A stretch of 61,499 nucleotides of DNA from Dehalococcoidia bacterium. GTDB lineage: Bacteria > Chloroflexota > Dehalococcoidia > DSTF01 > JACRBR01. This document shows, piece after piece, positions 1 through 61,499 of this stretch; position 1 is the first letter of the stretch, and every line of letters starts with the position of its first letter. A program made the position numbers and the translations under genes. Where the stretch lies: positions 1-61,499 of the forward strand of contig JAKFYB010000010.1 in NCBI GenBank assembly GCA_021731085.1, in the 5' to 3' direction. The notes under the pieces were generated by a model, which worked only from the letters and a program-made list of their open reading frames with translations, ran no database searches and was not told the origin of the DNA.

Positions 1-825
1 TGGTGGGGGCGGCGGAGGCGGAGGCGTGCCACCACCAACAACGGTTGGCGTCGCAGGCACGGGCGTCGGCGTCACTGTCACGTAGGCGAGCGAGGTCGCT
101 GTAGCGCATGTCTGGCCGACGACGCATGGGGTGTTCGTGGGAACGACGACCGTGTTGGTCGGTGTGTTTGTCGGCGTGTTCGTTGCTGCCGATGCACCGA
201 CCTGGACGTCGGCTCCCGAGCAGGTCATAGGCACCGAGATGATCGCGTTGCAACTACCCTGCTCGCCGAAGTTTTGGTCGTAGACGTTTCCATCGACGAT
301 GGCGACGGTCGTCACGCCGTCGGCCGCGGTGTAATTGACCCGGGCGAGAACCAAGGACGCGCCATTGGCGAGCGATGGACCATCGGCCGGACCGTTAAAG
401 CAGCCGATGAATGAGTCGGCGATGCTGGGGTCAGCATTGTTGTCTGCGACGGGAGCTGGTGGCGAACATGCCCAGCCTGCGCCTGTCACGGCCGCTTGAT
501 TGAAGTCCGGGTTGCAATTCAGACCCGAGGGGTCACATGCTGGCGTCGCCGGGGTCAGCTGGCCCTGGCCGGTGACCAGGTTAAACCCAAACGCGCCAAT
601 CTGAACCGCGCCGCCGCTGTTGTTCGTAATCACGACGTCAACTGCGAACGCTCCTGCACTTGGGTTACACGACAGCTGAATACCGCCGGTTGCCACGTCG
701 CAGTCGACCGACATCGCGAACGCGTCGGTGCCAGCTTCGGTGGTGGTGGGCGTGGTTGTCCATGTGACAACACCCGCCGTTATTGCGATGATCGCGGCCA
801 CGGATATGGCCAGCCATCTCGTCAT
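1..825 (-). CDS. Secreted cohesin-like surface protein, 3' end outside window
   Basis: The reading frame is open from the ATG at 825 to the window edge (275 codons), so the C-terminus is missing. The start is set by GGAGGA about 8 bases upstream. Residues 1-30 form a signal peptide. One domain of about 180 residues follows, with cysteine-containing signatures DCD, LSC, ACDPSG, NCNPDF, GWACSPPAP, GCFNG and SCNAIISVP. The same signatures occur in the genes at 1633-4614 and 8170-9960. A linker of TNTPT repeats and a run of prolines then leave the window. The domain pattern (ARVNYTA, then a short strand before the SCN motif) resembles a cohesin/CARDB-like beta sandwich. That fold is inferred from similarity to its neighbours. 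Likely exported and surface exposed; ligand unknown. Confidence 0.8.
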   Translation of the reverse strand, partial: MTRWLAISVAAIIAITAGVVTWTTTPTTTEAGTDAFAMSVDCDVATGGIQLSCNPSAGAFAVDVVITNNSGGAVQIGAFGFNLVTGQGQLTPATPACDPSGLNCNPDFNQAAVTGAGWACSPPAPVADNNADPSIADSFIGCFNGPADGPSLANGASLVLARVNYTAADGVTTVAIVDGNVYDQNFGEQGSCNAIISVPMTCSGADVQVGASAATNTPTNTPTNTVVVPTNTPCVVGQTCATATSLAYVTVTPTPVPATPTVVGGGTPPPPPPPP

Positions 826-1185
826 GAGGATCCTCCTCGCTCTTTCCCTGGTGACTAACGGTGCGAACAATACCATCGCGCCGGAATCTGGGGCAATACG
901 ACTGACGAGCTAATGGCTCGCGGTCATGCCTGCCGATGCCGGCGCCTCAGGGGATTCCCTGACTGAAGGAGAACGCCTGAAATGGGCTTCAGGTTAACCG
1001 CGATCCGGGGATCTTTTGAGATTTTATGGAAATGCGATATCTGAGGCTGAACGCCGGCGATCGTTATGTAGCGCTCTGGGGTTGTTTCCACGCTACCGCG
1101 TCTACGTTGTGGTCGGCAGGGAGAGGCGGCAAGCAGGACCCCTGCTCGGTGCCTGCGGTGAGCTGCGCAACGACGCTTGAGGTGG

Positions 1186-1535
1186 GCGACGACGCCGGCT
1201 GAAAGCCCGCGCTTCGGGGATCTTGGGGGCCGCCGAACGCATCGGGGTCTCGGGTGGCGAACGGCGAGGCGCGGCAGAGGTCGCTGGAAAGCGAGCGCCC
1301 CTACTCGGCGATTCGTGGCGCTGGCGCTAAGGGCTTGGCTTGCAGGCGACGACGCGGGCTGAAAGCCCGCGCTCCGGAACTTGTGGGGCGCCGAACGCAT
1401 CGGGGTCTTGGGTGACGATCGGCGAGGGCGCGCAGAGGTCGCTGGAAAGCGAGCGCCCCTACTCGGCGATTCGTGGCGCTGGCGCTAAGGGCTTGGCTTG
1501 CAGGCGACGACGCGGGCTGAAAGCCCGCGCTCCGG
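1186..1535. repeat. Tandem repeat, unit about 158 bp, about 2.2 copies
   Basis: Bases 1274-1377 and 1432-1535 are identical over 104 positions. The flanking sequence from 1186 is a diverged partial copy, giving a period of about 158 bases. Each unit contains a palindrome of the form GCGGGCTGAAAGCCCGC, centred near 1203, 1361 and 1519. The same palindrome is dispersed elsewhere in the window (27074, 39152, 44006). It codes for nothing recognisable. Confidence 0.85.
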
Positions 1536-1551
1536 CATACACGCCAACGCG

Positions 1552-1602
1552 GCAAAACAAGACAAAACAAGAAGAGAGGCCCCCGATGCTCAGGGGCCTC
1601 TC
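1552..1602 (-). terminator. Rho-independent terminator of the LPxSG surface-protein gene
   Basis: Arms 1593-1602 and 1574-1583 form a perfect 10-bp stem (GAGAGGCCCC with its complement) with a 9-base loop. On the minus strand it is followed by a T-rich tail over 1552-1573. It lies 30 bases after the stop at 1633, so it terminates that gene. Confidence 0.9.
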
Positions 1603-1632
1603 CGTTAGGTCACGTTTGATGTGGCGGGGTGG

Positions 1633-4614
1633 TTATTCCTTGCGGCGTCGCCAGACCACTACACCGTAGAGGCCGATGCCTGCGGCCATGATGGAGAGGA
1701 TGCCCACCATCCAGTCGCCGGCCTGGCCGTTGTCACCCTGGCCGGAGTTCGGGAGCGCTGTCGCGCCACCTGCGCCGCCGGGGTTGTTCGTAATGCCGGC
1801 CACGGTGCTGACGGCGGTCACGGTCGAAGCGGGTCGCGTCGTCGTCGCGACGACTGTGCTTGTTCGCGTCGGGTCGTCATCCGTTTCCGTTGGCACCGGC
1901 GTGTGCGTCTTGATCTGTTGCGTCGGCGTCGACGTGACCGTGTGGGTCGCCGTCGATGTCGGCGTGTGCGTAGATGTCGACTCCGGCGTCTCCGTAGCAA
2001 TCTCGACGGTCGGGGTGTGCGTCTTGATTTGCTCCGTTGGCGTCACTTCCGGCGTTTCTGTGGTCTCGACGGTGCGCGTGGCGAGAACCGTGCGCGTCGC
2101 CTGGACCGTGCGAGTCACTTCGACGGTGCGCGTGACCTCAACGGTTTCGGTGACTTCGGGTGTCTCGCCCTCTTCCGGCGTGTTGGTCGCCGTCGCCGTG
2201 TTGGTGGAGGTCGCCACCGGCGTGTCGGTCGCCTCAACGATCGGCGTGCTGGTGGCGGTCGGCGGCTCGACGACAGGCGTGTTCGTCGCCGTCGGCGGGT
2301 CAACGACCGGCGTGTTGGTCGCGGTGGCCGGGTCGGTCACCGTGTTAGTTGCCGTCGCCGGGTCGGTCACCGTGTTGGTTGCCGTCGCGGGGTCGGTCAC
2401 CGTGTTGGTCGCCGTCGGCGGCTCGACAACGGGCGTGTTCGTCGGCACCGGGTCGGCGCCGAAGCTCACGTTGGTCTGCGGGCAGGTCATCGGGACCGAG
2501 ATGATCTCGTTGCAGCTTCCAAGCTCCGTGAAGTCCACGTTGTAGAAGTTGCCATTGAGCATGGTGATGGCGGTTACACCGTCGACGGCGAGGTACGAGA
2601 CCCGCGCGATGACGATCGATGCGCCGGCTGCGAGCGGGCCACCATCGCCACCGCCATTGAAGCAGCCGAGGAAGGAGTCCGTGACCAGCGGGTCAGCGTC
2701 GACAGGCGGGTTCGAAAGAGGAACCGTCATGTCGGGCTGCGGAGCCGGCGGCGAACATGCCCAACCTGCGCCTGTAACGGCGGCCTGGTTGAAGTCCGGG
2801 TTACAGTTCAAGCCCGATGGGTCACACGCGGGAACCGGGGCGACTCCCGTCAAGACGGCCTGGCTGGCCAGCAGGTTGAATCCGAATGCACCGGTCTGGA
2901 TGCCGGTGGCCGAGTTGTTCGTAACGACGACATCGACGGCGAATGCGCCCGCGGGCAGGTTGCTGCAGGACAGCTGGATACCAGCCGCGTTGATGTCGCA
3001 GTCGATGCTCATGACGTAGTCGGCGGCCGGCGGCACGGGCGTGTCGGTGGGCGCTTCGACCGTGTGCGTCGGCGTGTTCGTGTTTGTCGGCACGACCGTG
3101 TTTGTCGGGGTGTCAGTAGGCACGACAACGGTGTTCGTCGGCGTGTCGGTCGGCGGCACAGGAATCGTGTTGGTTGCCGTCGGCGTGTTCGTCGGCGGCA
3201 CAGGAACCGTGTTGGTTGCCGTTGGCGTGTTCGTCGGCGGCACGGTTGTGTTCGTCGGCGTCGGTGTGTTCGTCGGCGGCACGGTCGTGTTGGTCGGCGT
3301 GTTTGTCGCCGTGTTGGTCGGCGGCGCGACCGTGTTGGTGGCCGTCGGTGCGACAACGCCGAAAGAGACATTCGTCTGCGGGCACGTCATCGGAACACTG
3401 ATGATGGCGTTGCAGCTGCCAAGCTCCGTGAAGTCCACGTTGTAGAAGTTGCCGCTGAGCACCGTAAAGGCACTGGCGCCGTTCACCGCCGTGTATGAGA
3501 CGCGGGCGATGACGATCGAAGCGCCAGCCGCGATGTTTCCTCCATCGCCGGCGCCGTTGAAGCAACCGATGAAGGAGTCCGTGACCGCGGGGTCAGCATC
3601 AACAGGTGGGTTCGAGGCCGGAACCTTTACATCGGCTTCCGGAGCCGGAGGCGAGCAAGCCCACCCAGCGCCACCTACGACAGCCTGATTAAAGTCCGGA
3701 TTGCAGTTCAGGCCGGACGGGTCGCAAACAGCAGCCGGCGTACCTGTAAGCACGCTCTGGTTCGCGAGGATGTTAAACCCAAGGGCACCGATCTGCGCGG
3801 CAGTGGCGGTGTTGTTGCTAACGACGATATCAACTGCGTACGTGCCCGCGGTCAGGCCGCTGCACGAGAGTTGGATGCCGGCGGCGACGATGTCGCAGTC
3901 GATGGTCATTGAGTAACCGGCAGTTGTAGCAACCGATGCCGTGGCAGTGCCGCAAACAGCGTTGGACCCATCGGTGTCGGGGTTGCATGTGGCGAGGCCG
4001 GCCTGGCCGGCATTACCAACGAAGACATTGGACAGCGCCAGAGCGGACAGCGAGGTCTCGCTTTCGGCGCCCGCGGTGTAGTGCGCGGTGGCGAGCAGGA
4101 TCGTGCCGCCATCGGGGACGGTGGGGCCGTCGCCGCCTGTGGTGAAGCAGGAGAGGCGCGACCGCGTTGTGTTCGGGTTCGAGTCGACATCCGGGTTGGG
4201 GGCGGGAGGTGTACACGTCCAGCCTGCGCCCGTGACGGTTGCCTGGTTAAAGTCCGGGTTGCAATCGAGGGCTGCACCGGCGCAAGCGGGCGCTGTGGGA
4301 ACCAGCACAGCACTGGAGCTGCTGAAGAGGTCGAAGTTGAACGCGGCTAACTGCTGCGCCTGGTTGTTTCCGGCCTGGCCGACGACATTTCCGAAGACAA
4401 TGCCAACATTGGCTGCGGAACCGGGGGCGAAGGAGCAGTTGTCCTGGACACCAGCGGCGACGAGATCGCAGTCGATGGCGACCCAGTTTGCGTCAGTTGG
4501 CGGCGTGAATGCTTGTGTGGATGTACCACCGCGGAACACGCCCGGAAGCGCCAGCATGAGTGCCAGCGCCAGTCCGGCGGCGAAACCGCCTACCAATAAT
4601 CTTCGACTCGTCAC
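1633..4614 (-). CDS. Large surface protein: three cohesin-like domains, Thr-rich linkers, LPxSG-type C-terminal anchor
   Basis: About 993 residues from a GTG start at 4614, chosen because GGAGG precedes it by 5 bases and a signal peptide (TSRRLLVGG, then a hydrophobic stretch) begins there. An in-frame ATG at 4707 lacks both features. Three domains of 180-190 residues carry the eight-cysteine signature (DCD, LSC, CDPSG, CNPDF, GWxCxPP, GCF, SCN, MTC). The first two are adjacent. The third follows a linker of about 100 residues of PTNTPT units. A second, longer linker changes from TATNTVTDPA units to valine/threonine repeats (VEVTRT). The C-terminus is LPNSG, about 12 polar residues, one membrane span and RRRKE, which matches a sortase sorting signal. 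No sortase gene lies in the window. Likely a wall- or membrane-attached scaffold displaying cohesin-type modules. Confidence 0.85.
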   Translation of the reverse strand: MTSRRLLVGGFAAGLALALMLALPGVFRGGTSTQAFTPPTDANWVAIDCDLVAAGVQDNCSFAPGSAANVGIVFGNVVGQAGNNQAQQLAAFNFDLFSSSSAVLVPTAPACAGAALDCNPDFNQATVTGAGWTCTPPAPNPDVDSNPNTTRSRLSCFTTGGDGPTVPDGGTILLATAHYTAGAESETSLSALALSNVFVGNAGQAGLATCNPDTDGSNAVCGTATASVATTAGYSMTIDCDIVAAGIQLSCSGLTAGTYAVDIVVSNNTATAAQIGALGFNILANQSVLTGTPAAVCDPSGLNCNPDFNQAVVGGAGWACSPPAPEADVKVPASNPPVDADPAVTDSFIGCFNGAGDGGNIAAGASIVIARVSYTAVNGASAFTVLSGNFYNVDFTELGSCNAIISVPMTCPQTNVSFGVVAPTATNTVAPPTNTATNTPTNTTVPPTNTPTPTNTTVPPTNTPTATNTVPVPPTNTPTATNTIPVPPTDTPTNTVVVPTDTPTNTVVPTNTNTPTHTVEAPTDTPVPPAADYVMSIDCDINAAGIQLSCSNLPAGAFAVDVVVTNNSATGIQTGAFGFNLLASQAVLTGVAPVPACDPSGLNCNPDFNQAAVTGAGWACSPPAPQPDMTVPLSNPPVDADPLVTDSFLGCFNGGGDGGPLAAGASIVIARVSYLAVDGVTAITMLNGNFYNVDFTELGSCNEIISVPMTCPQTNVSFGADPVPTNTPVVEPPTATNTVTDPATATNTVTDPATATNTVTDPATATNTPVVDPPTATNTPVVEPPTATSTPIVEATDTPVATSTNTATATNTPEEGETPEVTETVEVTRTVEVTRTVQATRTVLATRTVETTETPEVTPTEQIKTHTPTVEIATETPESTSTHTPTSTATHTVTSTPTQQIKTHTPVPTETDDDPTRTSTVVATTTRPASTVTAVSTVAGITNNPGGAGGATALPNSGQGDNGQAGDWMVGILSIMAAGIGLYGVVVWRRRKE

Positions 4615-4741
4615 GATGACCTCCAAAACCTGAACGCCCTCATCCTCCGGACGATCGTGTTGTCGATGGCCTCCATGCCAAGACTTCCACTTACTCAGCC
4701 GAAACAAAGAAAGCCGCCACTTGTTACGAACGCTTGTCTAC

Positions 4742-6616
4742 TTACGGTTGGACGCACCTCTTCTGAAACACTGCCGCAACGAGCCCAAGGTCGGCGGGAT
4801 TGATGTTCCCGTCTTCCGAAGGATCCTTCTGTTGGGTGTAGCCCGGGTCACCTGGCTGCTGTCCGTAGGCGGCGGCAGTGGTGCCGAGATCCGCGACGTT
4901 GATCAGGCCATCGGGCGACGCCGGCGGGGCGCTGTCTGGACAGAGAATAACACGGCGCGTCGCGTTCAGAACGTCTGCGGGGATGACAGTTCCGTCAACT
5001 TCCAAGACTTGGGCGGTGATTGTAAAGGTCGCCGTTCCGCGGTTGACACCCTGGAAAATGACGTTGACAAGATTGCCTATGCCTGTCGGGCCCTGGGGCA
5101 GATTCGTGCCGCCGGAGCCGAGGGTGACGCAGTCCACGTTTACGGTGTTGGCGCCGTAGATGGTGCCGCCGGGGCAACTCAGTGCACGGCCGGTGCTGGT
5201 GAGGAAGCCACCTTCCTGCCCGCCGCCGACCTGGTAGACGGAACCCGAGCCGGGCATGACCACGGTCCAGGCGGGCGTGACGGTCAGCTGCGTCTTCGTG
5301 TTGGAGACGACGGTGCGCGTCTGGCCGGCGCCGGCGCCTACGGTGATGACGACGCGGCTGCCGACGAGCGAGTTCACCTTGAAGTTCGCGGAGGAGTCAA
5401 CGAGCGTCGTAGACGTGCTACTTGTCGCAACGCCACCGAGAAGCACGACGTCGAACTTGGCGTCGTCGTAGGTGACGGTGATGTTCTCGCCGCCGGGGCG
5501 GCACTGCGACTTGAAGATCTGGAAGTCGGTCCCAGCGGCTGGCGTGCCAACATTCCTGATCTGGAACGCGGTACCGATCGACGGGCCGTCGCGAATGATG
5601 TACGCGGAGGTGTTCGTCGGCGGCTGGACAATGCGGTAGAGGTCGCCGAAGGCCGGCGTCTGTCCGGCATCCCATGCAGGGACGGTGAGCTGCGTGGCCG
5701 TGTTGCTGGTGATGACACGGGAGTCGCCGGCAGCGACGCCGGTGAGGATGTCAACGCGCCTATTGGCGAACGCGTTGACGGTCCAGCTCTGCGTGGCGTC
5801 GGTCATGGTGGTGGACGTCGCGGCTGTTGCGCTGCCGCCGCCGGACGTCGTCCAGGTGCCTTCAATGGTTAGCGTGTTGTTCGTGTTGGAGGCGATGCGT
5901 CGCGACTGGACGCTGGCGCCGCCGCTGTTGATCTGCACCGCTTTGCCCGCCCACTGGTTGGTGGTCCAACTGACGGACGTGTCCTGCAGCGTCGTTGACG
6001 TGCCGCTGGTGGCCGTATCGGTGACGAGCGCAGGCCACTGTGGGAGGGTCAGCGTGTCGGCGTTGTTGGTGGTGATGACGCGGTTCGGTCCGGCGCCAAG
6101 CGATGGCATTTCGAGCGTGTAACCTGTGTATTCGCCGCCGAGCCAGCCGCTGCCGAGGTCGGTGAGCGTGGTCGTCGTAGCGCTCGTCGCTGTGCCAGTA
6201 TCGACAATGCCGCCCCACGCCGTGCTGACAGTGAGGGTGTTGCTTGTGTTGGAGGTGATGGTGCGCCACTGCGGGCTCTGCGTGCCGGAGGTGAGCTGGA
6301 CGTCGTAGCCGGCCCACTGGTTGGTGGTCCAGTTCTTAGTGGTGTCCGTGATGGTTGTGGCGGTTGCGCTGGTGGAATCGCCGGTCGGGATGACGGCGTT
6401 ATCGGCGCAGGTCGTCATGCGGACGTTGAAGGGGAAGATATGCCCTTGGAGGATGACGCCCGATGTCGGGAACGGACGAACCTGACCGAATGCAGGATCG
6501 GCGCTGGCTGGCTGTGGATTGCGACCGTCGAAGGCAACGACCATCGCAACGAGAAACGCGGCGGCGACGAGCAGCAGCGCACGGACAGAGGGCAGAGGAC
6601 AATGGCGCAGGATCAA
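4742..6616 (-). CDS. Secreted repeat protein with split cohesin-like domain and C-terminal dockerin
   Basis: About 624 residues. The start is a TTG at 6616, six bases after AGGAGG, and it begins directly at a signal peptide (LLLVAAAFLVAMVVAF). Five or so units of about 60 residues follow, of the form TSTTLxDxSxxWxxNxWxG, then V-x-ITSG, RxIxSNT and TLTV. The last unit appears inserted into a cohesin-like segment: VTYDDAKFDVVLLGG lies before it and LVNVIFQGVNRGTATFTI after it. The last 70 residues contain two dockerin-like calcium loops, DGLINVADLG and DGNINPADLG, each followed by an Ala-rich helix. Secreted; the dockerin could bind a cohesin of the neighbouring proteins. That pairing is inferred, not shown. 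No terminator is evident after the gene, and the next gene starts 128 bases downstream. Confidence 0.82.
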   Translation of the reverse strand: MILRHCPLPSVRALLLVAAAFLVAMVVAFDGRNPQPASADPAFGQVRPFPTSGVILQGHIFPFNVRMTTCADNAVIPTGDSTSATATTITDTTKNWTTNQWAGYDVQLTSGTQSPQWRTITSNTSNTLTVSTAWGGIVDTGTATSATTTTLTDLGSGWLGGEYTGYTLEMPSLGAGPNRVITTNNADTLTLPQWPALVTDTATSGTSTTLQDTSVSWTTNQWAGKAVQINSGGASVQSRRIASNTNNTLTIEGTWTTSGGGSATAATSTTMTDATQSWTVNAFANRRVDILTGVAAGDSRVITSNTATQLTVPAWDAGQTPAFGDLYRIVQPPTNTSAYIIRDGPSIGTAFQIRNVGTPAAGTDFQIFKSQCRPGGENITVTYDDAKFDVVLLGGVATSSTSTTLVDSSANFKVNSLVGSRVVITVGAGAGQTRTVVSNTKTQLTVTPAWTVVMPGSGSVYQVGGGQEGGFLTSTGRALSCPGGTIYGANTVNVDCVTLGSGGTNLPQGPTGIGNLVNVIFQGVNRGTATFTITAQVLEVDGTVIPADVLNATRRVILCPDSAPPASPDGLINVADLGTTAAAYGQQPGDPGYTQQKDPSEDGNINPADLGLVAAVFQKRCVQP

Positions 6617-6757
6617 TTTCTTCCTCCTAGGAACCTGTTCTCCCCCAGATTCCGTGCGATCCGCAAGCAAACCGCAAAGCCGGTATCCGTACCGGAATTC
6701 CCCCGTTCGTTCGTCGTCTGCTCCCCCTGACGCCTCCTGCAACGCATCGCAGGCTCG

Positions 6758-7930
6758 CTACATATCGATGCGGCGCTCAGCGAGCCGCCGTGAAACCACG
6801 CCCGAGGCCATCGCGATGAGTCCGACGAGGAGGATGGCGAACCCAGCCCAGTACCAGATGGCATCCGGGCCTGTGCTCTGCGGGCCGTACCCGGTGAGCG
6901 GGACGCCATCAGGGCCGCGCACTGTGCCATCGGCGCTGACGGTGCTACCTTCGGGGTAACCGGTTGATTCCAGCTCGGCCGCTGTGAGCGGGCGTTCGCC
7001 TGTGTCGGGCGGAACTATGGCGCCCGTCGTGCCGCTGCCGCTGACTTCGCCGCCGGTCGTTCCACCCGTCGTGCCGTCGGTGGTGGAACCGGAGGTCGTG
7101 CCGCTGGGCGCCGTCGGGTCGGCTGTTGAGCCGCCGGTGGTCGATGTGGGCAGCGTGCGCGGCGTGCCCACGGCGGCGGCGACGGTCTTCTGGTATTCCT
7201 CGCCGGATGCGCCATCCGGTGGTTCCGGCGTCGGGGTGGGCGGCAGCGCCGTGGCAGTTGCCGCGTTTGCACCGGCAACGGAGACAACGCCACTGCCGTA
7301 CGTGAACGTGATGTTCTGCTCAGAGCACTCGTTCCCTTCGCACGTTTCGACGGGGGCGAGGGACGTGTGGCCGACTTCGACGGCGCCTGCCGGAAAGTCA
7401 GGGTCGGGCGCTCCAATGTAGTAGCTGTCGTTCACGTTGCCGTCGGAGTAGCCATCGAACTGGAGGTTCGCGGTGCCAGCCGCCTTCGGCTTAAAGACAA
7501 TCTGCGTGAGGATGCCGTCGCCGTTGGGGCCCTGATTGCCCTGACCACCCTGGATAAGGCCATTTGTCGCGCAACCGACGTGGACAACCGCGTACTGGTT
7601 GACGGTCGCCGCGCCGAGTCCGTGACCGATACAGGTCTGGCTGCGACCGGTCGTCGCAAGAAAGCCGTAGTCGCCGGCGCCGACGTACTCGAGCACCGTG
7701 GGGTCGAATTTCAATGTGACTTCATATGCGCCTAGGTTTTGTGCATTTGACACTTTGATGTCGATTGTGAAATCTCCGTCGCCGACGGCCATCGTCTGCG
7801 ACGCTGGCGACAGCGTGATCGCTGGCACGGCCTGGCCAGAGGCCTGGCCCACGGCGCCGAGGACTACGCCTGCTCCCGCGAGCACGAGCAACGCACCACC
7901 ACCCAACAACACACTCTTCCAACTGCCCAT
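6758..7930 (-). CDS. Membrane-anchored cohesin-domain protein
   Basis: 390 residues, ATG start with AGGAGA nine bases upstream. An N-terminal signal or anchor segment covers residues 8-30. Residues 35-165 form a typical cohesin domain: the segment NLGAYEVTLKFDPTVLEYV and the later GILTQIVFKPKAAGTANLQF-type strands are characteristic. A low-complexity Pro/Thr/Gly/Ser linker leads to a C-terminal membrane span (WAGFAILLVGLIAMASGVV) with a basic tail. This is the most canonical cohesin in the cluster and a likely anchor for the dockerin-bearing neighbours. A PPDTG motif in the linker is too far from the membrane span to be a sorting signal. Confidence 0.87.
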   Translation of the reverse strand: MGSWKSVLLGGGALLVLAGAGVVLGAVGQASGQAVPAITLSPASQTMAVGDGDFTIDIKVSNAQNLGAYEVTLKFDPTVLEYVGAGDYGFLATTGRSQTCIGHGLGAATVNQYAVVHVGCATNGLIQGGQGNQGPNGDGILTQIVFKPKAAGTANLQFDGYSDGNVNDSYYIGAPDPDFPAGAVEVGHTSLAPVETCEGNECSEQNITFTYGSGVVSVAGANAATATALPPTPTPEPPDGASGEEYQKTVAAAVGTPRTLPTSTTGGSTADPTAPSGTTSGSTTDGTTGGTTGGEVSGSGTTGAIVPPDTGERPLTAAELESTGYPEGSTVSADGTVRGPDGVPLTGYGPQSTGPDAIWYWAGFAILLVGLIAMASGVVSRRLAERRIDM

Positions 7931-8086
7931 GCGGAGCGTTCTCCTGACTGAAGCTATCTCGAACCTGACGATCTGCGGACGGGGATGCGGCAGAGTATGG
8001 CCGTTCGCCTGTTCATCTTCAAACGCCGGCCGTACGTGGGTCTAACAGCGCAGCGGACTTCTTACACTCATTTAATAGGTTAGGAA

Positions 8087-8115
8087 GGGGGAGCAGACAG
8101 ATTGTCTGCTCCCCC
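8087..8115 (-). terminator. Terminator-like hairpin after the cohesin-dockerin gene
   Basis: Arms 8087-8099 and 8103-8115 form a perfect 13-bp stem (GGGGGAGCAGACA with its complement) with a 3-base loop. It lies about 55 bases after the stop at 8170 on the minus strand. The following bases (TTCCTAACCTATTAAA) are only moderately T-rich, so termination may be partial. It separates this gene from the cohesin gene at 7930. Confidence 0.7.
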
Positions 8116-8169
8116 CACTTCATCCGATATCAGTCAGAGCCATTGCTCCAACGGTTCTCGTTTCAGGAA

Positions 8170-9960
8170 TTAGTCCTGGAAGGGAACCGGTGGCGCCAGC
8201 GGGCCCTGGTTGTTCGGAATCGGCGCCTGGCAGTCCGAGCCCTGGCGACCAAAGACCTTCTGAACGTCCTTGATGTCGATGTCCAGGTCGTGGAACTGTG
8301 GCTCCAGGTCGAACCACTTGCTGTACAGAAGCCCACCGAAGAAGGCGCCGTAGCGGCTAGCGATTGCCTGGGCGTCCGCAAGGTCGACGTCGCAGTCGAG
8401 GTCGAGGTCACCCTCGAGGATTCGAACTGTGACGGCGAGGTCGCGGCAGAGAATCGTGAGACCACCATTGATCGAGCCCGGGATCGGGTGACCAAGTGTG
8501 TCAACGAGTTCACAGCCGTTGTCCTTGAGGACAGTCAGCACACCGTTGTTGTTGCCCGGGAAGATGTCGTTGTTCAGGTCCGGGTGCGGGATCAGCTCGA
8601 GGCTGGCAAGGTCGAAGGAGCCCGAAGGACCCTGGCCCTGGCCAACGCTGGCGCAACCGAAGTGAATGATGTTCTCAAGAACAAGTGACATCGAGCAGGT
8701 GCCCTGGCCGGGTCCTGCGTTGTCCGGGTTGCAGTCCTGGTTCTCGGGCATGGACGAGTCCAGCTCGTTAACCGACCCGCGGTTCAGGTATCCAGCTCCA
8801 TTGCCACTGGCCTGGGGGCTGAAGACGATGTCGCACGGGTTGACTGACTGAATGACGAAGTTGTCGTACTCGACGCTGAACTCGTACGCGCCCAAACCGT
8901 TGTAGAGCGGGTCGGCCTGCGGCGGTGCAGGAACGTTCAGCGCACGCTCCACGACACGGAGCGAACCTTCACCTGGGCCTGTGCAGGAAACGCCTTCACA
9001 GATCCAGAGGTTGGCGGCGTAGCCGTTTGGCAGCTGGTCAACGTTTGCGTCATTACCCTCGGGGACCTTCTCGATACCCGAGTCCGTGAGCGGCGTCGGC
9101 GAAAGCGTCGGGGTCGACGTGTTCGTCGCCGTGTTGGTCACGGTCGGCGTGTTGGTCGGCGGAACCGGCGTCGGCGTGTCGGTCGGCGGCGCAGGAATCG
9201 TGTTCGTGGCCGTCGGCGTGTTCGTCGGCGTCGGCGGGTCGGCGAGAATGATCTCACCGGCGAAGCAACCGCCTGGAACGCTGATGACAGCGTTGCAGGA
9301 CATGAGCTCACCGAACGACTCGTCGTAGAAGTTTCCATCCTTGATCGTCAGCGGGAAGGTACCCGGGACGGCGCCAGGAAGGACGTTGTACGAAACGGTC
9401 GCGAGGATCTCGCTGGCGGCCGGGTTGGCAGCCATGACCTGGCCATCGGCGCTACCGTTGAAGCAACCGATGAAAGAGGACTCGCCTGGCGGGTTGCTGC
9501 CGTTGTCCTCATCTGGCGCCGGAGGCGAGCACGCCCAGCCACCGCCAGTGTTGAACACCGAGTTGAAGTCCGGGTTGCAGTTCAAACCGGACGGGTCGCA
9601 GGCCGGAAGGTCGACTCCCGGAACGCGAGCCTTCAGGCTCGTAACCGGACCCGGGTGGTCCAGGTTGAATCCCCAGGCGCCGATCTGGCGTGGGGTGCCT
9701 GTGGAGTTACCAGCCGTGACGGCGACCGTGACGACCGCCGGACCCGGCAGGAAAACGGTTGTGGACGGGTCGGTCGCGCCACCCGGGACCGTGTCGACGG
9801 CCAAGTGGAACGTACCGGTTGTGTCCTCGGTACCGTGGTAGAGTTCCGCAAAGGCGGTGTAGTCCGCGCGGCCGTAAGGCAGGCCAACGACGGCGACAAG
9901 AACGCCAATTGCGGTCCCCAGAGCGGCCAAAAGGCCGATCAAAGCTTGGGGCTTCTTCAA
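8170..9960 (-). CDS. Secreted protein with two cohesin-like domains, Thr-rich linker and C-terminal dockerin
   Basis: 596 residues with a TTG start at 9960, eight bases after AGGAGG. Residues 1-32 are a signal peptide. Residues 35-240 are a cohesin-like domain of the eight-cysteine type seen in the genes at 1-825 and 1633-4614 (CDPSG, CNPDF, GGWACSPPAP, GCFNG, SCNAVISVP). A linker of PTNTPT-like units spans about 243-300. A second cohesin-like domain (about 300-505) contains LGAYEFSVEYDNFVIQSV, as in canonical cohesins. The last 80 residues hold a dockerin: DLDLDCDVDLADAQAIA, then HDLDIDIKDVQKVFG. Carrying both partner module types suggests it could bridge or polymerise. The leader carries an unusual distal AAGGAGGTG (see the regulatory entry at 10050). 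Secreted. Confidence 0.85.
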   Translation of the reverse strand: MKKPQALIGLLAALGTAIGVLVAVVGLPYGRADYTAFAELYHGTEDTTGTFHLAVDTVPGGATDPSTTVFLPGPAVVTVAVTAGNSTGTPRQIGAWGFNLDHPGPVTSLKARVPGVDLPACDPSGLNCNPDFNSVFNTGGGWACSPPAPDEDNGSNPPGESSFIGCFNGSADGQVMAANPAASEILATVSYNVLPGAVPGTFPLTIKDGNFYDESFGELMSCNAVISVPGGCFAGEIILADPPTPTNTPTATNTIPAPPTDTPTPVPPTNTPTVTNTATNTSTPTLSPTPLTDSGIEKVPEGNDANVDQLPNGYAANLWICEGVSCTGPGEGSLRVVERALNVPAPPQADPLYNGLGAYEFSVEYDNFVIQSVNPCDIVFSPQASGNGAGYLNRGSVNELDSSMPENQDCNPDNAGPGQGTCSMSLVLENIIHFGCASVGQGQGPSGSFDLASLELIPHPDLNNDIFPGNNNGVLTVLKDNGCELVDTLGHPIPGSINGGLTILCRDLAVTVRILEGDLDLDCDVDLADAQAIASRYGAFFGGLLYSKWFDLEPQFHDLDIDIKDVQKVFGRQGSDCQAPIPNNQGPLAPPVPFQD

Positions 9961-9978
9961 AACTAAAACCTCCTACGA

Positions 9979-10087
9979 TGTAGGGCTGTCGGGTTCAGAG
10001 CACGAACCCTCGAAAATTCTGCTGTGTTCAATCCTGGGTCTTTCGCGTTCACCTCCTTTTTCTGTTCTTCTCCGCTTCGAGCGGAGA
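9979..10087 (-). promoter_or_regulatory. Unusual leader: hairpin plus distal Shine-Dalgarno-like element
   Basis: On the minus strand an 8-bp hairpin (10069-10087, arms TCTCCGCT and AGCGGAGA) is followed 10 bases later by AAGGAGGTG (10050-10058). No start codon lies at a usable distance from it. AGCCCTACA occurs at 9979-9987, then the true ribosome-binding site AGGAGG and the TTG start at 9960. The same order occurs upstream of the gene starting at 14363. It resembles the distal SD-type 5' mRNA stabilisers known in Bacillus. Function here is inferred. Confidence 0.55.
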
Positions 10088-10178
10088 GCAGCCACACCGC
10101 CTTGCTTGCAACTTTGCATCGCCATCGCCGCCTCCCGGGCTCCCCGCCCCGAACGCGTGCGACCGCGTGATGCCGAAC

Positions 10179-11708
10179 TCAGCCTCCGCGCGGGCGCACT
10201 TCGTATGCGCCGGCCGCGGGTACGCAGGCGAATTGCCTGCACACTTCCGGGTCCTCCTGTGTCATGTAGAACGGCACGCGGCCTACGTTCGCTGCGGCCA
10301 GTTCGACAAGGAACCCACTCTCGACGGTCCAGTTGTTGACGAGGCGCACGTCGGGGCGCTGGCCTTCAACTGTTTGCAGATACTGAAGCGGCGCTACGTC
10401 CGCGAACCGGCCATAGACGATGGCGTTCGGACTCACGCCAGCCATCGTCACCTCGGCCGCGTTGCGCACGCGATCCTCGCCGCGCAGGGTGACCAGTTGC
10501 CAGTTGATGGCGAGCGCCATGATGGGCAGGGCGAGCGCCGCGAAGACGAGCCAGGGTGCATCGGCAACCCCGCCGAGCTCCATCGCCCAGTCGAGTCCAA
10601 CCACCATCCAGAGCGACCAGACGACGTACACGGGCAGCATCATGAAGCGCTTGTCGATCGCGCCGTAGCCGATGAAGAAGATGGCGATCGGGAGAGCTGC
10701 ACCGGCGAGCAGGACGAGCAGGGCGCGGTCGCGCTGCCACAAACGGGCGATGCCCATGACGCCCAGCGGGAGGCCGACGACGAGGAACGACCCGGCCAGC
10801 CAACCAGCAAACGTGCCGGCTTCACGAAGCATCGCGACGGGACCATAGGCAAAGACATCGGCCTGGAACTGCTCTGCGCTGACGTGCGCCCAAAAGCCGC
10901 TCCATGATGCGAGATCCGAGATCTGGAGCGAACCGTCGAGTCGGTATTCGCCCGGGCCAAAAGAGACGCCCGTCGCGGAGCGCAGCGGTAGATAGAGATA
11001 GAAGGCGAGGCCCGCGGCGATGCCACCGGCGGCGGCGGCGTATGCGCGTGGCGAACGTTCTCCCGACATCCAGACGAACGCGAGCAGCGCCGGGAGGGTG
11101 AGCGCTGTGCTGGTGCGGTTCGAAAGACTGAGACCAAGCACGAGGCCGACCATGAGGGCGCGGCCCGTCGTCGGTTGCGAGCGCCAGGCAACGGCGGCAA
11201 GCAAGATGCCGGCGAAGAGAAGCGCATCGAGCGTGTAGACCTCGGCGGCGAGCGCGTCGAGCCAGAAGTAGTACGAGAAGCCGAGGGCGAGCGCGCCAGC
11301 AGCGGCGATGACGGGGCGAGTGGTGAGGCGCAGGGCGAGGATGTAAACGAAGCCACAAGCGGCAGCGCCAAGCACCGCGGAGAACATGTTCATGCGGAAG
11401 GCAACAGAGCTGACAGGGAAGAGATGCGAGAAGAGCCATCCGGACAGCGTGTACAGCGGGTAGCCGGGTGCATGCGCGATCCCGAGGGAGTTCGCGGCAG
11501 CAGCGAGTTCGGGGCTGTCTAGGCTGTAAATGTCCGGAGCCATCGTCGCGAGGTACACAATAAATGTGGAGACGACGACGAGCGCGCCGATCAACACCGA
11601 AGGCGACACCCGCGCCACGGCTTTGGTCTCGGCCACCTTAGTGGCCGCCACCGCCGGACGCTGCGTCTGCCGCACGTGCACCTGTCCGAGAGCAAACGTG
11701 TCTGACAC
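10179..11708 (-). CDS. DUF2723/TMEM260-type membrane glycosyltransferase (putative protein O-mannosyltransferase)
   Basis: About 509 residues from GTG 11708, which follows GAGGA. An in-frame GTG/ATG extension to 11903 exists but runs through two hairpins and has no ribosome-binding site. After a short cytosolic N-terminus there are about ten membrane spans. The family signature is at the first external loop: DSPELAAAANSLGIAHAPGYPLYT, here given only as DSPEL, then GIAHAPGYPLYT. The conserved Asp is typical of GT-C fold lipid-linked sugar transferases. Human TMEM260 of this family O-mannosylates extracellular domains. The gene sits inside the surface-protein array, whose linkers are rich in Thr and Ser, so modification of those linkers is a reasonable inference. 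Donor and acceptor are unknown. Confidence 0.82.
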   Translation of the reverse strand: MSDTFALGQVHVRQTQRPAVAATKVAETKAVARVSPSVLIGALVVVSTFIVYLATMAPDIYSLDSPELAAAANSLGIAHAPGYPLYTLSGWLFSHLFPVSSVAFRMNMFSAVLGAAACGFVYILALRLTTRPVIAAAGALALGFSYYFWLDALAAEVYTLDALLFAGILLAAVAWRSQPTTGRALMVGLVLGLSLSNRTSTALTLPALLAFVWMSGERSPRAYAAAAGGIAAGLAFYLYLPLRSATGVSFGPGEYRLDGSLQISDLASWSGFWAHVSAEQFQADVFAYGPVAMLREAGTFAGWLAGSFLVVGLPLGVMGIARLWQRDRALLVLLAGAALPIAIFFIGYGAIDKRFMMLPVYVVWSLWMVVGLDWAMELGGVADAPWLVFAALALPIMALAINWQLVTLRGEDRVRNAAEVTMAGVSPNAIVYGRFADVAPLQYLQTVEGQRPDVRLVNNWTVESGFLVELAAANVGRVPFYMTQEDPEVCRQFACVPAAGAYEVRPRGG

Positions 11709-11825
11709 GTCTTCCTCATTAGCACTGCGTATTCGTTCACCCAGGGAAGCGTCCGTGCTCCGCGGGTCGTTGATGGGGTTTGAAACAGACTTAGGCGGGG
11801 GAGCCTGGTTCTTGCTTCGGAGTTG

Positions 11826-11897
11826 CTGGCGTCCGGCACTCCGTACCGGACGCCAGCCCTTCCGTCTCGGGCGGTACTTCCGGAGAAGTACCGCCCG
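11826..11897 (-). other. Two tandem perfect hairpins between surface-protein and glycosyltransferase genes
   Basis: Hairpin 1 (11868-11897): arms CGGGCGGTACTTC and GAAGTACCGCCCG, 13 bp, with a CGGA tetraloop. Hairpin 2 (11826-11856): arms CTGGCGTCCGG and CCGGACGCCAG, 11 bp, with a 9-base loop. They follow the stop at 11913 by 16 and 57 bases on the minus strand. Neither has a T-run, so they may be processing or 3'-stabilising structures, or partial terminators. Confidence 0.6.
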
Positions 11898-11912
11898 GCT
11901 CATTCCCTGTGG

Positions 11913-14363
11913 CTACGGCAGGTTCTTGGTTGCCGACGAGCTCGTCGGGCCTGCCTCGTTGTACGGCGAGCATGTACCCGAAGCGGTAACTGCCGCTGCG
12001 AGGATACCGCCATCCGCCGCGTTGTTCTGACCGTCCTTGTTGAGGTCACGGTTCGTCGCCAGCGCGTAGCGGCTTACGCCCTGTGCGTTGACAACGTTCG
12101 TGTCCATGCGACCGTTAAGAGGAGCAGCGTCGTGCGAACCGGCTGCCTGCGCGCGGAGACCGCCGTCAGCAGGGTTCTGGTTGCCGTCGCCGTTCATGTC
12201 GGTCACTTCGTCGCCGTCCCGGCAGCCATCGCTGTCGGAGTCGGCAGTGGCCGGGCCGGTGCCGTAGAAGCGAACTTCCACACCATCGCGGAGGCCGGCG
12301 AATGTGCCCGTGGCACCGACGGTGTCGCGGTCGGAGTCTGCATCGGTCTCACCGCTGCAGCCTGCGCCCAGGGGACAGCCTACGCCGTCGCCGTCGATGT
12401 CGTTCAGGATGTTGCCTGGGGCAATGCTGACAGCCATCGAGCGGAAGAAGATTTCCGTCGGTGTGTGGTTGACAGCGGTACCAGGCATGTAGAGACCGTC
12501 GGCGTCACCATCGCCACCACCAGGGGTGGTTGCGTTGGCGGCGGGCTGCGCACAGCCAGCAGCCGTCGGAACAATGGCGCCCGCGGTGCAGCTCTGTGCT
12601 TCCGGCAGAGCAACACAACCTGCGTCAGCGGCGGCTGTGCGGCAGGAGGCGTCGGGCCGGCTGCGGAACTGGCACTCGCGGCCATCCAGGACCATGTCGA
12701 AGTCGACATCACCCAGGGTGGTGCTCATCGTGCGAATTGGTGCGGTTCCACCCACGTAGGCAACGCCTACGCAAACGCTCGTCTTGAGCGGGCCAGCGCC
12801 GTCCGTGTCGGTCGGGCCGGACCAGGGAGCGATGCGGAGCAGCGGCTCCGTGAGGTCGGGAATCGCGTCGTTGTCGTCGTCGGTGTCACAGGCGTCGCCC
12901 GAGACATCCTCGTTCGGGTTGGTGCGGTCACCCGTGCTGGTGTTCGCGCCAACCTGTGGGCCCGCGCCATCCGGGTCAGCGTTTCCACCCATGCCGTGGT
13001 ACTGCCACAGCGAGTCGGTGTTGAGCTGCGTCGGGTTGGCCTCGTTCGGGCAGTTGTCGTCCGTCAGATCCGCCGAGTCGTAGAGGAGCTCGGGGTTGAG
13101 GGCGGCAACGCTGAGGTTGTTGGTTCCAGGAACATTCGCGCCGTTTGTCGGAATGTTGTCCTGCTTGTCGGCTTGGCCGTCGTTGTCGCTGTCGCTGTCG
13201 GCCGGGTCGGTGAACTGGAAGATTTCCTCGTAGTCCGTGGCACCGTCGTTGTCCGTGTCGGTGTCCGTCGGGTCCGAGTTGTACGCGCGCTCGACGCCGT
13301 CCGGCACGAGGTCACCATCGGTGTCCTTGTTCGCGTCGTTGGAGTCAGAGCTGTCCTGGTCGCAGTCGCCGTCAGCGTCGGGGAGCCCGGCGCCGATGAC
13401 GTCGCACTGCCAGTCGAGGATGCGTGCGAGGGAGTGGTCGCCCAGGTCGAAGTCCGACTGGAGGACCGTCCACCGCGGGATGATCGTGTTGCCGGCCGGC
13501 GTCACCAGGTAACCGACCTGGGAGACCGAGTCCTGCGGCGATGAAAGGCAGAGCGAAACGTCATCGCTCGCCGGGTTGTCAGGCGAACCACCGAGGAGCG
13601 CCTGGTTGACGTTCAGGCCCGTCTGGCCTGGGTACGTCGACTGGTAGACCACGTTGTTCAGCTTCGAACCACCGGGAATCGCGAACGGCAGCGTGCCGTC
13701 GATGTAGAGGGTGGTCAGGTTGGACAGGTCCGAAGAGCGGAACGTCCAGCTGTTTGGCATCGAGACAGCGCCGTGGATGTAGCTGTCCGGGTCGGCTCCG
13801 CCGAGTGGGCCGTTACCACCGAGGGCAACTGCCGCGGCAATGCGCTCGAAGGTCGGCGTGTTCCACGTGGCGGCGTTCGGCCAGCCGGCCGGGGCGCCAC
13901 CGGGACCACCGGAGGCAAGGATGTCGATCTGCTGGTTGCAGAAGATGTCCGTGCGGGAGGTGATGTTACCGACGACCGTACCGGCCGTGCAGCGGTTGTT
14001 TGCGCCCGGCGTGCAAGCGATCGCCGTGTTGCCCCACTCACCCGTGTCGCTGGGCGTGAAGCCCGCGGGGAGGGTCAAGCGGTTACCGAGGGGCAGGTTG
14101 ATGATCTGCCACGACGTGTAGTTCGTGCTCGGCGTAAGTGTTGTCGGGTTGGCAGGGTTGCAAACCACGCGAGCACCGGCGATAACCGGGTAGTTCGCGG
14201 GGTTTGTGTCGTAACACTGGTCGACGCTGATTTCCTTGGCGTTGCCGGCCGTCGAGTTGAAGTCCTGCAACGGGACACCGGACACGGACTGGTTGAAGAG
14301 TCCGAGATATCCGAAAACCAGGGCCGCCGTGAGCGCACCGAGAATGGTGAGCTTCTTAGGCAT
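11913..14363 (-). CDS. Secreted calcium-binding protein with thrombospondin type 3 repeats and dockerin-like C-terminus
   Basis: About 816 residues from ATG 14363, chosen because AGGAGG lies seven bases upstream and the signal peptide starts MPKKLTILGALTAAL. An ATG 24 bases further upstream lacks a site. The N-terminal 330 residues are a secreted domain I do not recognise. The centre (about 330-700) is rich in Asp-based calcium motifs of thrombospondin type 3 kind (DADGDCDQD, DTDGDLVPDGVE, DTDNDGATDYEE, DSDNDGQADKQD). Near the end are two dockerin-like loops, DMNGDGNQNPADGG and DLNKDGQNNAADGG, each followed by an Ala-rich helix. A rigid, calcium-dependent extracellular protein, potentially docked to the cohesins nearby. 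Its leader shares the distal SD element seen before the gene at 9960. Confidence 0.83.
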   Translation of the reverse strand: MPKKLTILGALTAALVFGYLGLFNQSVSGVPLQDFNSTAGNAKEISVDQCYDTNPANYPVIAGARVVCNPANPTTLTPSTNYTSWQIINLPLGNRLTLPAGFTPSDTGEWGNTAIACTPGANNRCTAGTVVGNITSRTDIFCNQQIDILASGGPGGAPAGWPNAATWNTPTFERIAAAVALGGNGPLGGADPDSYIHGAVSMPNSWTFRSSDLSNLTTLYIDGTLPFAIPGGSKLNNVVYQSTYPGQTGLNVNQALLGGSPDNPASDDVSLCLSSPQDSVSQVGYLVTPAGNTIIPRWTVLQSDFDLGDHSLARILDWQCDVIGAGLPDADGDCDQDSSDSNDANKDTDGDLVPDGVERAYNSDPTDTDTDNDGATDYEEIFQFTDPADSDSDNDGQADKQDNIPTNGANVPGTNNLSVAALNPELLYDSADLTDDNCPNEANPTQLNTDSLWQYHGMGGNADPDGAGPQVGANTSTGDRTNPNEDVSGDACDTDDDNDAIPDLTEPLLRIAPWSGPTDTDGAGPLKTSVCVGVAYVGGTAPIRTMSTTLGDVDFDMVLDGRECQFRSRPDASCRTAAADAGCVALPEAQSCTAGAIVPTAAGCAQPAANATTPGGGDGDADGLYMPGTAVNHTPTEIFFRSMAVSIAPGNILNDIDGDGVGCPLGAGCSGETDADSDRDTVGATGTFAGLRDGVEVRFYGTGPATADSDSDGCRDGDEVTDMNGDGNQNPADGGLRAQAAGSHDAAPLNGRMDTNVVNAQGVSRYALATNRDLNKDGQNNAADGGILAAAVTASGTCSPYNEAGPTSSSATKNLP

Positions 14364-14971
14364 GAAAATCCTCCTGATTGGATTCATGATTGATTGTGTA
14401 GGGCTAACGTCTTTACGGGACCTAACCGCACCTCCTTGTTTGCATCGTCCGTTGTGCGGACGCCTACTGATTCACCAAATCCCGTGCTACCGAGATTGCT
14501 GATCACTGTGGAGGTTGTTGGGTGTGCTGGTGGCAGGGGAATCACCCAACTCTCCGGCGTGGTCAGCCGAAAAACGCTATATCGCGGACAACAAACGAGA
14601 GACGGTCAGCTGCACCTTCTCGTTTGCTCCTTCCGTGGCGGGAAGAACGGTCTATTTAATTGGGTCAGTCCGAAACCGTGGCGGGGGAGTTGGACAGAAC
14701 CACCAGTGGGGTCTATGAAAACACCCTCTCCCTTAGGTGTCAACCCCCTTTGGGAGCCAATTTCGAACCTGAATGCCATTCATATTCACGAAAACTGCTG
14801 CATGTATCGAAGCTAGTGACGATATCGAAGCCGACGGCCAGATTCGTTCACATGTCCGTAACATTCTTCAAATTCCCGTCAAGATTGGAAGATCATTACC
14901 GGAACAAGATTTCCGTATTTCGTCAATAGGCCTCGACTGGCCAACTTCAAGGAACCGCGGTCGTTGCTATC
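14364..14971. other. Divergent intergenic interval
   Basis: About 600 bases, noticeably more AT-rich than the genes, between divergent genes. On the minus strand it holds the leader of the calcium-binding protein (14397-14462). A 9-bp inverted repeat, CAAACGAGA with TCTCGTTTG, lies around 14594-14635. I see no gene. Open frames in it lack ribosome-binding sites and codon bias. Promoters for both flanking genes should lie here, but I cannot place them reliably. Confidence 0.5.
14397..14462 (-). promoter_or_regulatory. Unusual leader: hairpin plus distal Shine-Dalgarno-like element
   Basis: Minus strand order: hairpin 14446-14462 (arms CGTCCG and CGGACG), then AAGGAGGTG at 14429-14437 with no start codon near it. 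AGCCCTACA follows at 14397-14405, then the true AGGAGG and ATG 14363. The hairpin-to-AAGGAGGTG gap (8 bases) and the AGCCCTACA box match the leader of the gene at 9960 (gap 10). Two independent surface-protein genes therefore share the arrangement. Confidence 0.55.
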
Positions 14972-16204
14972 GTGGCATCTGTGACAACCACCAGGCGCCA
15001 GATCAACACTCTCCTTATAGCAACAGGCTTGCTGTGCGCGTCGGCCGTCGTCGCCTGCTCCGGCGATGACGCGCCGTCTCCCACGGTAACGGCGATTGCG
15101 ACGACAGCGGCAGCGGTCGGGACGGCGACGCCGCGGCCCGTTTTCCTGGAGCCGATCGACGGAGCCGACCTCGAGACGGGAACCGAGGGCGGGGCTGCGT
15201 TTGCGATCGAGATGCCGGAGGACTGGAACGGCGACCTGGTGCTGTTCCTGCACGGCGCGCAGGCGTTCGAGCCGCCGACCATATCGCCACCGCTGTCCCG
15301 CGAGTACATGATCGCGAACGGGTACGCGTGGGGCGCATCGGCGTTTCGTGAGTCGGGATTCGTACCGGAGATCGCCGTCGCGGACACGAACGCGTTGTAC
15401 GCGCGCTTTGTGCGCGACCATGGCGAGCCGCGGCATGTGTACTTGTACGGCGCGTCGATGGGAGGCGCGGCGGCGATGATTGCGTCGGAGCAGGAAGTCG
15501 CACCATATGACGGCGTGCTGGCGGTGTGCGCGAGCGCGGGCGAGCAGACGTGGCTTGCGCTGCACGCCGACTACCTGACGATCGCGGCCTATGCGGTTGG
15601 CATTGCCCCACGAGCGTACGCAGCTGATGAGATCGACGCGCTGGTGGGCGATGTCGTCGCGGGGCTTGAAGACGCAGCCGTGCTGGCGCAGTTTGAATCG
15701 ATGATGGTCGAGTGGACGGGCGGCGGGCGGCCGTTCGCGCTGGAGGGATTGCGCGAGAGCGAACCGCCGTGGCCGGCGATCCGTTTGCTCGGTGATGCGG
15801 CGCTGATCGACAACCGTGGACGCGACTACACAGCGATCGGCATAGCGCCACAAGAGACGATCGAGCTGAACAACGGCGCCGCACCGATTGCGATCGGTGG
15901 AGGGGATGTGACGGGGCAGTTTCGCGTGCCCGTGCTGACCCTGCACGATACCGGTGACGCAGTGGTGCCGCTAACCGACGCAATCGCGATCCTCGACCGC
16001 GCAACGGTAGCGGCGCAAGCCGGGCGGCTGGTGCAGCGCACGGTGCAATCGCCGACGCACTGTGACTTCACAGACGAGGAGCTGGAGCGCGCGTTCGACG
16101 ATCTGGTGGCGTGGGTGGAGGATGGGATGACACCGGCGGGCGAGGATCTGACGTCGTTCGATCCCGCGACGCTGGGCGCGGCGTTTACGACGAGAGAACG
16201 TTAG
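14972..16204 (+). CDS. Lipoprotein alpha/beta hydrolase
   Basis: 410 residues with a GTG start; a second GTG nine bases later is equally possible, and no clear ribosome-binding site decides between them. The N-terminus is a lipoprotein signal peptide ending in a lipobox (SAVVAC), so the protein is probably lipid-anchored outside the membrane. A Thr/Pro-rich spacer follows. The body is an alpha/beta hydrolase: VLFLHGAQ oxyanion segment, GASMGG nucleophile elbow (Ser near residue 165), Asp in HDTGDAVVPL and His in SPTHCDF, giving a complete catalytic triad. Substrate unknown. Divergent from the surface-protein array. Confidence 0.75.
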   Translation: MASVTTTRRQINTLLIATGLLCASAVVACSGDDAPSPTVTAIATTAAAVGTATPRPVFLEPIDGADLETGTEGGAAFAIEMPEDWNGDLVLFLHGAQAFEPPTISPPLSREYMIANGYAWGASAFRESGFVPEIAVADTNALYARFVRDHGEPRHVYLYGASMGGAAAMIASEQEVAPYDGVLAVCASAGEQTWLALHADYLTIAAYAVGIAPRAYAADEIDALVGDVVAGLEDAAVLAQFESMMVEWTGGGRPFALEGLRESEPPWPAIRLLGDAALIDNRGRDYTAIGIAPQETIELNNGAAPIAIGGGDVTGQFRVPVLTLHDTGDAVVPLTDAIAILDRATVAAQAGRLVQRTVQSPTHCDFTDEELERAFDDLVAWVEDGMTPAGEDLTSFDPATLGAAFTTRER

Positions 16205-16252
16205 CCGTTCGACAGTGGCTCGGCCGCAGCGGGCGACCACACAGGGCCGCCC

Positions 16253-16873
16253 CTACGACGTACTGGCGTTGCGCTTGGCCAGCAAGCGGCTGGTTATGCT
16301 CTGGAAGACGTTGTAGTCCTGGGCGCCCGTGAGGCGAAAACCGCCTTCATATAGGAAGGTGGGCGTGCTGAGGATCTCGTCTTCACGCGCCATCACCGTG
16401 ATCTCGTCGATGCGGGCGCGGTACGTCTCGTCCGCGAGCGCCTGGCGCAGCCCCTGGTCATCGACCCCACAGACGCGCGCGATCTCGCATAGGACATCAA
16501 CATCGCCAATGTCGCGCCGGTCCTCGAAGTACGCGTGGAACAGAGCGCGGTGGTACGCGCCGAACCCGCCGTGCTCGCGCGCGAACTCCGCCGCTTCGAG
16601 CGAGAGGTGGGAGTTGGCGACGACGACGGGCATGCTCATGTCGAGACCGGATTCGTGCGCGAGCATGAGAATATTGTCGCGATAGGCGCGGGCACGTTCC
16701 GGCGAGCCGAGGCGGCCGCGGAGGTCGGCGCCATCACGCGGTGTTTCGGGGTGCAGCTCGAACGGCCGCCATTCGACCTCGATCTGGGGAAACTCGCGCT
16801 GGAGTTCTTCGATGCGCTGGAGGCCGATGTAGCACCAGGGACAGACGTAGTCGCTGTAGGCGATGATTTTCAT
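16253..16873 (-). CDS. DsbA/FrnE-family thiol oxidoreductase
   Basis: 206 residues. A thioredoxin-fold protein of the FrnE/2-hydroxychromene-2-carboxylate isomerase group. The CPWC active site is at residues 11-14 (SDYVCPWCYIG), followed by the family segment WRPFELHPETP. The helical insertion and the C-terminal STPTFLYEGGFRLTGAQ with cis-Pro are present. No signal peptide, so it is probably cytoplasmic. Starts four bases after the stop of the CorA gene, so the two are probably one transcript. The physiological substrate is not predictable. Confidence 0.85.
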   Translation of the reverse strand: MKIIAYSDYVCPWCYIGLQRIEELQREFPQIEVEWRPFELHPETPRDGADLRGRLGSPERARAYRDNILMLAHESGLDMSMPVVVANSHLSLEAAEFAREHGGFGAYHRALFHAYFEDRRDIGDVDVLCEIARVCGVDDQGLRQALADETYRARIDEITVMAREDEILSTPTFLYEGGFRLTGAQDYNVFQSITSRLLAKRNASTS

Positions 16874-16877
16874 CGAT

Positions 16878-17891
16878 CTAGAACCACTTCCGATAGCGGA
16901 ACCAGGCGAGCAGCGACAGAGCGATTACAGCCATGAGGACGAGCATACCGCCGTAGCCGAGGCGCCAGTCGTACTCCGGCACGTTCGCGAAGTTCGTACC
17001 GTAGATGCCGGCGATGAGCGTGAGCGGTAAAAAGATGACGGTGACGACGGCGAGCGTCCGCATCACTTCGTTGATCTTGTTGTTGACGGCGGAGAGGTAA
17101 ATACTCAGCGCGCTTTCACCGAGATCGCGGACGCCCTCGACGGTCTCCTGCACGCGCACGGTGTGATCATAGACATCACGAAAGTACATCCATGACGGTT
17201 CGGTGATGATCATCGAGAACTCTCCGCGCGATAGACGATTCATCACGTCGCGTTGCGGCGAAAGCGTGCGCCGGAGCCGCTGGGCGATGCGCTTCATGCG
17301 GAGGATCTCTTCCAGCTTCTCGCGAACCGGATCTTGAAGGACTGCTTCTTCGAGCGCCTCGACCTGAGCGGCAACGGTTTCGACGACAGGATGAAAGTCA
17401 TCGACCGCCACGTCGATGAGCGCGTGCGCGAGGAAGGAGGAACCTCGCACGACCATCGGTGAAGCCAATTCGGCCCGGCGCCTTATTTCATCGACGGCGC
17501 GTGAAGGCGCCTGGTGCAGGGATACGACGTAGTTGCGGCCGATGTAGAGATTGAGTTCGTGGGTGCGGAGGTCATTACGCCCGGCCTCGTACTCGACGGA
17601 GTGCACGATGACGAACAGGTAGTCGCCGTAGTCATCGACCTTGGGCGGATCAATGTGTTCGTTGTAGCAGTCGTCGATCGTCAGCGGATGAAAGTGGAAG
17701 ATGTCCCGCAGAATACGCTCACCAGCCTCGCGACCGTCCGCGAGAATATCGACCCACAGGAGGCCTTCACCGGAGGCAAGCGCGGCGCGAATCACATCGT
17801 CCGAGAGATCCGCTTGCAGCGGTGCGCCGTCACGATGGAGGCATGTCCGAATCTCGCTCTGCGCTTCGATGGGGGACGGTGAACCGGCCAT
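16878..17891 (-). CDS. corA: CorA-family divalent cation transporter
   Basis: 337 residues from ATG 17891 (MAGSPSP). Longer frames run into a stutter repeat upstream. The large N-terminal cytoplasmic domain has a long coiled helix (about 170-260), followed by two C-terminal membrane spans. The loop signature between the spans is YGTNF, where most CorA proteins have YGMNF; the flanking IAGI and VPEYDW are normal. Predicted Mg2+ (possibly Co2+/Ni2+ or Zn2+) channel. The Met-to-Thr change in the selectivity motif makes substrate less certain. Confidence 0.88.
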   Translation of the reverse strand: MAGSPSPIEAQSEIRTCLHRDGAPLQADLSDDVIRAALASGEGLLWVDILADGREAGERILRDIFHFHPLTIDDCYNEHIDPPKVDDYGDYLFVIVHSVEYEAGRNDLRTHELNLYIGRNYVVSLHQAPSRAVDEIRRRAELASPMVVRGSSFLAHALIDVAVDDFHPVVETVAAQVEALEEAVLQDPVREKLEEILRMKRIAQRLRRTLSPQRDVMNRLSRGEFSMIITEPSWMYFRDVYDHTVRVQETVEGVRDLGESALSIYLSAVNNKINEVMRTLAVVTVIFLPLTLIAGIYGTNFANVPEYDWRLGYGGMLVLMAVIALSLLAWFRYRKWF

Positions 17892-18070
17892 AGACGCAAG
17901 CTTACAAGTGGTGGCGCGGCGGCGCATCGAGGCGACGCAAGGAAGCTGATATAGTTCGGCTGCGGCGACGGCCAGCTGCGGCAGGCGGCAGGCGACAGGC
18001 GACAGGCGGGCGGCGACCACCTAAGTAAGCGGCGGTCACGATGCCACACCAGCACGAGGGCTCACTGAAC

Positions 18071-19018
18071 ATGCAGTACCAGGACCTTGCCGTCTTCTCC
18101 GGCAACGCCCACCCGCAACTCGCCCAGGACATCTGCAACTCCCTCGAGATGCCGCTCGGACAGTGCGAAGTGTTCGAGTTCAGCAACGAGAACATCTTCG
18201 TGCGTATCCTCGAAAACGTGCGATCGAAGGATGTCTTCGTCGTGCAGCCGCTGTCGACGCCCGTCAACCGCTCCGTGATGGAGCTGTTGATCATGATCGA
18301 TGCGTTCAAGCGGTCGTCGGCGGGGCGCATCACGGCAGTCATTCCGTTTTACGGCTACGGCCGGAGCGACAAGAAGGACCAACCGCGGGTGCCGATCACG
18401 GCGCGCCTGCTCGCGAATCTGATCGAAACGGCGGGCGCGGATCGCGTGCTGACCGTCGACCTTCACGCGGGCCAGATCCAAGGCTTCTTCAACATCCCGG
18501 TGGATGAACTGACGGCGCTGTATTTGCTCGGCCGGCATTTCCAGCAGCGCAACATGCCAAACAGCACGGTGCTGGCGACGGACGTCGGCGGCGCGAAGCG
18601 CGCGCGCGACCTCGCGCGTCTACTCGACACGCCGCTGGCAGTGCTCGATAAGGAGCGGCTGGGCAACCAGGAGAAGATCTCGTCGATGGCGCTCATCGGC
18701 GACGTAAACGGCTGCAACGTGATCATCCCGGACGACGAGATCCTGACGGGCGGCACCATCGTCGCCGCCGCAAGAGTGGCGCGCGAGAACGGCGCGAAGA
18801 GCGTGACGGCCGCTTGCGTACACCCGATCCTGTCCGACAACGCGGTCGAGAAGATCTGCGGCGGCGACCTACTGGAAGAACTCGTCGTGACGGACACAAT
18901 CCCGCTGTCGGCGGACAAGCTGCACAAGAAGATTACGGTGCTGTCCGTCGCGCCGCTGCTTGGTGATGCGATCACGCGCATTCACACTGGCGAAGGCGTT
19001 TCCGATCTCTTCAGGTGA
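18071..19018 (+). CDS. prs: Ribose-phosphate pyrophosphokinase
   Basis: 315 residues from ATG 18071 (MQYQDLAVFSGNAHPQLA). This matches the usual N-terminus of the family better than the ATG 30 bases upstream. Makes PRPP from ribose 5-phosphate and ATP for nucleotide, His and Trp synthesis. Class I features: FYGYGRSDKKDQPRVPITA (ATP-binding flexible loop), VDLHAGQIQGFF, and the PRPP-binding loop DDEILTGGT. Cytoplasmic. Ends directly against the convergent gene at 19019. Confidence 0.95.
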   Translation: MQYQDLAVFSGNAHPQLAQDICNSLEMPLGQCEVFEFSNENIFVRILENVRSKDVFVVQPLSTPVNRSVMELLIMIDAFKRSSAGRITAVIPFYGYGRSDKKDQPRVPITARLLANLIETAGADRVLTVDLHAGQIQGFFNIPVDELTALYLLGRHFQQRNMPNSTVLATDVGGAKRARDLARLLDTPLAVLDKERLGNQEKISSMALIGDVNGCNVIIPDDEILTGGTIVAAARVARENGAKSVTAACVHPILSDNAVEKICGGDLLEELVVTDTIPLSADKLHKKITVLSVAPLLGDAITRIHTGEGVSDLFR

Positions 19019-19447
19019 TCAGGCTTTCCAAGTTTCCCTTCCACCCATGCCGTATGCCTTAAGGTAGAGCGCGCGCTCTGGCTTCACGGACATGAAGCCC
19101 ATGTCGGGCGAGCCTTCGGGGCCGCCGGGGGAGAATGCGTTCAGGTCGTAGTCGAACACGCCCATCCAGAGACGCTTCTTCGTTTCGAGATCGGTGTGTA
19201 CTTTCGCGGTGCCCCAGACTTCGACGCCGTCGCCTGCTTCGGTGACCTGCCAATGCATGGCGACCTTTGGCTGGTGGGCGATGTTCTTCGCCTTCACGCT
19301 CGCTGACCCCGTCATGATCCAGATGGTGTTGCCCTCCCACGCGGGATGCACGGGCGCGACATCGGGCTCGCCGTCCGCGCCGACGGTAGCCAGGTGGCAC
19401 CAGGGGCTGAGGCGCGCTGACTCTTGCTTCACTTTCTCGAGATCCAT
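19019..19447 (-). CDS. Pyridoxamine 5'-phosphate oxidase-like split-barrel protein
   Basis: 142 residues, ATG start with GGGAG six bases upstream. PNPOx-like FMN/F420-binding split-barrel fold: CHLATVGADGEPDVAPVHP at the start, IWIMTGSASVKAKNI and HWQVTEAGDGVEVWGTA in the middle. Reaction unknown; relatives bind FMN, F420 or haem. A second, non-identical member lies at 26550-27038. Its stop abuts that of prs. Confidence 0.75.
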   Translation of the reverse strand: MDLEKVKQESARLSPWCHLATVGADGEPDVAPVHPAWEGNTIWIMTGSASVKAKNIAHQPKVAMHWQVTEAGDGVEVWGTAKVHTDLETKKRLWMGVFDYDLNAFSPGGPEGSPDMGFMSVKPERALYLKAYGMGGRETWKA

Positions 19448-19595
19448 GGGACTCTCCCTTCGATGGGCGACTAAGCTGCGCGCGGTGTGGAATCAGGGCG
19501 CAGCGGCCAAAGCTACGTGCGTTCCCTACAACCTACACGCTTGCCCGGTTGCGCTAAACTGACCTCATAGGCAGCGAAAAGGATCCCACAAACAA

Positions 19596-22322
19596 ATGAG
19601 CCTCTTAACCAAGCTTTTCGGCGGCAACGACAAGGAAGTCAAGAAATACCAGCCGCTTGTCGACCAGATCAACGCACTCGAACCCGATTTCCAGGCGCTC
19701 TCCGACGAGGAGCTGGGTGCGAAGACAGCGGAGTTCCGCCAGCGTCTCATTGATGGGGAATCGCTCGACAGCCTCGTGCCGGAGGCCTTCGCGACGGTGC
19801 GCGAGGCGGCACTGCGGAAGGTCGGGCAGCGCCATTACGACGTGCAACTTGTCGGCGGCCTCGTGCTGCACGAAGGCAAGATCTCCGAGCTGAAGACAGG
19901 TGAGGGCAAGACGCTGACGGCGACCTTAGCGTTGTACCTGAACGCGCTCGAAGGCAAGGGCACACACCTGATCACGGTGAACGACTATCTCGCCAAGCGC
20001 GACGCGCAATGGTACGGGCCGGTGTTCGACCTGCTGGGGATTACGATCGGCGTGCTGCAGCACGACTCCGCGTTCCTGTACGCGTCGGCGAAGGTCAGCG
20101 AGACGGAGAACATGGAGCACCTGCGACCATGTTCGCGGCGCGACGCCTACTACGCCGACCTCACATACGGCACGAACCACGAGTTCGGGTTCGACTACCT
20201 GCGCGACAACATGGCGACATCCCTCGAAGCGACCGTGCAGCGCGAGTTGCACTTCGCGATTGTCGATGAGGTCGACAATATTCTCATCGACGAAGCGCGG
20301 ACGCCACTGATCATCAGCGGGCCAGCGGAGGACAGCGCGGCGATGTACGCGCAGTTCGCACGCGTGGCGCCGAGGTTGGCGGAGGAAGAGGACTACACGA
20401 TCGACCTAAAGGCGCGCGCGGTCCTGCTGACCGAGGGCGGTGTCGAAAAACTCGAGAAGCTGCTCGGCATCCAGAACATCTACGCGCCTGAGAACTACCG
20501 GCTGACGCGCTACATGGAGGCTGCACTCAAGGCGGCTGTGATCTTCAAGCGCGACGTCGACTATGTCGTAAAGGACAACGAGGTCGTCATCGTCGACGAC
20601 TTCACGGGACGGCTGATGTTCGGCCGGCGATGGTCTGACGGTCTGCACCAGGCGGTGGAGGCGAAGGAAGGCGTGAAGATTCACAACGAATCGATCACCT
20701 ATGCGACGATCACGCTGCAAAACTACTTTCGTTTGTACAAGAAGCTCGCCGGCATGACGGGTACGGCATCGACCGAGGCCGAGGAGTTTCACAAGATCTA
20801 CAAGCTCGAGGTCGTGACGATCCCGACGAACCGGCCCATGGTGCGTGAGGATGACGCAGACCTCGTGTACCGGACGGAGCGCGCGAAGTACCTCGCTGTC
20901 GCTGAGGAAGTCGAAGAGTTGCACGCCGACGGCCAGCCGCTGCTCGTCGGCACCGTGTCGATCGAGAAGTCGGAGTTGCTTTCGGACCTGCTAACTGAGA
21001 AGGGGATCCCGCACCAGGTGCTGAACGCGAAACAGCACGAGAAAGAAGCGGCGATCGTCACGCAGGCGGGGCGCTACAAGGGCGTCACCATCGCAACGAA
21101 CATGGCCGGCCGTGGCACGGACATCGTCCTCGGCGGCAAGCCGGACGAGCGGCCCGAGGCGGAGTGGGCCGAGGAGCACGACCAGGTCGTCGACGCGGGT
21201 GGCTTGCGGATCATCGGCACGGAGCGGCACGAGTCGCGGCGCATCGACAACCAGCTTCGCGGGCGCGCAGGACGGCAGGGCGACCCTGGCTCGACGCGGT
21301 TCTACGTGTCCTTCGAGGACGACATCATGAAGCGCTTCGCGCCAGAGTGGCTGCCGGGCATGATGCAGAAGCTTGGCATGGAAGACGACATGCCGCTTGA
21401 GAGCCGGATGGTCTCGCGCGCGATCGAGACAGCGCAGACGAAGGTCGAGGGCCACAACTTCGACATCCGCAAGCATGTCGTCGACTACGACGACGTGATG
21501 AACACGCAGCGCGATGTCATCTACAAGGAGCGGCGCAAAATCCTCGAAGGCGCAGACCTGAAGGCGAACATTCTTGAAGACGTGCGCACGGAACTGACGA
21601 CCGTCGTCGACGCGAACACGCCCGGAGACGACTCATCCGAGTGGGATCTCGAGGCGCTGCTCAACGAGGCGAACGCGATCGTCAAGCTGCCGGAGGAGTT
21701 CACGCAAGAGAACCTCCAGTCGATGAACCCTGACGGCATCCTGGACGCGATCATGCAGTACGCAACGGATGCGTACGAAGATCGCGAGGAGTCGCTTGGC
21801 CCGGATGTGATGCGCGCGCTTGAACGGATCGTCATGCTGCGCGCCATCGACTCGCTGTGGGTGGAGCACCTGACGGCGATGGACGAGATGCGGCAGGGCA
21901 TCGGGCTCCAGGCATATGCGCAGCAGGATCCGCTCGTGGCGTACAAGCGCGAATCGCACGACATGTGGGCGCAGCTTCTTGCGAACATCCGCAACCGGAT
22001 CACGCGGTCGATCTACCACGTCGAAATCGCCGCCCCACAGCAAGCGCCACCACCGCCCGCGACCGTCGCTACGCAACCGGGCGTCGCGAACGGCACGAAC
22101 GGCGCTGATGCGTCGAATGGGGCTCAACCGCTCGCTGGAGACGGTCGCACCCAACGAGCTGTCGCGTCCTCCATGGGAGTGAAAGCGCCGCCGAAGAACC
22201 TTCGCACGAACCAGCCTGGCGAGACATCGAGCACGACGGTCGTGACGGCGGAGAAGGTCGGACGCAACGACCCGTGCCACTGCGGCAGCGGCAAGAAGTT
22301 CAAGAAGTGCCACGGGGCGTAG
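19596..22322 (+). CDS. secA: Preprotein translocase ATPase SecA
   Basis: 908 residues, ATG with AAAGGA upstream. The motor of the Sec translocon: it drives unfolded preproteins through SecYEG with ATP. Shows the Walker A GEGKT, the DEAD-like VDEVDNILIDEARTP, the Q-motif region, the second nucleotide-binding domain TNMAGRGTDI and IGTERHESRRIDNQLRGRAGRQGDPG, the helical scaffold, and the C-terminal zinc tail CHCGSGKKFKKCHGA (SecB/ribosome-binding type). Cytoplasm and inner membrane face. Needed for the many exported proteins in this window. Followed by a strong terminator. Confidence 0.98.
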   Translation: MSLLTKLFGGNDKEVKKYQPLVDQINALEPDFQALSDEELGAKTAEFRQRLIDGESLDSLVPEAFATVREAALRKVGQRHYDVQLVGGLVLHEGKISELKTGEGKTLTATLALYLNALEGKGTHLITVNDYLAKRDAQWYGPVFDLLGITIGVLQHDSAFLYASAKVSETENMEHLRPCSRRDAYYADLTYGTNHEFGFDYLRDNMATSLEATVQRELHFAIVDEVDNILIDEARTPLIISGPAEDSAAMYAQFARVAPRLAEEEDYTIDLKARAVLLTEGGVEKLEKLLGIQNIYAPENYRLTRYMEAALKAAVIFKRDVDYVVKDNEVVIVDDFTGRLMFGRRWSDGLHQAVEAKEGVKIHNESITYATITLQNYFRLYKKLAGMTGTASTEAEEFHKIYKLEVVTIPTNRPMVREDDADLVYRTERAKYLAVAEEVEELHADGQPLLVGTVSIEKSELLSDLLTEKGIPHQVLNAKQHEKEAAIVTQAGRYKGVTIATNMAGRGTDIVLGGKPDERPEAEWAEEHDQVVDAGGLRIIGTERHESRRIDNQLRGRAGRQGDPGSTRFYVSFEDDIMKRFAPEWLPGMMQKLGMEDDMPLESRMVSRAIETAQTKVEGHNFDIRKHVVDYDDVMNTQRDVIYKERRKILEGADLKANILEDVRTELTTVVDANTPGDDSSEWDLEALLNEANAIVKLPEEFTQENLQSMNPDGILDAIMQYATDAYEDREESLGPDVMRALERIVMLRAIDSLWVEHLTAMDEMRQGIGLQAYAQQDPLVAYKRESHDMWAQLLANIRNRITRSIYHVEIAAPQQAPPPPATVATQPGVANGTNGADASNGAQPLAGDGRTQRAVASSMGVKAPPKNLRTNQPGETSSTTVVTAEKVGRNDPCHCGSGKKFKKCHGA

Positions 22323-22354
22323 TAGGGGCTAGGTGTCAGGGACTAGGTGTTACG

Positions 22355-22380
22355 GGCGGCCGAGGTGGCCGCCTTTTCTT
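22355..22380 (+). terminator. Rho-independent terminator of secA
   Basis: Stem GGCGGCC/GGCCGCC (22355-22361 and 22367-22373), 5-base loop, followed by TTTTCTT. It starts 33 bases after the secA stop. Confidence 0.9.
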
Positions 22381-22397
22381 CGATGAACCTTTACAGT

Positions 22398-22431
22398 TGT
22401 TAGGTTGTTGATTCTTGGTTCTTGATTCTTT
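22398..22431. repeat. Stutter repeat (TTGTTAGG / TTCTTGG type)
   Basis: Imperfect short tandem words of the type TTGTTGATTCTTGG and TTCTTGATTC lie just before and inside the start of the tandem-Nudix gene. Other short-word stutters lie at 17981-18014, 35518-35545, 40385-40405 and 60077-60103, and inside lhr and valS. Confidence 0.6.
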
Positions 22432-23302
22432 TTCCATCCCTGAAATTGCTGTTGGGCTGATCGTTGCTGAGGATGGGCGGGTGCTGCTGCAGCACCGCGA
22501 CGACAAACCGTCGATCCACGAGCCGGGGCGGTGGGGGTTGTTCGGCGGACACGTCGATGCGGGTGAATCAACCGCGAACGCCTTCTTGCGCGAGATGCAG
22601 GAAGAGCTTGGCTGGCGGCCGAAGCACTTCGAGCACTATCGCTCCGTCGAGCTGCAACTGCCGAAGACGAAGCTTCTCTCGCACATATTTGCCGCGCATC
22701 TCGATGTGCCGGTCGAGGATCTCGTGTTGGGCGAAGGTCAGGGGCTAGCGCTGTTCGCTATCGATGCCCTGCCAGCGTTGCTCGTGGCAGATCTGCATCA
22801 GACCTTCTCGGAGTTTGCAGGGACGGAAGCGTGCCGGCGGGTGCGCAAGACTTGGGATGTGATCAGTACGACGGCCATTCTCGTCGATAGCCGTGGGCGG
22901 TTCCTCTTGCAACATCGCGACGACAAGCCGGAGATCATCAATCCGGGGCTCTGGGCTTCGTTCGGCGGCATGCTGGAACCATACGAGACGCCGGAGGCCG
23001 GCTTTCTGCGCGAAGTGCAGGAGGAACTCGGCTGGCAGCCGGCGACTCACACGTTCTACGCCGCGGCGCCGTACACGCCCCAGACTGGACCGGGATCTGA
23101 TCGCCGAAACAGCCAGCTCATCTACGTCTACGCCGCGCCGGTCGATGTGCCGTTCACGTCGCTGGTGCTGAACGAAGGCCAGGGGATGGCCTTCTTCCCG
23201 CCAGAGGCTCTGCCGCAGAACACAGTCAGCGCCTACGCCGACCTGCTGCGGCAATTCGCGACGACGGATCTCTGCGCGGACCTGCGAAAAGCGGCGCGGT
23301 AG
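22415..23302 (+). CDS. Tandem Nudix hydrolase domain protein
   Basis: 295 residues with a TTG start inside a stutter repeat, so the first 10 codons are uncertain. Two complete Nudix domains (about 10-140 and 150-290). Each has the GX5EX7REUXEE-type box: GGHVDAGEST...REMQEELGW in the first and GGMLEPYETP...REVQEELGW in the second. Both are preceded by VLLQHRDDKP or FLLQHRDDKP, so the two halves are duplicates. Hydrolyses a nucleoside-diphosphate-linked substrate, identity unknown. Probably cotranscribed with the next Nudix gene. Confidence 0.82.
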   Translation: MVLDSFSIPEIAVGLIVAEDGRVLLQHRDDKPSIHEPGRWGLFGGHVDAGESTANAFLREMQEELGWRPKHFEHYRSVELQLPKTKLLSHIFAAHLDVPVEDLVLGEGQGLALFAIDALPALLVADLHQTFSEFAGTEACRRVRKTWDVISTTAILVDSRGRFLLQHRDDKPEIINPGLWASFGGMLEPYETPEAGFLREVQEELGWQPATHTFYAAAPYTPQTGPGSDRRNSQLIYVYAAPVDVPFTSLVLNEGQGMAFFPPEALPQNTVSAYADLLRQFATTDLCADLRKAAR

Positions 23303-23420
23303 GCGGAAAAGCGGGCGCAGGCATCCACAACGCTTGTCCAACCTCGATATACTGCAAGGCTTTGCTCCGTTTTCGATCACGACCGGCAACCTGAATCGCT
23401 GACAGGCGGAACCGCTCACT

Positions 23421-24650
23421 ATGGCCGAACCTCGATCTGTCCCTAGGCACATGTCCGCTGGCGTGGTCCTCGTTGACCGCGAGGGCCGCGTGCTGATGCA
23501 GCTTCGCGATGATACGCCCGGGATCATGTACCCGGAGCACTGGGGTCTAACCGGCGGTGCGTCGGCGAAGGGCGAGACGCCGGAACAGACGGCGCGGCGC
23601 GAGGTGATGGAGGAGACGGGCCTGCAGCTCGGCCACATCGAACCGTTTCGCGCGTATTACTTCCAGGACACTCCCACTGGCACCGGCGCGAAACCATCGC
23701 GCTCGAAGGCGAAGGCCGACTTCGAGGTGTACGTCTTTCACGCGCCGTGCGAGACGCCGCTGGAAGAGCTGATCTGCGGCGAAGGCCGCGAACTGAAGTT
23801 CTTCACGCCCGAAGACTTCGACGACCTGCCGATCGCTTACAACCACCGTGACGTGCTGAGTGACTTCTTCGGTTCGGCGGTCTACGCCGAGTACGTGACG
23901 GGCGCTGCCTTTCGCGGACGTGCGCACACCGATGCGCTCGAGACGTTCCTGGCGTCGCTTATCGCAGGCGAGCCGTGGTTCGACGCATTGATGCGGGCGA
24001 TCGCGCTGTGGCAGTCGCCGGGCGAAACCGTCGACGGCCGGCCCTATCGGTACCTGATCGGCGGCGAGGCGTTCGACTGGCTGCTGCTCGCTGAACGGCT
24101 CCTTGAAGCGGCGGCGATCGCAGCACCGGGAGCAATTCCGTTCGACGCGCGCGAGCGGCTGCTGTTCGAGGGCATAGCGCCGCCCGCCGACGACATTCTT
24201 GACCGCGCGTCACGCCTGACCGACGAGCGCCTGCGCGAGATGATCGGCGAGCACAAGCATCGCGCGCACCTCAATTATCTGTACGGCGTCGTCGTCGAGC
24301 AGGCACTCCAGTACGCAGTCGAGCTGGATCTGGCGAAGGAGCGCGGCTCACAGAACATTCGCGACCCTCGTTACGACGTCGAGACATACGACCCAATATA
24401 CGACCGCATCTACAACCACCCGCGCAGCCAATTGCTGCAGGAGTTCCGCGAAGGACAGTCGCTCAAAGACACGGCGTACATCACGCTGAGCGAACTGCAC
24501 GAGTTCTACTACTGGCTGTTCAAGTACCGCGTCGCGAACCAGGAGCCCGCGCGCGTCGCGTCGGACACCCGGAAGGCGCTCGCCCAGCTCAGCCGCATCG
24601 AAGCCGTCGCCGGACGCCGCAAGCGCGAACCTGCCGACGCACCAGCGTGA
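23421..24650 (+). CDS. Nudix hydrolase with C-terminal domain of unknown function
   Basis: 409 residues. Residues 10-150 are a Nudix domain with the box GGASAKGETPEQTARREVMEETG. Residues 165-400 are a mostly helical region I do not recognise, rich in charged residues, with HLNYLYGVVVEQALQYAVEL and YDVETYDPIYDRIYNHP-like segments. This fusion is unusual. It follows the tandem Nudix gene by about 120 bases and overlaps the next gene by four bases. Function of the extra domain unknown. Confidence 0.78.
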   Translation: MAEPRSVPRHMSAGVVLVDREGRVLMQLRDDTPGIMYPEHWGLTGGASAKGETPEQTARREVMEETGLQLGHIEPFRAYYFQDTPTGTGAKPSRSKAKADFEVYVFHAPCETPLEELICGEGRELKFFTPEDFDDLPIAYNHRDVLSDFFGSAVYAEYVTGAAFRGRAHTDALETFLASLIAGEPWFDALMRAIALWQSPGETVDGRPYRYLIGGEAFDWLLLAERLLEAAAIAAPGAIPFDARERLLFEGIAPPADDILDRASRLTDERLREMIGEHKHRAHLNYLYGVVVEQALQYAVELDLAKERGSQNIRDPRYDVETYDPIYDRIYNHPRSQLLQEFREGQSLKDTAYITLSELHEFYYWLFKYRVANQEPARVASDTRKALAQLSRIEAVAGRRKREPADAPA

Positions 24651-25618
24651 CGCCGATGAGCAGCGCCCACCCGCGCGTGTTCGTGACACGACGCTTGCCG
24701 GGCGATGCGCTCGATCGCCTGTCGCAGCACGCTGAGGTCGACCTGTGGCCGGACGACCTACCGCCGCCGTATGAGGAGCTTGTCGCGCGGACGGCGGGCG
24801 CTGACGGCCTCATCTGTATGCTCACGGATCGCATCGACGCAGCGCTGATCACCGGCGCGCCGAAGCTGCGCGTGATCAGCCAGATGGCGGTTGGGTACGA
24901 CAACATCGACGTGGGGGCGGCGATGGCGCGCGGGATTCCCGTCGGCAATACGCCGGGCGTGCTGACTGATGCGACCGCAGACCTCACGTTCGCGTTGATT
25001 CTGGCTGTCGCGCGGCGCGTGGTCGAAGCCGAGCGATTCCTGCGCGACGGGCGTTGGCAAACGTGGGACCCAAACGGACTGCTCGGGCTCGAACTGAATG
25101 GCGCGACGCTGGGGATCGTCGGATACGGGAAGATCGGGCAGGCGGTTGCGCGACGGGCTGTCGGTTTCGGCATAAATGTCGTGTACGCGAACAGATCGCC
25201 GGTCACGTCCGACATCGGCGAGCAGGTCGAGTTCGACGAACTGCTGCGCATGTCGGACATCGTGACGCTGCATGTGCCCCTGATGCCGCAGACGCAGCGT
25301 CTGATCGGCACGCGCGAACTGCAGGCGATGAAGGCGACGGCGTTGCTGATTAACACGGCGCGCGGCGGCATCGTCGATCAGGCCGCCGTCGTGCAAGCGC
25401 TGCACGAGGGCTGGATCGCGGGCGCGGGACTCGACGTGGCGATGGTCGAACCGATTCCGGCGGACGACGCGCTGCTCTCGGCGCCGAACTGCTTGCTACT
25501 GCCACACATCGGGAGCGCGACCACGACGACACGCGCGCGCATGGCGAACATGGCCGTCGACAACTGCATCGCCGGCCTGAACGGCGAACCGTTACCGAAT
25601 CAGGCCAGACCATCGTAG
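24647..25618 (+). CDS. D-2-hydroxyacid dehydrogenase (glyoxylate/hydroxypyruvate reductase type)
   Basis: 323 residues. GTG at 24647 overlaps the upstream TGA (GTGA). ATG 24656 (MSSAHP) is an alternative start. NAD(P)-dependent reduction of 2-keto acids such as glyoxylate or hydroxypyruvate. Rossmann motif GIVGYGKIGQAVARRA, catalytic Arg in INTARGGIVDQAA, Glu in VEPIP and His in LLPHIGSAT. Cytoplasmic. Translationally coupled to the Nudix gene. Confidence 0.9.
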   Translation: MTPMSSAHPRVFVTRRLPGDALDRLSQHAEVDLWPDDLPPPYEELVARTAGADGLICMLTDRIDAALITGAPKLRVISQMAVGYDNIDVGAAMARGIPVGNTPGVLTDATADLTFALILAVARRVVEAERFLRDGRWQTWDPNGLLGLELNGATLGIVGYGKIGQAVARRAVGFGINVVYANRSPVTSDIGEQVEFDELLRMSDIVTLHVPLMPQTQRLIGTRELQAMKATALLINTARGGIVDQAAVVQALHEGWIAGAGLDVAMVEPIPADDALLSAPNCLLLPHIGSATTTTRARMANMAVDNCIAGLNGEPLPNQARPS

Positions 25619-25645
25619 GGGCCGACCTACGTATCTGCCCGCGTG

Positions 25646-26464
25646 TCAGCTCAGAAGCCCGCCTTCGCGCAGCATCGCCGTCAGCTTTACGCGCTCGACC
25701 TCGATCTTGTCGTCGTACAGGCGGTCGGCGACGCGCACGAGCTGCCAGCGCTTCACGAGATCATCGGGCGTCGGACGCTCGGCGAGGTAGGCGCGTCGAT
25801 ACGCACTGCGGATGAGCTTGCGGCCGAAGCCCTGCATGTACTTCACGATGGACGGCGTGCCCGGCGGCGGGTCGCCCATCGCGAGCAGCAGGTCGGTTCG
25901 CGCGAAGTCAGCGGGCGGATCGCCGGCGGTCGCGTTGGGCCAGTCAATGACGACGGGGCCGCGCTCGGTCTTGAGGACGTTGCCCGGATGAAAATCGCCG
26001 TGGCAGACCCGATCGCCGTCGGGCAATGCGTTGATGGCGGCGCGGAGCCGCGCGGCATCACTCGCCCCGACGCCTGACCGCTCCACCATGCCCATCAGGC
26101 GCGTTCTAAGCAGCATCAGTTCCGGCGGAGCCGTCGCCTCATGCAGCTGAGCATGGAGGCGGCCGAGGGTGGTGCCGGCAGACCAGACGAGCCACGGCTT
26201 CGAGCCGAGCACGGTGATGTAGTCCGGCCCCTCGACACGCTCCATGACGATGCCGGGCCGCCCATCGATTTCCTCGAAGCCGAACACCTCGGGCACGGAC
26301 GGCATGACAGTGCGTGCCGCCTTCATCGCCGCCGCTTCGTGCTGCAGCGATGCTTCACTTCGCCGGTGGCGGAACAGCCGGAGGACGCGGCCTTCGTCCC
26401 ACGCGAAGATCTCGGCTTCACGGCCCTGTGCGATGCGCTGCAATCCTTCGATTATTGCTGCCAT
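25646..26464 (-). CDS. Aminoglycoside phosphotransferase/kinase-like protein
   Basis: 272 residues from ATG 26464; longer frames would overlap the divergent gene's start region. APH/choline-kinase fold: catalytic loop VCHGDFHPGN with the Asp, and the metal-binding VVIDWPNATAGDP (Asp). The N-lobe shows VLRLF and EAAAMKAAR. A small-molecule or antibiotic kinase by family; the actual substrate is unknown, and naming it a resistance gene would be unsafe. Confidence 0.75.
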   Translation of the reverse strand: MAAIIEGLQRIAQGREAEIFAWDEGRVLRLFRHRRSEASLQHEAAAMKAARTVMPSVPEVFGFEEIDGRPGIVMERVEGPDYITVLGSKPWLVWSAGTTLGRLHAQLHEATAPPELMLLRTRLMGMVERSGVGASDAARLRAAINALPDGDRVCHGDFHPGNVLKTERGPVVIDWPNATAGDPPADFARTDLLLAMGDPPPGTPSIVKYMQGFGRKLIRSAYRRAYLAERPTPDDLVKRWQLVRVADRLYDDKIEVERVKLTAMLREGGLLS

Positions 26465-26549
26465 AGTGGTGGCATGATCGCCGCATGAAACGCTGGCGTC
26501 CACCGACCCGTGGCTGCGAAAATCACAGTCACACCACAAGGAGGGATTC

Positions 26550-27038
26550 GTGAACAAACCACACGCCGCACTTCCCTACATGCCTGGGTACGACGAGATG
26601 ATCGAGGCGAGCGGCGGTAAGACGCTGCCGTGGTCGTGGGCAGTGGCCCGGCTGGCGGAGTGTCGCAACCTGTGGCTGACGACTATGCGCCCCGAGGGCG
26701 GGCCGCACATGATGCCGGTCTGGGGCCTCTGGATGGACGGCGTGTTTGCCTTCAGCACGGGCAAGGACTCGCGTAAGGCGAAGAACTTCCGCGCGAATCC
26801 GAACGTCGCGATTGCGACGGATAGCGGCGCGGACGCTGTCGTCATCGAGGGCGCGGTCAGCATCATGCCAGCGTCATCGCACGCGGCGTTCGTCGCGGCG
26901 TACAAGGTGAAGTATGACTGGGAGATCACCGACGAGATGGCGCCGTGCTACATCGTGACGCCGCGAATCGCCTTTGGCATCCGCGAGTACGGCGACAAGG
27001 AGATCGGCGGCATCACGAGGTGGACGTTCGACGAATAG
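26550..27038 (+). CDS. PPOX-class split-barrel (FMN/F420-type) oxidoreductase
   Basis: 162 residues from GTG 26550, which is preceded by AAGGAGG at good spacing. PNPOx-like fold: RNLWLTTMRPEGGPHMMPVWGLW, FAFSTGKDSRKAKNFRANPNVAIAT and the closing YIVTPRIAFGIRE. The RPEG/PVWG pattern is typical of F420-dependent family members. That cofactor assignment is inference, and no F420 biosynthesis gene is in view. Confidence 0.75.
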   Translation: MNKPHAALPYMPGYDEMIEASGGKTLPWSWAVARLAECRNLWLTTMRPEGGPHMMPVWGLWMDGVFAFSTGKDSRKAKNFRANPNVAIATDSGADAVVIEGAVSIMPASSHAAFVAAYKVKYDWEITDEMAPCYIVTPRIAFGIREYGDKEIGGITRWTFDE

Positions 27039-27073
27039 GCGGTCCCACACTCGACTCAGTCGCCCACCAGAAC

Positions 27074-27097
27074 GCGGGCTGAAAAGCCCGCGCTCCG
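27074..27097. repeat. REP-like palindrome
   Basis: GCGGGCTGAAAAGCCCGC followed by GCTCCG, between convergent genes ending at 27038 and 27101. Same palindrome as in the tandem repeat at 1186-1535 and at 39152 and 44006. It could act as a transcript-end hairpin, but it has no T-run. Confidence 0.75.
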
Positions 27098-27100
27098 TCA

Positions 27101-28108
27101 TCAACGATAACCCTCGACCACGGGGCGGCGCGGCAGCGACCACCATGCGGCTTCGCACGCGGCCTTGAGTCCGTCGTCCATCTCGAGCGACGGCGCCGCG
27201 AGCGATGCGTCGAGCTGGTCCGGACGGCTGGCTCCGACGATGGCTGACGTGACGCCGGGCTGGTTGATCGCCCACGCGACGGCCACCGAGGCCATCGGGA
27301 TGTTGCGTGACTCGCAGGCGCCGCGCAGTTCGTCGACGGCGTCGAACAGTGCCTCCTGCCAGTAGCGGTACTGGTACATGCGTGCGCTGTTGCCGAGCGT
27401 GAAACGCGTGCCCTCCTGCGGGTCTTCGCCCTTCTGGTACTTCCCGCTGAGGAAGCCGCCGGCGATCGGGTTGTAGACGATCACGCCGACGCCTTCGTTG
27501 CGGCAGAGCGGCAGGATCTCGGTCTCGATCTCGCGGTAGAGCAGGTTGTAGCGCGGCTGCAAGCAGTCGTAGCGGGCGAGGCTAAGACGGTCGCTTGCGG
27601 CGAGCGCTTCGCCAAGGCGCCACGCGGGGTAGTTCGAGCAGCCGACGTAGCGCACCTTCCCCCAGCGCACGAGATCGTCGAGCGCGCGCATGGTCTCTTC
27701 GATCGGCGTGCGCGTATCGAACCAGTGCACCTGGTAGAGGTCGATGACGTCCGTCTGCAGGCGCTTGAGGCTGGCATCGACGGACTTGTGGATGTGCATG
27801 CGCGAGAGGCCACTGTCATTTTCGCCGGCACCCATCGGGCCCGCACATTTCGTTGCGAGCACGATCTTGTCGCGATTGCCGCGCGCCTGCATCCAGCGGC
27901 CGATGATCTCTTCGGTGCGTCCTACGGTGCTGACATCGCCGCCGAGCGGGTAGACGTCCGCGGTGTCGATGAAGTCGATGCCGCCCTCGATAGCCTTGTC
28001 GAGGATGGCGAAGGACGTTGCTTCGTCGCACTGAAGGCCGAAGGTCATCGTGCCGAGGCAGAGTGGTGGGACACGGAGTCCTGTGCGGCCGAGGTTCCTG
28101 TGCTGCAT
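27101..28108 (-). CDS. Aldo/keto reductase
   Basis: 335 residues from ATG 28108, preceded by GAGGAG. A TIM-barrel NADPH-dependent carbonyl reductase. Signature GRTGLRVPPLCLGTMTFG, catalytic Tyr and Asp in DFIDTADVYPLGG, and QVHWFDTRTP. Resembles the YdhF/general stress protein 69 group. Substrate unknown. Confidence 0.88.
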   Translation of the reverse strand: MQHRNLGRTGLRVPPLCLGTMTFGLQCDEATSFAILDKAIEGGIDFIDTADVYPLGGDVSTVGRTEEIIGRWMQARGNRDKIVLATKCAGPMGAGENDSGLSRMHIHKSVDASLKRLQTDVIDLYQVHWFDTRTPIEETMRALDDLVRWGKVRYVGCSNYPAWRLGEALAASDRLSLARYDCLQPRYNLLYREIETEILPLCRNEGVGVIVYNPIAGGFLSGKYQKGEDPQEGTRFTLGNSARMYQYRYWQEALFDAVDELRGACESRNIPMASVAVAWAINQPGVTSAIVGASRPDQLDASLAAPSLEMDDGLKAACEAAWWSLPRRPVVEGYR

Positions 28109-28273
28109 TGAGTCGCTCCTCACTTTTTCGCGGTCGGGTTCCATCATCCGCCATCTCGCCGCATGGCGACAGATCGCAACGAGACTGCAATCTGGGGATG
28201 GCAACTGTCGCCTGTCGCGGCAACGGCAGTCGGAGAGATTAACCTCGGATAGTCGCTGACAACGGAGACAACC

Positions 28274-29383
28274 TTGGCCACCGCATCATCAAACGCACTC
28301 ACAGAACCTCCGCGATCGCACGGCCACACGAAGCCGGACGAAACGGTCAATGTCGACCCGCTCGTCTCGGCGAAGGCAGCGGGGTTGCGATACGCGACGG
28401 ACGTGCGTCCTGGAATCGCGCGGCGCCGTACCGGCAAGGGCTGGGCGTACGTCTTGCCTGACGGAACGAGCGCGGACATCGAAACGCGAACCCGCATCAA
28501 GTCGCTGGCGATACCGCCGGCCTGGATCGATGTGTGGATCTCCCCGCAAGCAAACGGCCATCTTCAGGCGACGGGCCGTGATGCACGGGGGCGCAAGCAG
28601 TACCGCTACCACAAACGGTGGCGCGAAGTGCGGGATGAGGCGAAGTACGGACGGTTGGTCGCCTTCGCGAAGGGGCTGCCTCAGATCCGCGACGCCGTCG
28701 ACGCTGATTTGGCGCTTCCTGGGCTGCCAAAGCGTAAGCTGCTTGCCGCGATCGTTAGCTTGCTCGAGTCAACGCTGATTCGCGTCGGCAACGAGGAGTA
28801 TGCGCGGAACAATGACTCCTTCGGGCTGAGCAGCATGCGGAACCGGCACGCGCGCGTTGATGGCACGACGATCACGTTTACGTTTCGGGGTAAGAGCAGC
28901 AAAGACCACAAGATCTCGATCGCCGACCGGCGGCTCGCGCGCATCGTTAAGCGATCGCAGGATTTTCCCGGGCAGGACCTGTTTCAGTACGTCGATGAGC
29001 AGGGCGACACGCAGACCATCACGTCGTCGGACGTGAACGAGTACCTCAAAGAGATCTCGGGTGATGAGTTCACGGCGAAAGACTTTCGCACATGGGCGGG
29101 CACCGTGCTCGCGACGATGGCGCTGCGCGAGGTTCGGACATTTGAGTCGGAGACGGAAGCGAAACGCAACGTCAAACAGGCGATCGATAAGGTAGCGCGC
29201 AGCCTCGGCAATACGCCGACCGTCTGCCGGAAGTGCTACCTGCACCCGGACGTAGTCGCTGCGAACATGAGCGGAACGCTTCCCCAGGTGCGGAAGTCGC
29301 GGCGAGCTGGGAACGTGACGGCACTGGCACCCGAAGAACGTGCCGTGCTCACGCTCCTGGAACGGACAGCGCGCGCGTCGTAG
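28274..29383 (+). CDS. DNA topoisomerase IB
   Basis: 369 residues with a TTG start. Poxvirus-type topoisomerase that relaxes supercoils through a 3'-phosphotyrosine. N-terminal domain with YRYHKRWREVRDE. Catalytic residues are visible: Arg in IRVGNEEYARNN, Lys in FRGKSSKDHK, the Arg/His-region KDFRTWAGT, and the nucleophilic Tyr in CRKCYLHPDVV. Complete. Bacterial members often come by transfer, but base composition here looks like the neighbours. Confidence 0.9.
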   Translation: MATASSNALTEPPRSHGHTKPDETVNVDPLVSAKAAGLRYATDVRPGIARRRTGKGWAYVLPDGTSADIETRTRIKSLAIPPAWIDVWISPQANGHLQATGRDARGRKQYRYHKRWREVRDEAKYGRLVAFAKGLPQIRDAVDADLALPGLPKRKLLAAIVSLLESTLIRVGNEEYARNNDSFGLSSMRNRHARVDGTTITFTFRGKSSKDHKISIADRRLARIVKRSQDFPGQDLFQYVDEQGDTQTITSSDVNEYLKEISGDEFTAKDFRTWAGTVLATMALREVRTFESETEAKRNVKQAIDKVARSLGNTPTVCRKCYLHPDVVAANMSGTLPQVRKSRRAGNVTALAPEERAVLTLLERTARAS

Positions 29384-29550
29384 CCCACACCTCAGGTTGG
29401 GTCCGGAGTTGACCTCGGCACGTGACAGGGTGGTCACGGCCACACATGCACTCTCCACTTCATCGTCCGTTCGCGTAAGTGCGACGAAAGTACCCGCCGA
29501 TTCTGAGCAGTCCCCTGTTGCCTTAGGGCGCATGGGCGTAACCTCCATAC

Positions 29551-30198
29551 ATGGCCACAACAATCACGAACCCTGATATCGAAGCGTATGCAGCGCAACA
29601 CACGACAGCGGTGCCGCCCTTGCTCGTCGAGCTGCAGTCGGCCACCGAAGCCGAGTTCGGCGGCTTGGCGACGATGCTCTCCGGCGTGTCCGTCGGCATG
29701 CTGCTGCAGACGCTCATCTTCGCGACCGGCGCCCGCCGCGTGCTCGAAATTGGCATGTTCGCGGGGATGAGCGCGCAGTACATGGCGGCGGCACTGCCTC
29801 CGGACGGCAAGCTGATCACCTGTGACGTCGATCCCAAGGCGATCGCGCTGGCCAAGCGCTTCTTTGCGCGCAGCGGCGTCGAGGACAAGATCGAGGTGCG
29901 TGAGGGGCCGGCGCTTAAGACGATCGCATCGCTCGTCGGCGGCGACCCATTCGATCTCGTGTTCATCGATGCGGACAAGGGCAACTACACGAACTACTAC
30001 GAAGCCGTCGTGCCGCTGATGGCATCGCGCGGCATCATCGCCGTCGACAACGTGCTGTGGTCCGGCAACGTCCTCGATCCGAAGACGGCCGACGACCACG
30101 CGATCGTCGCCTTCAACGATCACATCCGCAACGATCCGCGCGTGTCGTGTGTGATGCTGCCGGTGCGCGACGGCGTGACACTGATCCGACGCGCTTGA
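29551..30198 (+). CDS. SAM-dependent O-methyltransferase (class I, caffeoyl-CoA type)
   Basis: 215 residues. SAM motif LEIGMFAGMSAQYMA, acidic SAM ligand ITCDVDPKAI, and the metal-binding FIDADKGNYTNY and VDNVLWSGNV. These place it in the cation-dependent O-methyltransferase family 3 (COMT/CCoAOMT). Acceptor unknown. Single gene; the neighbours do not suggest a pathway. Confidence 0.88.
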   Translation: MATTITNPDIEAYAAQHTTAVPPLLVELQSATEAEFGGLATMLSGVSVGMLLQTLIFATGARRVLEIGMFAGMSAQYMAAALPPDGKLITCDVDPKAIALAKRFFARSGVEDKIEVREGPALKTIASLVGGDPFDLVFIDADKGNYTNYYEAVVPLMASRGIIAVDNVLWSGNVLDPKTADDHAIVAFNDHIRNDPRVSCVMLPVRDGVTLIRRA

Positions 30199-30224
30199 CG
30201 TGCGGCCTTCGCCTCGGCAAGGCC

Positions 30225-30932
30225 CTACGCCTCGGGCGAGGGCTTCGCCAGGCGGCGGGCAATGATCCGAAAGACCTCCGGACTGAATCCGAGGCCGAGG
30301 TGCGTCGAGCCGACGTCGATGTGCTCGACGGTCTCGCCGTCAGGGTCGAGGCATGCTTCCCAGGCGACGACGCTGTCCCGGCGCGTGTAGATTGCCGTCA
30401 CGGGCACGCGGATAGGCACCTTGTTGTTGGCCGCGATGAGCGCTTCGACTGCATCCAGATCTTCGCCGAACATGCGCTGGTAGATCGGGGCAGCGGCCGT
30501 GTACTTCGGGCCGCCGAGGACGGGCGTTCCCATCGTAACGACGGAGTGCACGAGGTCGGGCCGCGAGCGTGCGACTTCCCGCGCGACGACGCCGCCGAGG
30601 CTCCAGCCGATAAGTCGCACTGGTTCGTCGTGATGTCGCGCAAGATCCTCGACGCGGGCGATCATTTCGCGGCGGAGATGCAGGACGTCGCCGCGGTTGA
30701 CGCCCAAGCCCCAGCCGTGGACGCGGTAGCCAAGCGAGCGGAGAAAGCCACGTAACACCATCGTCGAGCCGTCGCCCGTCATGAAGCCGGGCATCACGAC
30801 GACGGGCTCGCCGTTTCCGCGCGGGAGCCACGGCATCTCGAACGCGTACAGCGGCAGGCGCGCCATGCCGTCGGCGATACCGATGGATTCGAGCAAGGGG
30901 TCGAAGCGCGGCGCCTGAATCGCTGTGACCAT
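30225..30932 (-). CDS. Alpha/beta hydrolase
   Basis: 235 residues from ATG 30932. Serine hydrolase fold: VVVMPGFMTGDGSTMVLRGFL, nucleophile elbow GWSLGG and acid region YTRRDSVVAW; His in GSTHLGLG. Resembles lipases/PGAP1-like esterases that start with PLPGF. No signal peptide. Substrate unknown. Confidence 0.78.
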   Translation of the reverse strand: MVTAIQAPRFDPLLESIGIADGMARLPLYAFEMPWLPRGNGEPVVVMPGFMTGDGSTMVLRGFLRSLGYRVHGWGLGVNRGDVLHLRREMIARVEDLARHHDEPVRLIGWSLGGVVAREVARSRPDLVHSVVTMGTPVLGGPKYTAAAPIYQRMFGEDLDAVEALIAANNKVPIRVPVTAIYTRRDSVVAWEACLDPDGETVEHIDVGSTHLGLGFSPEVFRIIARRLAKPSPEA

Positions 30933-31032
30933 TGGAGGAGATCGTATCAGATTGTTTGAAGCTGGAGGCTGGACGTGTGGACGAAACACGATGCAGGCTG
31001 TAGCTGCGACGACGAAGTACGTGCGTCGCCTC

Positions 31033-34000
31033 CTATTGCGTTGGGGCTTCCTCGCGCTGGACGAGCTTGCGCCCTTCTTCGACGGCGATGACGACGCCGT
31101 CTCTGTAGACGAGGGCGTTGGTGTGGATCGATGGCACGCGCGGGCCCGGCGTGATGATGCCGGCGAGATTCAACGGGTCGGCGGCGTTGATGCGGATCGT
31201 CTCGCCTGTGCGCTCCTCGCGCCGTGTGCGGCGCAGGCCATCGACCGCCTCGGGCAGCGCGTACTGCTCGCCGACGAAGCCCGCAACGAAACGGCCGCCA
31301 CGCACGTCGCCGCGCATCTCCATGCGCCGCAAAGCGCGGATCACGTCACGCCACGGTGCATTGAAGTTCTCGCGCGCCACCAGATCGCGAAATACGACGC
31401 CGTAGCGAGCGAGTAGTTGCCGCGCTACCTTCTCCCCCAGCTCGTCCGCCGGCGATTCTTCCGGCTGGAAGCGGTGGACGATCGACCAGCGGCCCTGCGG
31501 TTGCTGCTGTCGCGTCGCGCGTCCGCCGTAGCGGGCGTGGCGGCGAGCGCTCCGCGCGCGTGACGAGCCGGCTGGCGTCATGATCTGCCGCAGCGACGAG
31601 AAGCCGTCGCCCGCGACGATGCCGCGGGCAACGAGATCCCACAACGCCTCTTCGAGTTGCGCCGGCAGTTGGCGGCTCGCGGACGCGAGATCATCGAAGA
31701 ACAGCGCGCCGTGCTCGCGAAGGGCGTCGAGCGTTGCCGCCGCGGCACCAGTCTGCGGATCCTCCGGTTGCTCGACACCGCGCACTGACTCCAACAGCCA
31801 GCCGAGGTCACGACGCATCGCTAGCGTGATCGGCGTCGCGCGTTGCGGCGATGATGGTCGCCCAGCGCCAGTGGACTTCCGTAGCGACAGCCGCGCCCAC
31901 GCGACTTCACCCGCCAGTGCTGCTTCGTCGAGCCAGCGCGGGTCGTAGTTCAGCACGCGCGAGGGCAACACGTCGCGCTCCCATGCGACCGCCGACACCT
32001 CGAACCCCTGGAGTTGCATGATCGCGTCGGTCAGGCCGCGCTTGCCTTCGAGACGGCGGCTTCCGGCGACATGTTGGCGCGCGAACAGATAGCGCATGAA
32101 GTCCTGCGCGCTGACCGGCTCGATCTCGCTCCGCAATCGGTCCAGCGTCAGGCGATGGATGCGGGCCAGCAGCCGGCGGTCGCACCACTCTTCTGGTGAT
32201 TGGTTGTTGGTGCTTGGTGATTGGGTCGGCGTGAAGCGTCCACGGAGGACGATGCCTTCACCTTCAAGACGCGCGAGGGCTGATGTCACTTCGCCTTCAC
32301 GCAACGCAAGCATCGCAGCGATCGCCGAAGCAGTCGCCGGGCCGAGATACTCCATGTGCCCGCGCACGGCTGCGAACACTGCGTCCTCGCGTTCGACCGT
32401 AGGACCATCGAGGTGTGAGGGGAGCGTCACCTTTGGCGCGATTGTCGCGCCGGGGTACAACGCTTCCATCTGGCGCAGGTTTTCGGTGGCAAACCAGAGG
32501 TTGCCTGCAGCGGTTGCGACAGTGGCGGCCCGACCAGCCGCGACGAGCGCCGCCATTCCATCCTCTAGCGTCCATCTTCCATCTTCGCCCTCTTCCGCGG
32601 ACCGCTCTTCCTGGACGCCGGGCTGGACGATCAACAGCAACAGCAGATCGTGCAGTTCATCGGCGTCTCGGGGCTCAGGGCGAGCTTCGTCCTGGACGCG
32701 TTCGATGGCCGCGAGATCCAGCACTCCTAGATCGCGCTGATTTTCTGGTAGCGTGCGACGCATCGAGACGGCGCGCGTGCGGCGTTCTTCAAGCGGTGCG
32801 TCGTCGAGGAACGTGTAGGGCTTGCCGTTCAGCAGTTCGTGCGCGAACGGCGACGGCTCCGTCGTGTCACGGGCGTGCAGGCGGATCTCGCCGGCTTCGA
32901 TGCGCTGCAGCACTCCGTGCAGTCGTTCGATGTCCATCGCCTCGTTCAGGCAATCGACGACAGTCTGGCGGATCATCGGGTGGTCGGGCAGTTCGATGGG
33001 GCCGCTGATGTTCTCCTGGCAGCCGACCTGTTCCGGGAAGACGGCGGCAAGCAGATCGTCGGCGCGCATCCGCTGGATGGGAGGCGGCACCTGCTTGCCG
33101 GCGTTGTTACGCAGGATCTGCAGGGCGCGCGTCGTGTTCCAGCGCCATCGCGTGCCCCACATCGGCGCGTAGAGGATGGCCTGCTCCAGCGACTCGCGCA
33201 GGTTGTCGGCGCGTACGAAATGGAAGGCGTCCTCGAGCGGGAAGCTGTGCTGCGGCCCCATCGACAGCACGACGGCGTTGTCGTCCGCGGCCGCCTGCAG
33301 CTCGAAGTCGAAGCGAACGCAGAAGCGTTTGCGCAGCGCCAGACCGAACGCGCGGTTCACGCGCCCGCCGAACGGCGCGTGGACCAACAGTTGCATGCCA
33401 CCGGAGTCATCGAAGAAACGCTCGAACACGATGTCGCTATCCGACGGCATGACGCCGAGGGCACCCGCTTGCGCGTCGATGTACGCGATGAGCTGTGTTG
33501 CGGCGTTGTCGTCGAGAGCGCAGTCGGTCGCGAGCCAGCGCGCCGTGCCTTCGAGGCGTGAGGCTAGCGGCTGGGTGCTGGACGCTGGATCACCGTTCGA
33601 GGCTCCTGCTTCCAGCCTCGAGCTTCCAGCTTCTGGTTGTTCCTGCGACGACAGCCGCGAGACGACGTCACGCCTCAAGTCCGAGACCTCCGCCGACAGC
33701 TCCCACGTCCGCCCGGGCGCTTCGCCGAGCCAGAACGGCACGCTCGGCGGGCGGCCCTGCGCGTCTTCTACCCGCAGCACGCCGCGACCGGACTCGACGC
33801 GCCGGATCTTCCACGAGTGCGAGCCGAGCAGGAACACGTCGCCGGACATCGACTCGATCGCCCAATCTTCGTTCACGGTGCCGACGAAGGTTTCGTCGGG
33901 ATCAAGGATCACGCGATAGTCGGCCAGTTCCGGGATGGCTCCGCCGCTTGTGAGCGCCGTGATGCGCGCTGAACGCCGGCCCTTGAGCGTGCGATTGATC

Positions 34001-35514
34001 TGGTCGCGATGCAACAGCGCGCGTCCGCGGCCCATCCGCGGCGCAACGCCTTCGCTGAGCATCTCGATGATCTCGTCGTAGTCGCGACGTTCGAGGTTTG
34101 CGTACGGTGTTGCGCTGCGCACCATTTCGAATAGCGCGTCCTCATCCCATTCGCGCGCGGCACAGTCGGCGACGATCTGCTGAGCGAGGATGTCCAGCGG
34201 CGCGACGGGAGGTTCGACCGCATCGAGCACGCCCCGATGGACCGCGCGGATGAGGGCGGCGCACTCGACGAGTTCGTCGCGTGTCGTCGCGAACAACCGT
34301 CCCTTTGACGTGCGCCCCAGCGCGTGTCCGGCGCGGCCGATGCGTTGGAGAAACGTCGTGATCGCGCGGGGCGACCCAATCTGGCACACCAGATCCACGC
34401 TGCCGACGTCGATGCCCAGTTCGAGCGATGCAGTGGCCACGACCGCCCGCATCTCGCCATCTTTCAGGCGCTGCTCCATCTGCAGCCGCCGGTCCTTCGA
34501 CAGACTGCCGTGGTGCGCGGCGACGTGCTCTTCGCCCAGACGCTGCTGCAGATTGTGCGCGATGCGCTCCGCCATCCGCCGCGTGTTCACGAACACCAGC
34601 GTCGTCCGGTGCTCGGCAATCAGCGCCGCGATGCGGTCGTAAATATCCGCCCACTGCTCAGCCGAGGTGACGGCCTGTAGTTCTGCTGGCGGTACTTCGA
34701 CGCCGAGATCGAGGTCGCGGCGGTGGCCGACGTCTACGATGGTGCATGGGCGGATGTTGGATGTTGGATGTTGGATGTTGGACGCGGGCATGGGGTTGCC
34801 CACGAGATACTGGGCGGCGAGTTCTATCGGATGCACGGTAGCGGACAAGCCGACCCGTACAGGACGTGGCGATCCGCTCGCCGCGCAGTGAGCATCGAGC
34901 CGCGCGAGCGTGAGCATCAGGTGGCTGCCGCGCTTGTCGCGCATCAACGCATGCAGTTCGTCGACGATGACCGTGCGCACGCTACCGAGCAGCTTGCGGG
35001 GACGCTCGGCGGTGAGCATGAGGTACAGCGACTCGGGCGTCGTGATGAGAATGTGCGGCACGTCGCGAAGAATCGCCGCACGCGCCGCTTGCGTCGTATC
35101 GCCCGTCCGCAGCGCCGTCTTGATCAACGGAGGCTCGAACCCCAGTTCGCGCGCCACCTCCGCGATCTCGGCCAGCGGCGCCTCAAGATTGCGCTGGATG
35201 TCGGAGGAGAGCGCTTTCAACGGTGAGACGTAGACGATTTGTATGCCGGGTTGTCCGGGCGGCGTTGTCTCGTCCGGCAGCACAGCCGAGGGCGGCTGTG
35301 ATCCCTCTGCTGCCGCGCTCGCTTCCCGAAACAACGCATCAATCGTCGAGAGGAACGCGGCGAGCGTCTTACCAGAACCGGTGGGGGCGGCGACGAGCGT
35401 GTCGTTGCCCTGCGCGATCGCGTCCCAGCCCGCCATCTGCGCGTCCGTGGGCGACGTGAACTTGCGGGTGAACCACTCGCGGACGGCAGGATGGAAGTTC
35501 TCGAATGCGGACAT
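31033..35514 (-). CDS. lhr: Large ATP-dependent helicase Lhr
   Basis: 1493 residues from ATG 35514 (MSAFENFHPAV); upstream codons are stutter repeat. Superfamily 2 DNA helicase of repair: Walker A APTGSGKT, DELH box VDELHALMRDKRGSH, motifs IV-VI HHGSLSKDRR, VDLVCQIGSPRAITTFLQRIGRAGH. A long C-terminal Lhr domain with winged helix and the WG-rich region follows. Length is normal for full-length Lhr. It contains four stutter-repeat insertions in frame (34752-34782, 33555-33640, 32554-32590, 32195-32227) giving SNIQHPTSNI, SSRLEAG, DGRWTLEDG and SPSTNNQSP. They appear to lie in surface loops outside the motifs. Confidence 0.93.
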   Translation of the reverse strand: MSAFENFHPAVREWFTRKFTSPTDAQMAGWDAIAQGNDTLVAAPTGSGKTLAAFLSTIDALFREASAAAEGSQPPSAVLPDETTPPGQPGIQIVYVSPLKALSSDIQRNLEAPLAEIAEVARELGFEPPLIKTALRTGDTTQAARAAILRDVPHILITTPESLYLMLTAERPRKLLGSVRTVIVDELHALMRDKRGSHLMLTLARLDAHCAASGSPRPVRVGLSATVHPIELAAQYLVGNPMPASNIQHPTSNIRPCTIVDVGHRRDLDLGVEVPPAELQAVTSAEQWADIYDRIAALIAEHRTTLVFVNTRRMAERIAHNLQQRLGEEHVAAHHGSLSKDRRLQMEQRLKDGEMRAVVATASLELGIDVGSVDLVCQIGSPRAITTFLQRIGRAGHALGRTSKGRLFATTRDELVECAALIRAVHRGVLDAVEPPVAPLDILAQQIVADCAAREWDEDALFEMVRSATPYANLERRDYDEIIEMLSEGVAPRMGRGRALLHRDQINRTLKGRRSARITALTSGGAIPELADYRVILDPDETFVGTVNEDWAIESMSGDVFLLGSHSWKIRRVESGRGVLRVEDAQGRPPSVPFWLGEAPGRTWELSAEVSDLRRDVVSRLSSQEQPEAGSSRLEAGASNGDPASSTQPLASRLEGTARWLATDCALDDNAATQLIAYIDAQAGALGVMPSDSDIVFERFFDDSGGMQLLVHAPFGGRVNRAFGLALRKRFCVRFDFELQAAADDNAVVLSMGPQHSFPLEDAFHFVRADNLRESLEQAILYAPMWGTRWRWNTTRALQILRNNAGKQVPPPIQRMRADDLLAAVFPEQVGCQENISGPIELPDHPMIRQTVVDCLNEAMDIERLHGVLQRIEAGEIRLHARDTTEPSPFAHELLNGKPYTFLDDAPLEERRTRAVSMRRTLPENQRDLGVLDLAAIERVQDEARPEPRDADELHDLLLLLIVQPGVQEERSAEEGEDGRWTLEDGMAALVAAGRAATVATAAGNLWFATENLRQMEALYPGATIAPKVTLPSHLDGPTVEREDAVFAAVRGHMEYLGPATASAIAAMLALREGEVTSALARLEGEGIVLRGRFTPTQSPSTNNQSPEEWCDRRLLARIHRLTLDRLRSEIEPVSAQDFMRYLFARQHVAGSRRLEGKRGLTDAIMQLQGFEVSAVAWERDVLPSRVLNYDPRWLDEAALAGEVAWARLSLRKSTGAGRPSSPQRATPITLAMRRDLGWLLESVRGVEQPEDPQTGAAAATLDALREHGALFFDDLASASRQLPAQLEEALWDLVARGIVAGDGFSSLRQIMTPAGSSRARSARRHARYGGRATRQQQPQGRWSIVHRFQPEESPADELGEKVARQLLARYGVVFRDLVARENFNAPWRDVIRALRRMEMRGDVRGGRFVAGFVGEQYALPEAVDGLRRTRREERTGETIRINAADPLNLAGIITPGPRVPSIHTNALVYRDGVVIAVEEGRKLVQREEAPTQ
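32195..32227. repeat. Stutter repeat inside lhr (SPSTNNQSP)
   Basis: Repeated words TGGTGATTGG / TTGGTG encode PTQSPSTNNQSPE in frame. No frameshift results. Confidence 0.65.
32554..32590. repeat. Stutter repeat inside lhr (DGRWTLEDG)
   Basis: Words CATCCTC, CGTCCATC and TTCCATCTTC read as EDGRWTLEDG in the gene; an in-frame low-complexity insertion. Confidence 0.6.
33555..33640. repeat. Stutter repeat inside lhr (SSRLEAG)
   Basis: Two sub-blocks, GCTGGGTGCTGGACGCTGGA and CTTCCAGCCTCGAGCTTCCAG. They encode EAGSSRLEAG and SSTQPLASRLEG in frame. Confidence 0.65.
34752..34782. repeat. Stutter repeat inside lhr (GGATGTT x4)
   Basis: Four near-perfect copies of GGATGTT. Read from the gene strand they give SNIQHPTSNI in frame between the helicase domains. 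Confidence 0.75.
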
Positions 35515-35622
35515 GGTTGTTCCGGTTGTCGGTCGTCGGTGGGGTGCGGCCTCCATTCTATATAGAAGGTCAAGCGACGGCTGACGGCGAGTGTCAGGAG
35601 CCTATACCGAGTAGATCGAGTC

Positions 35623-35769
35623 CTGTCATTCTGAGCGAAGCGAAGACTCTCGTGTGATTGCCAACGCGGACGGATGCGACAGCGCCACCCAGCATGAGGC
35701 GAAGGCGCTGCCGCACGTAGCCTCTGGTGCCTCTCGAACTCGACTCATTGCTTCCTTTCGGAATGACAG
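35623..35769. repeat. MITE-like element with short terminal inverted repeats
   Basis: Begins CTGTCATTC and ends GAATGACAG, perfect 9-bp inverted ends; the next few bases (TGAGCGAAG against CTTTCG) match only partly. About 147 bases, no coding capacity. It fills most of the space between lhr and the divergent lipase gene. Confidence 0.5.
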
Positions 35770-35811
35770 CGCCCCTACCCTGTGCGCTTCCGTCTTGCGA
35801 CACTCATACAT

Positions 35812-36717
35812 ATGAAGACGACCGAAGGCACGTTCCTCACCGACGACGGCACGCAACTGCACGAGCGCGTATGGCTGCCCGATGGCCAACCGAATGCCGC
35901 CGTCCTCATCGTGCATGGCTATGCCGAGCACTCCGGCCGCTACGCATGGGTGGCCGAACAGCTCGTCATGCACGGATACGCCGTCGTCGCCTTCGATCTG
36001 CGTGGGCACGGCAAGTCGGATGGCGAGCGCGTCTACGTTAAGTCGATGAACGAGTACCTTGCCGACGTCGATGCGGCGTTGCTGCGTGTGTTCGAGCATG
36101 TGCCCGGCGTGCCGGTGTACGTGCTGGGACACAGCATGGGCGGCGGGGTGCTGTCGCTGCACGCCTGTGCGCGCATGCCGCGTGACGACGGACGCTTCGA
36201 GCGCTCGCGCATCAAGGGCCTGATCTTCTCCGGCGGCGTCCTGCCCACCGCGCCGAGCATGGCGACGTCCGTCGTATCGCGCATCGCGCTGTTACTCGGG
36301 CGCGTGCTGCCGCGTTGGCGCATGCGCGCTCTCGGCGGCGCTGTTTCGCGCGACCCGATGGTGGTCGCCGATTACGACAATGACCCGCTGAACTACCACG
36401 GCAAGATGCCCGCCGCCCTCATCGCAGCCATGGTTCGCAGCATGAAGTACGTCGATACACACACGCCTGAGATCACGCTGCCACTGCTGATCCTGCACGG
36501 CTCCGCCGACGAACTCACCTCGCCCGACGGCAGCCAGCGCCTGTACGACCGCGCCGGTTCGATCGACAAGACACTGAAGATCTACAACGGCCTCTCCCAC
36601 GAAATCCTCAACGAACCCGAGCGCGCGTTGGTCGTCGAAGACATTGCCATCTGGCTCGACCGGCACGGCGAGAAGCAAGCACCGTCGCCAGCGGCCGTAG
36701 AGACGACCCGCGCGTAG
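35812..36717 (+). CDS. Monoacylglycerol lipase-like alpha/beta hydrolase
   Basis: 301 residues from ATG 35812 (MKTTEGTFLT). Serine hydrolase of the S33/monoglyceride lipase group: LIVHGYAEHSGRY oxyanion segment, DLRGHGKSDGER, GHSMGGG nucleophile elbow, Asp in GSADELTSP and His in NGLSHEILNEP. Releases fatty acids from monoglycerides or lysophospholipids by family. Cytoplasmic. Confidence 0.88.
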   Translation: MKTTEGTFLTDDGTQLHERVWLPDGQPNAAVLIVHGYAEHSGRYAWVAEQLVMHGYAVVAFDLRGHGKSDGERVYVKSMNEYLADVDAALLRVFEHVPGVPVYVLGHSMGGGVLSLHACARMPRDDGRFERSRIKGLIFSGGVLPTAPSMATSVVSRIALLLGRVLPRWRMRALGGAVSRDPMVVADYDNDPLNYHGKMPAALIAAMVRSMKYVDTHTPEITLPLLILHGSADELTSPDGSQRLYDRAGSIDKTLKIYNGLSHEILNEPERALVVEDIAIWLDRHGEKQAPSPAAVETTRA

Positions 36718-36750
36718 TGACAGGTCCAAAGACCTGTCCCCTTCTACAAT

Positions 36751-37857
36751 ATGCACATGACGCCACAATCCACCCACATGCAGCGCGCGCTCGAACTCGC
36801 TGCCAGCGTCCAGGGCGCGACGAGCCCCAATCCCTGGGTGGGCTGTGTGCTTGTGAGCGAGGGCGTCATCGTGGGTGAGGGCGCGACGCAGCCCGTTGGC
36901 GGTCCGCATGCTGAGGCGGTGGCCCTCGCGGCGGCCGGCGAGCGGGCGCGCGGTGCGACCGCCTACGTCACGCTCGAACCCCACAACTTCCACGGCCGTA
37001 CGCCGCCGTGTACCGATGCGCTTATCGCGGCGGGAGTCGCTGTGGTGCATGTGGCGATGCTCGATCCGAATCCGGAGGTGTCCGGCAAGGGGGTCGAGCA
37101 ACTGCGCGCCGTCGGGATCGAAGTCCGCATTGGCGATGGCGGCGCTGAGGCCGCGAAGCTTGTCGAGGCGTACGTGAAGCACCGCGCGACAGGGCTGCCG
37201 TTCGTCACGGTGAAGTTTGCGGCGACGCTGGACGGCAAGATCGCGGCGAGCAGCGGCGACTCGCGCTGGGTCGGTGGAGATGAGGCGCGCGCGTGGTCGC
37301 AGACTCACCGAACGACGATCGACGCGATCATGTGCGGCGTCAACAACGTCATCCTCGACGACCCGCAACTCACCGCGCGCCCGGCCGGCGTCACAACCGA
37401 GCGCCAGCCGCTGCGCATCGTTGCTGACTCGCGGGGACGTACGCCGCTCGACGCGAAGGTGCTGGGTCCCGGTGGCAAGACACTCATCGCTACAACCGAA
37501 GCATCGCCTACGGACTGGCGCAGGGATGTCGAAGCGCGCGGCGCGGAAGTTGCGCTGTTAGCGGCGGACGACGCCGGACGCGTTGACCTGCGCGCGCTCA
37601 TGACGCTGCTCGGCAAGCGCGGCGTGTTGTCACTGCTCATCGAAGGCGGCGGCGTGTTGCACGCGAGCTTCTTCGCGGCGGGACTCGTCGACAAAGTGCG
37701 CGCGATCATCGCGCCGAAGATCATCGGCGGCACGGCCTACCCAGCCGTCGGTGGCCCTGGCGTCGCGCGCATGGCGGACGCGATCACGCTGCGCGATCTC
37801 GAGATCGTGTCGCTGGGGACGAACGTCGCATTCGTCGGCTATCCGGAGCGCTCGTAG
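36751..37857 (+). CDS. ribD: Bifunctional riboflavin biosynthesis protein RibD
   Basis: 368 residues. N-terminal deaminase (1-145) and C-terminal reductase (150-365) catalyse the second and third steps from GTP to riboflavin. Visible motifs: SPNPWVGCV, HAEAVAL (zinc His and catalytic Glu), FVTVKFAATLDGKIA, and IEGGGVLHASFF. Unusual: the zinc segment reads EPHNFHGRTPPC, where the usual sequence is EPCSHxGRTPPC, so the first zinc Cys is His (codon CAC). The second Cys is present. No other rib gene is adjacent. Confidence 0.92.
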   Translation: MHMTPQSTHMQRALELAASVQGATSPNPWVGCVLVSEGVIVGEGATQPVGGPHAEAVALAAAGERARGATAYVTLEPHNFHGRTPPCTDALIAAGVAVVHVAMLDPNPEVSGKGVEQLRAVGIEVRIGDGGAEAAKLVEAYVKHRATGLPFVTVKFAATLDGKIAASSGDSRWVGGDEARAWSQTHRTTIDAIMCGVNNVILDDPQLTARPAGVTTERQPLRIVADSRGRTPLDAKVLGPGGKTLIATTEASPTDWRRDVEARGAEVALLAADDAGRVDLRALMTLLGKRGVLSLLIEGGGVLHASFFAAGLVDKVRAIIAPKIIGGTAYPAVGGPGVARMADAITLRDLEIVSLGTNVAFVGYPERS

Positions 37858-37871
37858 CGTTAAGCCGTCAG

Positions 37872-38318
37872 CTAACTGCGCTTCGAGACGTGCCACAGCA
37901 CCGTCATCGTAGCGACGAGCATGCCCGCTTCGTCCGTCATATCGATGTTGGCCTCGAACTCCGCCTTGCCGTCGCTGTCGAGCCGGGAGCCGATCGCTGC
38001 TGCGTCTTCGGACAGCGTCGCCGTCGCCGTGATCGCGCCCTTGCCGAGCCGTTTGTACGAAATCTCGGCGCCCTTCGCGAGTGGTGTCATGCCCGCCATC
38101 TTGTCGGCCAGCGCACCGGTCATCGCCGCACCGGATGCCGTCTCGCCAGCGGCGAACAGACCGGCCGCATGCTGCGACTTCACGTGGTTCAGGATCTCCG
38201 GCTTGTCCGGCAGCCGCACGACGCCGCGCCCCGGGCCCACCTCCACGATCTCCAGTCCCAGGTACTTCACCATCGGCACAGCGTTACCCAGCGCCGCCCG
38301 CAACATCTCATAATCCAC
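37872..38318 (-). CDS. Hotdog-fold thioesterase-like protein (DUF4442 type)
   Basis: 148 residues from GTG 38318, with GGAGG nine bases upstream. Single hotdog domain: MVKYLGLEIVEVGPGRGVVRLP, ILNHVKSQHAAGLFAAGETASGAAM (active-site helix) and EISYKRLGKG. Likely hydrolyses acyl-CoA thioesters; substrate unknown. Its end lies 15 bases from the convergent ribD. Confidence 0.8.
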   Translation of the reverse strand: MDYEMLRAALGNAVPMVKYLGLEIVEVGPGRGVVRLPDKPEILNHVKSQHAAGLFAAGETASGAAMTGALADKMAGMTPLAKGAEISYKRLGKGAITATATLSEDAAAIGSRLDSDGKAEFEANIDMTDEAGMLVATMTVLWHVSKRS

Positions 38319-38555
38319 GTGGTCACTCCTCCATCGATGTCCGTGTTCGGCCTCAGGATGACGGGAAGCGCCGCTTCGAGCGAGGGTGACGGCCGCTCAG
38401 AACGCGCCTGCTTGCAAGATCGTCAAGATCGCGCCGCTCCGCCGCCCCGAGACGCGACACGCATTCGCGCGCCTATTCCCCAACGGCCAACCGCAAACTA
38501 GACTGAAACGAACATTCCACATCCCGACGGGAACACATACAGAAGGAGTCGACCC

Positions 38556-39065
38556 ATGTTCCGCACCCTCATCGACAACGGCTTGCGCTCCGGCCTCCGC
38601 AGCCTAGAGCGCGTTTCAGCGCCCGCGACCGCGCACGCGCACTGCGACATCCCCTGTGGCATCTATGACCCGCACCTGATGCAGATCGCCGCGCTCAGCG
38701 TCGTCCGCATGAACCAACTCATCGATGCGCTGGGCGACGACGCGGCGAAGACGAAGTCCAGCCTCTCTCGCTACATCACGGTGAAGGAAGAGCACGCCGA
38801 GATCGTCAAGCGCGAGACGCGCATCATCTGGGGCGACTACTTCAAGCCCGACCACCTCGAGAAGTTCCCCGACCTCCACCAGGTGACGTGGGACATCATG
38901 AAGCTCGCCGGCAAGAACAAGCAGGAAGTCAACGCCGGCGCCGCGGACGAGCTGCTCGCCGCGACACAGAAGTTCGCCGAAATGTTCTGGGCATCGAAGG
39001 GCGTCGCCACGAAGAAGGCGCCATCGAACCAGGCCGTCGGCGGCGAACTCGTCGTCCCGGCGTAA
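38556..39065 (+). CDS. sodN: Nickel superoxide dismutase
   Basis: 169 residues, AAGGAG eight bases before the ATG. Converts superoxide to peroxide and oxygen with a nickel centre. The mature enzyme should begin at His29 (HCDIPCGIYDP), the nickel hook that binds metal through the N-terminal amine, His and two Cys. The 28-residue leader (MFRTLIDNGLRSGLRS..., ending AHA) must be cleaved to expose it. The mature part of about 140 residues is slightly longer than usual (about 117) because of a C-terminal extension after MFWASKG. Followed by its maturation protease. Confidence 0.95.
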   Translation: MFRTLIDNGLRSGLRSLERVSAPATAHAHCDIPCGIYDPHLMQIAALSVVRMNQLIDALGDDAAKTKSSLSRYITVKEEHAEIVKRETRIIWGDYFKPDHLEKFPDLHQVTWDIMKLAGKNKQEVNAGAADELLAATQKFAEMFWASKGVATKKAPSNQAVGGELVVPA

Positions 39066-39151
39066 GCAGGAGACGCGCGCTCGTCACCGCATGACAGGAG
39101 GACAGGCGCCCTCGCCCGTCGCAGCGAGCGGTGATCACGATCCCTGAACAC

Positions 39152-39176
39152 GGAGCGCGGGCTTTTCAGCCCGCGC
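39152..39176. repeat. REP-like palindrome between sodN and sodX
   Basis: GGAGCGCGGGCTTTTCAGCC followed by CGCGC. Same core as at 27074, 44006 and in the tandem repeat. It argues that sodX starts downstream of it. Confidence 0.75.
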
Positions 39177-39187
39177 GTTCAGCCCGG

Positions 39188-39598
39188 GTGCAACGACCAA
39201 TTCTGAACAACAAACGGCCCCTGCTGACAGCGATAACACTCGCCGCGGCGGGGGCCGTTGCCGTACTCATCGCACAACGCGGCTGGCCACTGCGGCGTTT
39301 CGCCGTCGAAGGCGACAGCATGCTGCCCGCGTACGCACCGGGCGACCGCGTGCTCGTGTACACATGGGCATATGGCCACCGCGAGCCCGCGATCGGCGAC
39401 GTCGTCGTCCTCCGTGATCCCGAAATGTCAGCGCGCTGGCTCGTGAAGCGCGTCGCCGCAGCGCCGGACATCGATGGCCGCGTGACCGTGCTTGGCGACC
39501 ACGCCGGTTCGAGCAGGGATTCGCGCGCGTTCGGGGCGGTCGATGCGTCGGCGATTGTCGGGCGCGTCGTGTGGTCGTCGGGCGATAGTTCACGCTAA
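39188..39598 (+). CDS. sodX: Nickel SOD maturation protease (S26 signal-peptidase family)
   Basis: 136 residues from GTG 39188. The open frame continues to GTG 39131, but that stretch is the REP-like palindrome and has no ribosome-binding site, so the shorter start is preferred with modest confidence. One N-terminal membrane span (LLTAITLAAAGAVAVLIA), then an S26-type serine protease: catalytic Ser in VEGDSMLPAYAPGDRVLV and Lys in WLVKRVAAAP. It should remove the sodN leader. Overlaps the convergent argB by three bases. Confidence 0.85.
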   Translation: MQRPILNNKRPLLTAITLAAAGAVAVLIAQRGWPLRRFAVEGDSMLPAYAPGDRVLVYTWAYGHREPAIGDVVVLRDPEMSARWLVKRVAAAPDIDGRVTVLGDHAGSSRDSRAFGAVDASAIVGRVVWSSGDSSR

Positions 39599-40365
39599 AC
39601 GACGGTTGTCCCTTGATCCTCACCGGCGAGCACGCGGGCCAGCGCCCCCTCTTGCGTGCCATCGACGATGCGCGTCGCGACGCCGGCCGCCGCGGCCTTC
39701 ATCGCCGCCTCGAGCTTCGGGATCATGCCGCCAGCCGCGACGCCGGACGTGATCAGCTCGCGCGTTTCGTCCGCCGTGAGCGACGCCAGCAATTGCTTCT
39801 GCTCGTCGAGCACGCCCTCCACATCCGTCAGAAAGACCAGCCGCTCGGCCTTGAGCGCCGCGGCGATCTCGCCCGCTGCCGTGTCGGCGTTCGTGTTCAG
39901 CAGTTGGCCCGCCTCAGCATCGATCGCGATGGGCGCGATGACGGGCAGGTGCCCGAACCGCAGCAGCTCCTCGATTGCGTACGGATTCACGCGCACGACC
40001 TGGCCGACGAAGCCAAGCTCGTCGTCGTATCGGCGCGCCTGCAGGATCAGGCTGTCCGCACCGCTGATGCCGATCGCCGGCGCGCCCATCGCGCTGAGCT
40101 GGGCGACGAGCGTCTTGTTGACGATGCCCGCGAGCACGGCGACCACCACATCGAGCGATGCCTCGTCAGTGACACGCAGACCGCGCACGAACCGCGCTTC
40201 GATACCCGCACGCTGGAGCCATGCGCTGATCGCCGCCCCACCACCATGTACGACGACGATGTTCTGGCCGTCACGCCGCGCCGCCGCAATATCACGCAAC
40301 GAAGTATCGTGCGCCCCAAGCGTTGATCCGCCGAGTTTGATCACCGTAGGTTGTGTCGTCGCCAT
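39595..40365 (-). CDS. argB: Acetylglutamate kinase
   Basis: 256 residues from ATG 40365 (a TTG 12 bases upstream is possible). Second enzyme of arginine synthesis: phosphorylates N-acetylglutamate. Amino-acid-kinase fold: VIKLGGSTLG, VVVHGGG, GISGAD, LNTNADTAAGEIA and TDVEGVLDE. Last gene of argC-argJ-argB; the order matches the pathway plus transacetylase. Confidence 0.94.
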   Translation of the reverse strand: MATTQPTVIKLGGSTLGAHDTSLRDIAAARRDGQNIVVVHGGGAAISAWLQRAGIEARFVRGLRVTDEASLDVVVAVLAGIVNKTLVAQLSAMGAPAIGISGADSLILQARRYDDELGFVGQVVRVNPYAIEELLRFGHLPVIAPIAIDAEAGQLLNTNADTAAGEIAAALKAERLVFLTDVEGVLDEQKQLLASLTADETRELITSGVAAGGMIPKLEAAMKAAAAGVATRIVDGTQEGALARVLAGEDQGTTVV

Positions 40366-40407
40366 GCCGAAGGCCAACCCCTTGTTTGCTGTCTGCTGCC
40401 TGCTGTC

Positions 40408-41742
40408 CTACGTCGTGTAATCCGCGTTGATGTGCACGTACTCCGGCGTGAGGTCGCAGCCCCAGGCCGTCGCCGACGCTTTGCCCGCGCCCAGATCTAC
40501 GCGCAGGACAACGTGTTCGCGCCGCAGCTCGTCGCTGGCCGCCTGGCGGTCGAAGTCCACGATGCCGCGATTGTACACCTGCACGCCGCCCACCCATGCG
40601 CGCGCCTTGTCGAGATTGATGCGCGCGTAGGAGCGGCCGATAGCCATCAGCAGGCGGCCCCAGTTCGGATCGTTGCCATGGACGGCGCTCTTCATTAGCG
40701 GCGACGCCGTGACGGTTCTTGCGGCGGCGCGCGCGTCTTTCATCGTGGCCGCGCCGTCGATGCGCACTTCGATCAGCTTCTCTGCGCCCTCGCCGTCGCG
40801 CGCAATCATCTTCGCCATCTCGATGCACACGTATGTGAGCGCGCGCTGGAACGCCGCCGCGCCCGCGCTCGAAGCCGTGATCGCCGGACCACCGGCCGCG
40901 CCGTTCGCGAAGATGGCCGTCGTGTCGCTGGTGCTCGTGTCGCCGTCCACGCTCATCATGTTCAGCGAGACGTCGACTGCGGACTTCAGCGTCGCGCGCA
41001 GAAGGCGCTTCTCGACGGCGGCATCAGTCGTGATGAAGCAAAACATTGTCGCCATGTCCGGATGGATCATGCCGGAGCCCTTCGCCGTCGCACCGATTCG
41101 GTACTCGCGCCCACCCGCGCGAAAGCTCACGGCGAGCGACTTCGGGTGGGTGTCCGTCGTCATGATCGCGCGAGCGAATAACGGTCCGTTATCGGACGAG
41201 AGGTCGATCGTCGGAAGTGTTGCGGCGATCTTGTCAATCGGCAGCGTGCGCCCGATGACTCCAGTGCTGCCGACGAGCAGTTCGGTGCCTTCGCAGCCGA
41301 GCGCCTTTCCAGCGATGACGCACATGCGGCGCGCGTCGGCCTCGCCACCCTTGCCGGTTCCGACGTTGGCGATGCCTGAGTTGATGACGACGCCTCGAGC
41401 ATTGCCGTCCTTCGCGTGCAGCCGCGAGACGATGACCGGCGCGCCGGGCACGGTGCTCTGTGTAAACGCGGATGCGCAATTCGCTGGCGTCGCCGACCCG
41501 AGTATGCCGACGTCGAGCGGGGCCGCGCCGAGCGTCTTGATGCCCGCGTATGCCGCACCCGCGACGAAGCCCTTAGGCGAGGTCACGCTTCCGCGATCGA
41601 TCAGCGTGATGCCGCGAGGTGGCGTCGCTGGCGGAAGGCGGTGGTGTTCGTACGCGGGCAGCGGCTCGAATGCTTCGCCTGTAGTTACTGCGGCAGTCGA
41701 TTGATTGGTCTTGCGGCGGGATGCTCGTGAAACAGCGGCCAT
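40408..41742 (-). CDS. argJ: Glutamate N-acetyltransferase / amino-acid acetyltransferase
   Basis: 444 residues. Recycles acetyl from acetylornithine to glutamate, completing the cyclic arginine pathway. The self-cleaving site is in KGSGMIHPDMATM: cleavage before the Thr of MAT gives the new nucleophile. VQVYNRGIVDFDRQAAS and the ending EYVHINADYTT are typical. The first 30 residues are a low-conservation extension. A stutter-like sequence separates it from argB. Confidence 0.94.
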   Translation of the reverse strand: MAAVSRASRRKTNQSTAAVTTGEAFEPLPAYEHHRLPPATPPRGITLIDRGSVTSPKGFVAGAAYAGIKTLGAAPLDVGILGSATPANCASAFTQSTVPGAPVIVSRLHAKDGNARGVVINSGIANVGTGKGGEADARRMCVIAGKALGCEGTELLVGSTGVIGRTLPIDKIAATLPTIDLSSDNGPLFARAIMTTDTHPKSLAVSFRAGGREYRIGATAKGSGMIHPDMATMFCFITTDAAVEKRLLRATLKSAVDVSLNMMSVDGDTSTSDTTAIFANGAAGGPAITASSAGAAAFQRALTYVCIEMAKMIARDGEGAEKLIEVRIDGAATMKDARAAARTVTASPLMKSAVHGNDPNWGRLLMAIGRSYARINLDKARAWVGGVQVYNRGIVDFDRQAASDELRREHVVLRVDLGAGKASATAWGCDLTPEYVHINADYTT

Positions 41743-41794
41743 GTGGGTCGCGATCCCTTCTGTGAAAATCTGTGTATCTGTGGTTCCGACGCGA

Positions 41795-42841
41795 TCAGGG
41801 GAATAATCCCAACGTACGAAGGCCGGCGTCCTCGTCGTAGCCGCGCATCAGGTTCATGCACTGCACCATCGCGCCCGCTGCCCCTTTACCGAGGTTGTCG
41901 AGCGCCGACGTGACGACAATCTTGCCCGTTTGCAGGTTTACCGACGGGTGGACGACGCAGAAGTTCGTGCCGGCGACAGCCTTCGTCGATGGCGGCGCGT
42001 CCGACACGCGTACGAACGGCGCGTCTGCGTAGAAGTCGCGGTACATCTGCATGATCTCCACACGGTCGATCGAAACGCCGACGAGCGCATCGGCATAGCA
42101 GGTCGAGAGGATGCCGCGCGTCATCGGGATGTAGTGCGGCGTGAACGTCACGGTCACGGGTTCAGTCTTGCGTCCGCGCACGAACGTCAACTCCTGCAGC
42201 ATCTCCGGCACATGCCGGTGCCCGTCGAGCCCGTACGGCGAGACGTTCTCGTCGGCTTCAGAGAAGTGCACGGGGAGAGCGAAGGCCCGACCTGCTCCCG
42301 ACAGCCCGGTCTTGGTGTCGGCGATGACGCTGTGCTCGATGAGACCCGCCGCAAAGAGCGGCGCGAGCGCAAGAATTACGCCCGTCGAGTGACAACCGGG
42401 GCCGGCGGCGAGCTTCGTAATGCGGATGGCGTCCCGATGGAGCTCCGGCAGGCCGAACACTGATTGCGCGACCAGTGCCGGCGCCGGATGCGTGGTCTTG
42501 TAGGTCGCCTCATACACAGGAACATCCTGCAACCGGAAGTCAGCGCTGCCATCGACGACGGGTATGCCGGCCTGGATGATCGGCGCAAGCGTCTCGGCCG
42601 CAGCCGCGTGCGGCAACGCGGAAAACACGATGTCGCAACCCTCAGGCAGCGTCTCGGTGACCGGTAGGTCGAGCGCGAACAGGTGCGGGAACACTTCCGG
42701 CAGCCGCTTGCCCGCCATCGAACGTCCGGTCACGCCAACGATGCGCACGTACGGGTGGTTGTAGAGCAGGCGCGCCGTCTCGGCGCCGACATAGCCGGTG
42801 ACATTGAGAATGCCGACGTTGGTGATCTTGGTGCTCGTCAT
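41795..42841 (-). CDS. argC: N-acetyl-gamma-glutamyl-phosphate reductase
   Basis: 348 residues. NADP-dependent reduction, third step of arginine synthesis. N-terminal Rossmann VGILNVTGYVGAE; active-site Cys in AAGPGCHSTG (usual NPGC); HYIPMTRGILSTCY and the ending HPSVNLQTGK...DNLGKGAAGAMVQ. First gene of the arg cluster; 52 bases separate it from argJ. argD and argF are not in the window. Confidence 0.94.
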   Translation of the reverse strand: MTSTKITNVGILNVTGYVGAETARLLYNHPYVRIVGVTGRSMAGKRLPEVFPHLFALDLPVTETLPEGCDIVFSALPHAAAAETLAPIIQAGIPVVDGSADFRLQDVPVYEATYKTTHPAPALVAQSVFGLPELHRDAIRITKLAAGPGCHSTGVILALAPLFAAGLIEHSVIADTKTGLSGAGRAFALPVHFSEADENVSPYGLDGHRHVPEMLQELTFVRGRKTEPVTVTFTPHYIPMTRGILSTCYADALVGVSIDRVEIMQMYRDFYADAPFVRVSDAPPSTKAVAGTNFCVVHPSVNLQTGKIVVTSALDNLGKGAAGAMVQCMNLMRGYDEDAGLRTLGLFP

Positions 42842-42900
42842 ATCGTAGTCCTGTCCAGAAGCGGAAGTATATCGGTCACTTCGCTCGCCTCATGTCAACG

Positions 42901-42927
42901 AAAAAGGCCGGCTGTTTGGCCGGCCTT
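42901..42927 (-). terminator. Rho-independent terminator
   Basis: Arms 42919-42927 and 42904-42912 (AAGGCCGGC with complement), 6-base loop, followed on the minus strand by TTTTTCG. It ends the small membrane-protein gene at 42951 and separates it from argC. Confidence 0.85.
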
Positions 42928-42950
42928 GCTTGCTCTCACGTGTCCGACGC

Positions 42951-43160
42951 TTAGTCGTCGGAAGGCGGTTCGATGGGCGTGGTGAGGAGGGCGCGGCCGA
43001 TCCAGAAGGCGATGTAGAGGACGCCCAGCGTGCCAGCCAGAACCGGCATCGCGAGCGCCATGTAGCTACGACGCAGGATGCCGATCGTGAAGAACAGCCC
43101 CGCGAAGGCGCTGACTGCGCAGATGATCATGCCGGCGGTGCGTGAGCGTTCGGCTCCCAT
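42951..43160 (-). CDS. Small two-span membrane protein
   Basis: 69 residues, AGGAG nine bases before ATG 43160. Two hydrophobic segments (MIICAVSAFAGLFFTIGIL and MALAMPVLAGTLGVLYIAFWI) with short tails; C-terminal acidic end. No recognised family. The terminator and ribosome site support it as real. Confidence 0.75.
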   Translation of the reverse strand: MGAERSRTAGMIICAVSAFAGLFFTIGILRRSYMALAMPVLAGTLGVLYIAFWIGRALLTTPIEPPSDD

Positions 43161-43366
43161 GGTCGTGTTCTCCTGGTGGCGGCGGGTCGTACCTGTTTAT
43201 ACCAGAAGAAGCGACGAAGTGAGAGGCGATCCATGCCCCTCGCACGCAGCGAGCTTCCTGAGTTGGACTTCTGGTTGCCCGTCCCTCTAGCGTCGCACAT
43301 AATCCACATGAGCGCCGGTTGCGGCGTCTTTTCATCTTCTATAGAGAAGTTGGCGGGAGCACGACA

Positions 43367-43966
43367 GTGACGACGGTTATCGGCCTGACGGGCGGCATCG
43401 CCAGCGGCAAATCTGTCGTGAGCGGCATGCTGGCCGAGCGCGGCGCTCTCATCATCGACGCCGACAAGGTCGGGCACGAAGCCTACGCGCCCGGCAACGA
43501 ATGCTACTCCGCCGTCGTTCAGGCGTTCGGACCGGAGATCGTCGCCGCCGACGGATCGATCGACCGCAAGGCGCTGGGCGGAAAGGTGTTCGGCAACCCG
43601 GAGGAACGCAAGCGCCTCGAGGGCATCGTCTGGCCCTGGATGAAGGACACGATGGCCGAGCGTCTCAATGCGATCCGCAAGCAAGGCACGCCGGTCGTCG
43701 TGCTCGAAGCGGCCGTACTGATCGAAGCCGACTGGATCCCGATCACCGACGAAGTGTGGGTGGTCATCGTACCGCCGGAGCTTGCGCGCGAACGTGTGAT
43801 GAAGCGCAACGGGCTAAGCGCGGAGGACGCAGACGCGCGCATCAATGCGCAGCTCACAAACGACGAACGCAAGAAGCACGCGAAAGTCGTGATCGAAAAC
43901 ACGGGCACGCTGGAAGAGCTCGACGTGAAGGTCGGCGCGGCGTGGGAGAAACTGACGGCGAGCTAG
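43367..43966 (+). CDS. coaE: Dephospho-CoA kinase
   Basis: 199 residues from GTG 43367, after GGGAG. Last step of CoA synthesis. P-loop GLTGGIASGKS, then DADKVGHEAY, substrate-binding EAAVLIEADW and VIENTGTLEEL. Normal length (about 200). Starts in a short interval with no other feature. Confidence 0.93.
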   Translation: MTTVIGLTGGIASGKSVVSGMLAERGALIIDADKVGHEAYAPGNECYSAVVQAFGPEIVAADGSIDRKALGGKVFGNPEERKRLEGIVWPWMKDTMAERLNAIRKQGTPVVVLEAAVLIEADWIPITDEVWVVIVPPELARERVMKRNGLSAEDADARINAQLTNDERKKHAKVVIENTGTLEELDVKVGAAWEKLTAS

Positions 43967-44005
43967 GTACATATCCGGAGCGCGGCAGTTCAAGCTGTGT
44001 TTCCA

Positions 44006-44028
44006 GAGCGCGGGCTTTCAGCCCGCGG
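44006..44028. repeat. REP-like palindrome before the AAA ATPase gene
   Basis: GAGCGCGGGCTTTCAGCCCG then CGG. It lies 14 bases before the ATG of the next gene, so it may overlap its 5' untranslated region. Confidence 0.7.
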
Positions 44029-44041
44029 TTGGAGGACGTAG

Positions 44042-44938
44042 ATGTCGAAGAAGGAACACGCGGAGACGCAGGGCGAATACCGGTCGTACGCGATTGAGGA
44101 GTACCACCCGCACGAGGAGCCGTACTACGTCGCGCAGGGTGACGAGATCGAGCTGTTCGAGGCGGCGTTTGCGGCGAAGATTCCCGTGCTGCTGAAGGGG
44201 CCGACCGGCTGCGGCAAGACGCGCTTCGTCGAGTACATGGCGTGGAAGCTCGGCCGCCCGCTGACGATCAAGACGGACGATAAAGCGAAGGGCGATTTCC
44301 AGGCGCTGCCGCTGATTACCGTCGCGTGCCACGAAGACCTCACAGCCAGCGACCTCGTCGGCCGCTACTTGCTGGAAGGCGACTCGACGCGCTGGATCGA
44401 CGGACCGCTGACGCGCGCGGTAAAGGCCGGCGCCATCTGCTATCTCGATGAAGTCGTCGAAGCGCGCAAGGACACCACAGTCCTCATCCACCCTCTGACC
44501 GACCACCGCCGCATGCTGCCGATCGAGAAGCGCGGCGAGTTGCTCGAAGCGGGCGACGGCTTCCTGCTTGTGATCTCGTACAACCCCGGTTACCAGAGCG
44601 CGCTGAAGGACCTCAAGCACAGTACGCGCCAGCGTTTCGTCTCGCTGGAGTTCGTCCACCCGCGCAAGGAAGTGGAAGCGAAGATCATCGCGCACGAGAG
44701 CGGCGTCTCAGAGGACATCTCGAACGACCTTGCGAAGCTCGGTGAGAAGGTGCGCAATCTGCGCGAGCACGGCCTCAGCGAGGGTGTCAGCACGCGCCTG
44801 CTCGTCTACACCGGCAAGATGATCCAGAGCGGCATCCCACCGCGCCGCGCCTGCCAGGTCGGTGTCGTCTGGGCGCTCACGGACGACGTGGAAGTGCAGC
44901 GCAGTATCGAGGAAGTCGTCAGCTCGATCTTCGAGTAG
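44042..44938 (+). CDS. CbbQ/NorQ-type MoxR AAA+ ATPase
   Basis: 298 residues, GGAGG seven bases before ATG. Walker [10 protein letters not shown], Walker [14 protein letters not shown], sensor [21 protein letters not shown], typical of the CbbQ/NorQ/NirQ subgroup. These ATPases work with a von Willebrand-A partner (CbbO/NorD) to activate metalloenzymes. No such partner is next to it here, so its target is unknown. A weak palindrome remnant lies near 44995 downstream. Confidence 0.87.
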
Positions 44939-45150
44939 CCGTTGGCGTCAAGTCGCCAGTTCGAGGGTGAAGGGCCGCGTACTAATAACGTAGCGCGGGC
45001 TCTTCCGCCCCGTATGCTGCCACCCGGTGTCCGCCATCGACGAGTAGCGTTTCACCGACCACCAGCCGGCACCCAAGCGACAGCGCGCATAGGATCTCAC
45101 AACGATCCCGTCGATCCTCTGTGTCTCTGTATCTTCGTCCCCGACAACCG
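44939..45150. other. Convergent intergenic interval with a REP remnant
   Basis: About 210 bases. It contains AGCGCGGGCTCTTCCGCCCC (44993-45012), a decayed copy of the REP-like palindrome. No gene seen. Confidence 0.5.
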
Positions 45151-45711
45151 TCAGGCGATGCGGCGCTCGACGCGGAAGAGGTTGATCGGCGTCGGAATGC
45201 CCTTCATCACCACCGGCCCCAGCCGCTGGCACTCCACATCCGGCATCCGCTCACGCGCCTGCGCCACCGTCGACTCCGATGCTAGCACCTCGCCGGAGTC
45301 GGCGAGATTCACGATGCGCGACGCGACGTTGACGTCGTGGCCGAGGAGGTCTTCCCCGCGGCGCGTCTGCTGGCCGTGATGCAGGCCGATGCGCACCCAG
45401 AGCGGCGCGTCCGTCTCCCACGACGCTTCCTCGAAGCGCTCCTGCAGGCGAAGACCTGTGTCGATCGCGTCGCACGCGTCCGAAAACCAGAGCATCAGGC
45501 CATCGCCCAGCTCCTTTACGATGCGCGAGTCGCCGCCGCTCGGCATCTGCGCCATCTCTTCGCGCACGATGCGCTCCTGCAGCGACAACAACTCGAGCGC
45601 TTCGTCGTCACCGCGAACGGCATTGAACTCCGTGAAGCCGACGATGTCCGTAAACATGATCGTGCCCTCGACAGAGCGCGTCGAAGTTGGCGGCGGGGCG
45701 GCGGCCGTCAT
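45151..45711 (-). CDS. Class III nucleotide cyclase (adenylate/guanylate type)
   Basis: 186 residues from ATG 45711, whose ATGA overlaps the stop of the upstream gene. A stand-alone cyclase domain: metal Asp in MFTDIVGFTEF and in KELGDGLMLWF, and the NVASRI segment that carries catalytic Asn and Arg. It therefore looks active. ATP or GTP preference is not resolved. Translationally coupled to the DUF4097 gene. Confidence 0.86.
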   Translation of the reverse strand: MTAAAPPPTSTRSVEGTIMFTDIVGFTEFNAVRGDDEALELLSLQERIVREEMAQMPSGGDSRIVKELGDGLMLWFSDACDAIDTGLRLQERFEEASWETDAPLWVRIGLHHGQQTRRGEDLLGHDVNVASRIVNLADSGEVLASESTVAQARERMPDVECQRLGPVVMKGIPTPINLFRVERRIA

Positions 45712-46418
45712 GCCGACACCAGCTCGATCGAGCCAGAGATGCTGATTGCTTCGACGTTGAGGTCGTCGCCCTCCGGAAAGGCGCAACGCACGCGACCGGA
45801 GAGTGTCTTGAACTTCTTGGTGATCGATGTGCCTTCAGGTAGCCGTATCTCGACCTTCCCGGAAACCGTCTTGATGGCGACAGCTCCTTCGCCGCCACAG
45901 GTCGCCTGGATACTGCCGCTTACCGTTCGCGCCTTCAGCGGTCCGATCACCCGCTCGATGCGAATCGAACCGGACATCGTGCCTGCCGCACAGGCCCCGA
46001 CAATCCCTGCTTCGATCCGCCCGCTCATCGTATTCATCCTCGTGCGACCCTTCGCGCCGCCGAGCTTGATCGTGCCGGATCCGGTGCGAAGGTCTGCTTC
46101 GTCCGCCCGGTCTATGTCGATGTTCGCGCTCATCGTCGTCGCTGAGACGATGCCAAGTTCGCCGCGAGATGTGATAGAGCCCGAGTGCGTGCCGATGCTG
46201 ACGTCCGTCCCGACCGGGCAGCGCACCTCAAGCGTCTTCGAGCCACCGCGTCCGGAGCGGATTTCAAGCGCCGCGCCGCCCTCAGCTTCGCGCGCGTCGA
46301 ATCCGTCCCCCTCAACCAGCACGTCATCACGCGGTTCGGCGATGACATCCACCTTCCCCGAACGCGACTGTATCCGGAGCGTCACGGCTACCGGCAGGTC
46401 GTACAACTGTGTACTCAT
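45708..46418 (-). CDS. DUF4097-type beta-helical repeat protein
   Basis: 236 residues from ATG 46418. Repeated beta-strand units of about 20 residues with SG(S/K)I patterns (SGSITSRG, SGRIEAG, SGSIRIER, SGSIQATCGG, SGKVEIRLP, SGRVRCAFP). These are typical of the adhesin-like DUF4097 family. No signal peptide. Its stop overlaps the cyclase start, so the two are made together; whether it regulates the cyclase is unknown. Confidence 0.82.
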   Translation of the reverse strand: MSTQLYDLPVAVTLRIQSRSGKVDVIAEPRDDVLVEGDGFDAREAEGGAALEIRSGRGGSKTLEVRCPVGTDVSIGTHSGSITSRGELGIVSATTMSANIDIDRADEADLRTGSGTIKLGGAKGRTRMNTMSGRIEAGIVGACAAGTMSGSIRIERVIGPLKARTVSGSIQATCGGEGAVAIKTVSGKVEIRLPEGTSITKKFKTLSGRVRCAFPEGDDLNVEAISISGSIELVSA

Positions 46419-46574
46419 GGGCCACCCTCTGCCATCTCCCACGCGACAGCGTGTGGCGCCATTGTGGATCGACCATGATGCCGCTTCAAGCGACCCAAGC
46501 TGCGGAATCCGCAGACCGCCGCGCAGACCGCCGGGCTGATCGAGCGCAGACAGCTGGCGAGGAAGGTGCGAGAC

Positions 46575-47522
46575 CTAATACACAGCGTTCGACCATGGGT
46601 TCGTCGCGGTGATCGACGCGTCACCTCCGACAAATGTGCCGACGTGGGTAGAGATCCCTTGATCGACCACAGCCGGGCTGTTGAACACGATCACATTTCT
46701 CGCGATCATGTTGAAGTAGGATGCGAGATCGGTCGTTCCAACGCTGTTCACCAGAACGCCCGGCCCGCTATTCCCGGTAATGCGATTGTCGGTGACTTGA
46801 TTGTACGAGGCTCCCAGGCTGATTCTCACACCAGGCCCTTCGTTAGCATCGATGATCGAGTTCCGCAGCCATACATTGTTCGCTGAGATCGTGACGCCAC
46901 TCGTCGTCGCCTGGCTCCCGAACCCGTTCCGACTGAAGTTGGAGTCCGCGATCAGCGTCCCGTAGTTGGTGCCCTGTTGAATCACGTTCAGGCCCACGTT
47001 GACGTTGTCGTGAGCAAGGACGTTGAGTACGCTCCCGCCGCTGCCGACCACGATGCCAACGGCGAGGGCGCCTTCCACTTCCAGATCCTCGAGGCGGCTG
47101 CGGCTGAGACTCGGCACATTGACGCCAACACCAAATCCACGCACATGCCCGTTGCGAATCACCACGCCTGTTCGCACCGTCCCCGTCGCGGCAATGCCGG
47201 TGTTGGTGGCGGGGGCCGTTATCGCAAATCCATTGAGATCCATCGTAACGTCGTTCGCGTCGATCACGATCGCGTTGCCCGTCGTGATTGCGACGTTGCG
47301 CGTGAGAAAATACGATCCGCTTTGGCTGATCATGATCGGATCCGTGCCGTTCCACCCGACCGGAGGCAACGGCACTCGCGGCTCAACCTGCGGGAGAGTG
47401 GATCCCGGTGGCCCCGCGGGATCCAGCGGCCCTCCCAAGGCCCGCGACGCCAACGCAAGTGTCCCTCCTGTCAAGATGATCAAGAGCAAAACCGTGTTGA
47501 TGCGGTTCCAAAACGATGGCAT
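46575..47522 (-). CDS. Secreted right-handed parallel beta-helix protein
   Basis: 315 residues from ATG 47522 (MPSFWNRINTVLL). Signal peptide 1-30, then a proline-rich linker. Residues 60-300 are short beta-helix rungs with NosD/PbH1-like patterns (ITTGNAIVIDANDVTMDLNG, GVVIRNGHVRGFG, SYNQVTDNRITGNSGPGV). Typical of carbohydrate-binding or surface proteins. No catalytic motif recognised. Confidence 0.78.
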   Translation of the reverse strand: MPSFWNRINTVLLLIILTGGTLALASRALGGPLDPAGPPGSTLPQVEPRVPLPPVGWNGTDPIMISQSGSYFLTRNVAITTGNAIVIDANDVTMDLNGFAITAPATNTGIAATGTVRTGVVIRNGHVRGFGVGVNVPSLSRSRLEDLEVEGALAVGIVVGSGGSVLNVLAHDNVNVGLNVIQQGTNYGTLIADSNFSRNGFGSQATTSGVTISANNVWLRNSIIDANEGPGVRISLGASYNQVTDNRITGNSGPGVLVNSVGTTDLASYFNMIARNVIVFNSPAVVDQGISTHVGTFVGGDASITATNPWSNAVY

Positions 47523-47674
47523 ATGGCACCTCACTCGATCTGTGCGGGACACGTCGCGGTTGCGGGATCACAGGGTACCGCCGCCGCGTTGCTGCACCAT
47601 CGGTCATGCAGCCGCGTGCGCACATGCGTCAAGTAGGCGACTTCGCACGAACCTTCGCAGAAGGCCGGGCTCGC

Positions 47675-49358
47675 CTACGCTTTGGCCGCCGCTACAGCCT
47701 CGCGTACCGTCGTAAAGATGTTCTCGCTGCCGATCGCCTCGATCGTTCCGGCCCTGGTCAGCAAATCGAGGCGGTGCGCGCCGACGTGCGCCAGCGACAG
47801 CTGTACGTCCTTGCGCGCCAGTTCTTCCTGCAGCTTTGTCAGGACGTCGGCCCCATCAAGGTCGATCATCGCCGTCGCGCTGAGATCCACCACGACCGTG
47901 TGAGGTTCATCCTCCTGCACCAGGTCAAGCAAGTGCTCGCGGAAGCTGCCAGCGTCAGCGAAGAACAGGGGTCCGCTGATCTCGACAACCAGCACGCCCG
48001 GTTCCGGCGCCGCGTCCGCAACGATTGTCGTCGGCACCCAGACGTTGCTTGCGCGGTCGAATGCCAGCTTCCGCACAGGCGACCGCGAAGCAGTGGCGAT
48101 GAGCAACAACAGCGAAAGAATCACGCCGATAACGACGCCCGCAAGCACGCCGATGAAGAACACGCCCAGCCCGCCGCAACGAACGCCGTGAAGTCCCGAC
48201 GGCTGGTGTACATGAACCGCTGCATCTCCTTGACCTTCACCAAACCGAGCGCCGCATCGATCACGACGGCGCCGAGGATCGCGTTCGGAAGATCCTCGAA
48301 GATGCCCGCGAGGAACAGCGCGGTGAGCACGACGAGCCCGGCCGTCGCCAGCGACGCCACCTGTGACCGCATGCCGGCGAGGTCCGCGACCGTCGTCTTC
48401 GAGAGACTGCCGTCGACGACGAAGCCGCCGAGCAGGCCCGAAGTGGTGTTTGCAGCGCCCTGTGCGATCAGCTCCTGGCTCGCGTCGATCTCGTAGCCGT
48501 GAACCGATGCCTTATCGCGCGCGGCCGCCAGCGACTCACTGAAGCCGACGAAGATCACCGCGAATGCACCGCCGAAGAGTGTCCCCATGTCCGCCCAGAC
48601 GAAGTCCGGCCACTCGAAGGACGGCAGCCCTGTAGGGACGTTGCCGACGATGCTGACGCCGTGACTGCTCAGGTCGAACGCAGCCGAAACGATGATGCCC
48701 AGGATTACGACGATCAGCGCGCGCGGTGCCTTCGGCACGAACATCTTCATCGCGAGCAACGCGGCGATGCCTGCCGCGCCACGGCCAGCGTCGTGCCGCT
48801 TGTCTGGTCGAGTTCTTTTAGCGTCTCCCAGAGGATCTGCGCGTACGAACCCTCGGCTTTGGGCACACCGAGAATCTTGTGCGCCTGATCGACGATTAGC
48901 CCGATGCCGAAGGCAAACACGAAGCCGCCGAGCACCGCCGTCGAAAGAAAGTTCGATACCCACCCCATGCGCAGCAGGCCCAGCGCCAGGTACGTCAGAC
49001 CCGCCACGACGGCCAGCGTCGCCGTGACCGTTGCGAATTCCGACGACCCCTGGGTCGCCAGCAGTCCCACCACTGATGCGGATACCGCCGCAACAGAAGC
49101 GCTCGGGCCTGTAATGACCTGCTTCGACGTGCCAAACAGCGCGTAGCCGACGAGCGCACCGATCGCCGCATAGAGCCCGTATTGCGGCGGCACGCCAGCG
49201 ATCGATGCGTAGGCGATGCCCTGCGGCACCAGCAGCGCCCACACTGAGAGTCCGGCGATAAGATCCGCCGTCAGCCACGCCGGCTGGTACGAGCGCACCA
49301 CGCCGACGATCGGCACGTATTGTTCGACGATATTGGGTTTCGGTGCGCGTTGTGTCAC
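47675..49358 (-). pseudogene. SulP-family anion transporter with two frameshifts
   Basis: Three frames continue each other: 49358 to about 48783, about 48783 to 48170, and about 48170 to 47675. They give a normal SulP: N-terminal VVRSYQPAWLTADLIAGLSV, YGLYAAIGALVGYALFG, TGPSASVAA, then the later membrane spans, and a C-terminal STAS domain (VLVVEISGPLFFADAG ... VVVDLSATAMIDLDG). Each break is repaired by one extra base: near 48778-48784 (GCCGTGG against CGCGGCAG) and near 48165-48178 (GCGGCGGGC against TGGGCGTG). The intact protein would have about 561 residues, normal for the family. Either a recent pseudogene or two sequence errors. Confidence 0.85.
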
Positions 49359-49421
49359 GCCAGATCTGCCTTTGCGTACGGAATCGTTCGCCAAGCGTAT
49401 CAGGGCTGAGACTGAGGCCGA

Positions 49422-50312
49422 ATGACTGCGGTCGACCTGTGTCTCGAGCAGGACACGCTTATGACCGCAGCGTCTGTGCAACAATTGCCGCTAATGGACG
49501 AGCAGCAGGAAGAGTCCGAGTTCGATCCGGCGGATGTAACCGACGAGGAAACGCCCGCAGAGCGCGGACGGTCGCTGCGCCGAGCCGCGATGCTGACGGC
49601 CGGCGCTGGCGTCGCGCACGCTGTTCTCTTCGTCATTGCCATCTGGCTGTTGTCTACTACGCCGGGCTTTAGCGCCACGGATCAAGAAATAGTCGATTAC
49701 TACGCCTCCGGCAGTCAGCGTGCGATCGCCATCGCCGGCCTGTATGTCATGCCATTCTCGGGCATCGCCTTTCTCTGGTTCATTGTCGCACTCCGTATGT
49801 GGACAACAGGCGTTGTGCGACGGGAGAACGTGCTGCTCTCAAACCTGCAGCTGGTGAGCGGCATCATCTATGTAGGGCTGACGTTCACCGCCGCCGCCGC
49901 GATCTCGGTCACCGCTGCCGGTGTAGCCTTCGACGACAATGAAATTGATCCGGATTTCGCGCGGCAGTTTCCCCAGTACGGGATGACGCTGTTGACCGTC
50001 TTCGCAATCCGCATGGCGGCGGTGTTCGTGATCACGACGTCGAACATCGGCCGAACCGCCGGCATACTTCCTCGCTGGTTCAGCTACGCCGGATTCGTGT
50101 TCGGCGTGTTCATGCTGCTGAGCGTGTCCTTGGCGCCATTTCTCTCGATCGTGTTTCCAATCTGGCTCTTTACGCTCAGCGCCATCCTGATGATCAAGGC
50201 GCGCCAAATCCCGAAGGAGCTTCGCCTTCCGCCGCGCGCGGGCGTAGGCATGACCAATCCGTTCGGCGCGTTCGTTCCCGGTCAACCACCGCCGCCTCCA
50301 CCAAAGAAATAG
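49422..50312 (+). CDS. Multi-span membrane protein of unknown function
   Basis: 296 residues; ATG 49461 is an alternative start. An acidic cytoplasmic N-terminus (about 50 residues) is followed by about six membrane spans (including AHAVLFVIAIWLL and GLYVMPFSGIAFLWFIVALRMW) and a Pro-rich tail (PPPPPPKK). No recognised family. Alone and divergent from the SulP gene. Confidence 0.7.
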   Translation: MTAVDLCLEQDTLMTAASVQQLPLMDEQQEESEFDPADVTDEETPAERGRSLRRAAMLTAGAGVAHAVLFVIAIWLLSTTPGFSATDQEIVDYYASGSQRAIAIAGLYVMPFSGIAFLWFIVALRMWTTGVVRRENVLLSNLQLVSGIIYVGLTFTAAAAISVTAAGVAFDDNEIDPDFARQFPQYGMTLLTVFAIRMAAVFVITTSNIGRTAGILPRWFSYAGFVFGVFMLLSVSLAPFLSIVFPIWLFTLSAILMIKARQIPKELRLPPRAGVGMTNPFGAFVPGQPPPPPPKK

Positions 50313-50388
50313 CAGGCCACCGATCTCCGATCCTCGCCCCGGTGGGAGTGCGTGTCTGCGCGAGCCAGTGGCGTGCTAAGATCGCGCC

Positions 50389-51729
50389 ATGCAACAAAAG
50401 GTCCAATTCTGCACCACCAGCGACGGCGTCCAGATCGCCTTCAGCGTCATGGGCGAGGGCTACCCGCTCGTGCTCGTCCCCGGTTGGGTCAGCAACATCG
50501 AGCTGGATCTGGAGCCGGACTCACCCGCGAGGGCCTTCTTCGAGAAAATGGCAGAGCGATTCACGCTCATTCGTTTCGACAAGCGCGGCACCGGCCTCAG
50601 CGACCGCCATGTCAAGGATTTTAGCCTCGAACCGCGCCTGCTCGACCTCGACGCCCTGATCGATCGCCTCAAGCTCACCCGCTACGCGCTCCATGGCATG
50701 TCCGAGGGCGGTCCCGTCGCGATCGCACATGCGGTGCGCCACCCGGAGCGCGTCTCACACCTGATCTTGCGCGGAACGTACGCCCATCTCGGCGCGTCGA
50801 AAACAACGGACGCACTCGTCGCGCTCGTCAGCGCGGAATGGGGTCTCGGTTCCGCAACCATGGCCAGCCTCTTCGTGCCTTCGGCAACGAAAGAGATGCA
50901 GGACAAGTTCGTGCGCTACCAGCGCGAGGGCGCCAAGCGAGAGGATGCCGCCGCGATGCTCGCCGCCAACGTCGCGGAAGATGTGCGCGAGCTCTTGCCA
51001 CAGGTGCAGGCGCCGACGCTCGTTCTTCATAGCGAGACCGACAAGGCCGTACCGTTCGAGCATGCGCGCCGCCTCGCCGGCAGCATCCCTAACGCCACGC
51101 TGTCCACATACAAGGGCGACCATGCCCCGATCGACGGATACGACCAGATCATCAAACTGACGACGGAATTCCTCGCGACAACCGAGCCTGCTGCCACTAC
51201 GGAGGCCCCCGCACCCGCGGCCTCAGGCCTGCTGACGATCATGTTCACCGACATCGAGTCGTCGACGTCGATGACGCAGCGGCTCGGCGACGAGGGCGCG
51301 CAGGACATCCTTCGCGGCCACAACGACATCATCCGTTCCGCGCTCAAGGAGAACGGCGGTACCGAGGTCAAGCACACCGGCGACGGCGTCATGGCCTCGT
51401 TCGGGAAGGCGTCATCGGCGCTGAACTGCGCCGCCGCTATCCAGCGCGCGTTCGAAGACCGCAACGAGCAGCACCCCGAGCAGCGCGTCCGCGTCCGCAT
51501 CGGCCTCAACGCCGGCGAACCGGTCGCCGAGGACGGCGACCTCTTCGGCACTTCGATCCAGCTCGCCGCGCGCATCTGCGCCCGCGCCGAGCCCGGCCAG
51601 GTGCTCGCCGCCAACGTCGTCCGCGAACTGGCCGCCGGCAAGCAGTTCCTCTTCGCCGACCACGGCGACGTCGTCCTTCGCGGCTTCGAGGATCCCGTGC
51701 GCCTCTACGAAGTCAGCTGGCGCGGATGA
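50389..51729 (+). CDS. Alpha/beta hydrolase-class III cyclase fusion
   Basis: 446 residues. Residues 1-265 are an alpha/beta hydrolase: VLVPGWVSN, DKRGTGLSDRH, nucleophile elbow GMSEGG, His in KGDHAPIDGY. Residues 280-445 are a class III cyclase: metal Asp in MFTDIESSTSMTQRL and VKHTGDGVMASF. In the catalytic helix the usual NxxxR reads IQLAARI, so Asn is Gln and activity may be altered. Such fusions are common in Chloroflexota and Actinobacteria. The hydrolase may sense a ligand. Its stop overlaps the start of the next gene. Confidence 0.88.
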   Translation: MQQKVQFCTTSDGVQIAFSVMGEGYPLVLVPGWVSNIELDLEPDSPARAFFEKMAERFTLIRFDKRGTGLSDRHVKDFSLEPRLLDLDALIDRLKLTRYALHGMSEGGPVAIAHAVRHPERVSHLILRGTYAHLGASKTTDALVALVSAEWGLGSATMASLFVPSATKEMQDKFVRYQREGAKREDAAAMLAANVAEDVRELLPQVQAPTLVLHSETDKAVPFEHARRLAGSIPNATLSTYKGDHAPIDGYDQIIKLTTEFLATTEPAATTEAPAPAASGLLTIMFTDIESSTSMTQRLGDEGAQDILRGHNDIIRSALKENGGTEVKHTGDGVMASFGKASSALNCAAAIQRAFEDRNEQHPEQRVRVRIGLNAGEPVAEDGDLFGTSIQLAARICARAEPGQVLAANVVRELAAGKQFLFADHGDVVLRGFEDPVRLYEVSWRG

Positions 51730-52871
51730 GCGGCGATCGACGCTACGAAGGCTATCTTCTGCTCGCCGATATCTCCGGATACACGGCGTTTCTGACAGGC
51801 ACAGAGCTTGAGCACGCGCACGCTATCATCCGCGAGCTGACCAAGCTCATCCGTTCGCGCCTCGCGCCGCCGATGAAGTTCGTGAAACTCGAAGGCGATG
51901 CTGTCTTTTGTTACGCCGACGTAGCGGCGTTCGCGGATGGCGAGCGGTTCGTCGAGCTGATCGAGGTTTGTTACTTCGACTTCGCGAACCGCCTGCAGGA
52001 CATGACCCGCGCGACGACGTGCAAGTGCGATGCGTGCAAAGCGATCCCGTCACTTGGACTGAAATTCGTCACGCACTTCGGCAGCTTCATGATCGAAGAA
52101 GATGACGATGGCCGCGAAGATCTCGCCGGGCCGGATGTGATTCTCGTCCACCGGCTGCTGAAGAACGCGATTAGCGATGGCGCGGGGCCACAGGCATACG
52201 CGTTCTTCACCGACGGCTGCATGAGACGGATGCCGACGTGGTTCAGCCTGCCGCGGCATAGCGAGACATACGACTCGTTCGGCGAAGTCACGGGCGGCGT
52301 GTACGACCTGCAGCCGATGCTCGAGGAGAGGCGCGCCGCCCGGCGGGTGTATCTCAGCGCGGAGGACGCTGACTTCGACGGCCGCTTCGAAACGGCGTTC
52401 GCGCCCGAGGTCGTCTGGCAGTACTTCGTAGACCCGGAGAAGCGCCTGCGATGGCAGCCGGGCCAGACCGCGGTTACAGCCGAGCCGAACCCGGCCGGAC
52501 GCATGGGTGCGGGCGCGTCGACGCACTGCGCACACGGCGAAGGCACCGCTGATGGACTTCGCGAATACCTCGACTGGCGCCCGTTCAGCTACTTCACGAA
52601 CCGCTACATCTCGCTCCGCAACGGGAATGAGGGCGCGTTTCTGGCCGCGATGGAAACGACGGAGTTTACTCCACTCGACGGTGGTGGCACCGCGGTGACC
52701 ATGCGTATCCGCATCGAAGACCGATCGGAGTCCGAGCTGCGCAGGTTTCTTGAGCACGAGGAGTCGGCCAACATGCGCAAGCTCTTTCACCTGGCTTGGA
52801 TTCCGCTGAACAAAGCTATCGAGGAAGACGGGTTTCTTCCCGCCGAAGCCGTCGCGCCCAACGGAGACTAA
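51726..52871 (+). CDS. DUF2652 (cyclase-like) plus SRPBCC domain protein
   Basis: 381 residues; ATG overlaps the upstream TGA (ATGA), so it is coupled to the hydrolase-cyclase gene. Residues 1-200 are DUF2652, a cyclase-fold domain: YLLLADISGYTAFL and VKLEGDAVFCYAD mirror cyclase metal sites. Residues 215-375 look like an SRPBCC/START lipid- or ligand-binding domain: AFAPEVVWQYFVDPEKRLRWQPG and FTPLDGGGTAVTMRI. A CKCDACKA pair could bind metal. Function unknown. Confidence 0.82.
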   Translation: MSGDRRYEGYLLLADISGYTAFLTGTELEHAHAIIRELTKLIRSRLAPPMKFVKLEGDAVFCYADVAAFADGERFVELIEVCYFDFANRLQDMTRATTCKCDACKAIPSLGLKFVTHFGSFMIEEDDDGREDLAGPDVILVHRLLKNAISDGAGPQAYAFFTDGCMRRMPTWFSLPRHSETYDSFGEVTGGVYDLQPMLEERRAARRVYLSAEDADFDGRFETAFAPEVVWQYFVDPEKRLRWQPGQTAVTAEPNPAGRMGAGASTHCAHGEGTADGLREYLDWRPFSYFTNRYISLRNGNEGAFLAAMETTEFTPLDGGGTAVTMRIRIEDRSESELRRFLEHEESANMRKLFHLAWIPLNKAIEEDGFLPAEAVAPNGD

Positions 52872-52891
52872 TTTCCACCGCGGCCGTAAGG

Positions 52892-53437
52892 TTAAAGCGC
52901 CTGCGGAATCGGTTCGCCCTTGATCGGCATCGCGGGCTTGTTCGACGCTTGCTCCTTCATCAGCTCTTCATAGTGTGTCGCGATTTTGGCCGAGTAGTAC
53001 ACGGCCGGTGCGATGAAGATGATGAACGTGCCGCCGATGACCATCATGAACAGCCCCAGGCCAATCACCAGGTCCGACACCTTGAATCCCATCACGGCCA
53101 GGTTCAACGCTGTGCGCAGCGTCACGGCATTGAGCACGGTCGCGCGGAGCGGATCTTCGCGATCGAGTTCGGCATAGGTCTTGCCGCCTGTCATCTCATC
53201 GACATGCGCCTCGATGACGGCTGCTTCGGACTTCGCCGTCGCGGCGTTGTTGACGAGTACGCCTGGAATGCTCGCGTCATCTGAGGTGGTGATGTTTTCC
53301 CGCACGAGCGCATCGCGGACTTCGGCCTTGGCGTCGCGCCCTTCGATCATCATGTACGCGCCTGCTGCGATGAACGCGATGCCGATGGCCAGCGGGGCAA
53401 TCCAGATGTAGTGCCGGGCAATGTGTACGAACTTCAT
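52892..53437 (-). CDS. Membrane protein of unknown function
   Basis: 181 residues from ATG 53437, AAAGGA seven bases upstream. One N-terminal span (WIAPLAIGIAFIAAGAYMM), a polar middle region of about 70 residues outside the membrane, and two close spans near the end (LNLAVMGFKVSDLVIGLGLFMMVIGGTFIIFIAPAVYY). No family recognised. Confidence 0.72.
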   Translation of the reverse strand: MKFVHIARHYIWIAPLAIGIAFIAAGAYMMIEGRDAKAEVRDALVRENITTSDDASIPGVLVNNAATAKSEAAVIEAHVDEMTGGKTYAELDREDPLRATVLNAVTLRTALNLAVMGFKVSDLVIGLGLFMMVIGGTFIIFIAPAVYYSAKIATHYEELMKEQASNKPAMPIKGEPIPQAL

Positions 53438-53976
53438 GTCTTGTTCCTTTGGACGCCAACCCCCACGTTCGGCAGCCGCGTTCAAGCGACGGGTCGGCCG
53501 AGCGCCAGGAGCCTTGGTGCCATCTCATCGTGACCGCACATGGCGCCGACTCTGGCAGGATTCGGCCACCGGATGCTGCAGTGTTGTGCCAATTGGTCGA
53601 TGCCGCGGCCCATTCTGGTGACTGAACCGAGAGGGGTGTTCCCCGATGCGCCGTACGCCGCGAGCGGCTACCATTGATTCACCATGAGTGAACGTCCTGG
53701 CACGGTTGTAGTAGTAGTACCGGTATCGACGGCCCGTTGACCGGCGGCGGACACACGCGCACCACCGGCAATGAGGCTCCGTCACACAACGGGGCCTTTC
53801 GTTTTACCGGAGTGCCATCAGGGGCTTCGACATCCGTTCTGAATCACGCATAATCGCCCCGAGTAGTGCACCGGAACGGAGTGCGGCGGCAGGGCCAAAG
53901 GTAATTGATAAGTTGACCACTTATTTTTCGGAAACTTTTTCTGAACTGTTTTTTCTTCGATGGACAGGCCTGAACT
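53438..53976. other. Divergent interval upstream of valS
   Basis: About 540 bases with no convincing gene. It holds a terminator-like hairpin 172 bases before valS (53774-53805), and a very AT-rich stretch just upstream of valS (53910-53965) that may include its promoter. A translated frame over 53525-53785 lacks a ribosome-binding site and is rejected. Confidence 0.5.
53774..53805 (+). terminator. Terminator-like hairpin in the valS leader
   Basis: Stem AGGCTCCGT/ACGGGGCCT (one G-T pair), 6-base loop, followed by TTCGTTTT. It could be a leader attenuator of valS, for instance part of a T-box. However, I cannot find the conserved T-box antiterminator sequence, so a plain terminator of an upstream transcript is also possible. 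Confidence 0.6.
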
Positions 53977-56901
53977 ATGACCACCGATAAGACCGAAACC
54001 GCATCCCAAATGGCCAAGGCCTACGAGCCGCAGACAACCGAGCAGCGCGTCTACCACTTCTGGGAGTCTCGCGGCTACTTCAAGGGCGTCCGCAACCCCG
54101 ACAAGAAGCCATTCTCGATTGTCATGCCGCCGCCGAACATCACCGGTGAACTGCATCTCGGCCACGCGATGATGGACACCGTCGAGGACATCCTCATCCG
54201 CTGGCACCGCATGCAGGGCGACCCGACGCTCTGGCTGCCGGGCATCGACCACGCCGGCATCGCGACGCAGACGGCCGTCGAGAAAATGCTGGCGAAGGAA
54301 GGCATTAGCCGCCACGACCTCGGCCGGGACGAGTTCGAGCAGAAGGTGTGGGAGTGGGTGCGCCGCTTCCGCCCGATCATCAGCGACCAGCACCGGCGCC
54401 TCGGTGCCTCCGCCGACTGGGCGCGCGAAACATTCACGCTCGACGACGGCCCGCAGTCCGCCGTCCGCACCGTATTCAAGAAGATGTTCGACGACGGCCT
54501 GATCTATCGCGGTGAGCGCCTGATCAACTGGTGCCCACGCTGCCTCTCCGCATTGAGCGACCTGGAGGTCGAGCACGACGAAGCGCAGGGCAGCCTCTGG
54601 TACCTCCACTACCCCGTCGTCGACGGCACGGACGCCAACGGAAAACCGCGCGAAACCGGTGAGTCTGTGATCGTCGCGACGACGCGGCCGGAGACGTATC
54701 TCGGTGATACCGGCGTCGCCGTCAACCCGAAGGACGACCGCTACAAGGCGCTGATCGGCCGCAGCGTCATGCTGCCCGTCATCCAACGCGTGATACCGGT
54801 CGTTGGCGACGATGCCGTCGAGATGGAGTTCGGCACCGGCGCCGTGAAGGTCACGCCCGGCCACGACCCGACCGACTTCGAAATCGGCCAGCGCAACGGC
54901 CTTCCGATCATCAACATCATGAACGAGGACGCATCGATCAACGAAAACGGCGGCCCGTATGCCGGCATGGATCGCTACGACGCACGCGCCAAGATCGTCC
55001 GCGATCTCGAAGAGCTGGGCTATCTCGAAAAGATGGAGCCGTACGTGCTCCAGGCGAGCGTCTGTTACCGCTGCCGCACCGTGATCGAGCCGCTGATGTC
55101 GTGGCAGTGGTTCGTGAACCAGCGCACGCTGGCGGAACCGGCGATCGACGCCGTGAAGGACGGTCGCGTCAGCTTCGTGCCGGAGCGCTTCGAGCGCATG
55201 TACCTGAACTGGATGGAGAACATCCGCGACTGGTGCATCAGCCGACAGCTCTGGTGGGGCCACCGCATTCCGGTCTGGTACAGCGCCGACGAGGATGGCG
55301 ATCGCATCATGGTGAAGCTGCCGCAAGATGTAGCCGATGGCGCGGACAAACCCGCTACCGGCACCGAAGGCAAGCCGCCGCCAACGATCGCCGCCACCTA
55401 CAACGAATTCCGCGCACGCGGCGTCTCGCACGAAACGATCGCCCGCCACGGCACCTGGTCGGCGCACGAGGCGACGGCGATCTGCAGCATCGAAACGCCG
55501 ACGCAGTCGCCGACTGGGGGCGGGAACCTGCTCCAGGAGACCGACGTCCTGGACACCTGGTTCTCCTCCGGACTCTGGCCGTTCTCGACGCTCGGCTGGC
55601 CGCAGGAGAACGAAGAGCTGTCGTACTGGTACCCGACATCGGTCATGGAGACGGGCTACGACATCATATATCTCTGGGTCGCCCGCATGATCATGCTCGG
55701 CCTCTACTGCCGCGGCGAGATCCCGTTCTCAACCGTGTATCTGCATGGCACCGTGCGCAACGCCGAGGGCAAGCGCATGAGCAAATCGCTCGGCACAGGC
55801 ATAGACCCGATCGAGACGATCGACAAATACGGCGCCGACGCGCTGCGCTACACGCTCATCACGGCGGGAGCCGCTGGCAACGACCTCAAGCTCTCCGATC
55901 AGAAGCTCGAACAGGGTCGCAACTTCGCCAACAAGCTTTGGAACGCGACGCGCTTCGTGATCTCAATGATTGGCGATGCGAAGGTGGACGTTGCGCCGCT
56001 CGCGGTTGCGCTCGCGGAGAGCAAAGAGCAAAGGCCAAACAGCAAGCTTCTCAACGATCTTTCCATCGAAGACCGCTGGATCCTCTCACGCATCGAAGAG
56101 CTATCACGCAGCGCCGACGTGCTGATGCAAAAGTTCGATCTAGGCGAGGCCGCTCGCCAGGCGTACGACTTCGCCTACAACGAGTTCGCCGACTGGTACA
56201 TCGAGATCGCGAAGGTGCGCGCGCGTGATGAGAACGCATCGAGCCCATCACCCCTCCCCGTGCTCGCGTACGTGCTCGACCGCACGCTGCGCCTGCTCCA
56301 CCCGACGATGCCCTTCCTCACCGAAGAGCTGTGGCAGAACCTCCAGCGCGCGATCACCGGCTTCGACGACGAAGCGCTGATCGTCGCCACGTTCCCGAAG
56401 GGCGCATCCGGTTACACGGATACGCTCGCGGAAAAGCAGATGGAGTTGCTGATCGACGTCGTCCGCGCCATCCGCAACATCCGCGCCGAGAAGAAGGTCG
56501 AGCCAGGTAAGTACATCGAGGCATACGTCATTGCCGGCGCCGCAAGCGCGATGTTCGAAGCAGCGAAGCCCTACGTCGAGATGCTCGCCCGCGCCCGCCC
56601 GCTGCACATCGTCGCCACCACGGCCGACGCCCCGCGCGAACAAGTCGCGACGGCCGTCCTCGAAGGCGCCACCGCCGTCGTCCCACTCGCCGGCCTCTTC
56701 GACACCGCCGTCGAACGCACGCGCCTGCAGAAACAGATCGCCGACGCAGAAGCCGAACTCGGCCGGATAGAAGCGAAGCTCACGAACGAAGGCTTCCGCT
56801 CAAAGGCGCCGGAGAAGGTCATCGCAGCGGAGGAGGAGCGGCTCGCCGGACTGAAGTCGCGGCTGGAGGGATTGCGCGTGACGTTAGCGGAACTCGCCTG
56901 A
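53977..56901 (+). CDS. valS: Valyl-tRNA synthetase
   Basis: 974 residues. Class I synthetase charging tRNA-Val, with the HIGH motif HLGHAM in PPPNITGELHLGHAM, an editing domain (TTRPETYLGDTGVAV), KMSKS as RMSKSLGTG, and anticodon-binding and coiled-coil C-terminal arms. The region between WYSADEDGDR and ETDVLDTWFSSGLWPF is unusual. The Cys pair found in many bacterial ValRS proteins is absent, replaced by an extended insert (about 55 residues) including TPTQSPTGGGN. A stutter repeat (56017-56049, ESKEQRPNSK) lies in the linker after the Rossmann domain. Confidence 0.95.
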   Translation: MTTDKTETASQMAKAYEPQTTEQRVYHFWESRGYFKGVRNPDKKPFSIVMPPPNITGELHLGHAMMDTVEDILIRWHRMQGDPTLWLPGIDHAGIATQTAVEKMLAKEGISRHDLGRDEFEQKVWEWVRRFRPIISDQHRRLGASADWARETFTLDDGPQSAVRTVFKKMFDDGLIYRGERLINWCPRCLSALSDLEVEHDEAQGSLWYLHYPVVDGTDANGKPRETGESVIVATTRPETYLGDTGVAVNPKDDRYKALIGRSVMLPVIQRVIPVVGDDAVEMEFGTGAVKVTPGHDPTDFEIGQRNGLPIINIMNEDASINENGGPYAGMDRYDARAKIVRDLEELGYLEKMEPYVLQASVCYRCRTVIEPLMSWQWFVNQRTLAEPAIDAVKDGRVSFVPERFERMYLNWMENIRDWCISRQLWWGHRIPVWYSADEDGDRIMVKLPQDVADGADKPATGTEGKPPPTIAATYNEFRARGVSHETIARHGTWSAHEATAICSIETPTQSPTGGGNLLQETDVLDTWFSSGLWPFSTLGWPQENEELSYWYPTSVMETGYDIIYLWVARMIMLGLYCRGEIPFSTVYLHGTVRNAEGKRMSKSLGTGIDPIETIDKYGADALRYTLITAGAAGNDLKLSDQKLEQGRNFANKLWNATRFVISMIGDAKVDVAPLAVALAESKEQRPNSKLLNDLSIEDRWILSRIEELSRSADVLMQKFDLGEAARQAYDFAYNEFADWYIEIAKVRARDENASSPSPLPVLAYVLDRTLRLLHPTMPFLTEELWQNLQRAITGFDDEALIVATFPKGASGYTDTLAEKQMELLIDVVRAIRNIRAEKKVEPGKYIEAYVIAGAASAMFEAAKPYVEMLARARPLHIVATTADAPREQVATAVLEGATAVVPLAGLFDTAVERTRLQKQIADAEAELGRIEAKLTNEGFRSKAPEKVIAAEEERLAGLKSRLEGLRVTLAELA
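56017..56049. repeat. Stutter repeat inside valS
   Basis: GAGAGCAAAGAGCAAAGG and AACAGCAAG encode ESKEQRPNSK in frame. Same class of short-word insertion as in lhr. Confidence 0.65.
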
Positions 56902-56911
56902 TCATCAGGCG
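56895..56911. other. Palindrome over two convergent stop codons
   Basis: CGCCTGA TCA TCAGGCG: 7-bp arms. It contains the TGA of valS (56899-56901) and the reverse-strand TGA of the VTT-like gene (56905-56907). No T-run. Confidence 0.6.
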
Positions 56912-57510
56912 TTCGACTGTGCCTGTCGCTCAATCCGATGCGTCCAGCGGCGGAGCCATCGCGCCCACGGTAGCCGGTACAGCAGCACCAGGCTGATGAC
57001 GCCGAGAAGCTGGAACGCGATGGCCAGCCAACTGCCGAACGCGCCCTTGAACACATCGCCGAGACTATCGAACACGCGATCGGCTGACCACACAAAGAAC
57101 GTGTCAGCCGGTATCCGTGCCGCCCAGAAGCCGAGCAGCACAAACAGCAGGCGCACTTCGGCGAGCCCGGCCGCCACGAACAGGTTATTCGTCGGCAGCG
57201 GCAGTAGCGAGTACGCGAACGTCGTGGGCGCAAGCCAGCGATGCCTCGTCGACAGGAACTCGCCCAGATCGTCCAGATCCTGCGAGCGATCCTGCATGAA
57301 GCGCCGCTTTACGTACGTGCTCTCCTTCGCCAGCACCATCCGACCGAAGCCAGAGACGATCGCTCCACCCACGGTGAGCACGAGCAGCGGGAGGTTGAAC
57401 TGGATGTAGAAGAAGGACATCACCATCCAGCTGGCAGGCATGAAGGCCGGCACCATATTGATGATGAAGATGACAGCAAATGCTGCGAGAAGAAGTAGCG
57501 CCGTCTCCAC
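56905..57510 (-). CDS. VTT-like small membrane protein
   Basis: 201 residues from GTG 57510; a longer start at 57567 would overlap the upstream gene by 19 bases. About five membrane spans with a reentrant-loop-like GGAIVSGFGRMVLAKESTYVKRRFMQ and SLLPLPTNNLFVAAGLAEV. These resemble VTT/DedA-type segments, but the match is partial. Function unknown. Confidence 0.65.
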   Translation of the reverse strand: METALLLLAAFAVIFIINMVPAFMPASWMVMSFFYIQFNLPLLVLTVGGAIVSGFGRMVLAKESTYVKRRFMQDRSQDLDDLGEFLSTRHRWLAPTTFAYSLLPLPTNNLFVAAGLAEVRLLFVLLGFWAARIPADTFFVWSADRVFDSLGDVFKGAFGSWLAIAFQLLGVISLVLLYRLPWARWLRRWTHRIERQAQSNA

Positions 57511-57548
57511 GAGAGGATGGTACCGGGAGCTGCTTGCTCCAGCACCGG

Positions 57549-58160
57549 CTATGGCGCGCCGTCGCACTCCTGTACTTCAAACGGCTCGATGCCGATGACG
57601 CCAACGCTGCGCGTGCACGTGCGCGTCTCCGTGATCACGACGATGTTGCCGGCGTCGTCAATGCGAGTCTTGAACTCGTCGAGGTCGCCGTAATTCGCGC
57701 CGAAGGCAAACGCGCCGTCCACCCGCCAGGCCGCACGGTTGCCGTCGCACTCCTCCTCGAACACACCAACCATGCCCGGCACCTGCTCGAGCGTGCCAGG
57801 AAGTCCGGTTTCGTCGAACCGCATGCGGCAGTCGCCGCCAAGCTCTTGCTGCTTCGATGACTTGTTCGAGAAGGCGCGAAATGAACCGTCCGGGTAGCGG
57901 ACAAGGAAGATGTTCTCAGCGTCGAAGGCGTTCACGTCGGCGAGCGCGAACTCGTCCGCCGGTCCGGCGACAAACTCTTCGGGCGGGTTGCTGCTGCTTG
58001 GCCCAAACTCGATCAGCAAAACGAAGAACACGACGAGCACGATGATCGCGCCGCCGACACGCACGAAGCAGCCCGGGTTCGCCAGCCGTGCCCACCACTT
58101 CTTCACGAACGCGAATTCGTCCGATGGTGGCTCGTCCGGAGGTTGCGAAGCGTCCGTCAT
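57549..58160 (-). CDS. Single-span anchored protein, Rieske-like fold without ligands
   Basis: 203 residues. ATGA overlap with the enoyl-CoA hydratase stop indicates coupling. Cytoplasmic N-terminus, one membrane span (VGGAIIVLVVFFVLLIEFG), then about 150 outside residues. VRYPDGSFRAFS, CRMRFDETG and VFEEECDGNRAAWRVDGAFAFG follow the strand pattern of Rieske domains, but the CxH and CxxH iron-sulfur ligands are missing. The similarity is a judgement by eye; the function is unknown. Confidence 0.6.
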   Translation of the reverse strand: MTDASQPPDEPPSDEFAFVKKWWARLANPGCFVRVGGAIIVLVVFFVLLIEFGPSSSNPPEEFVAGPADEFALADVNAFDAENIFLVRYPDGSFRAFSNKSSKQQELGGDCRMRFDETGLPGTLEQVPGMVGVFEEECDGNRAAWRVDGAFAFGANYGDLDEFKTRIDDAGNIVVITETRTCTRSVGVIGIEPFEVQECDGAP

Positions 58161-58885
58161 GCGCCAACCTCGCCGTCAACACGCTCGGCGATCAGCCGGT
58201 CGAGCGTCAGCGCGTGTTCGAGCGACATCCCGGCGCCGCGCAGCATCGATTCCTTCGCGCCGCGCAACGCAGCCTCAGGCAACGACGCGAGCTTTGACGC
58301 GGTCGCCTCTGCCGCGCCGTGCAGCTCGTCGCGCGGGACGACGCGCTGCACGAGCCCACACGCCCGCGCGCGCTGTGCGTCGATTGGCTCGCCGGTGTAG
58401 ATCATCTCGCGCGCAATGCCGGGCGGAATCGCCCGCGGCAATGTCTGCGTGCCGCCAGCCGACGGAATGTAGCCCAGCGTCACCTCCGGCAGCGCGAACG
58501 TCGCGTCCTCCGAGCAAATGCGGATGTCACAGAACAGGCTTAGTTCGCAGCCGGCGCCGTACGCGAAGCCGTGGATCGCCGCGACGATGGGCTTGTAGAT
58601 CTCGAGCATCGCTCCCCAGACGTCGCACTCACGTCGTGCCCGGCGAGCTTCCGCCAGCGACGGCGCCGTTCCGAACTCGCTGATATCCGCGCCAGCCGAG
58701 AATGCGCGTTCACCGGCGCCCTCAAACACCGCGACGCGCACGTCGGGGTCGTCGCGAACGGCGGCCATGTACGTCCAGAGCAGGTCACGCACTTCGAGAT
58801 TCATCGCGTTCAGCACGCCGGGGCGGTTCAGCGTGATCCAGGCGACGCCATCGCGCGTGTCATAGAGAACGGGCGCTTCATCCAC
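58157..58885 (-). CDS. Enoyl-CoA hydratase/isomerase family protein
   Basis: 242 residues. Crotonase fold: oxyanion region INRPGVLNAMN and FAYGAGCELSLFCD, then SEDATFALPEVTLGYIPSAGGTQ with a first candidate Glu, and IAREMIYTGE with a second. This suggests a hydratase-like site. Acts on acyl-CoA, probably in fatty acid or amino acid degradation. Overlaps the membrane-anchored gene by four bases. Confidence 0.88.
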   Translation of the reverse strand: MDEAPVLYDTRDGVAWITLNRPGVLNAMNLEVRDLLWTYMAAVRDDPDVRVAVFEGAGERAFSAGADISEFGTAPSLAEARRARRECDVWGAMLEIYKPIVAAIHGFAYGAGCELSLFCDIRICSEDATFALPEVTLGYIPSAGGTQTLPRAIPPGIAREMIYTGEPIDAQRARACGLVQRVVPRDELHGAAEATASKLASLPEAALRGAKESMLRGAGMSLEHALTLDRLIAERVDGEVGA

Positions 58886-58896
58886 ACTTCAGCGTA

Positions 58897-60051
58897 TCAG
58901 GAGGCCCGTTCGAGGACGACGAGATTGTTGCGGTGGATGACTTCCGCCCCGTACTGGTAGCCCAGCGTCTCGGCGATTTTGTCCGAGCGCAGGCCACGGA
59001 TCGCCTCCACTTCGGCGTCGCTGTAGTTCGTGATGCCGCATGCGATGGCTTCGCCGCTGGAAAGCGTGATGTTGACGGTGTCGCCGCGCTTAAACGGCCC
59101 GGCGACCGACTGCACGCCCGCCGGCAGCAGGCTCGTGCCTCGCTCGGTCAGCGCCTTGACCGCGCCTGCATCAACGATGATCGCGCCGCGCGTCGAGAGC
59201 CCGCTGAGCATCCAGCGCTTCCTGCTCTCCATGCTCGTGCGCTGCGCCGGAAACAGCGTGCCGACGTGCTCCCCGCCAGCGATGCGCTCGAGGACATCGG
59301 GTTCGTGGCCAGAAGCCACGTACACATCTGCGCCGCCGCCGGTCGCGAGTTTTGCGGCCTGCAGCTTCGTGACCATGCCGCCGGTACCGCGTCCACTGTC
59401 CGTGCCGCTGGCCAGCTGTTCGATGTCTTTCGTAATCTTGTCGACGCGTTCGATGAGGCGCGCGCTCTTCGACTTGCGCGGGTCGGCATCGTGCAGGCCG
59501 CCCGTGTCCGTGAGCAGCACGAGCAGGTCGGCGTCGATAAGGTTCGCCACGAGCGCTGAGAGATTGTCGTTGTCGCCGATCTTCGCGCCCGCGATCTCGT
59601 CGATCGCGACAGCGTCGTTCTCGTTGACGATCGGCACGATACCCATCTCCAGCAGCCCAAGGAGCGTGTTGCGCGCGTTGAGATAGCCGATGCGGTCGTG
59701 CAGGTCGCGCTTGCTGAGCAGCGTCTGCCCAACTGCGCGATCGTGCGCGGAAAACAGGCGGTCGTACGTCTGCATGAGGTGCGTCTGACCGACGGCGGCC
59801 AACGCCTGCCGAAAGGGCACATCACGACGATTCTTCACGCCATCGAGACGCTCGCGGCCCGCGGCGATCGCGCCCGACGTCACGATCAGCACTTCACGCC
59901 CACCGTCCATGAGCGCGGCGACCTGCGCTGCCAACGCGGCCATCGTCTCCTCGTGCAGGCGATCGGTCCCGGCAGTCAGCAGATTCGTGCCGAACTTGGC
60001 GACGATGCGCCGGTACCCGCGAGTCTTAGCAGCTTTCGCCACGACGCTCAT
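58897..60051 (-). CDS. proB: Glutamate 5-kinase
   Basis: 384 residues from ATG 60051; the longer frame to 60120 runs through a CGGTCGT stutter repeat. First step of proline synthesis. Amino-acid-kinase domain with VAKFGTNLL, VTSGAIAAGRERL, NENDAVA, IGDNDNLSALVA, GGMVTKLQAAK, and a C-terminal PUA domain (KRGDTVNITLSSGEAIACGITNYS). proA is not in the window. Confidence 0.93.
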   Translation of the reverse strand: MSVVAKAAKTRGYRRIVAKFGTNLLTAGTDRLHEETMAALAAQVAALMDGGREVLIVTSGAIAAGRERLDGVKNRRDVPFRQALAAVGQTHLMQTYDRLFSAHDRAVGQTLLSKRDLHDRIGYLNARNTLLGLLEMGIVPIVNENDAVAIDEIAGAKIGDNDNLSALVANLIDADLLVLLTDTGGLHDADPRKSKSARLIERVDKITKDIEQLASGTDSGRGTGGMVTKLQAAKLATGGGADVYVASGHEPDVLERIAGGEHVGTLFPAQRTSMESRKRWMLSGLSTRGAIIVDAGAVKALTERGTSLLPAGVQSVAGPFKRGDTVNITLSSGEAIACGITNYSDAEVEAIRGLRSDKIAETLGYQYGAEVIHRNNLVVLERAS

Positions 60052-60076
60052 CCTCCAACGCCGCGAGTATAGCGTT

Positions 60077-60103
60077 CGGTCGTCGGTCGTCGGTCGTCGG
60101 TGT
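60077..60103. repeat. CGGTCGT stutter repeat upstream of proB
   Basis: About four copies of CGGTCGT/CGTCGGT between divergent proB and the YihY gene. Same class as the stutters in lhr and valS. Confidence 0.7.
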
Positions 60104-60153
60104 TCCGTCGACTCCGACATCCGACCTCTCGCCTCCGACTACACTAGTACCTC

Positions 60154-61080
60154 ATGCTGCTGCGCCTCTGGATCATCACCAAACGAACGTTCCTTGGCTT
60201 TGCGTCGGACAACTGCACGCAGCAGGCCGCGGCCATCACCTACTACGTCCTCTTCGCCCTCGTCCCACTGACCATCGTCGTCATCGCAATACTGGGCGCC
60301 TTTCTCGACAGCGACGACGTGACCGAGAACATCGTCGATTGGGTGCTCGAGATTGTGCCGCTATCTGACTTCGAAGGGCGCGCGTCCGTCACCGAGGTCG
60401 TACAGAGCATCCAGAACCTGAGCAGGACGTTCGCTGTCTTCGGTCTGTTTCTCGCCATCTGGGGTTCGCTTGCCGTCTTTGCCGCGATACGGCGCGCGCT
60501 CAACAACGTGTGGGGTATTGAAGAAGAACGCCCCTGGATCCAGGCGAAGTTCGTGGACCTGGTGCAGGTTGGTGTGGTCAGCGCTGTGTTGCTGGGTTCT
60601 ATCGTGCTTACGGGCCTCATCCGCGCCGCGCGAAGGGCGAGTGGTGATTACCTGGGTCCGCTGGCGAGCGGCAACGCGTTGTGGGAAGTACCCACGGCAC
60701 TTCTGCCTGCCGCCATGACGTTCGTCGCCTTTACGTTGTTGTATCGCATCGTGCCGGCGGCGCGGCCTGGGTGGCGTAACGTGCTGCCGGGCGCTGCCGT
60801 CGCTGCGCTGCTGTTCGAGGCGCTGAAGCTCTCGTTCGCCATCTACATCACGAACTTCAACCAGTACGACGTCGTCTATGGTTCGCTCGGAGGCCTGCTG
60901 CTATTCCTCTTCTATATGTTCCTCGCGTCGAACATCCTGCTGCTCGGCGCGGAACTTGTCGAGACGCTGGATAAGTTCCACGCGGGCGGGTTCGAACACG
61001 AGATCAACCCGCCGGAGCCGCTGCCGCCCGTGCGTGTCCGGATGTACCGCGCGTTCCGCGGCCTGTTCGTGAGGGGCTAG
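60154..61080 (+). CDS. YihY/BrkB-family inner-membrane protein
   Basis: 308 residues, six membrane spans. Signature N-terminus FASDNCTQQAAAITYYVLFALVPL, conserved RALNNVWGI, and GGLLLFLFYMFLASNILLLGAEL at the end. Family function is unresolved (formerly mis-annotated as RNase BN; transport or lipid export has been suggested). Its stop overlaps that of the convergent gene. Confidence 0.88.
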   Translation: MLLRLWIITKRTFLGFASDNCTQQAAAITYYVLFALVPLTIVVIAILGAFLDSDDVTENIVDWVLEIVPLSDFEGRASVTEVVQSIQNLSRTFAVFGLFLAIWGSLAVFAAIRRALNNVWGIEEERPWIQAKFVDLVQVGVVSAVLLGSIVLTGLIRAARRASGDYLGPLASGNALWEVPTALLPAAMTFVAFTLLYRIVPAARPGWRNVLPGAAVAALLFEALKLSFAIYITNFNQYDVVYGSLGGLLLFLFYMFLASNILLLGAELVETLDKFHAGGFEHEINPPEPLPPVRVRMYRAFRGLFVRG

Positions 61081-61499
61081 TTGCTGGCGGTTGCAGCGGG
61101 CGTTGGCGCCACGCCGTCCGGCGTGATCCAGGGGAAGTCCAGCGTCAGCGACGCGTGGAACTCGCACTCCAGGATGAGGCCGATGTTGAAGTGGCCGACG
61201 CGCCCGTCCGCGTGCGTGAAGTTGTAGTCGCTTCCCTCCACGGGGTTAATCGTCATCGACCATTCGCCCTTCATCGCTTCCAGCATCGCTGCCTCAAGCG
61301 CCGTAGAGGGCAGGAATCCGCGCGCGTCCTCCGGAATGAAGGCGTTTTCCGGCACTTTGATTCGGCCTTCGACGTGGAGGTAAGGATCCGTCTCGACGAC
61401 GGACACCTGGTAGCCAGGCGGGAACGGCACGTCAACCGGGAAGTTCGCTGGCGCCGCAACGGGATTCTCCACATCGCAGACCGGCGGCGTGGGGATGGG
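61077..61499 (-). CDS. Protein of unknown function, 5' end outside window
   Basis: 141 codons open from the right edge; the start is missing. The visible part begins PIPTPPVCDVENPVAAP and has PGYQVSVVETDPYLHVEGRI, SMTINPVEGSDYNFTHADGRVGHFNI, suggesting a beta-rich secreted or lipoprotein-type domain. The Pro/Thr-rich start implies an extracytoplasmic linker. No family recognised. Stop TAG overlaps the TAG of the YihY gene (CTAG). Confidence 0.6.
   Translation of the reverse strand, partial: PIPTPPVCDVENPVAAPANFPVDVPFPPGYQVSVVETDPYLHVEGRIKVPENAFIPEDARGFLPSTALEAAMLEAMKGEWSMTINPVEGSDYNFTHADGRVGHFNIGLILECEFHASLTLDFPWITPDGVAPTPAATASN

Follow-up and report, generated by a model that had tools for sequence, protein, structure and literature searches.

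A probable surface-anchored cohesin-dockerin display of exported proteins in a groundwater Chloroflexi bacterium

A seven-gene locus from a groundwater Chloroflexi bacterium probably forms the core that anchors a non-cellulosomal cohesin-dockerin display, in which a sortase-anchored cohesin scaffold docks the exoproteome. Judging from the encoded sequences, about 60 exported enzymes and other proteins appear to be kept on the cell surface by cohesin-dockerin pairing. Cohesins and dockerins are known chiefly from cellulosomes. The locus occupies the first 14 kb of the window (the whole 61,499-nucleotide stretch of DNA analysed here), and its seven open frames all lie on the minus strand, in line with the same-strand arrangement that the initial annotation had described. 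Domains with a cohesin fold are present in P1 to P5, and both P3 and P5 combine a cohesin with a dockerin-like module, which bears out the earlier count of five cohesin proteins, two of them carrying both modules. The features are as follows.

1..876, minus strand: P1, exported, with a single CohX (199-720) and a Thr/Pro linker; incomplete at the contig end
1633..4707, minus strand: P2, putatively anchored scaffoldin with three CohX domains, long Thr/Pro linkers and an LPNSG-TM-RRRKE tail
3946..4479, minus strand: P2 CohX domain 1
3358..3915, minus strand: P2 CohX domain 2
2458..3018, minus strand: P2 CohX domain 3, the copy used for the AlphaFold model; cohesin fold
1636..1755, minus strand: P2 predicted sortase-type cell-wall sorting signal (LPNSG, hydrophobic stretch, RRRKE), from sequence
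4742..6742, minus strand: P3, a cohesin split by a repeat insert, with a DocX dockerin at the C-terminus
4964..5272, minus strand: P3 cohesin, C-terminal part (46 bits, E 7e-14)
4754..4921, minus strand: P3 DocX dockerin, loops INVADLG and INPADLG
6758..7930, minus strand: P4, a single canonical cohesin followed by a VPLTG-TM-RR anchor
7469..7804, minus strand: P4 cohesin domain (PF00963)
6761..6904, minus strand: P4 putative sorting signal and membrane anchor
8170..9960, minus strand: P5, candidate adaptor with CohX, CohB and DocY
9259..9741, minus strand: P5 CohX domain (CohX profile)
8188..9075, minus strand: P5 CohB-DocY unit, kept throughout the order
8230..8418, minus strand: P5 DocY dockerin-like module; AlphaFold model of low confidence
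10179..11903, minus strand: TMEM260-like membrane glycosyltransferase (PF11028, formerly DUF2723)
11913..14387, minus strand: P7, exported, carrying TSP3-type calcium repeats; its DocX-like end is split and weakly matched

The P4 cohesin was recognized by Pfam PF00963 at 34.7 bits, above the cut-off. P1, P2, P3 and P5 remained below it, and P4 was thus the only window protein detected by the Pfam Cohesin model. Pfam and NCBIfam proved insufficient by themselves, as they detected none of the dockerins in the window and just one of its five cohesin proteins; the cohesins beyond P4 were identified with lineage-specific profiles and structure. A cohesin profile made from this lineage matched P3 with 46 bits (E 7e-14), the best shuffled control reaching E 0.03. 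The domain that we term CohX, of 180 residues, is repeated in P1, P2 (three copies) and P5. Its profile had zero matches among PDB sequences, so a comparison of folds was required. The AlphaFold model of CohX (pTM 0.87) had a cohesin as its top Foldseek match, and all 50 of the 50 best re-aligned structures were cohesins, with Z up to 12.5. By its modelled fold, CohX is a divergent cohesin. Two domains elsewhere in the genome matched both PF00963 and the CohX profile. CohB, the second cohesin-like domain of P5, adjoins the dockerin of that protein, and cohesins headed the list in its structure comparison, with moderate model confidence. An AlphaFold model of CohB-DocY was unusable for the interface, as no inter-domain error was returned and DocY was of low confidence.

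The three dockerin-like ends that had been proposed differed in how well they held up, and PF00404 made no call on any of them (P3, P5, P7) even at E 1. The expected agreement of the modules with family profiles was found with PF00963 for P4 and with lineage profiles for the others, and was not found with PF00404 for the window dockerins. Elsewhere in the genome, about 20 dockerin copies scored above the PF00404 cut-off. A dockerin profile built without P3 matched P3 at 32.9 bits (E 9e-9), and with the DocX profile solved cellulosomal dockerins came first (E 7e-10). This profile assigns the P3 dockerin firmly to type I. DocY of P5 is a second dockerin type, assigned as a dockerin-like module through its homologues; the homologue on C11 reached 16.8 bits with PF00404, below the cut-off, and P5 itself was unmatched. 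The tail of P7 matched weakly at two separate loops (E 2e-4 and 5e-3) about 30 residues apart, a weak indication of a dockerin-like end.

The seven genes had been described as a surface array. The system itself was supported, and its extent was revised, the window's genes being the core of a genome-wide network. The whole genome contains about 36 CohX domains and 63 DocX dockerin matches. Of 60 aligned DocX modules, 53 lay no more than 20 residues from the C-terminus, and an N-terminal hydrophobic stretch was found in 51 of 57 DocX proteins. The exported proteins that carry these mostly C-terminal tags include subtilases, esterases, phosphoesterases, an amidase, a heme-binding protein and beta-propellers, and the cargo also contains LamG and beta-helix proteins. 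Multi-cohesin scaffoldins without catalytic domains include P2 with three CohX domains, C24 with five and C11 with several, and several further genomic proteins combine CohX with DocX. About 55 dockerin and cohesin proteins were scanned for glycoside hydrolases, polysaccharide lyases and cellulose-binding modules, and none was found; the search drew on a tally of 46 DocX proteins (25 of the 47 families listed), 40 proteins scanned individually and 10 CohX proteins. Cellulosomes bear their dockerins on plant cell-wall glycoside hydrolases; no such enzyme was found among the proteins scanned here, and the system is read as non-cellulosomal, in agreement with the initial annotation.

Both C-terminal anchors reported earlier were recovered. 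P2 ends in LPNSG, a transmembrane stretch and RRRKE, and P4 in VPLTG, a transmembrane stretch and RR, the P4 motif being divergent. LPxTG-type tails also occur on other cohesin proteins of the genome, and the P1-position protein of two relatives (G001 and G002) has a sortase-type tail (ITLPDTG-TM-basic). The P4 counterpart in relatives is likewise anchored and has one cohesin. Gene order was kept across the order as P7, glycosyltransferase, P5, P4 and P3, so the array is conserved. In relatives the cluster runs on into three sortase genes, located on the same contig in G004 and at corresponding places in G001 and G002, which indicates that the left end of the window truncates a sortase-linked operon. 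The genome's own two sortase genes are on a different contig from the locus, and the join of this operon to sortases is consequently drawn from synteny only. The glycosyltransferase, previously assigned to the DUF2723/TMEM260 type, matched PF11028 with E 4.6e-28 (98.6 bits against a cut-off of 24.2), and its gene holds the same locus position in G001 and G002.

From these features we infer how the modules might bind and pair and how the scaffold might be covalently anchored and glycosylated. The CohX scaffoldins P1 and P2, together with P4 and its single canonical cohesin, would be attached to the envelope by the sortases encoded after the operon. P5 may serve as an adaptor, with DocY docking onto a conserved anchored cohesin, P4 being the best guess, and its CohX providing an additional docking site. 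The approximately 60 exported proteins ending in DocX would dock on the cohesins, so that peptidases, esterases, an amidase, phosphoesterases, heme-binding and beta-propeller proteins stay at the surface. A probable role of the TMEM260-type enzyme is O-glycosylation of the scaffold, either at the Ig-like cohesin domains or at the Thr/Pro linkers.

Within each species, the dockerins have in common a motif, present in both calcium loops, that is specific to that species; it reads N[VP]AD in the species analysed here and NSGDQL in G001. The top 8 of 54 dockerin columns ranked by species differentiation corresponded exactly to the two symmetric recognition sites (columns 11, 12, 14, 15 and 41, 42, 44, 45). 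These eight include known recognition residues and align with the Ser-Thr pairs of 1ohz (PMC5772552). No clear co-varying face was seen on CohX across the three genomes compared; the CohX columns differed weakly (best 0.28 versus 0.53 for dockerins), G002 contributed just six distinct sequences, and we therefore claim no cohesin-dockerin pairing from this comparison. The copy numbers of CohX and DocX correlated with rho 0.62 over 40 genomes and more weakly, 0.45 (p 0.06), within the order, and this correlation was left out of the evidence. The CohB-DocY unit correlated better with DocX (0.87 over the 40 genomes and 0.82 in the order, the genomes being related). A genome search with alignment A2 matched the sister MAG and nothing else. 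A tentative proposal, which falls somewhat short of probable, is that the dockerin may be the order's general tag for retaining the exoproteome at the surface, its code drifting in concert over dozens of copies per genome, so that the lock and key of every species would be private.

The locus had originally been read as one that could build a self-assembling outer layer. In such a layer the operon proteins would join one another through their own cohesins and dockerins to form an S-layer-like sheath, with a secondary part for the other dockerin proteins. P3 and P5, with both modules, could polymerise, CohX and DocX occur together on several other genomic proteins, and the operon is conserved. 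However, the scaffolds bear sortase-type anchors, and no SLH or known S-layer domain was found in the seven proteins in searches up to E 1. Most dockerins, moreover, are on exported enzymes and propellers rather than on structural subunits, so docking on anchored scaffolds explains more than a layer does. We consider the sheath unlikely as the main function; a layer might form as a by-product of exoproteome docking.

It is quite improbable that binding between the modules has been lost, with CohX now serving as an Ig-like spacer or adhesin of a generic kind and DocX as a C-terminal cap stabilised by calcium or as some other sorting signal. The strong divergence of CohX, without a PDB sequence match, would fit such a loss, as would the presence of DocX without CohX in some genomes, including relatives. 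However, in both loops the cohesin-contact positions are uniform inside a species and vary from one species to another, which would not be predicted if DocX were a mere cap. A disguised cellulosome or other polysaccharide-degrading complex, with carbohydrate-active enzymes too divergent for Pfam, would account for the resemblance to the Ruminococcus sca cluster, with its anchored single cohesin and dockerin-bearing adaptor (PMC5301203), and for the LamG and beta-helix proteins in the cargo. Since none of the roughly 55 proteins scanned had such an enzyme or module by Pfam, this explanation is highly improbable.

Archaeoglobus fulgidus and Clostridium perfringens have few such modules per genome and are not known to have a comparably large scaffold network. 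Their cohesins (2xdh, 2jh2, 2vo8) share the non-cellulosomal cohesin fold and were among the structural matches of CohX and CohB. The sca cluster of Ruminococcus flavefaciens (ScaC-ScaA-ScaB-CttA-ScaE) is similar in its sortase-anchored single cohesin ScaE, its module-plus-dockerin adaptors and its enzyme-recruiting cohesins (PMC5301203); the layout of P4 resembles ScaE and that of P5 an adaptor. In contrast, it forms a genuine cellulosome, in which carbohydrate-binding modules and glycoside hydrolases are present, and it lacks CohX. The cellulosome-like complex of Candidatus Stygibacter (Cloacimonadota), from another uncultured non-clostridial lineage, likewise has exported enzymes, serine peptidases among them, that carry dockerins at the C-terminus, and a large multi-cohesin scaffoldin (PMC8542988). 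However, its cargo has GH18 and GH57, and its scaffold carbohydrate-binding modules and a C-terminal attachment domain (PMC8542988). None of these was found here, whereas the present system has CohX, a glycosyltransferase, sortase-type tails and an operon linked to sortases. ANME archaea do not degrade cellulose but also have numerous proteins with dockerins and cohesins, with scaffoldin-like proteins of up to five cohesins; their common cargo is ABC transporter substrate-binding proteins (PMC9012536), unlike the bacterial peptidases, esterases and propellers described here. The glycosyltransferase resembles the TMEM260 O-mannosyltransferases (GT117) in its PF11028 match, and the human enzyme TMEM260 acts as a modifier of the Ig-like IPT domains found in surface receptors (PMC11292533). 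The present gene differs in being bacterial and in an operon with cohesin proteins, and its product is a predicted glycosyltransferase.

No description of a comparable Chloroflexi system was found in the literature searched, which covers few subscription papers. The cohesin-dockerin pair appears to be used here on a scale like that of a cellulosome, the cargo being proteases, esterases and propellers, together with the CohX subfamily without a PDB sequence match, the sortase-linked operon and the linked glycosyltransferase. The concerted, species-specific change in both loops constitutes a natural experiment, in which a binding code shifts in tens of proteins simultaneously, and protein engineering may be able to draw on it for binding pairs that are orthogonal to one another. 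If the private lock and key is true, the way in which cohesin-dockerin specificity evolves could be tested directly, as could private docking in mixed communities.

The seven genes of the locus all lie on the minus strand of contig C22, whose 61,499 bases are the entire window and which is one of 52 contigs in a 3.58-Mb draft genome (G000, 96.6% complete). Transcription runs from 14387 toward position 1 in the order P7, GT, P5, P4, P3, P2 and P1, where GT is a TMEM260-type glycosyltransferase and the others are exported proteins. P1 is incomplete, its reading frame leaving the contig end.

P4 was the sole protein of the locus with a Pfam cohesin call (34.7 bits). A repeat of 175-185 residues, named CohX, occurred in P1, P2 (three copies) and P5. 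Its AlphaFold2 model from 24 copies had a pLDDT of 87.9 and a pTM of 0.87, with the low-confidence segment confined to a loop at residues 97-108. Cohesins were its best PDB matches in Foldseek (E down to 3.6e-7) and made up all 50 of the 50 listed entries after re-alignment (best Z 12.5 over 131 residues, 2.4 Å). Comparison of CohX with the canonical cohesins of the lineage by hhalign gave 94.9% probability, and two genomic copies, on C1 and C18, bridged the families by matching both PF00963 and CohX. P5 carries a second cohesin-like domain, CohB. In P3 the cohesin (46 bits, E 7e-14; shuffled controls reached E 0.03 at best) is split by an insert of repeats. Within this cohesin, at about 5240-6380, a unit of about 55-65 residues (TSTTLTDTSxxWTxNxxAG...SNTxxTLTV) recurs several times.

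Single-sequence and profile searches found 33 and 36 CohX copies in the genome. These are likely undercounts, since the repeats probably broke the assembly: arrays of five copies (C24:53488-58029) and two (C37:21322-24603), with long TNTP-type linkers, both end at contig edges. A 2505-residue open frame at G000:C11:94420-101934 (2421-9935 of locus L105) holds about five canonical cohesins, three CohX and an LPFAG-TM tail. It also has an internal signal-like stretch, and represents either one very large scaffoldin or a fusion of two genes.

The P3 tail matched (E 9e-9) a profile made from dockerins that Pfam had detected at other places in the genome. P7 gave two separated, weak loop matches (E 2e-4 and 5e-3) to a profile that included P3 and excluded P7. 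Solved cellulosomal dockerins (2y3n, 2ccl, 1ohz) ranked first with the profile of this family, DocX. The tail of P5 belongs to a second type, DocY, which stands behind CohB in the aligned copies.

DocX matched 63 places in the genome, and 53 of 60 distinct aligned modules were at most 20 residues away from the C-terminus. A hydrophobic stretch near the frame start was seen in 51 of 57 DocX proteins versus 115 of 533 control frames, by a crude test, distinct from a signal-peptide predictor, whose controls include non-coding frames. The cargo was surveyed with Pfam in the 46 DocX proteins without CohX, together and then mostly singly. Its enzymes were subtilases (4), metallophosphoesterases (2), glucose/sorbosone dehydrogenases (2), a penicillin amidase, a carboxylesterase and a beta-lactamase-family hydrolase. 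Other domains were HtaA, LamG, beta-helix and propellers of the Kelch, NHL, RCC1 and PD40 types; 15 DocX proteins had TSP3 repeats. In agreement with the initial annotation, the system is not a cellulosome, because the defining enzymes were sought and none was found: Pfam showed no glycoside hydrolase among these 46 proteins, pooled or, for most, singly, nor among ten CohX proteins.

The gene array proposed in the initial annotation proved to be conserved. In G001, of the same genus, one contig (C243) carries P7 (42% identity), GT (65%), P5 (62%), P4 (49%), P3 (46%) and the first part of a CohX protein, arranged as in the window. G002:C21 has P7-GT-P5-P4-P3. A single contig of G004 (C10) holds P7-P5-P4-P3, another three proteins that end in PPxTG-TM tails, three sortases and gyrA, with no glycosyltransferase in the P7-P5 interval. 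After the P2/P1-like proteins of G001 (C260) and G002 (C2) come three sortases, a DJ-1/PfpI gene and gyrA. The only sortases of the window's own genome lie at the extreme left end of C21, followed by DJ-1/PfpI and gyrA. Because this matches the relatives' order, a junction of C22 with C21 near the left end of each is very probable, judged by synteny rather than assembly. Of 393 genomes from the class, 24 had the CohB-DocY pair; within the order, every genome examined outside family f3 gave strong matches. CohX had a more restricted distribution, occurring in 9 of 40 relatives and in 2 of 400 genomes sampled from the whole phylum, and DocX is present without CohX in some relatives.

In the arrangement judged most likely, P2, P1 and, with less certainty, P4 would be attached to the envelope by sortases. 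The cohesins of these proteins would offer docking sites for DocX proteins, and P5 would form a bridge through DocY and CohX. GT adjoins P5 in three genomes (G000, G001, G002). Ig-like IPT domains are O-mannosylated by human TMEM260 (PMC11292533), so that by analogy GT could plausibly act on the cohesin domains or on the Thr/Pro linkers. Another TMEM260-like glycosyltransferase gene lies at G000:C9:13823-14266 (E 1.5e-33), making two in the genome.

The dockerins carry a motif that is repeated in both loops and is specific to each species.

Species-specific dockerin motif by genome
G000: mostly N[VP]AD
G001: NSGDQL
G002: NVIDL
G004: NSTD
G005: NGLDL
G006: NIFDL

The P3 dockerin of the operon follows its own genome's motif in most cases. 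The P7 and P3 dockerin loops look alike within a genome and differ between species, for example TGDFL in G004 (loci L154, G004:C10, and L192, G001:C243). Minority motifs in G000, NSLD (C24 and C10) and NSND (C1:17343, C3:47096 and 48562, C8:134079), may mark separate docking specificities.

We ranked 54 dockerin columns by within-genome minus between-genome identity, using sets non-redundant at 85% identity (41, 20, 11 and 8 sequences from G000, G001, G002 and G006). The eight top-ranked columns were exactly 11, 12, 14 and 15 together with the symmetry-related columns 41, 42, 44 and 45; the calcium-ligand columns showed nearly no species difference. This exact set would arise by chance about once in a billion if columns were exchangeable, the pattern having been spotted before testing. 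In the alignment, the two Ser-Thr pairs of the C. thermocellum dockerin 1ohz fall at columns 11-12 and 41-42; 2ccl, titled an S45A/T46A mutant, differs from 1ohz precisely at columns 41-42. The established recognition code resides at these pair positions (PMC5772552), and dual-mode binding has two-fold symmetry as its hallmark (PMC5429695). The pattern is most simply read as most dockerins of a genome being constrained by a common type of partner, with a shift in specificity from one species to another. Comparison of CohX columns between genomes gave no clear partner signal. Unlike DocX, the DocY loop D-DIDIKD is largely constant across the order, as expected of a conserved core contact.

The layout of anchored cohesin and adaptor resembles the Ruminococcus sca cluster, in which the LPXTG-anchored single cohesin ScaE holds the adaptor's X-dockerin (PMC5301203); the cargo here, however, is an exoproteome. 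This kind of system is already known, since non-cellulosomal cohesin-dockerin sets have been described in ANME archaea (PMC9012536) and a cellulosome-like set with peptidases in Ca. Stygibacter (PMC8542988). New here are the cohesin subfamily, the operon with its glycosyltransferase gene and its link to sortases, the kind of cargo and its scale, and the code that differs in concert from species to species.
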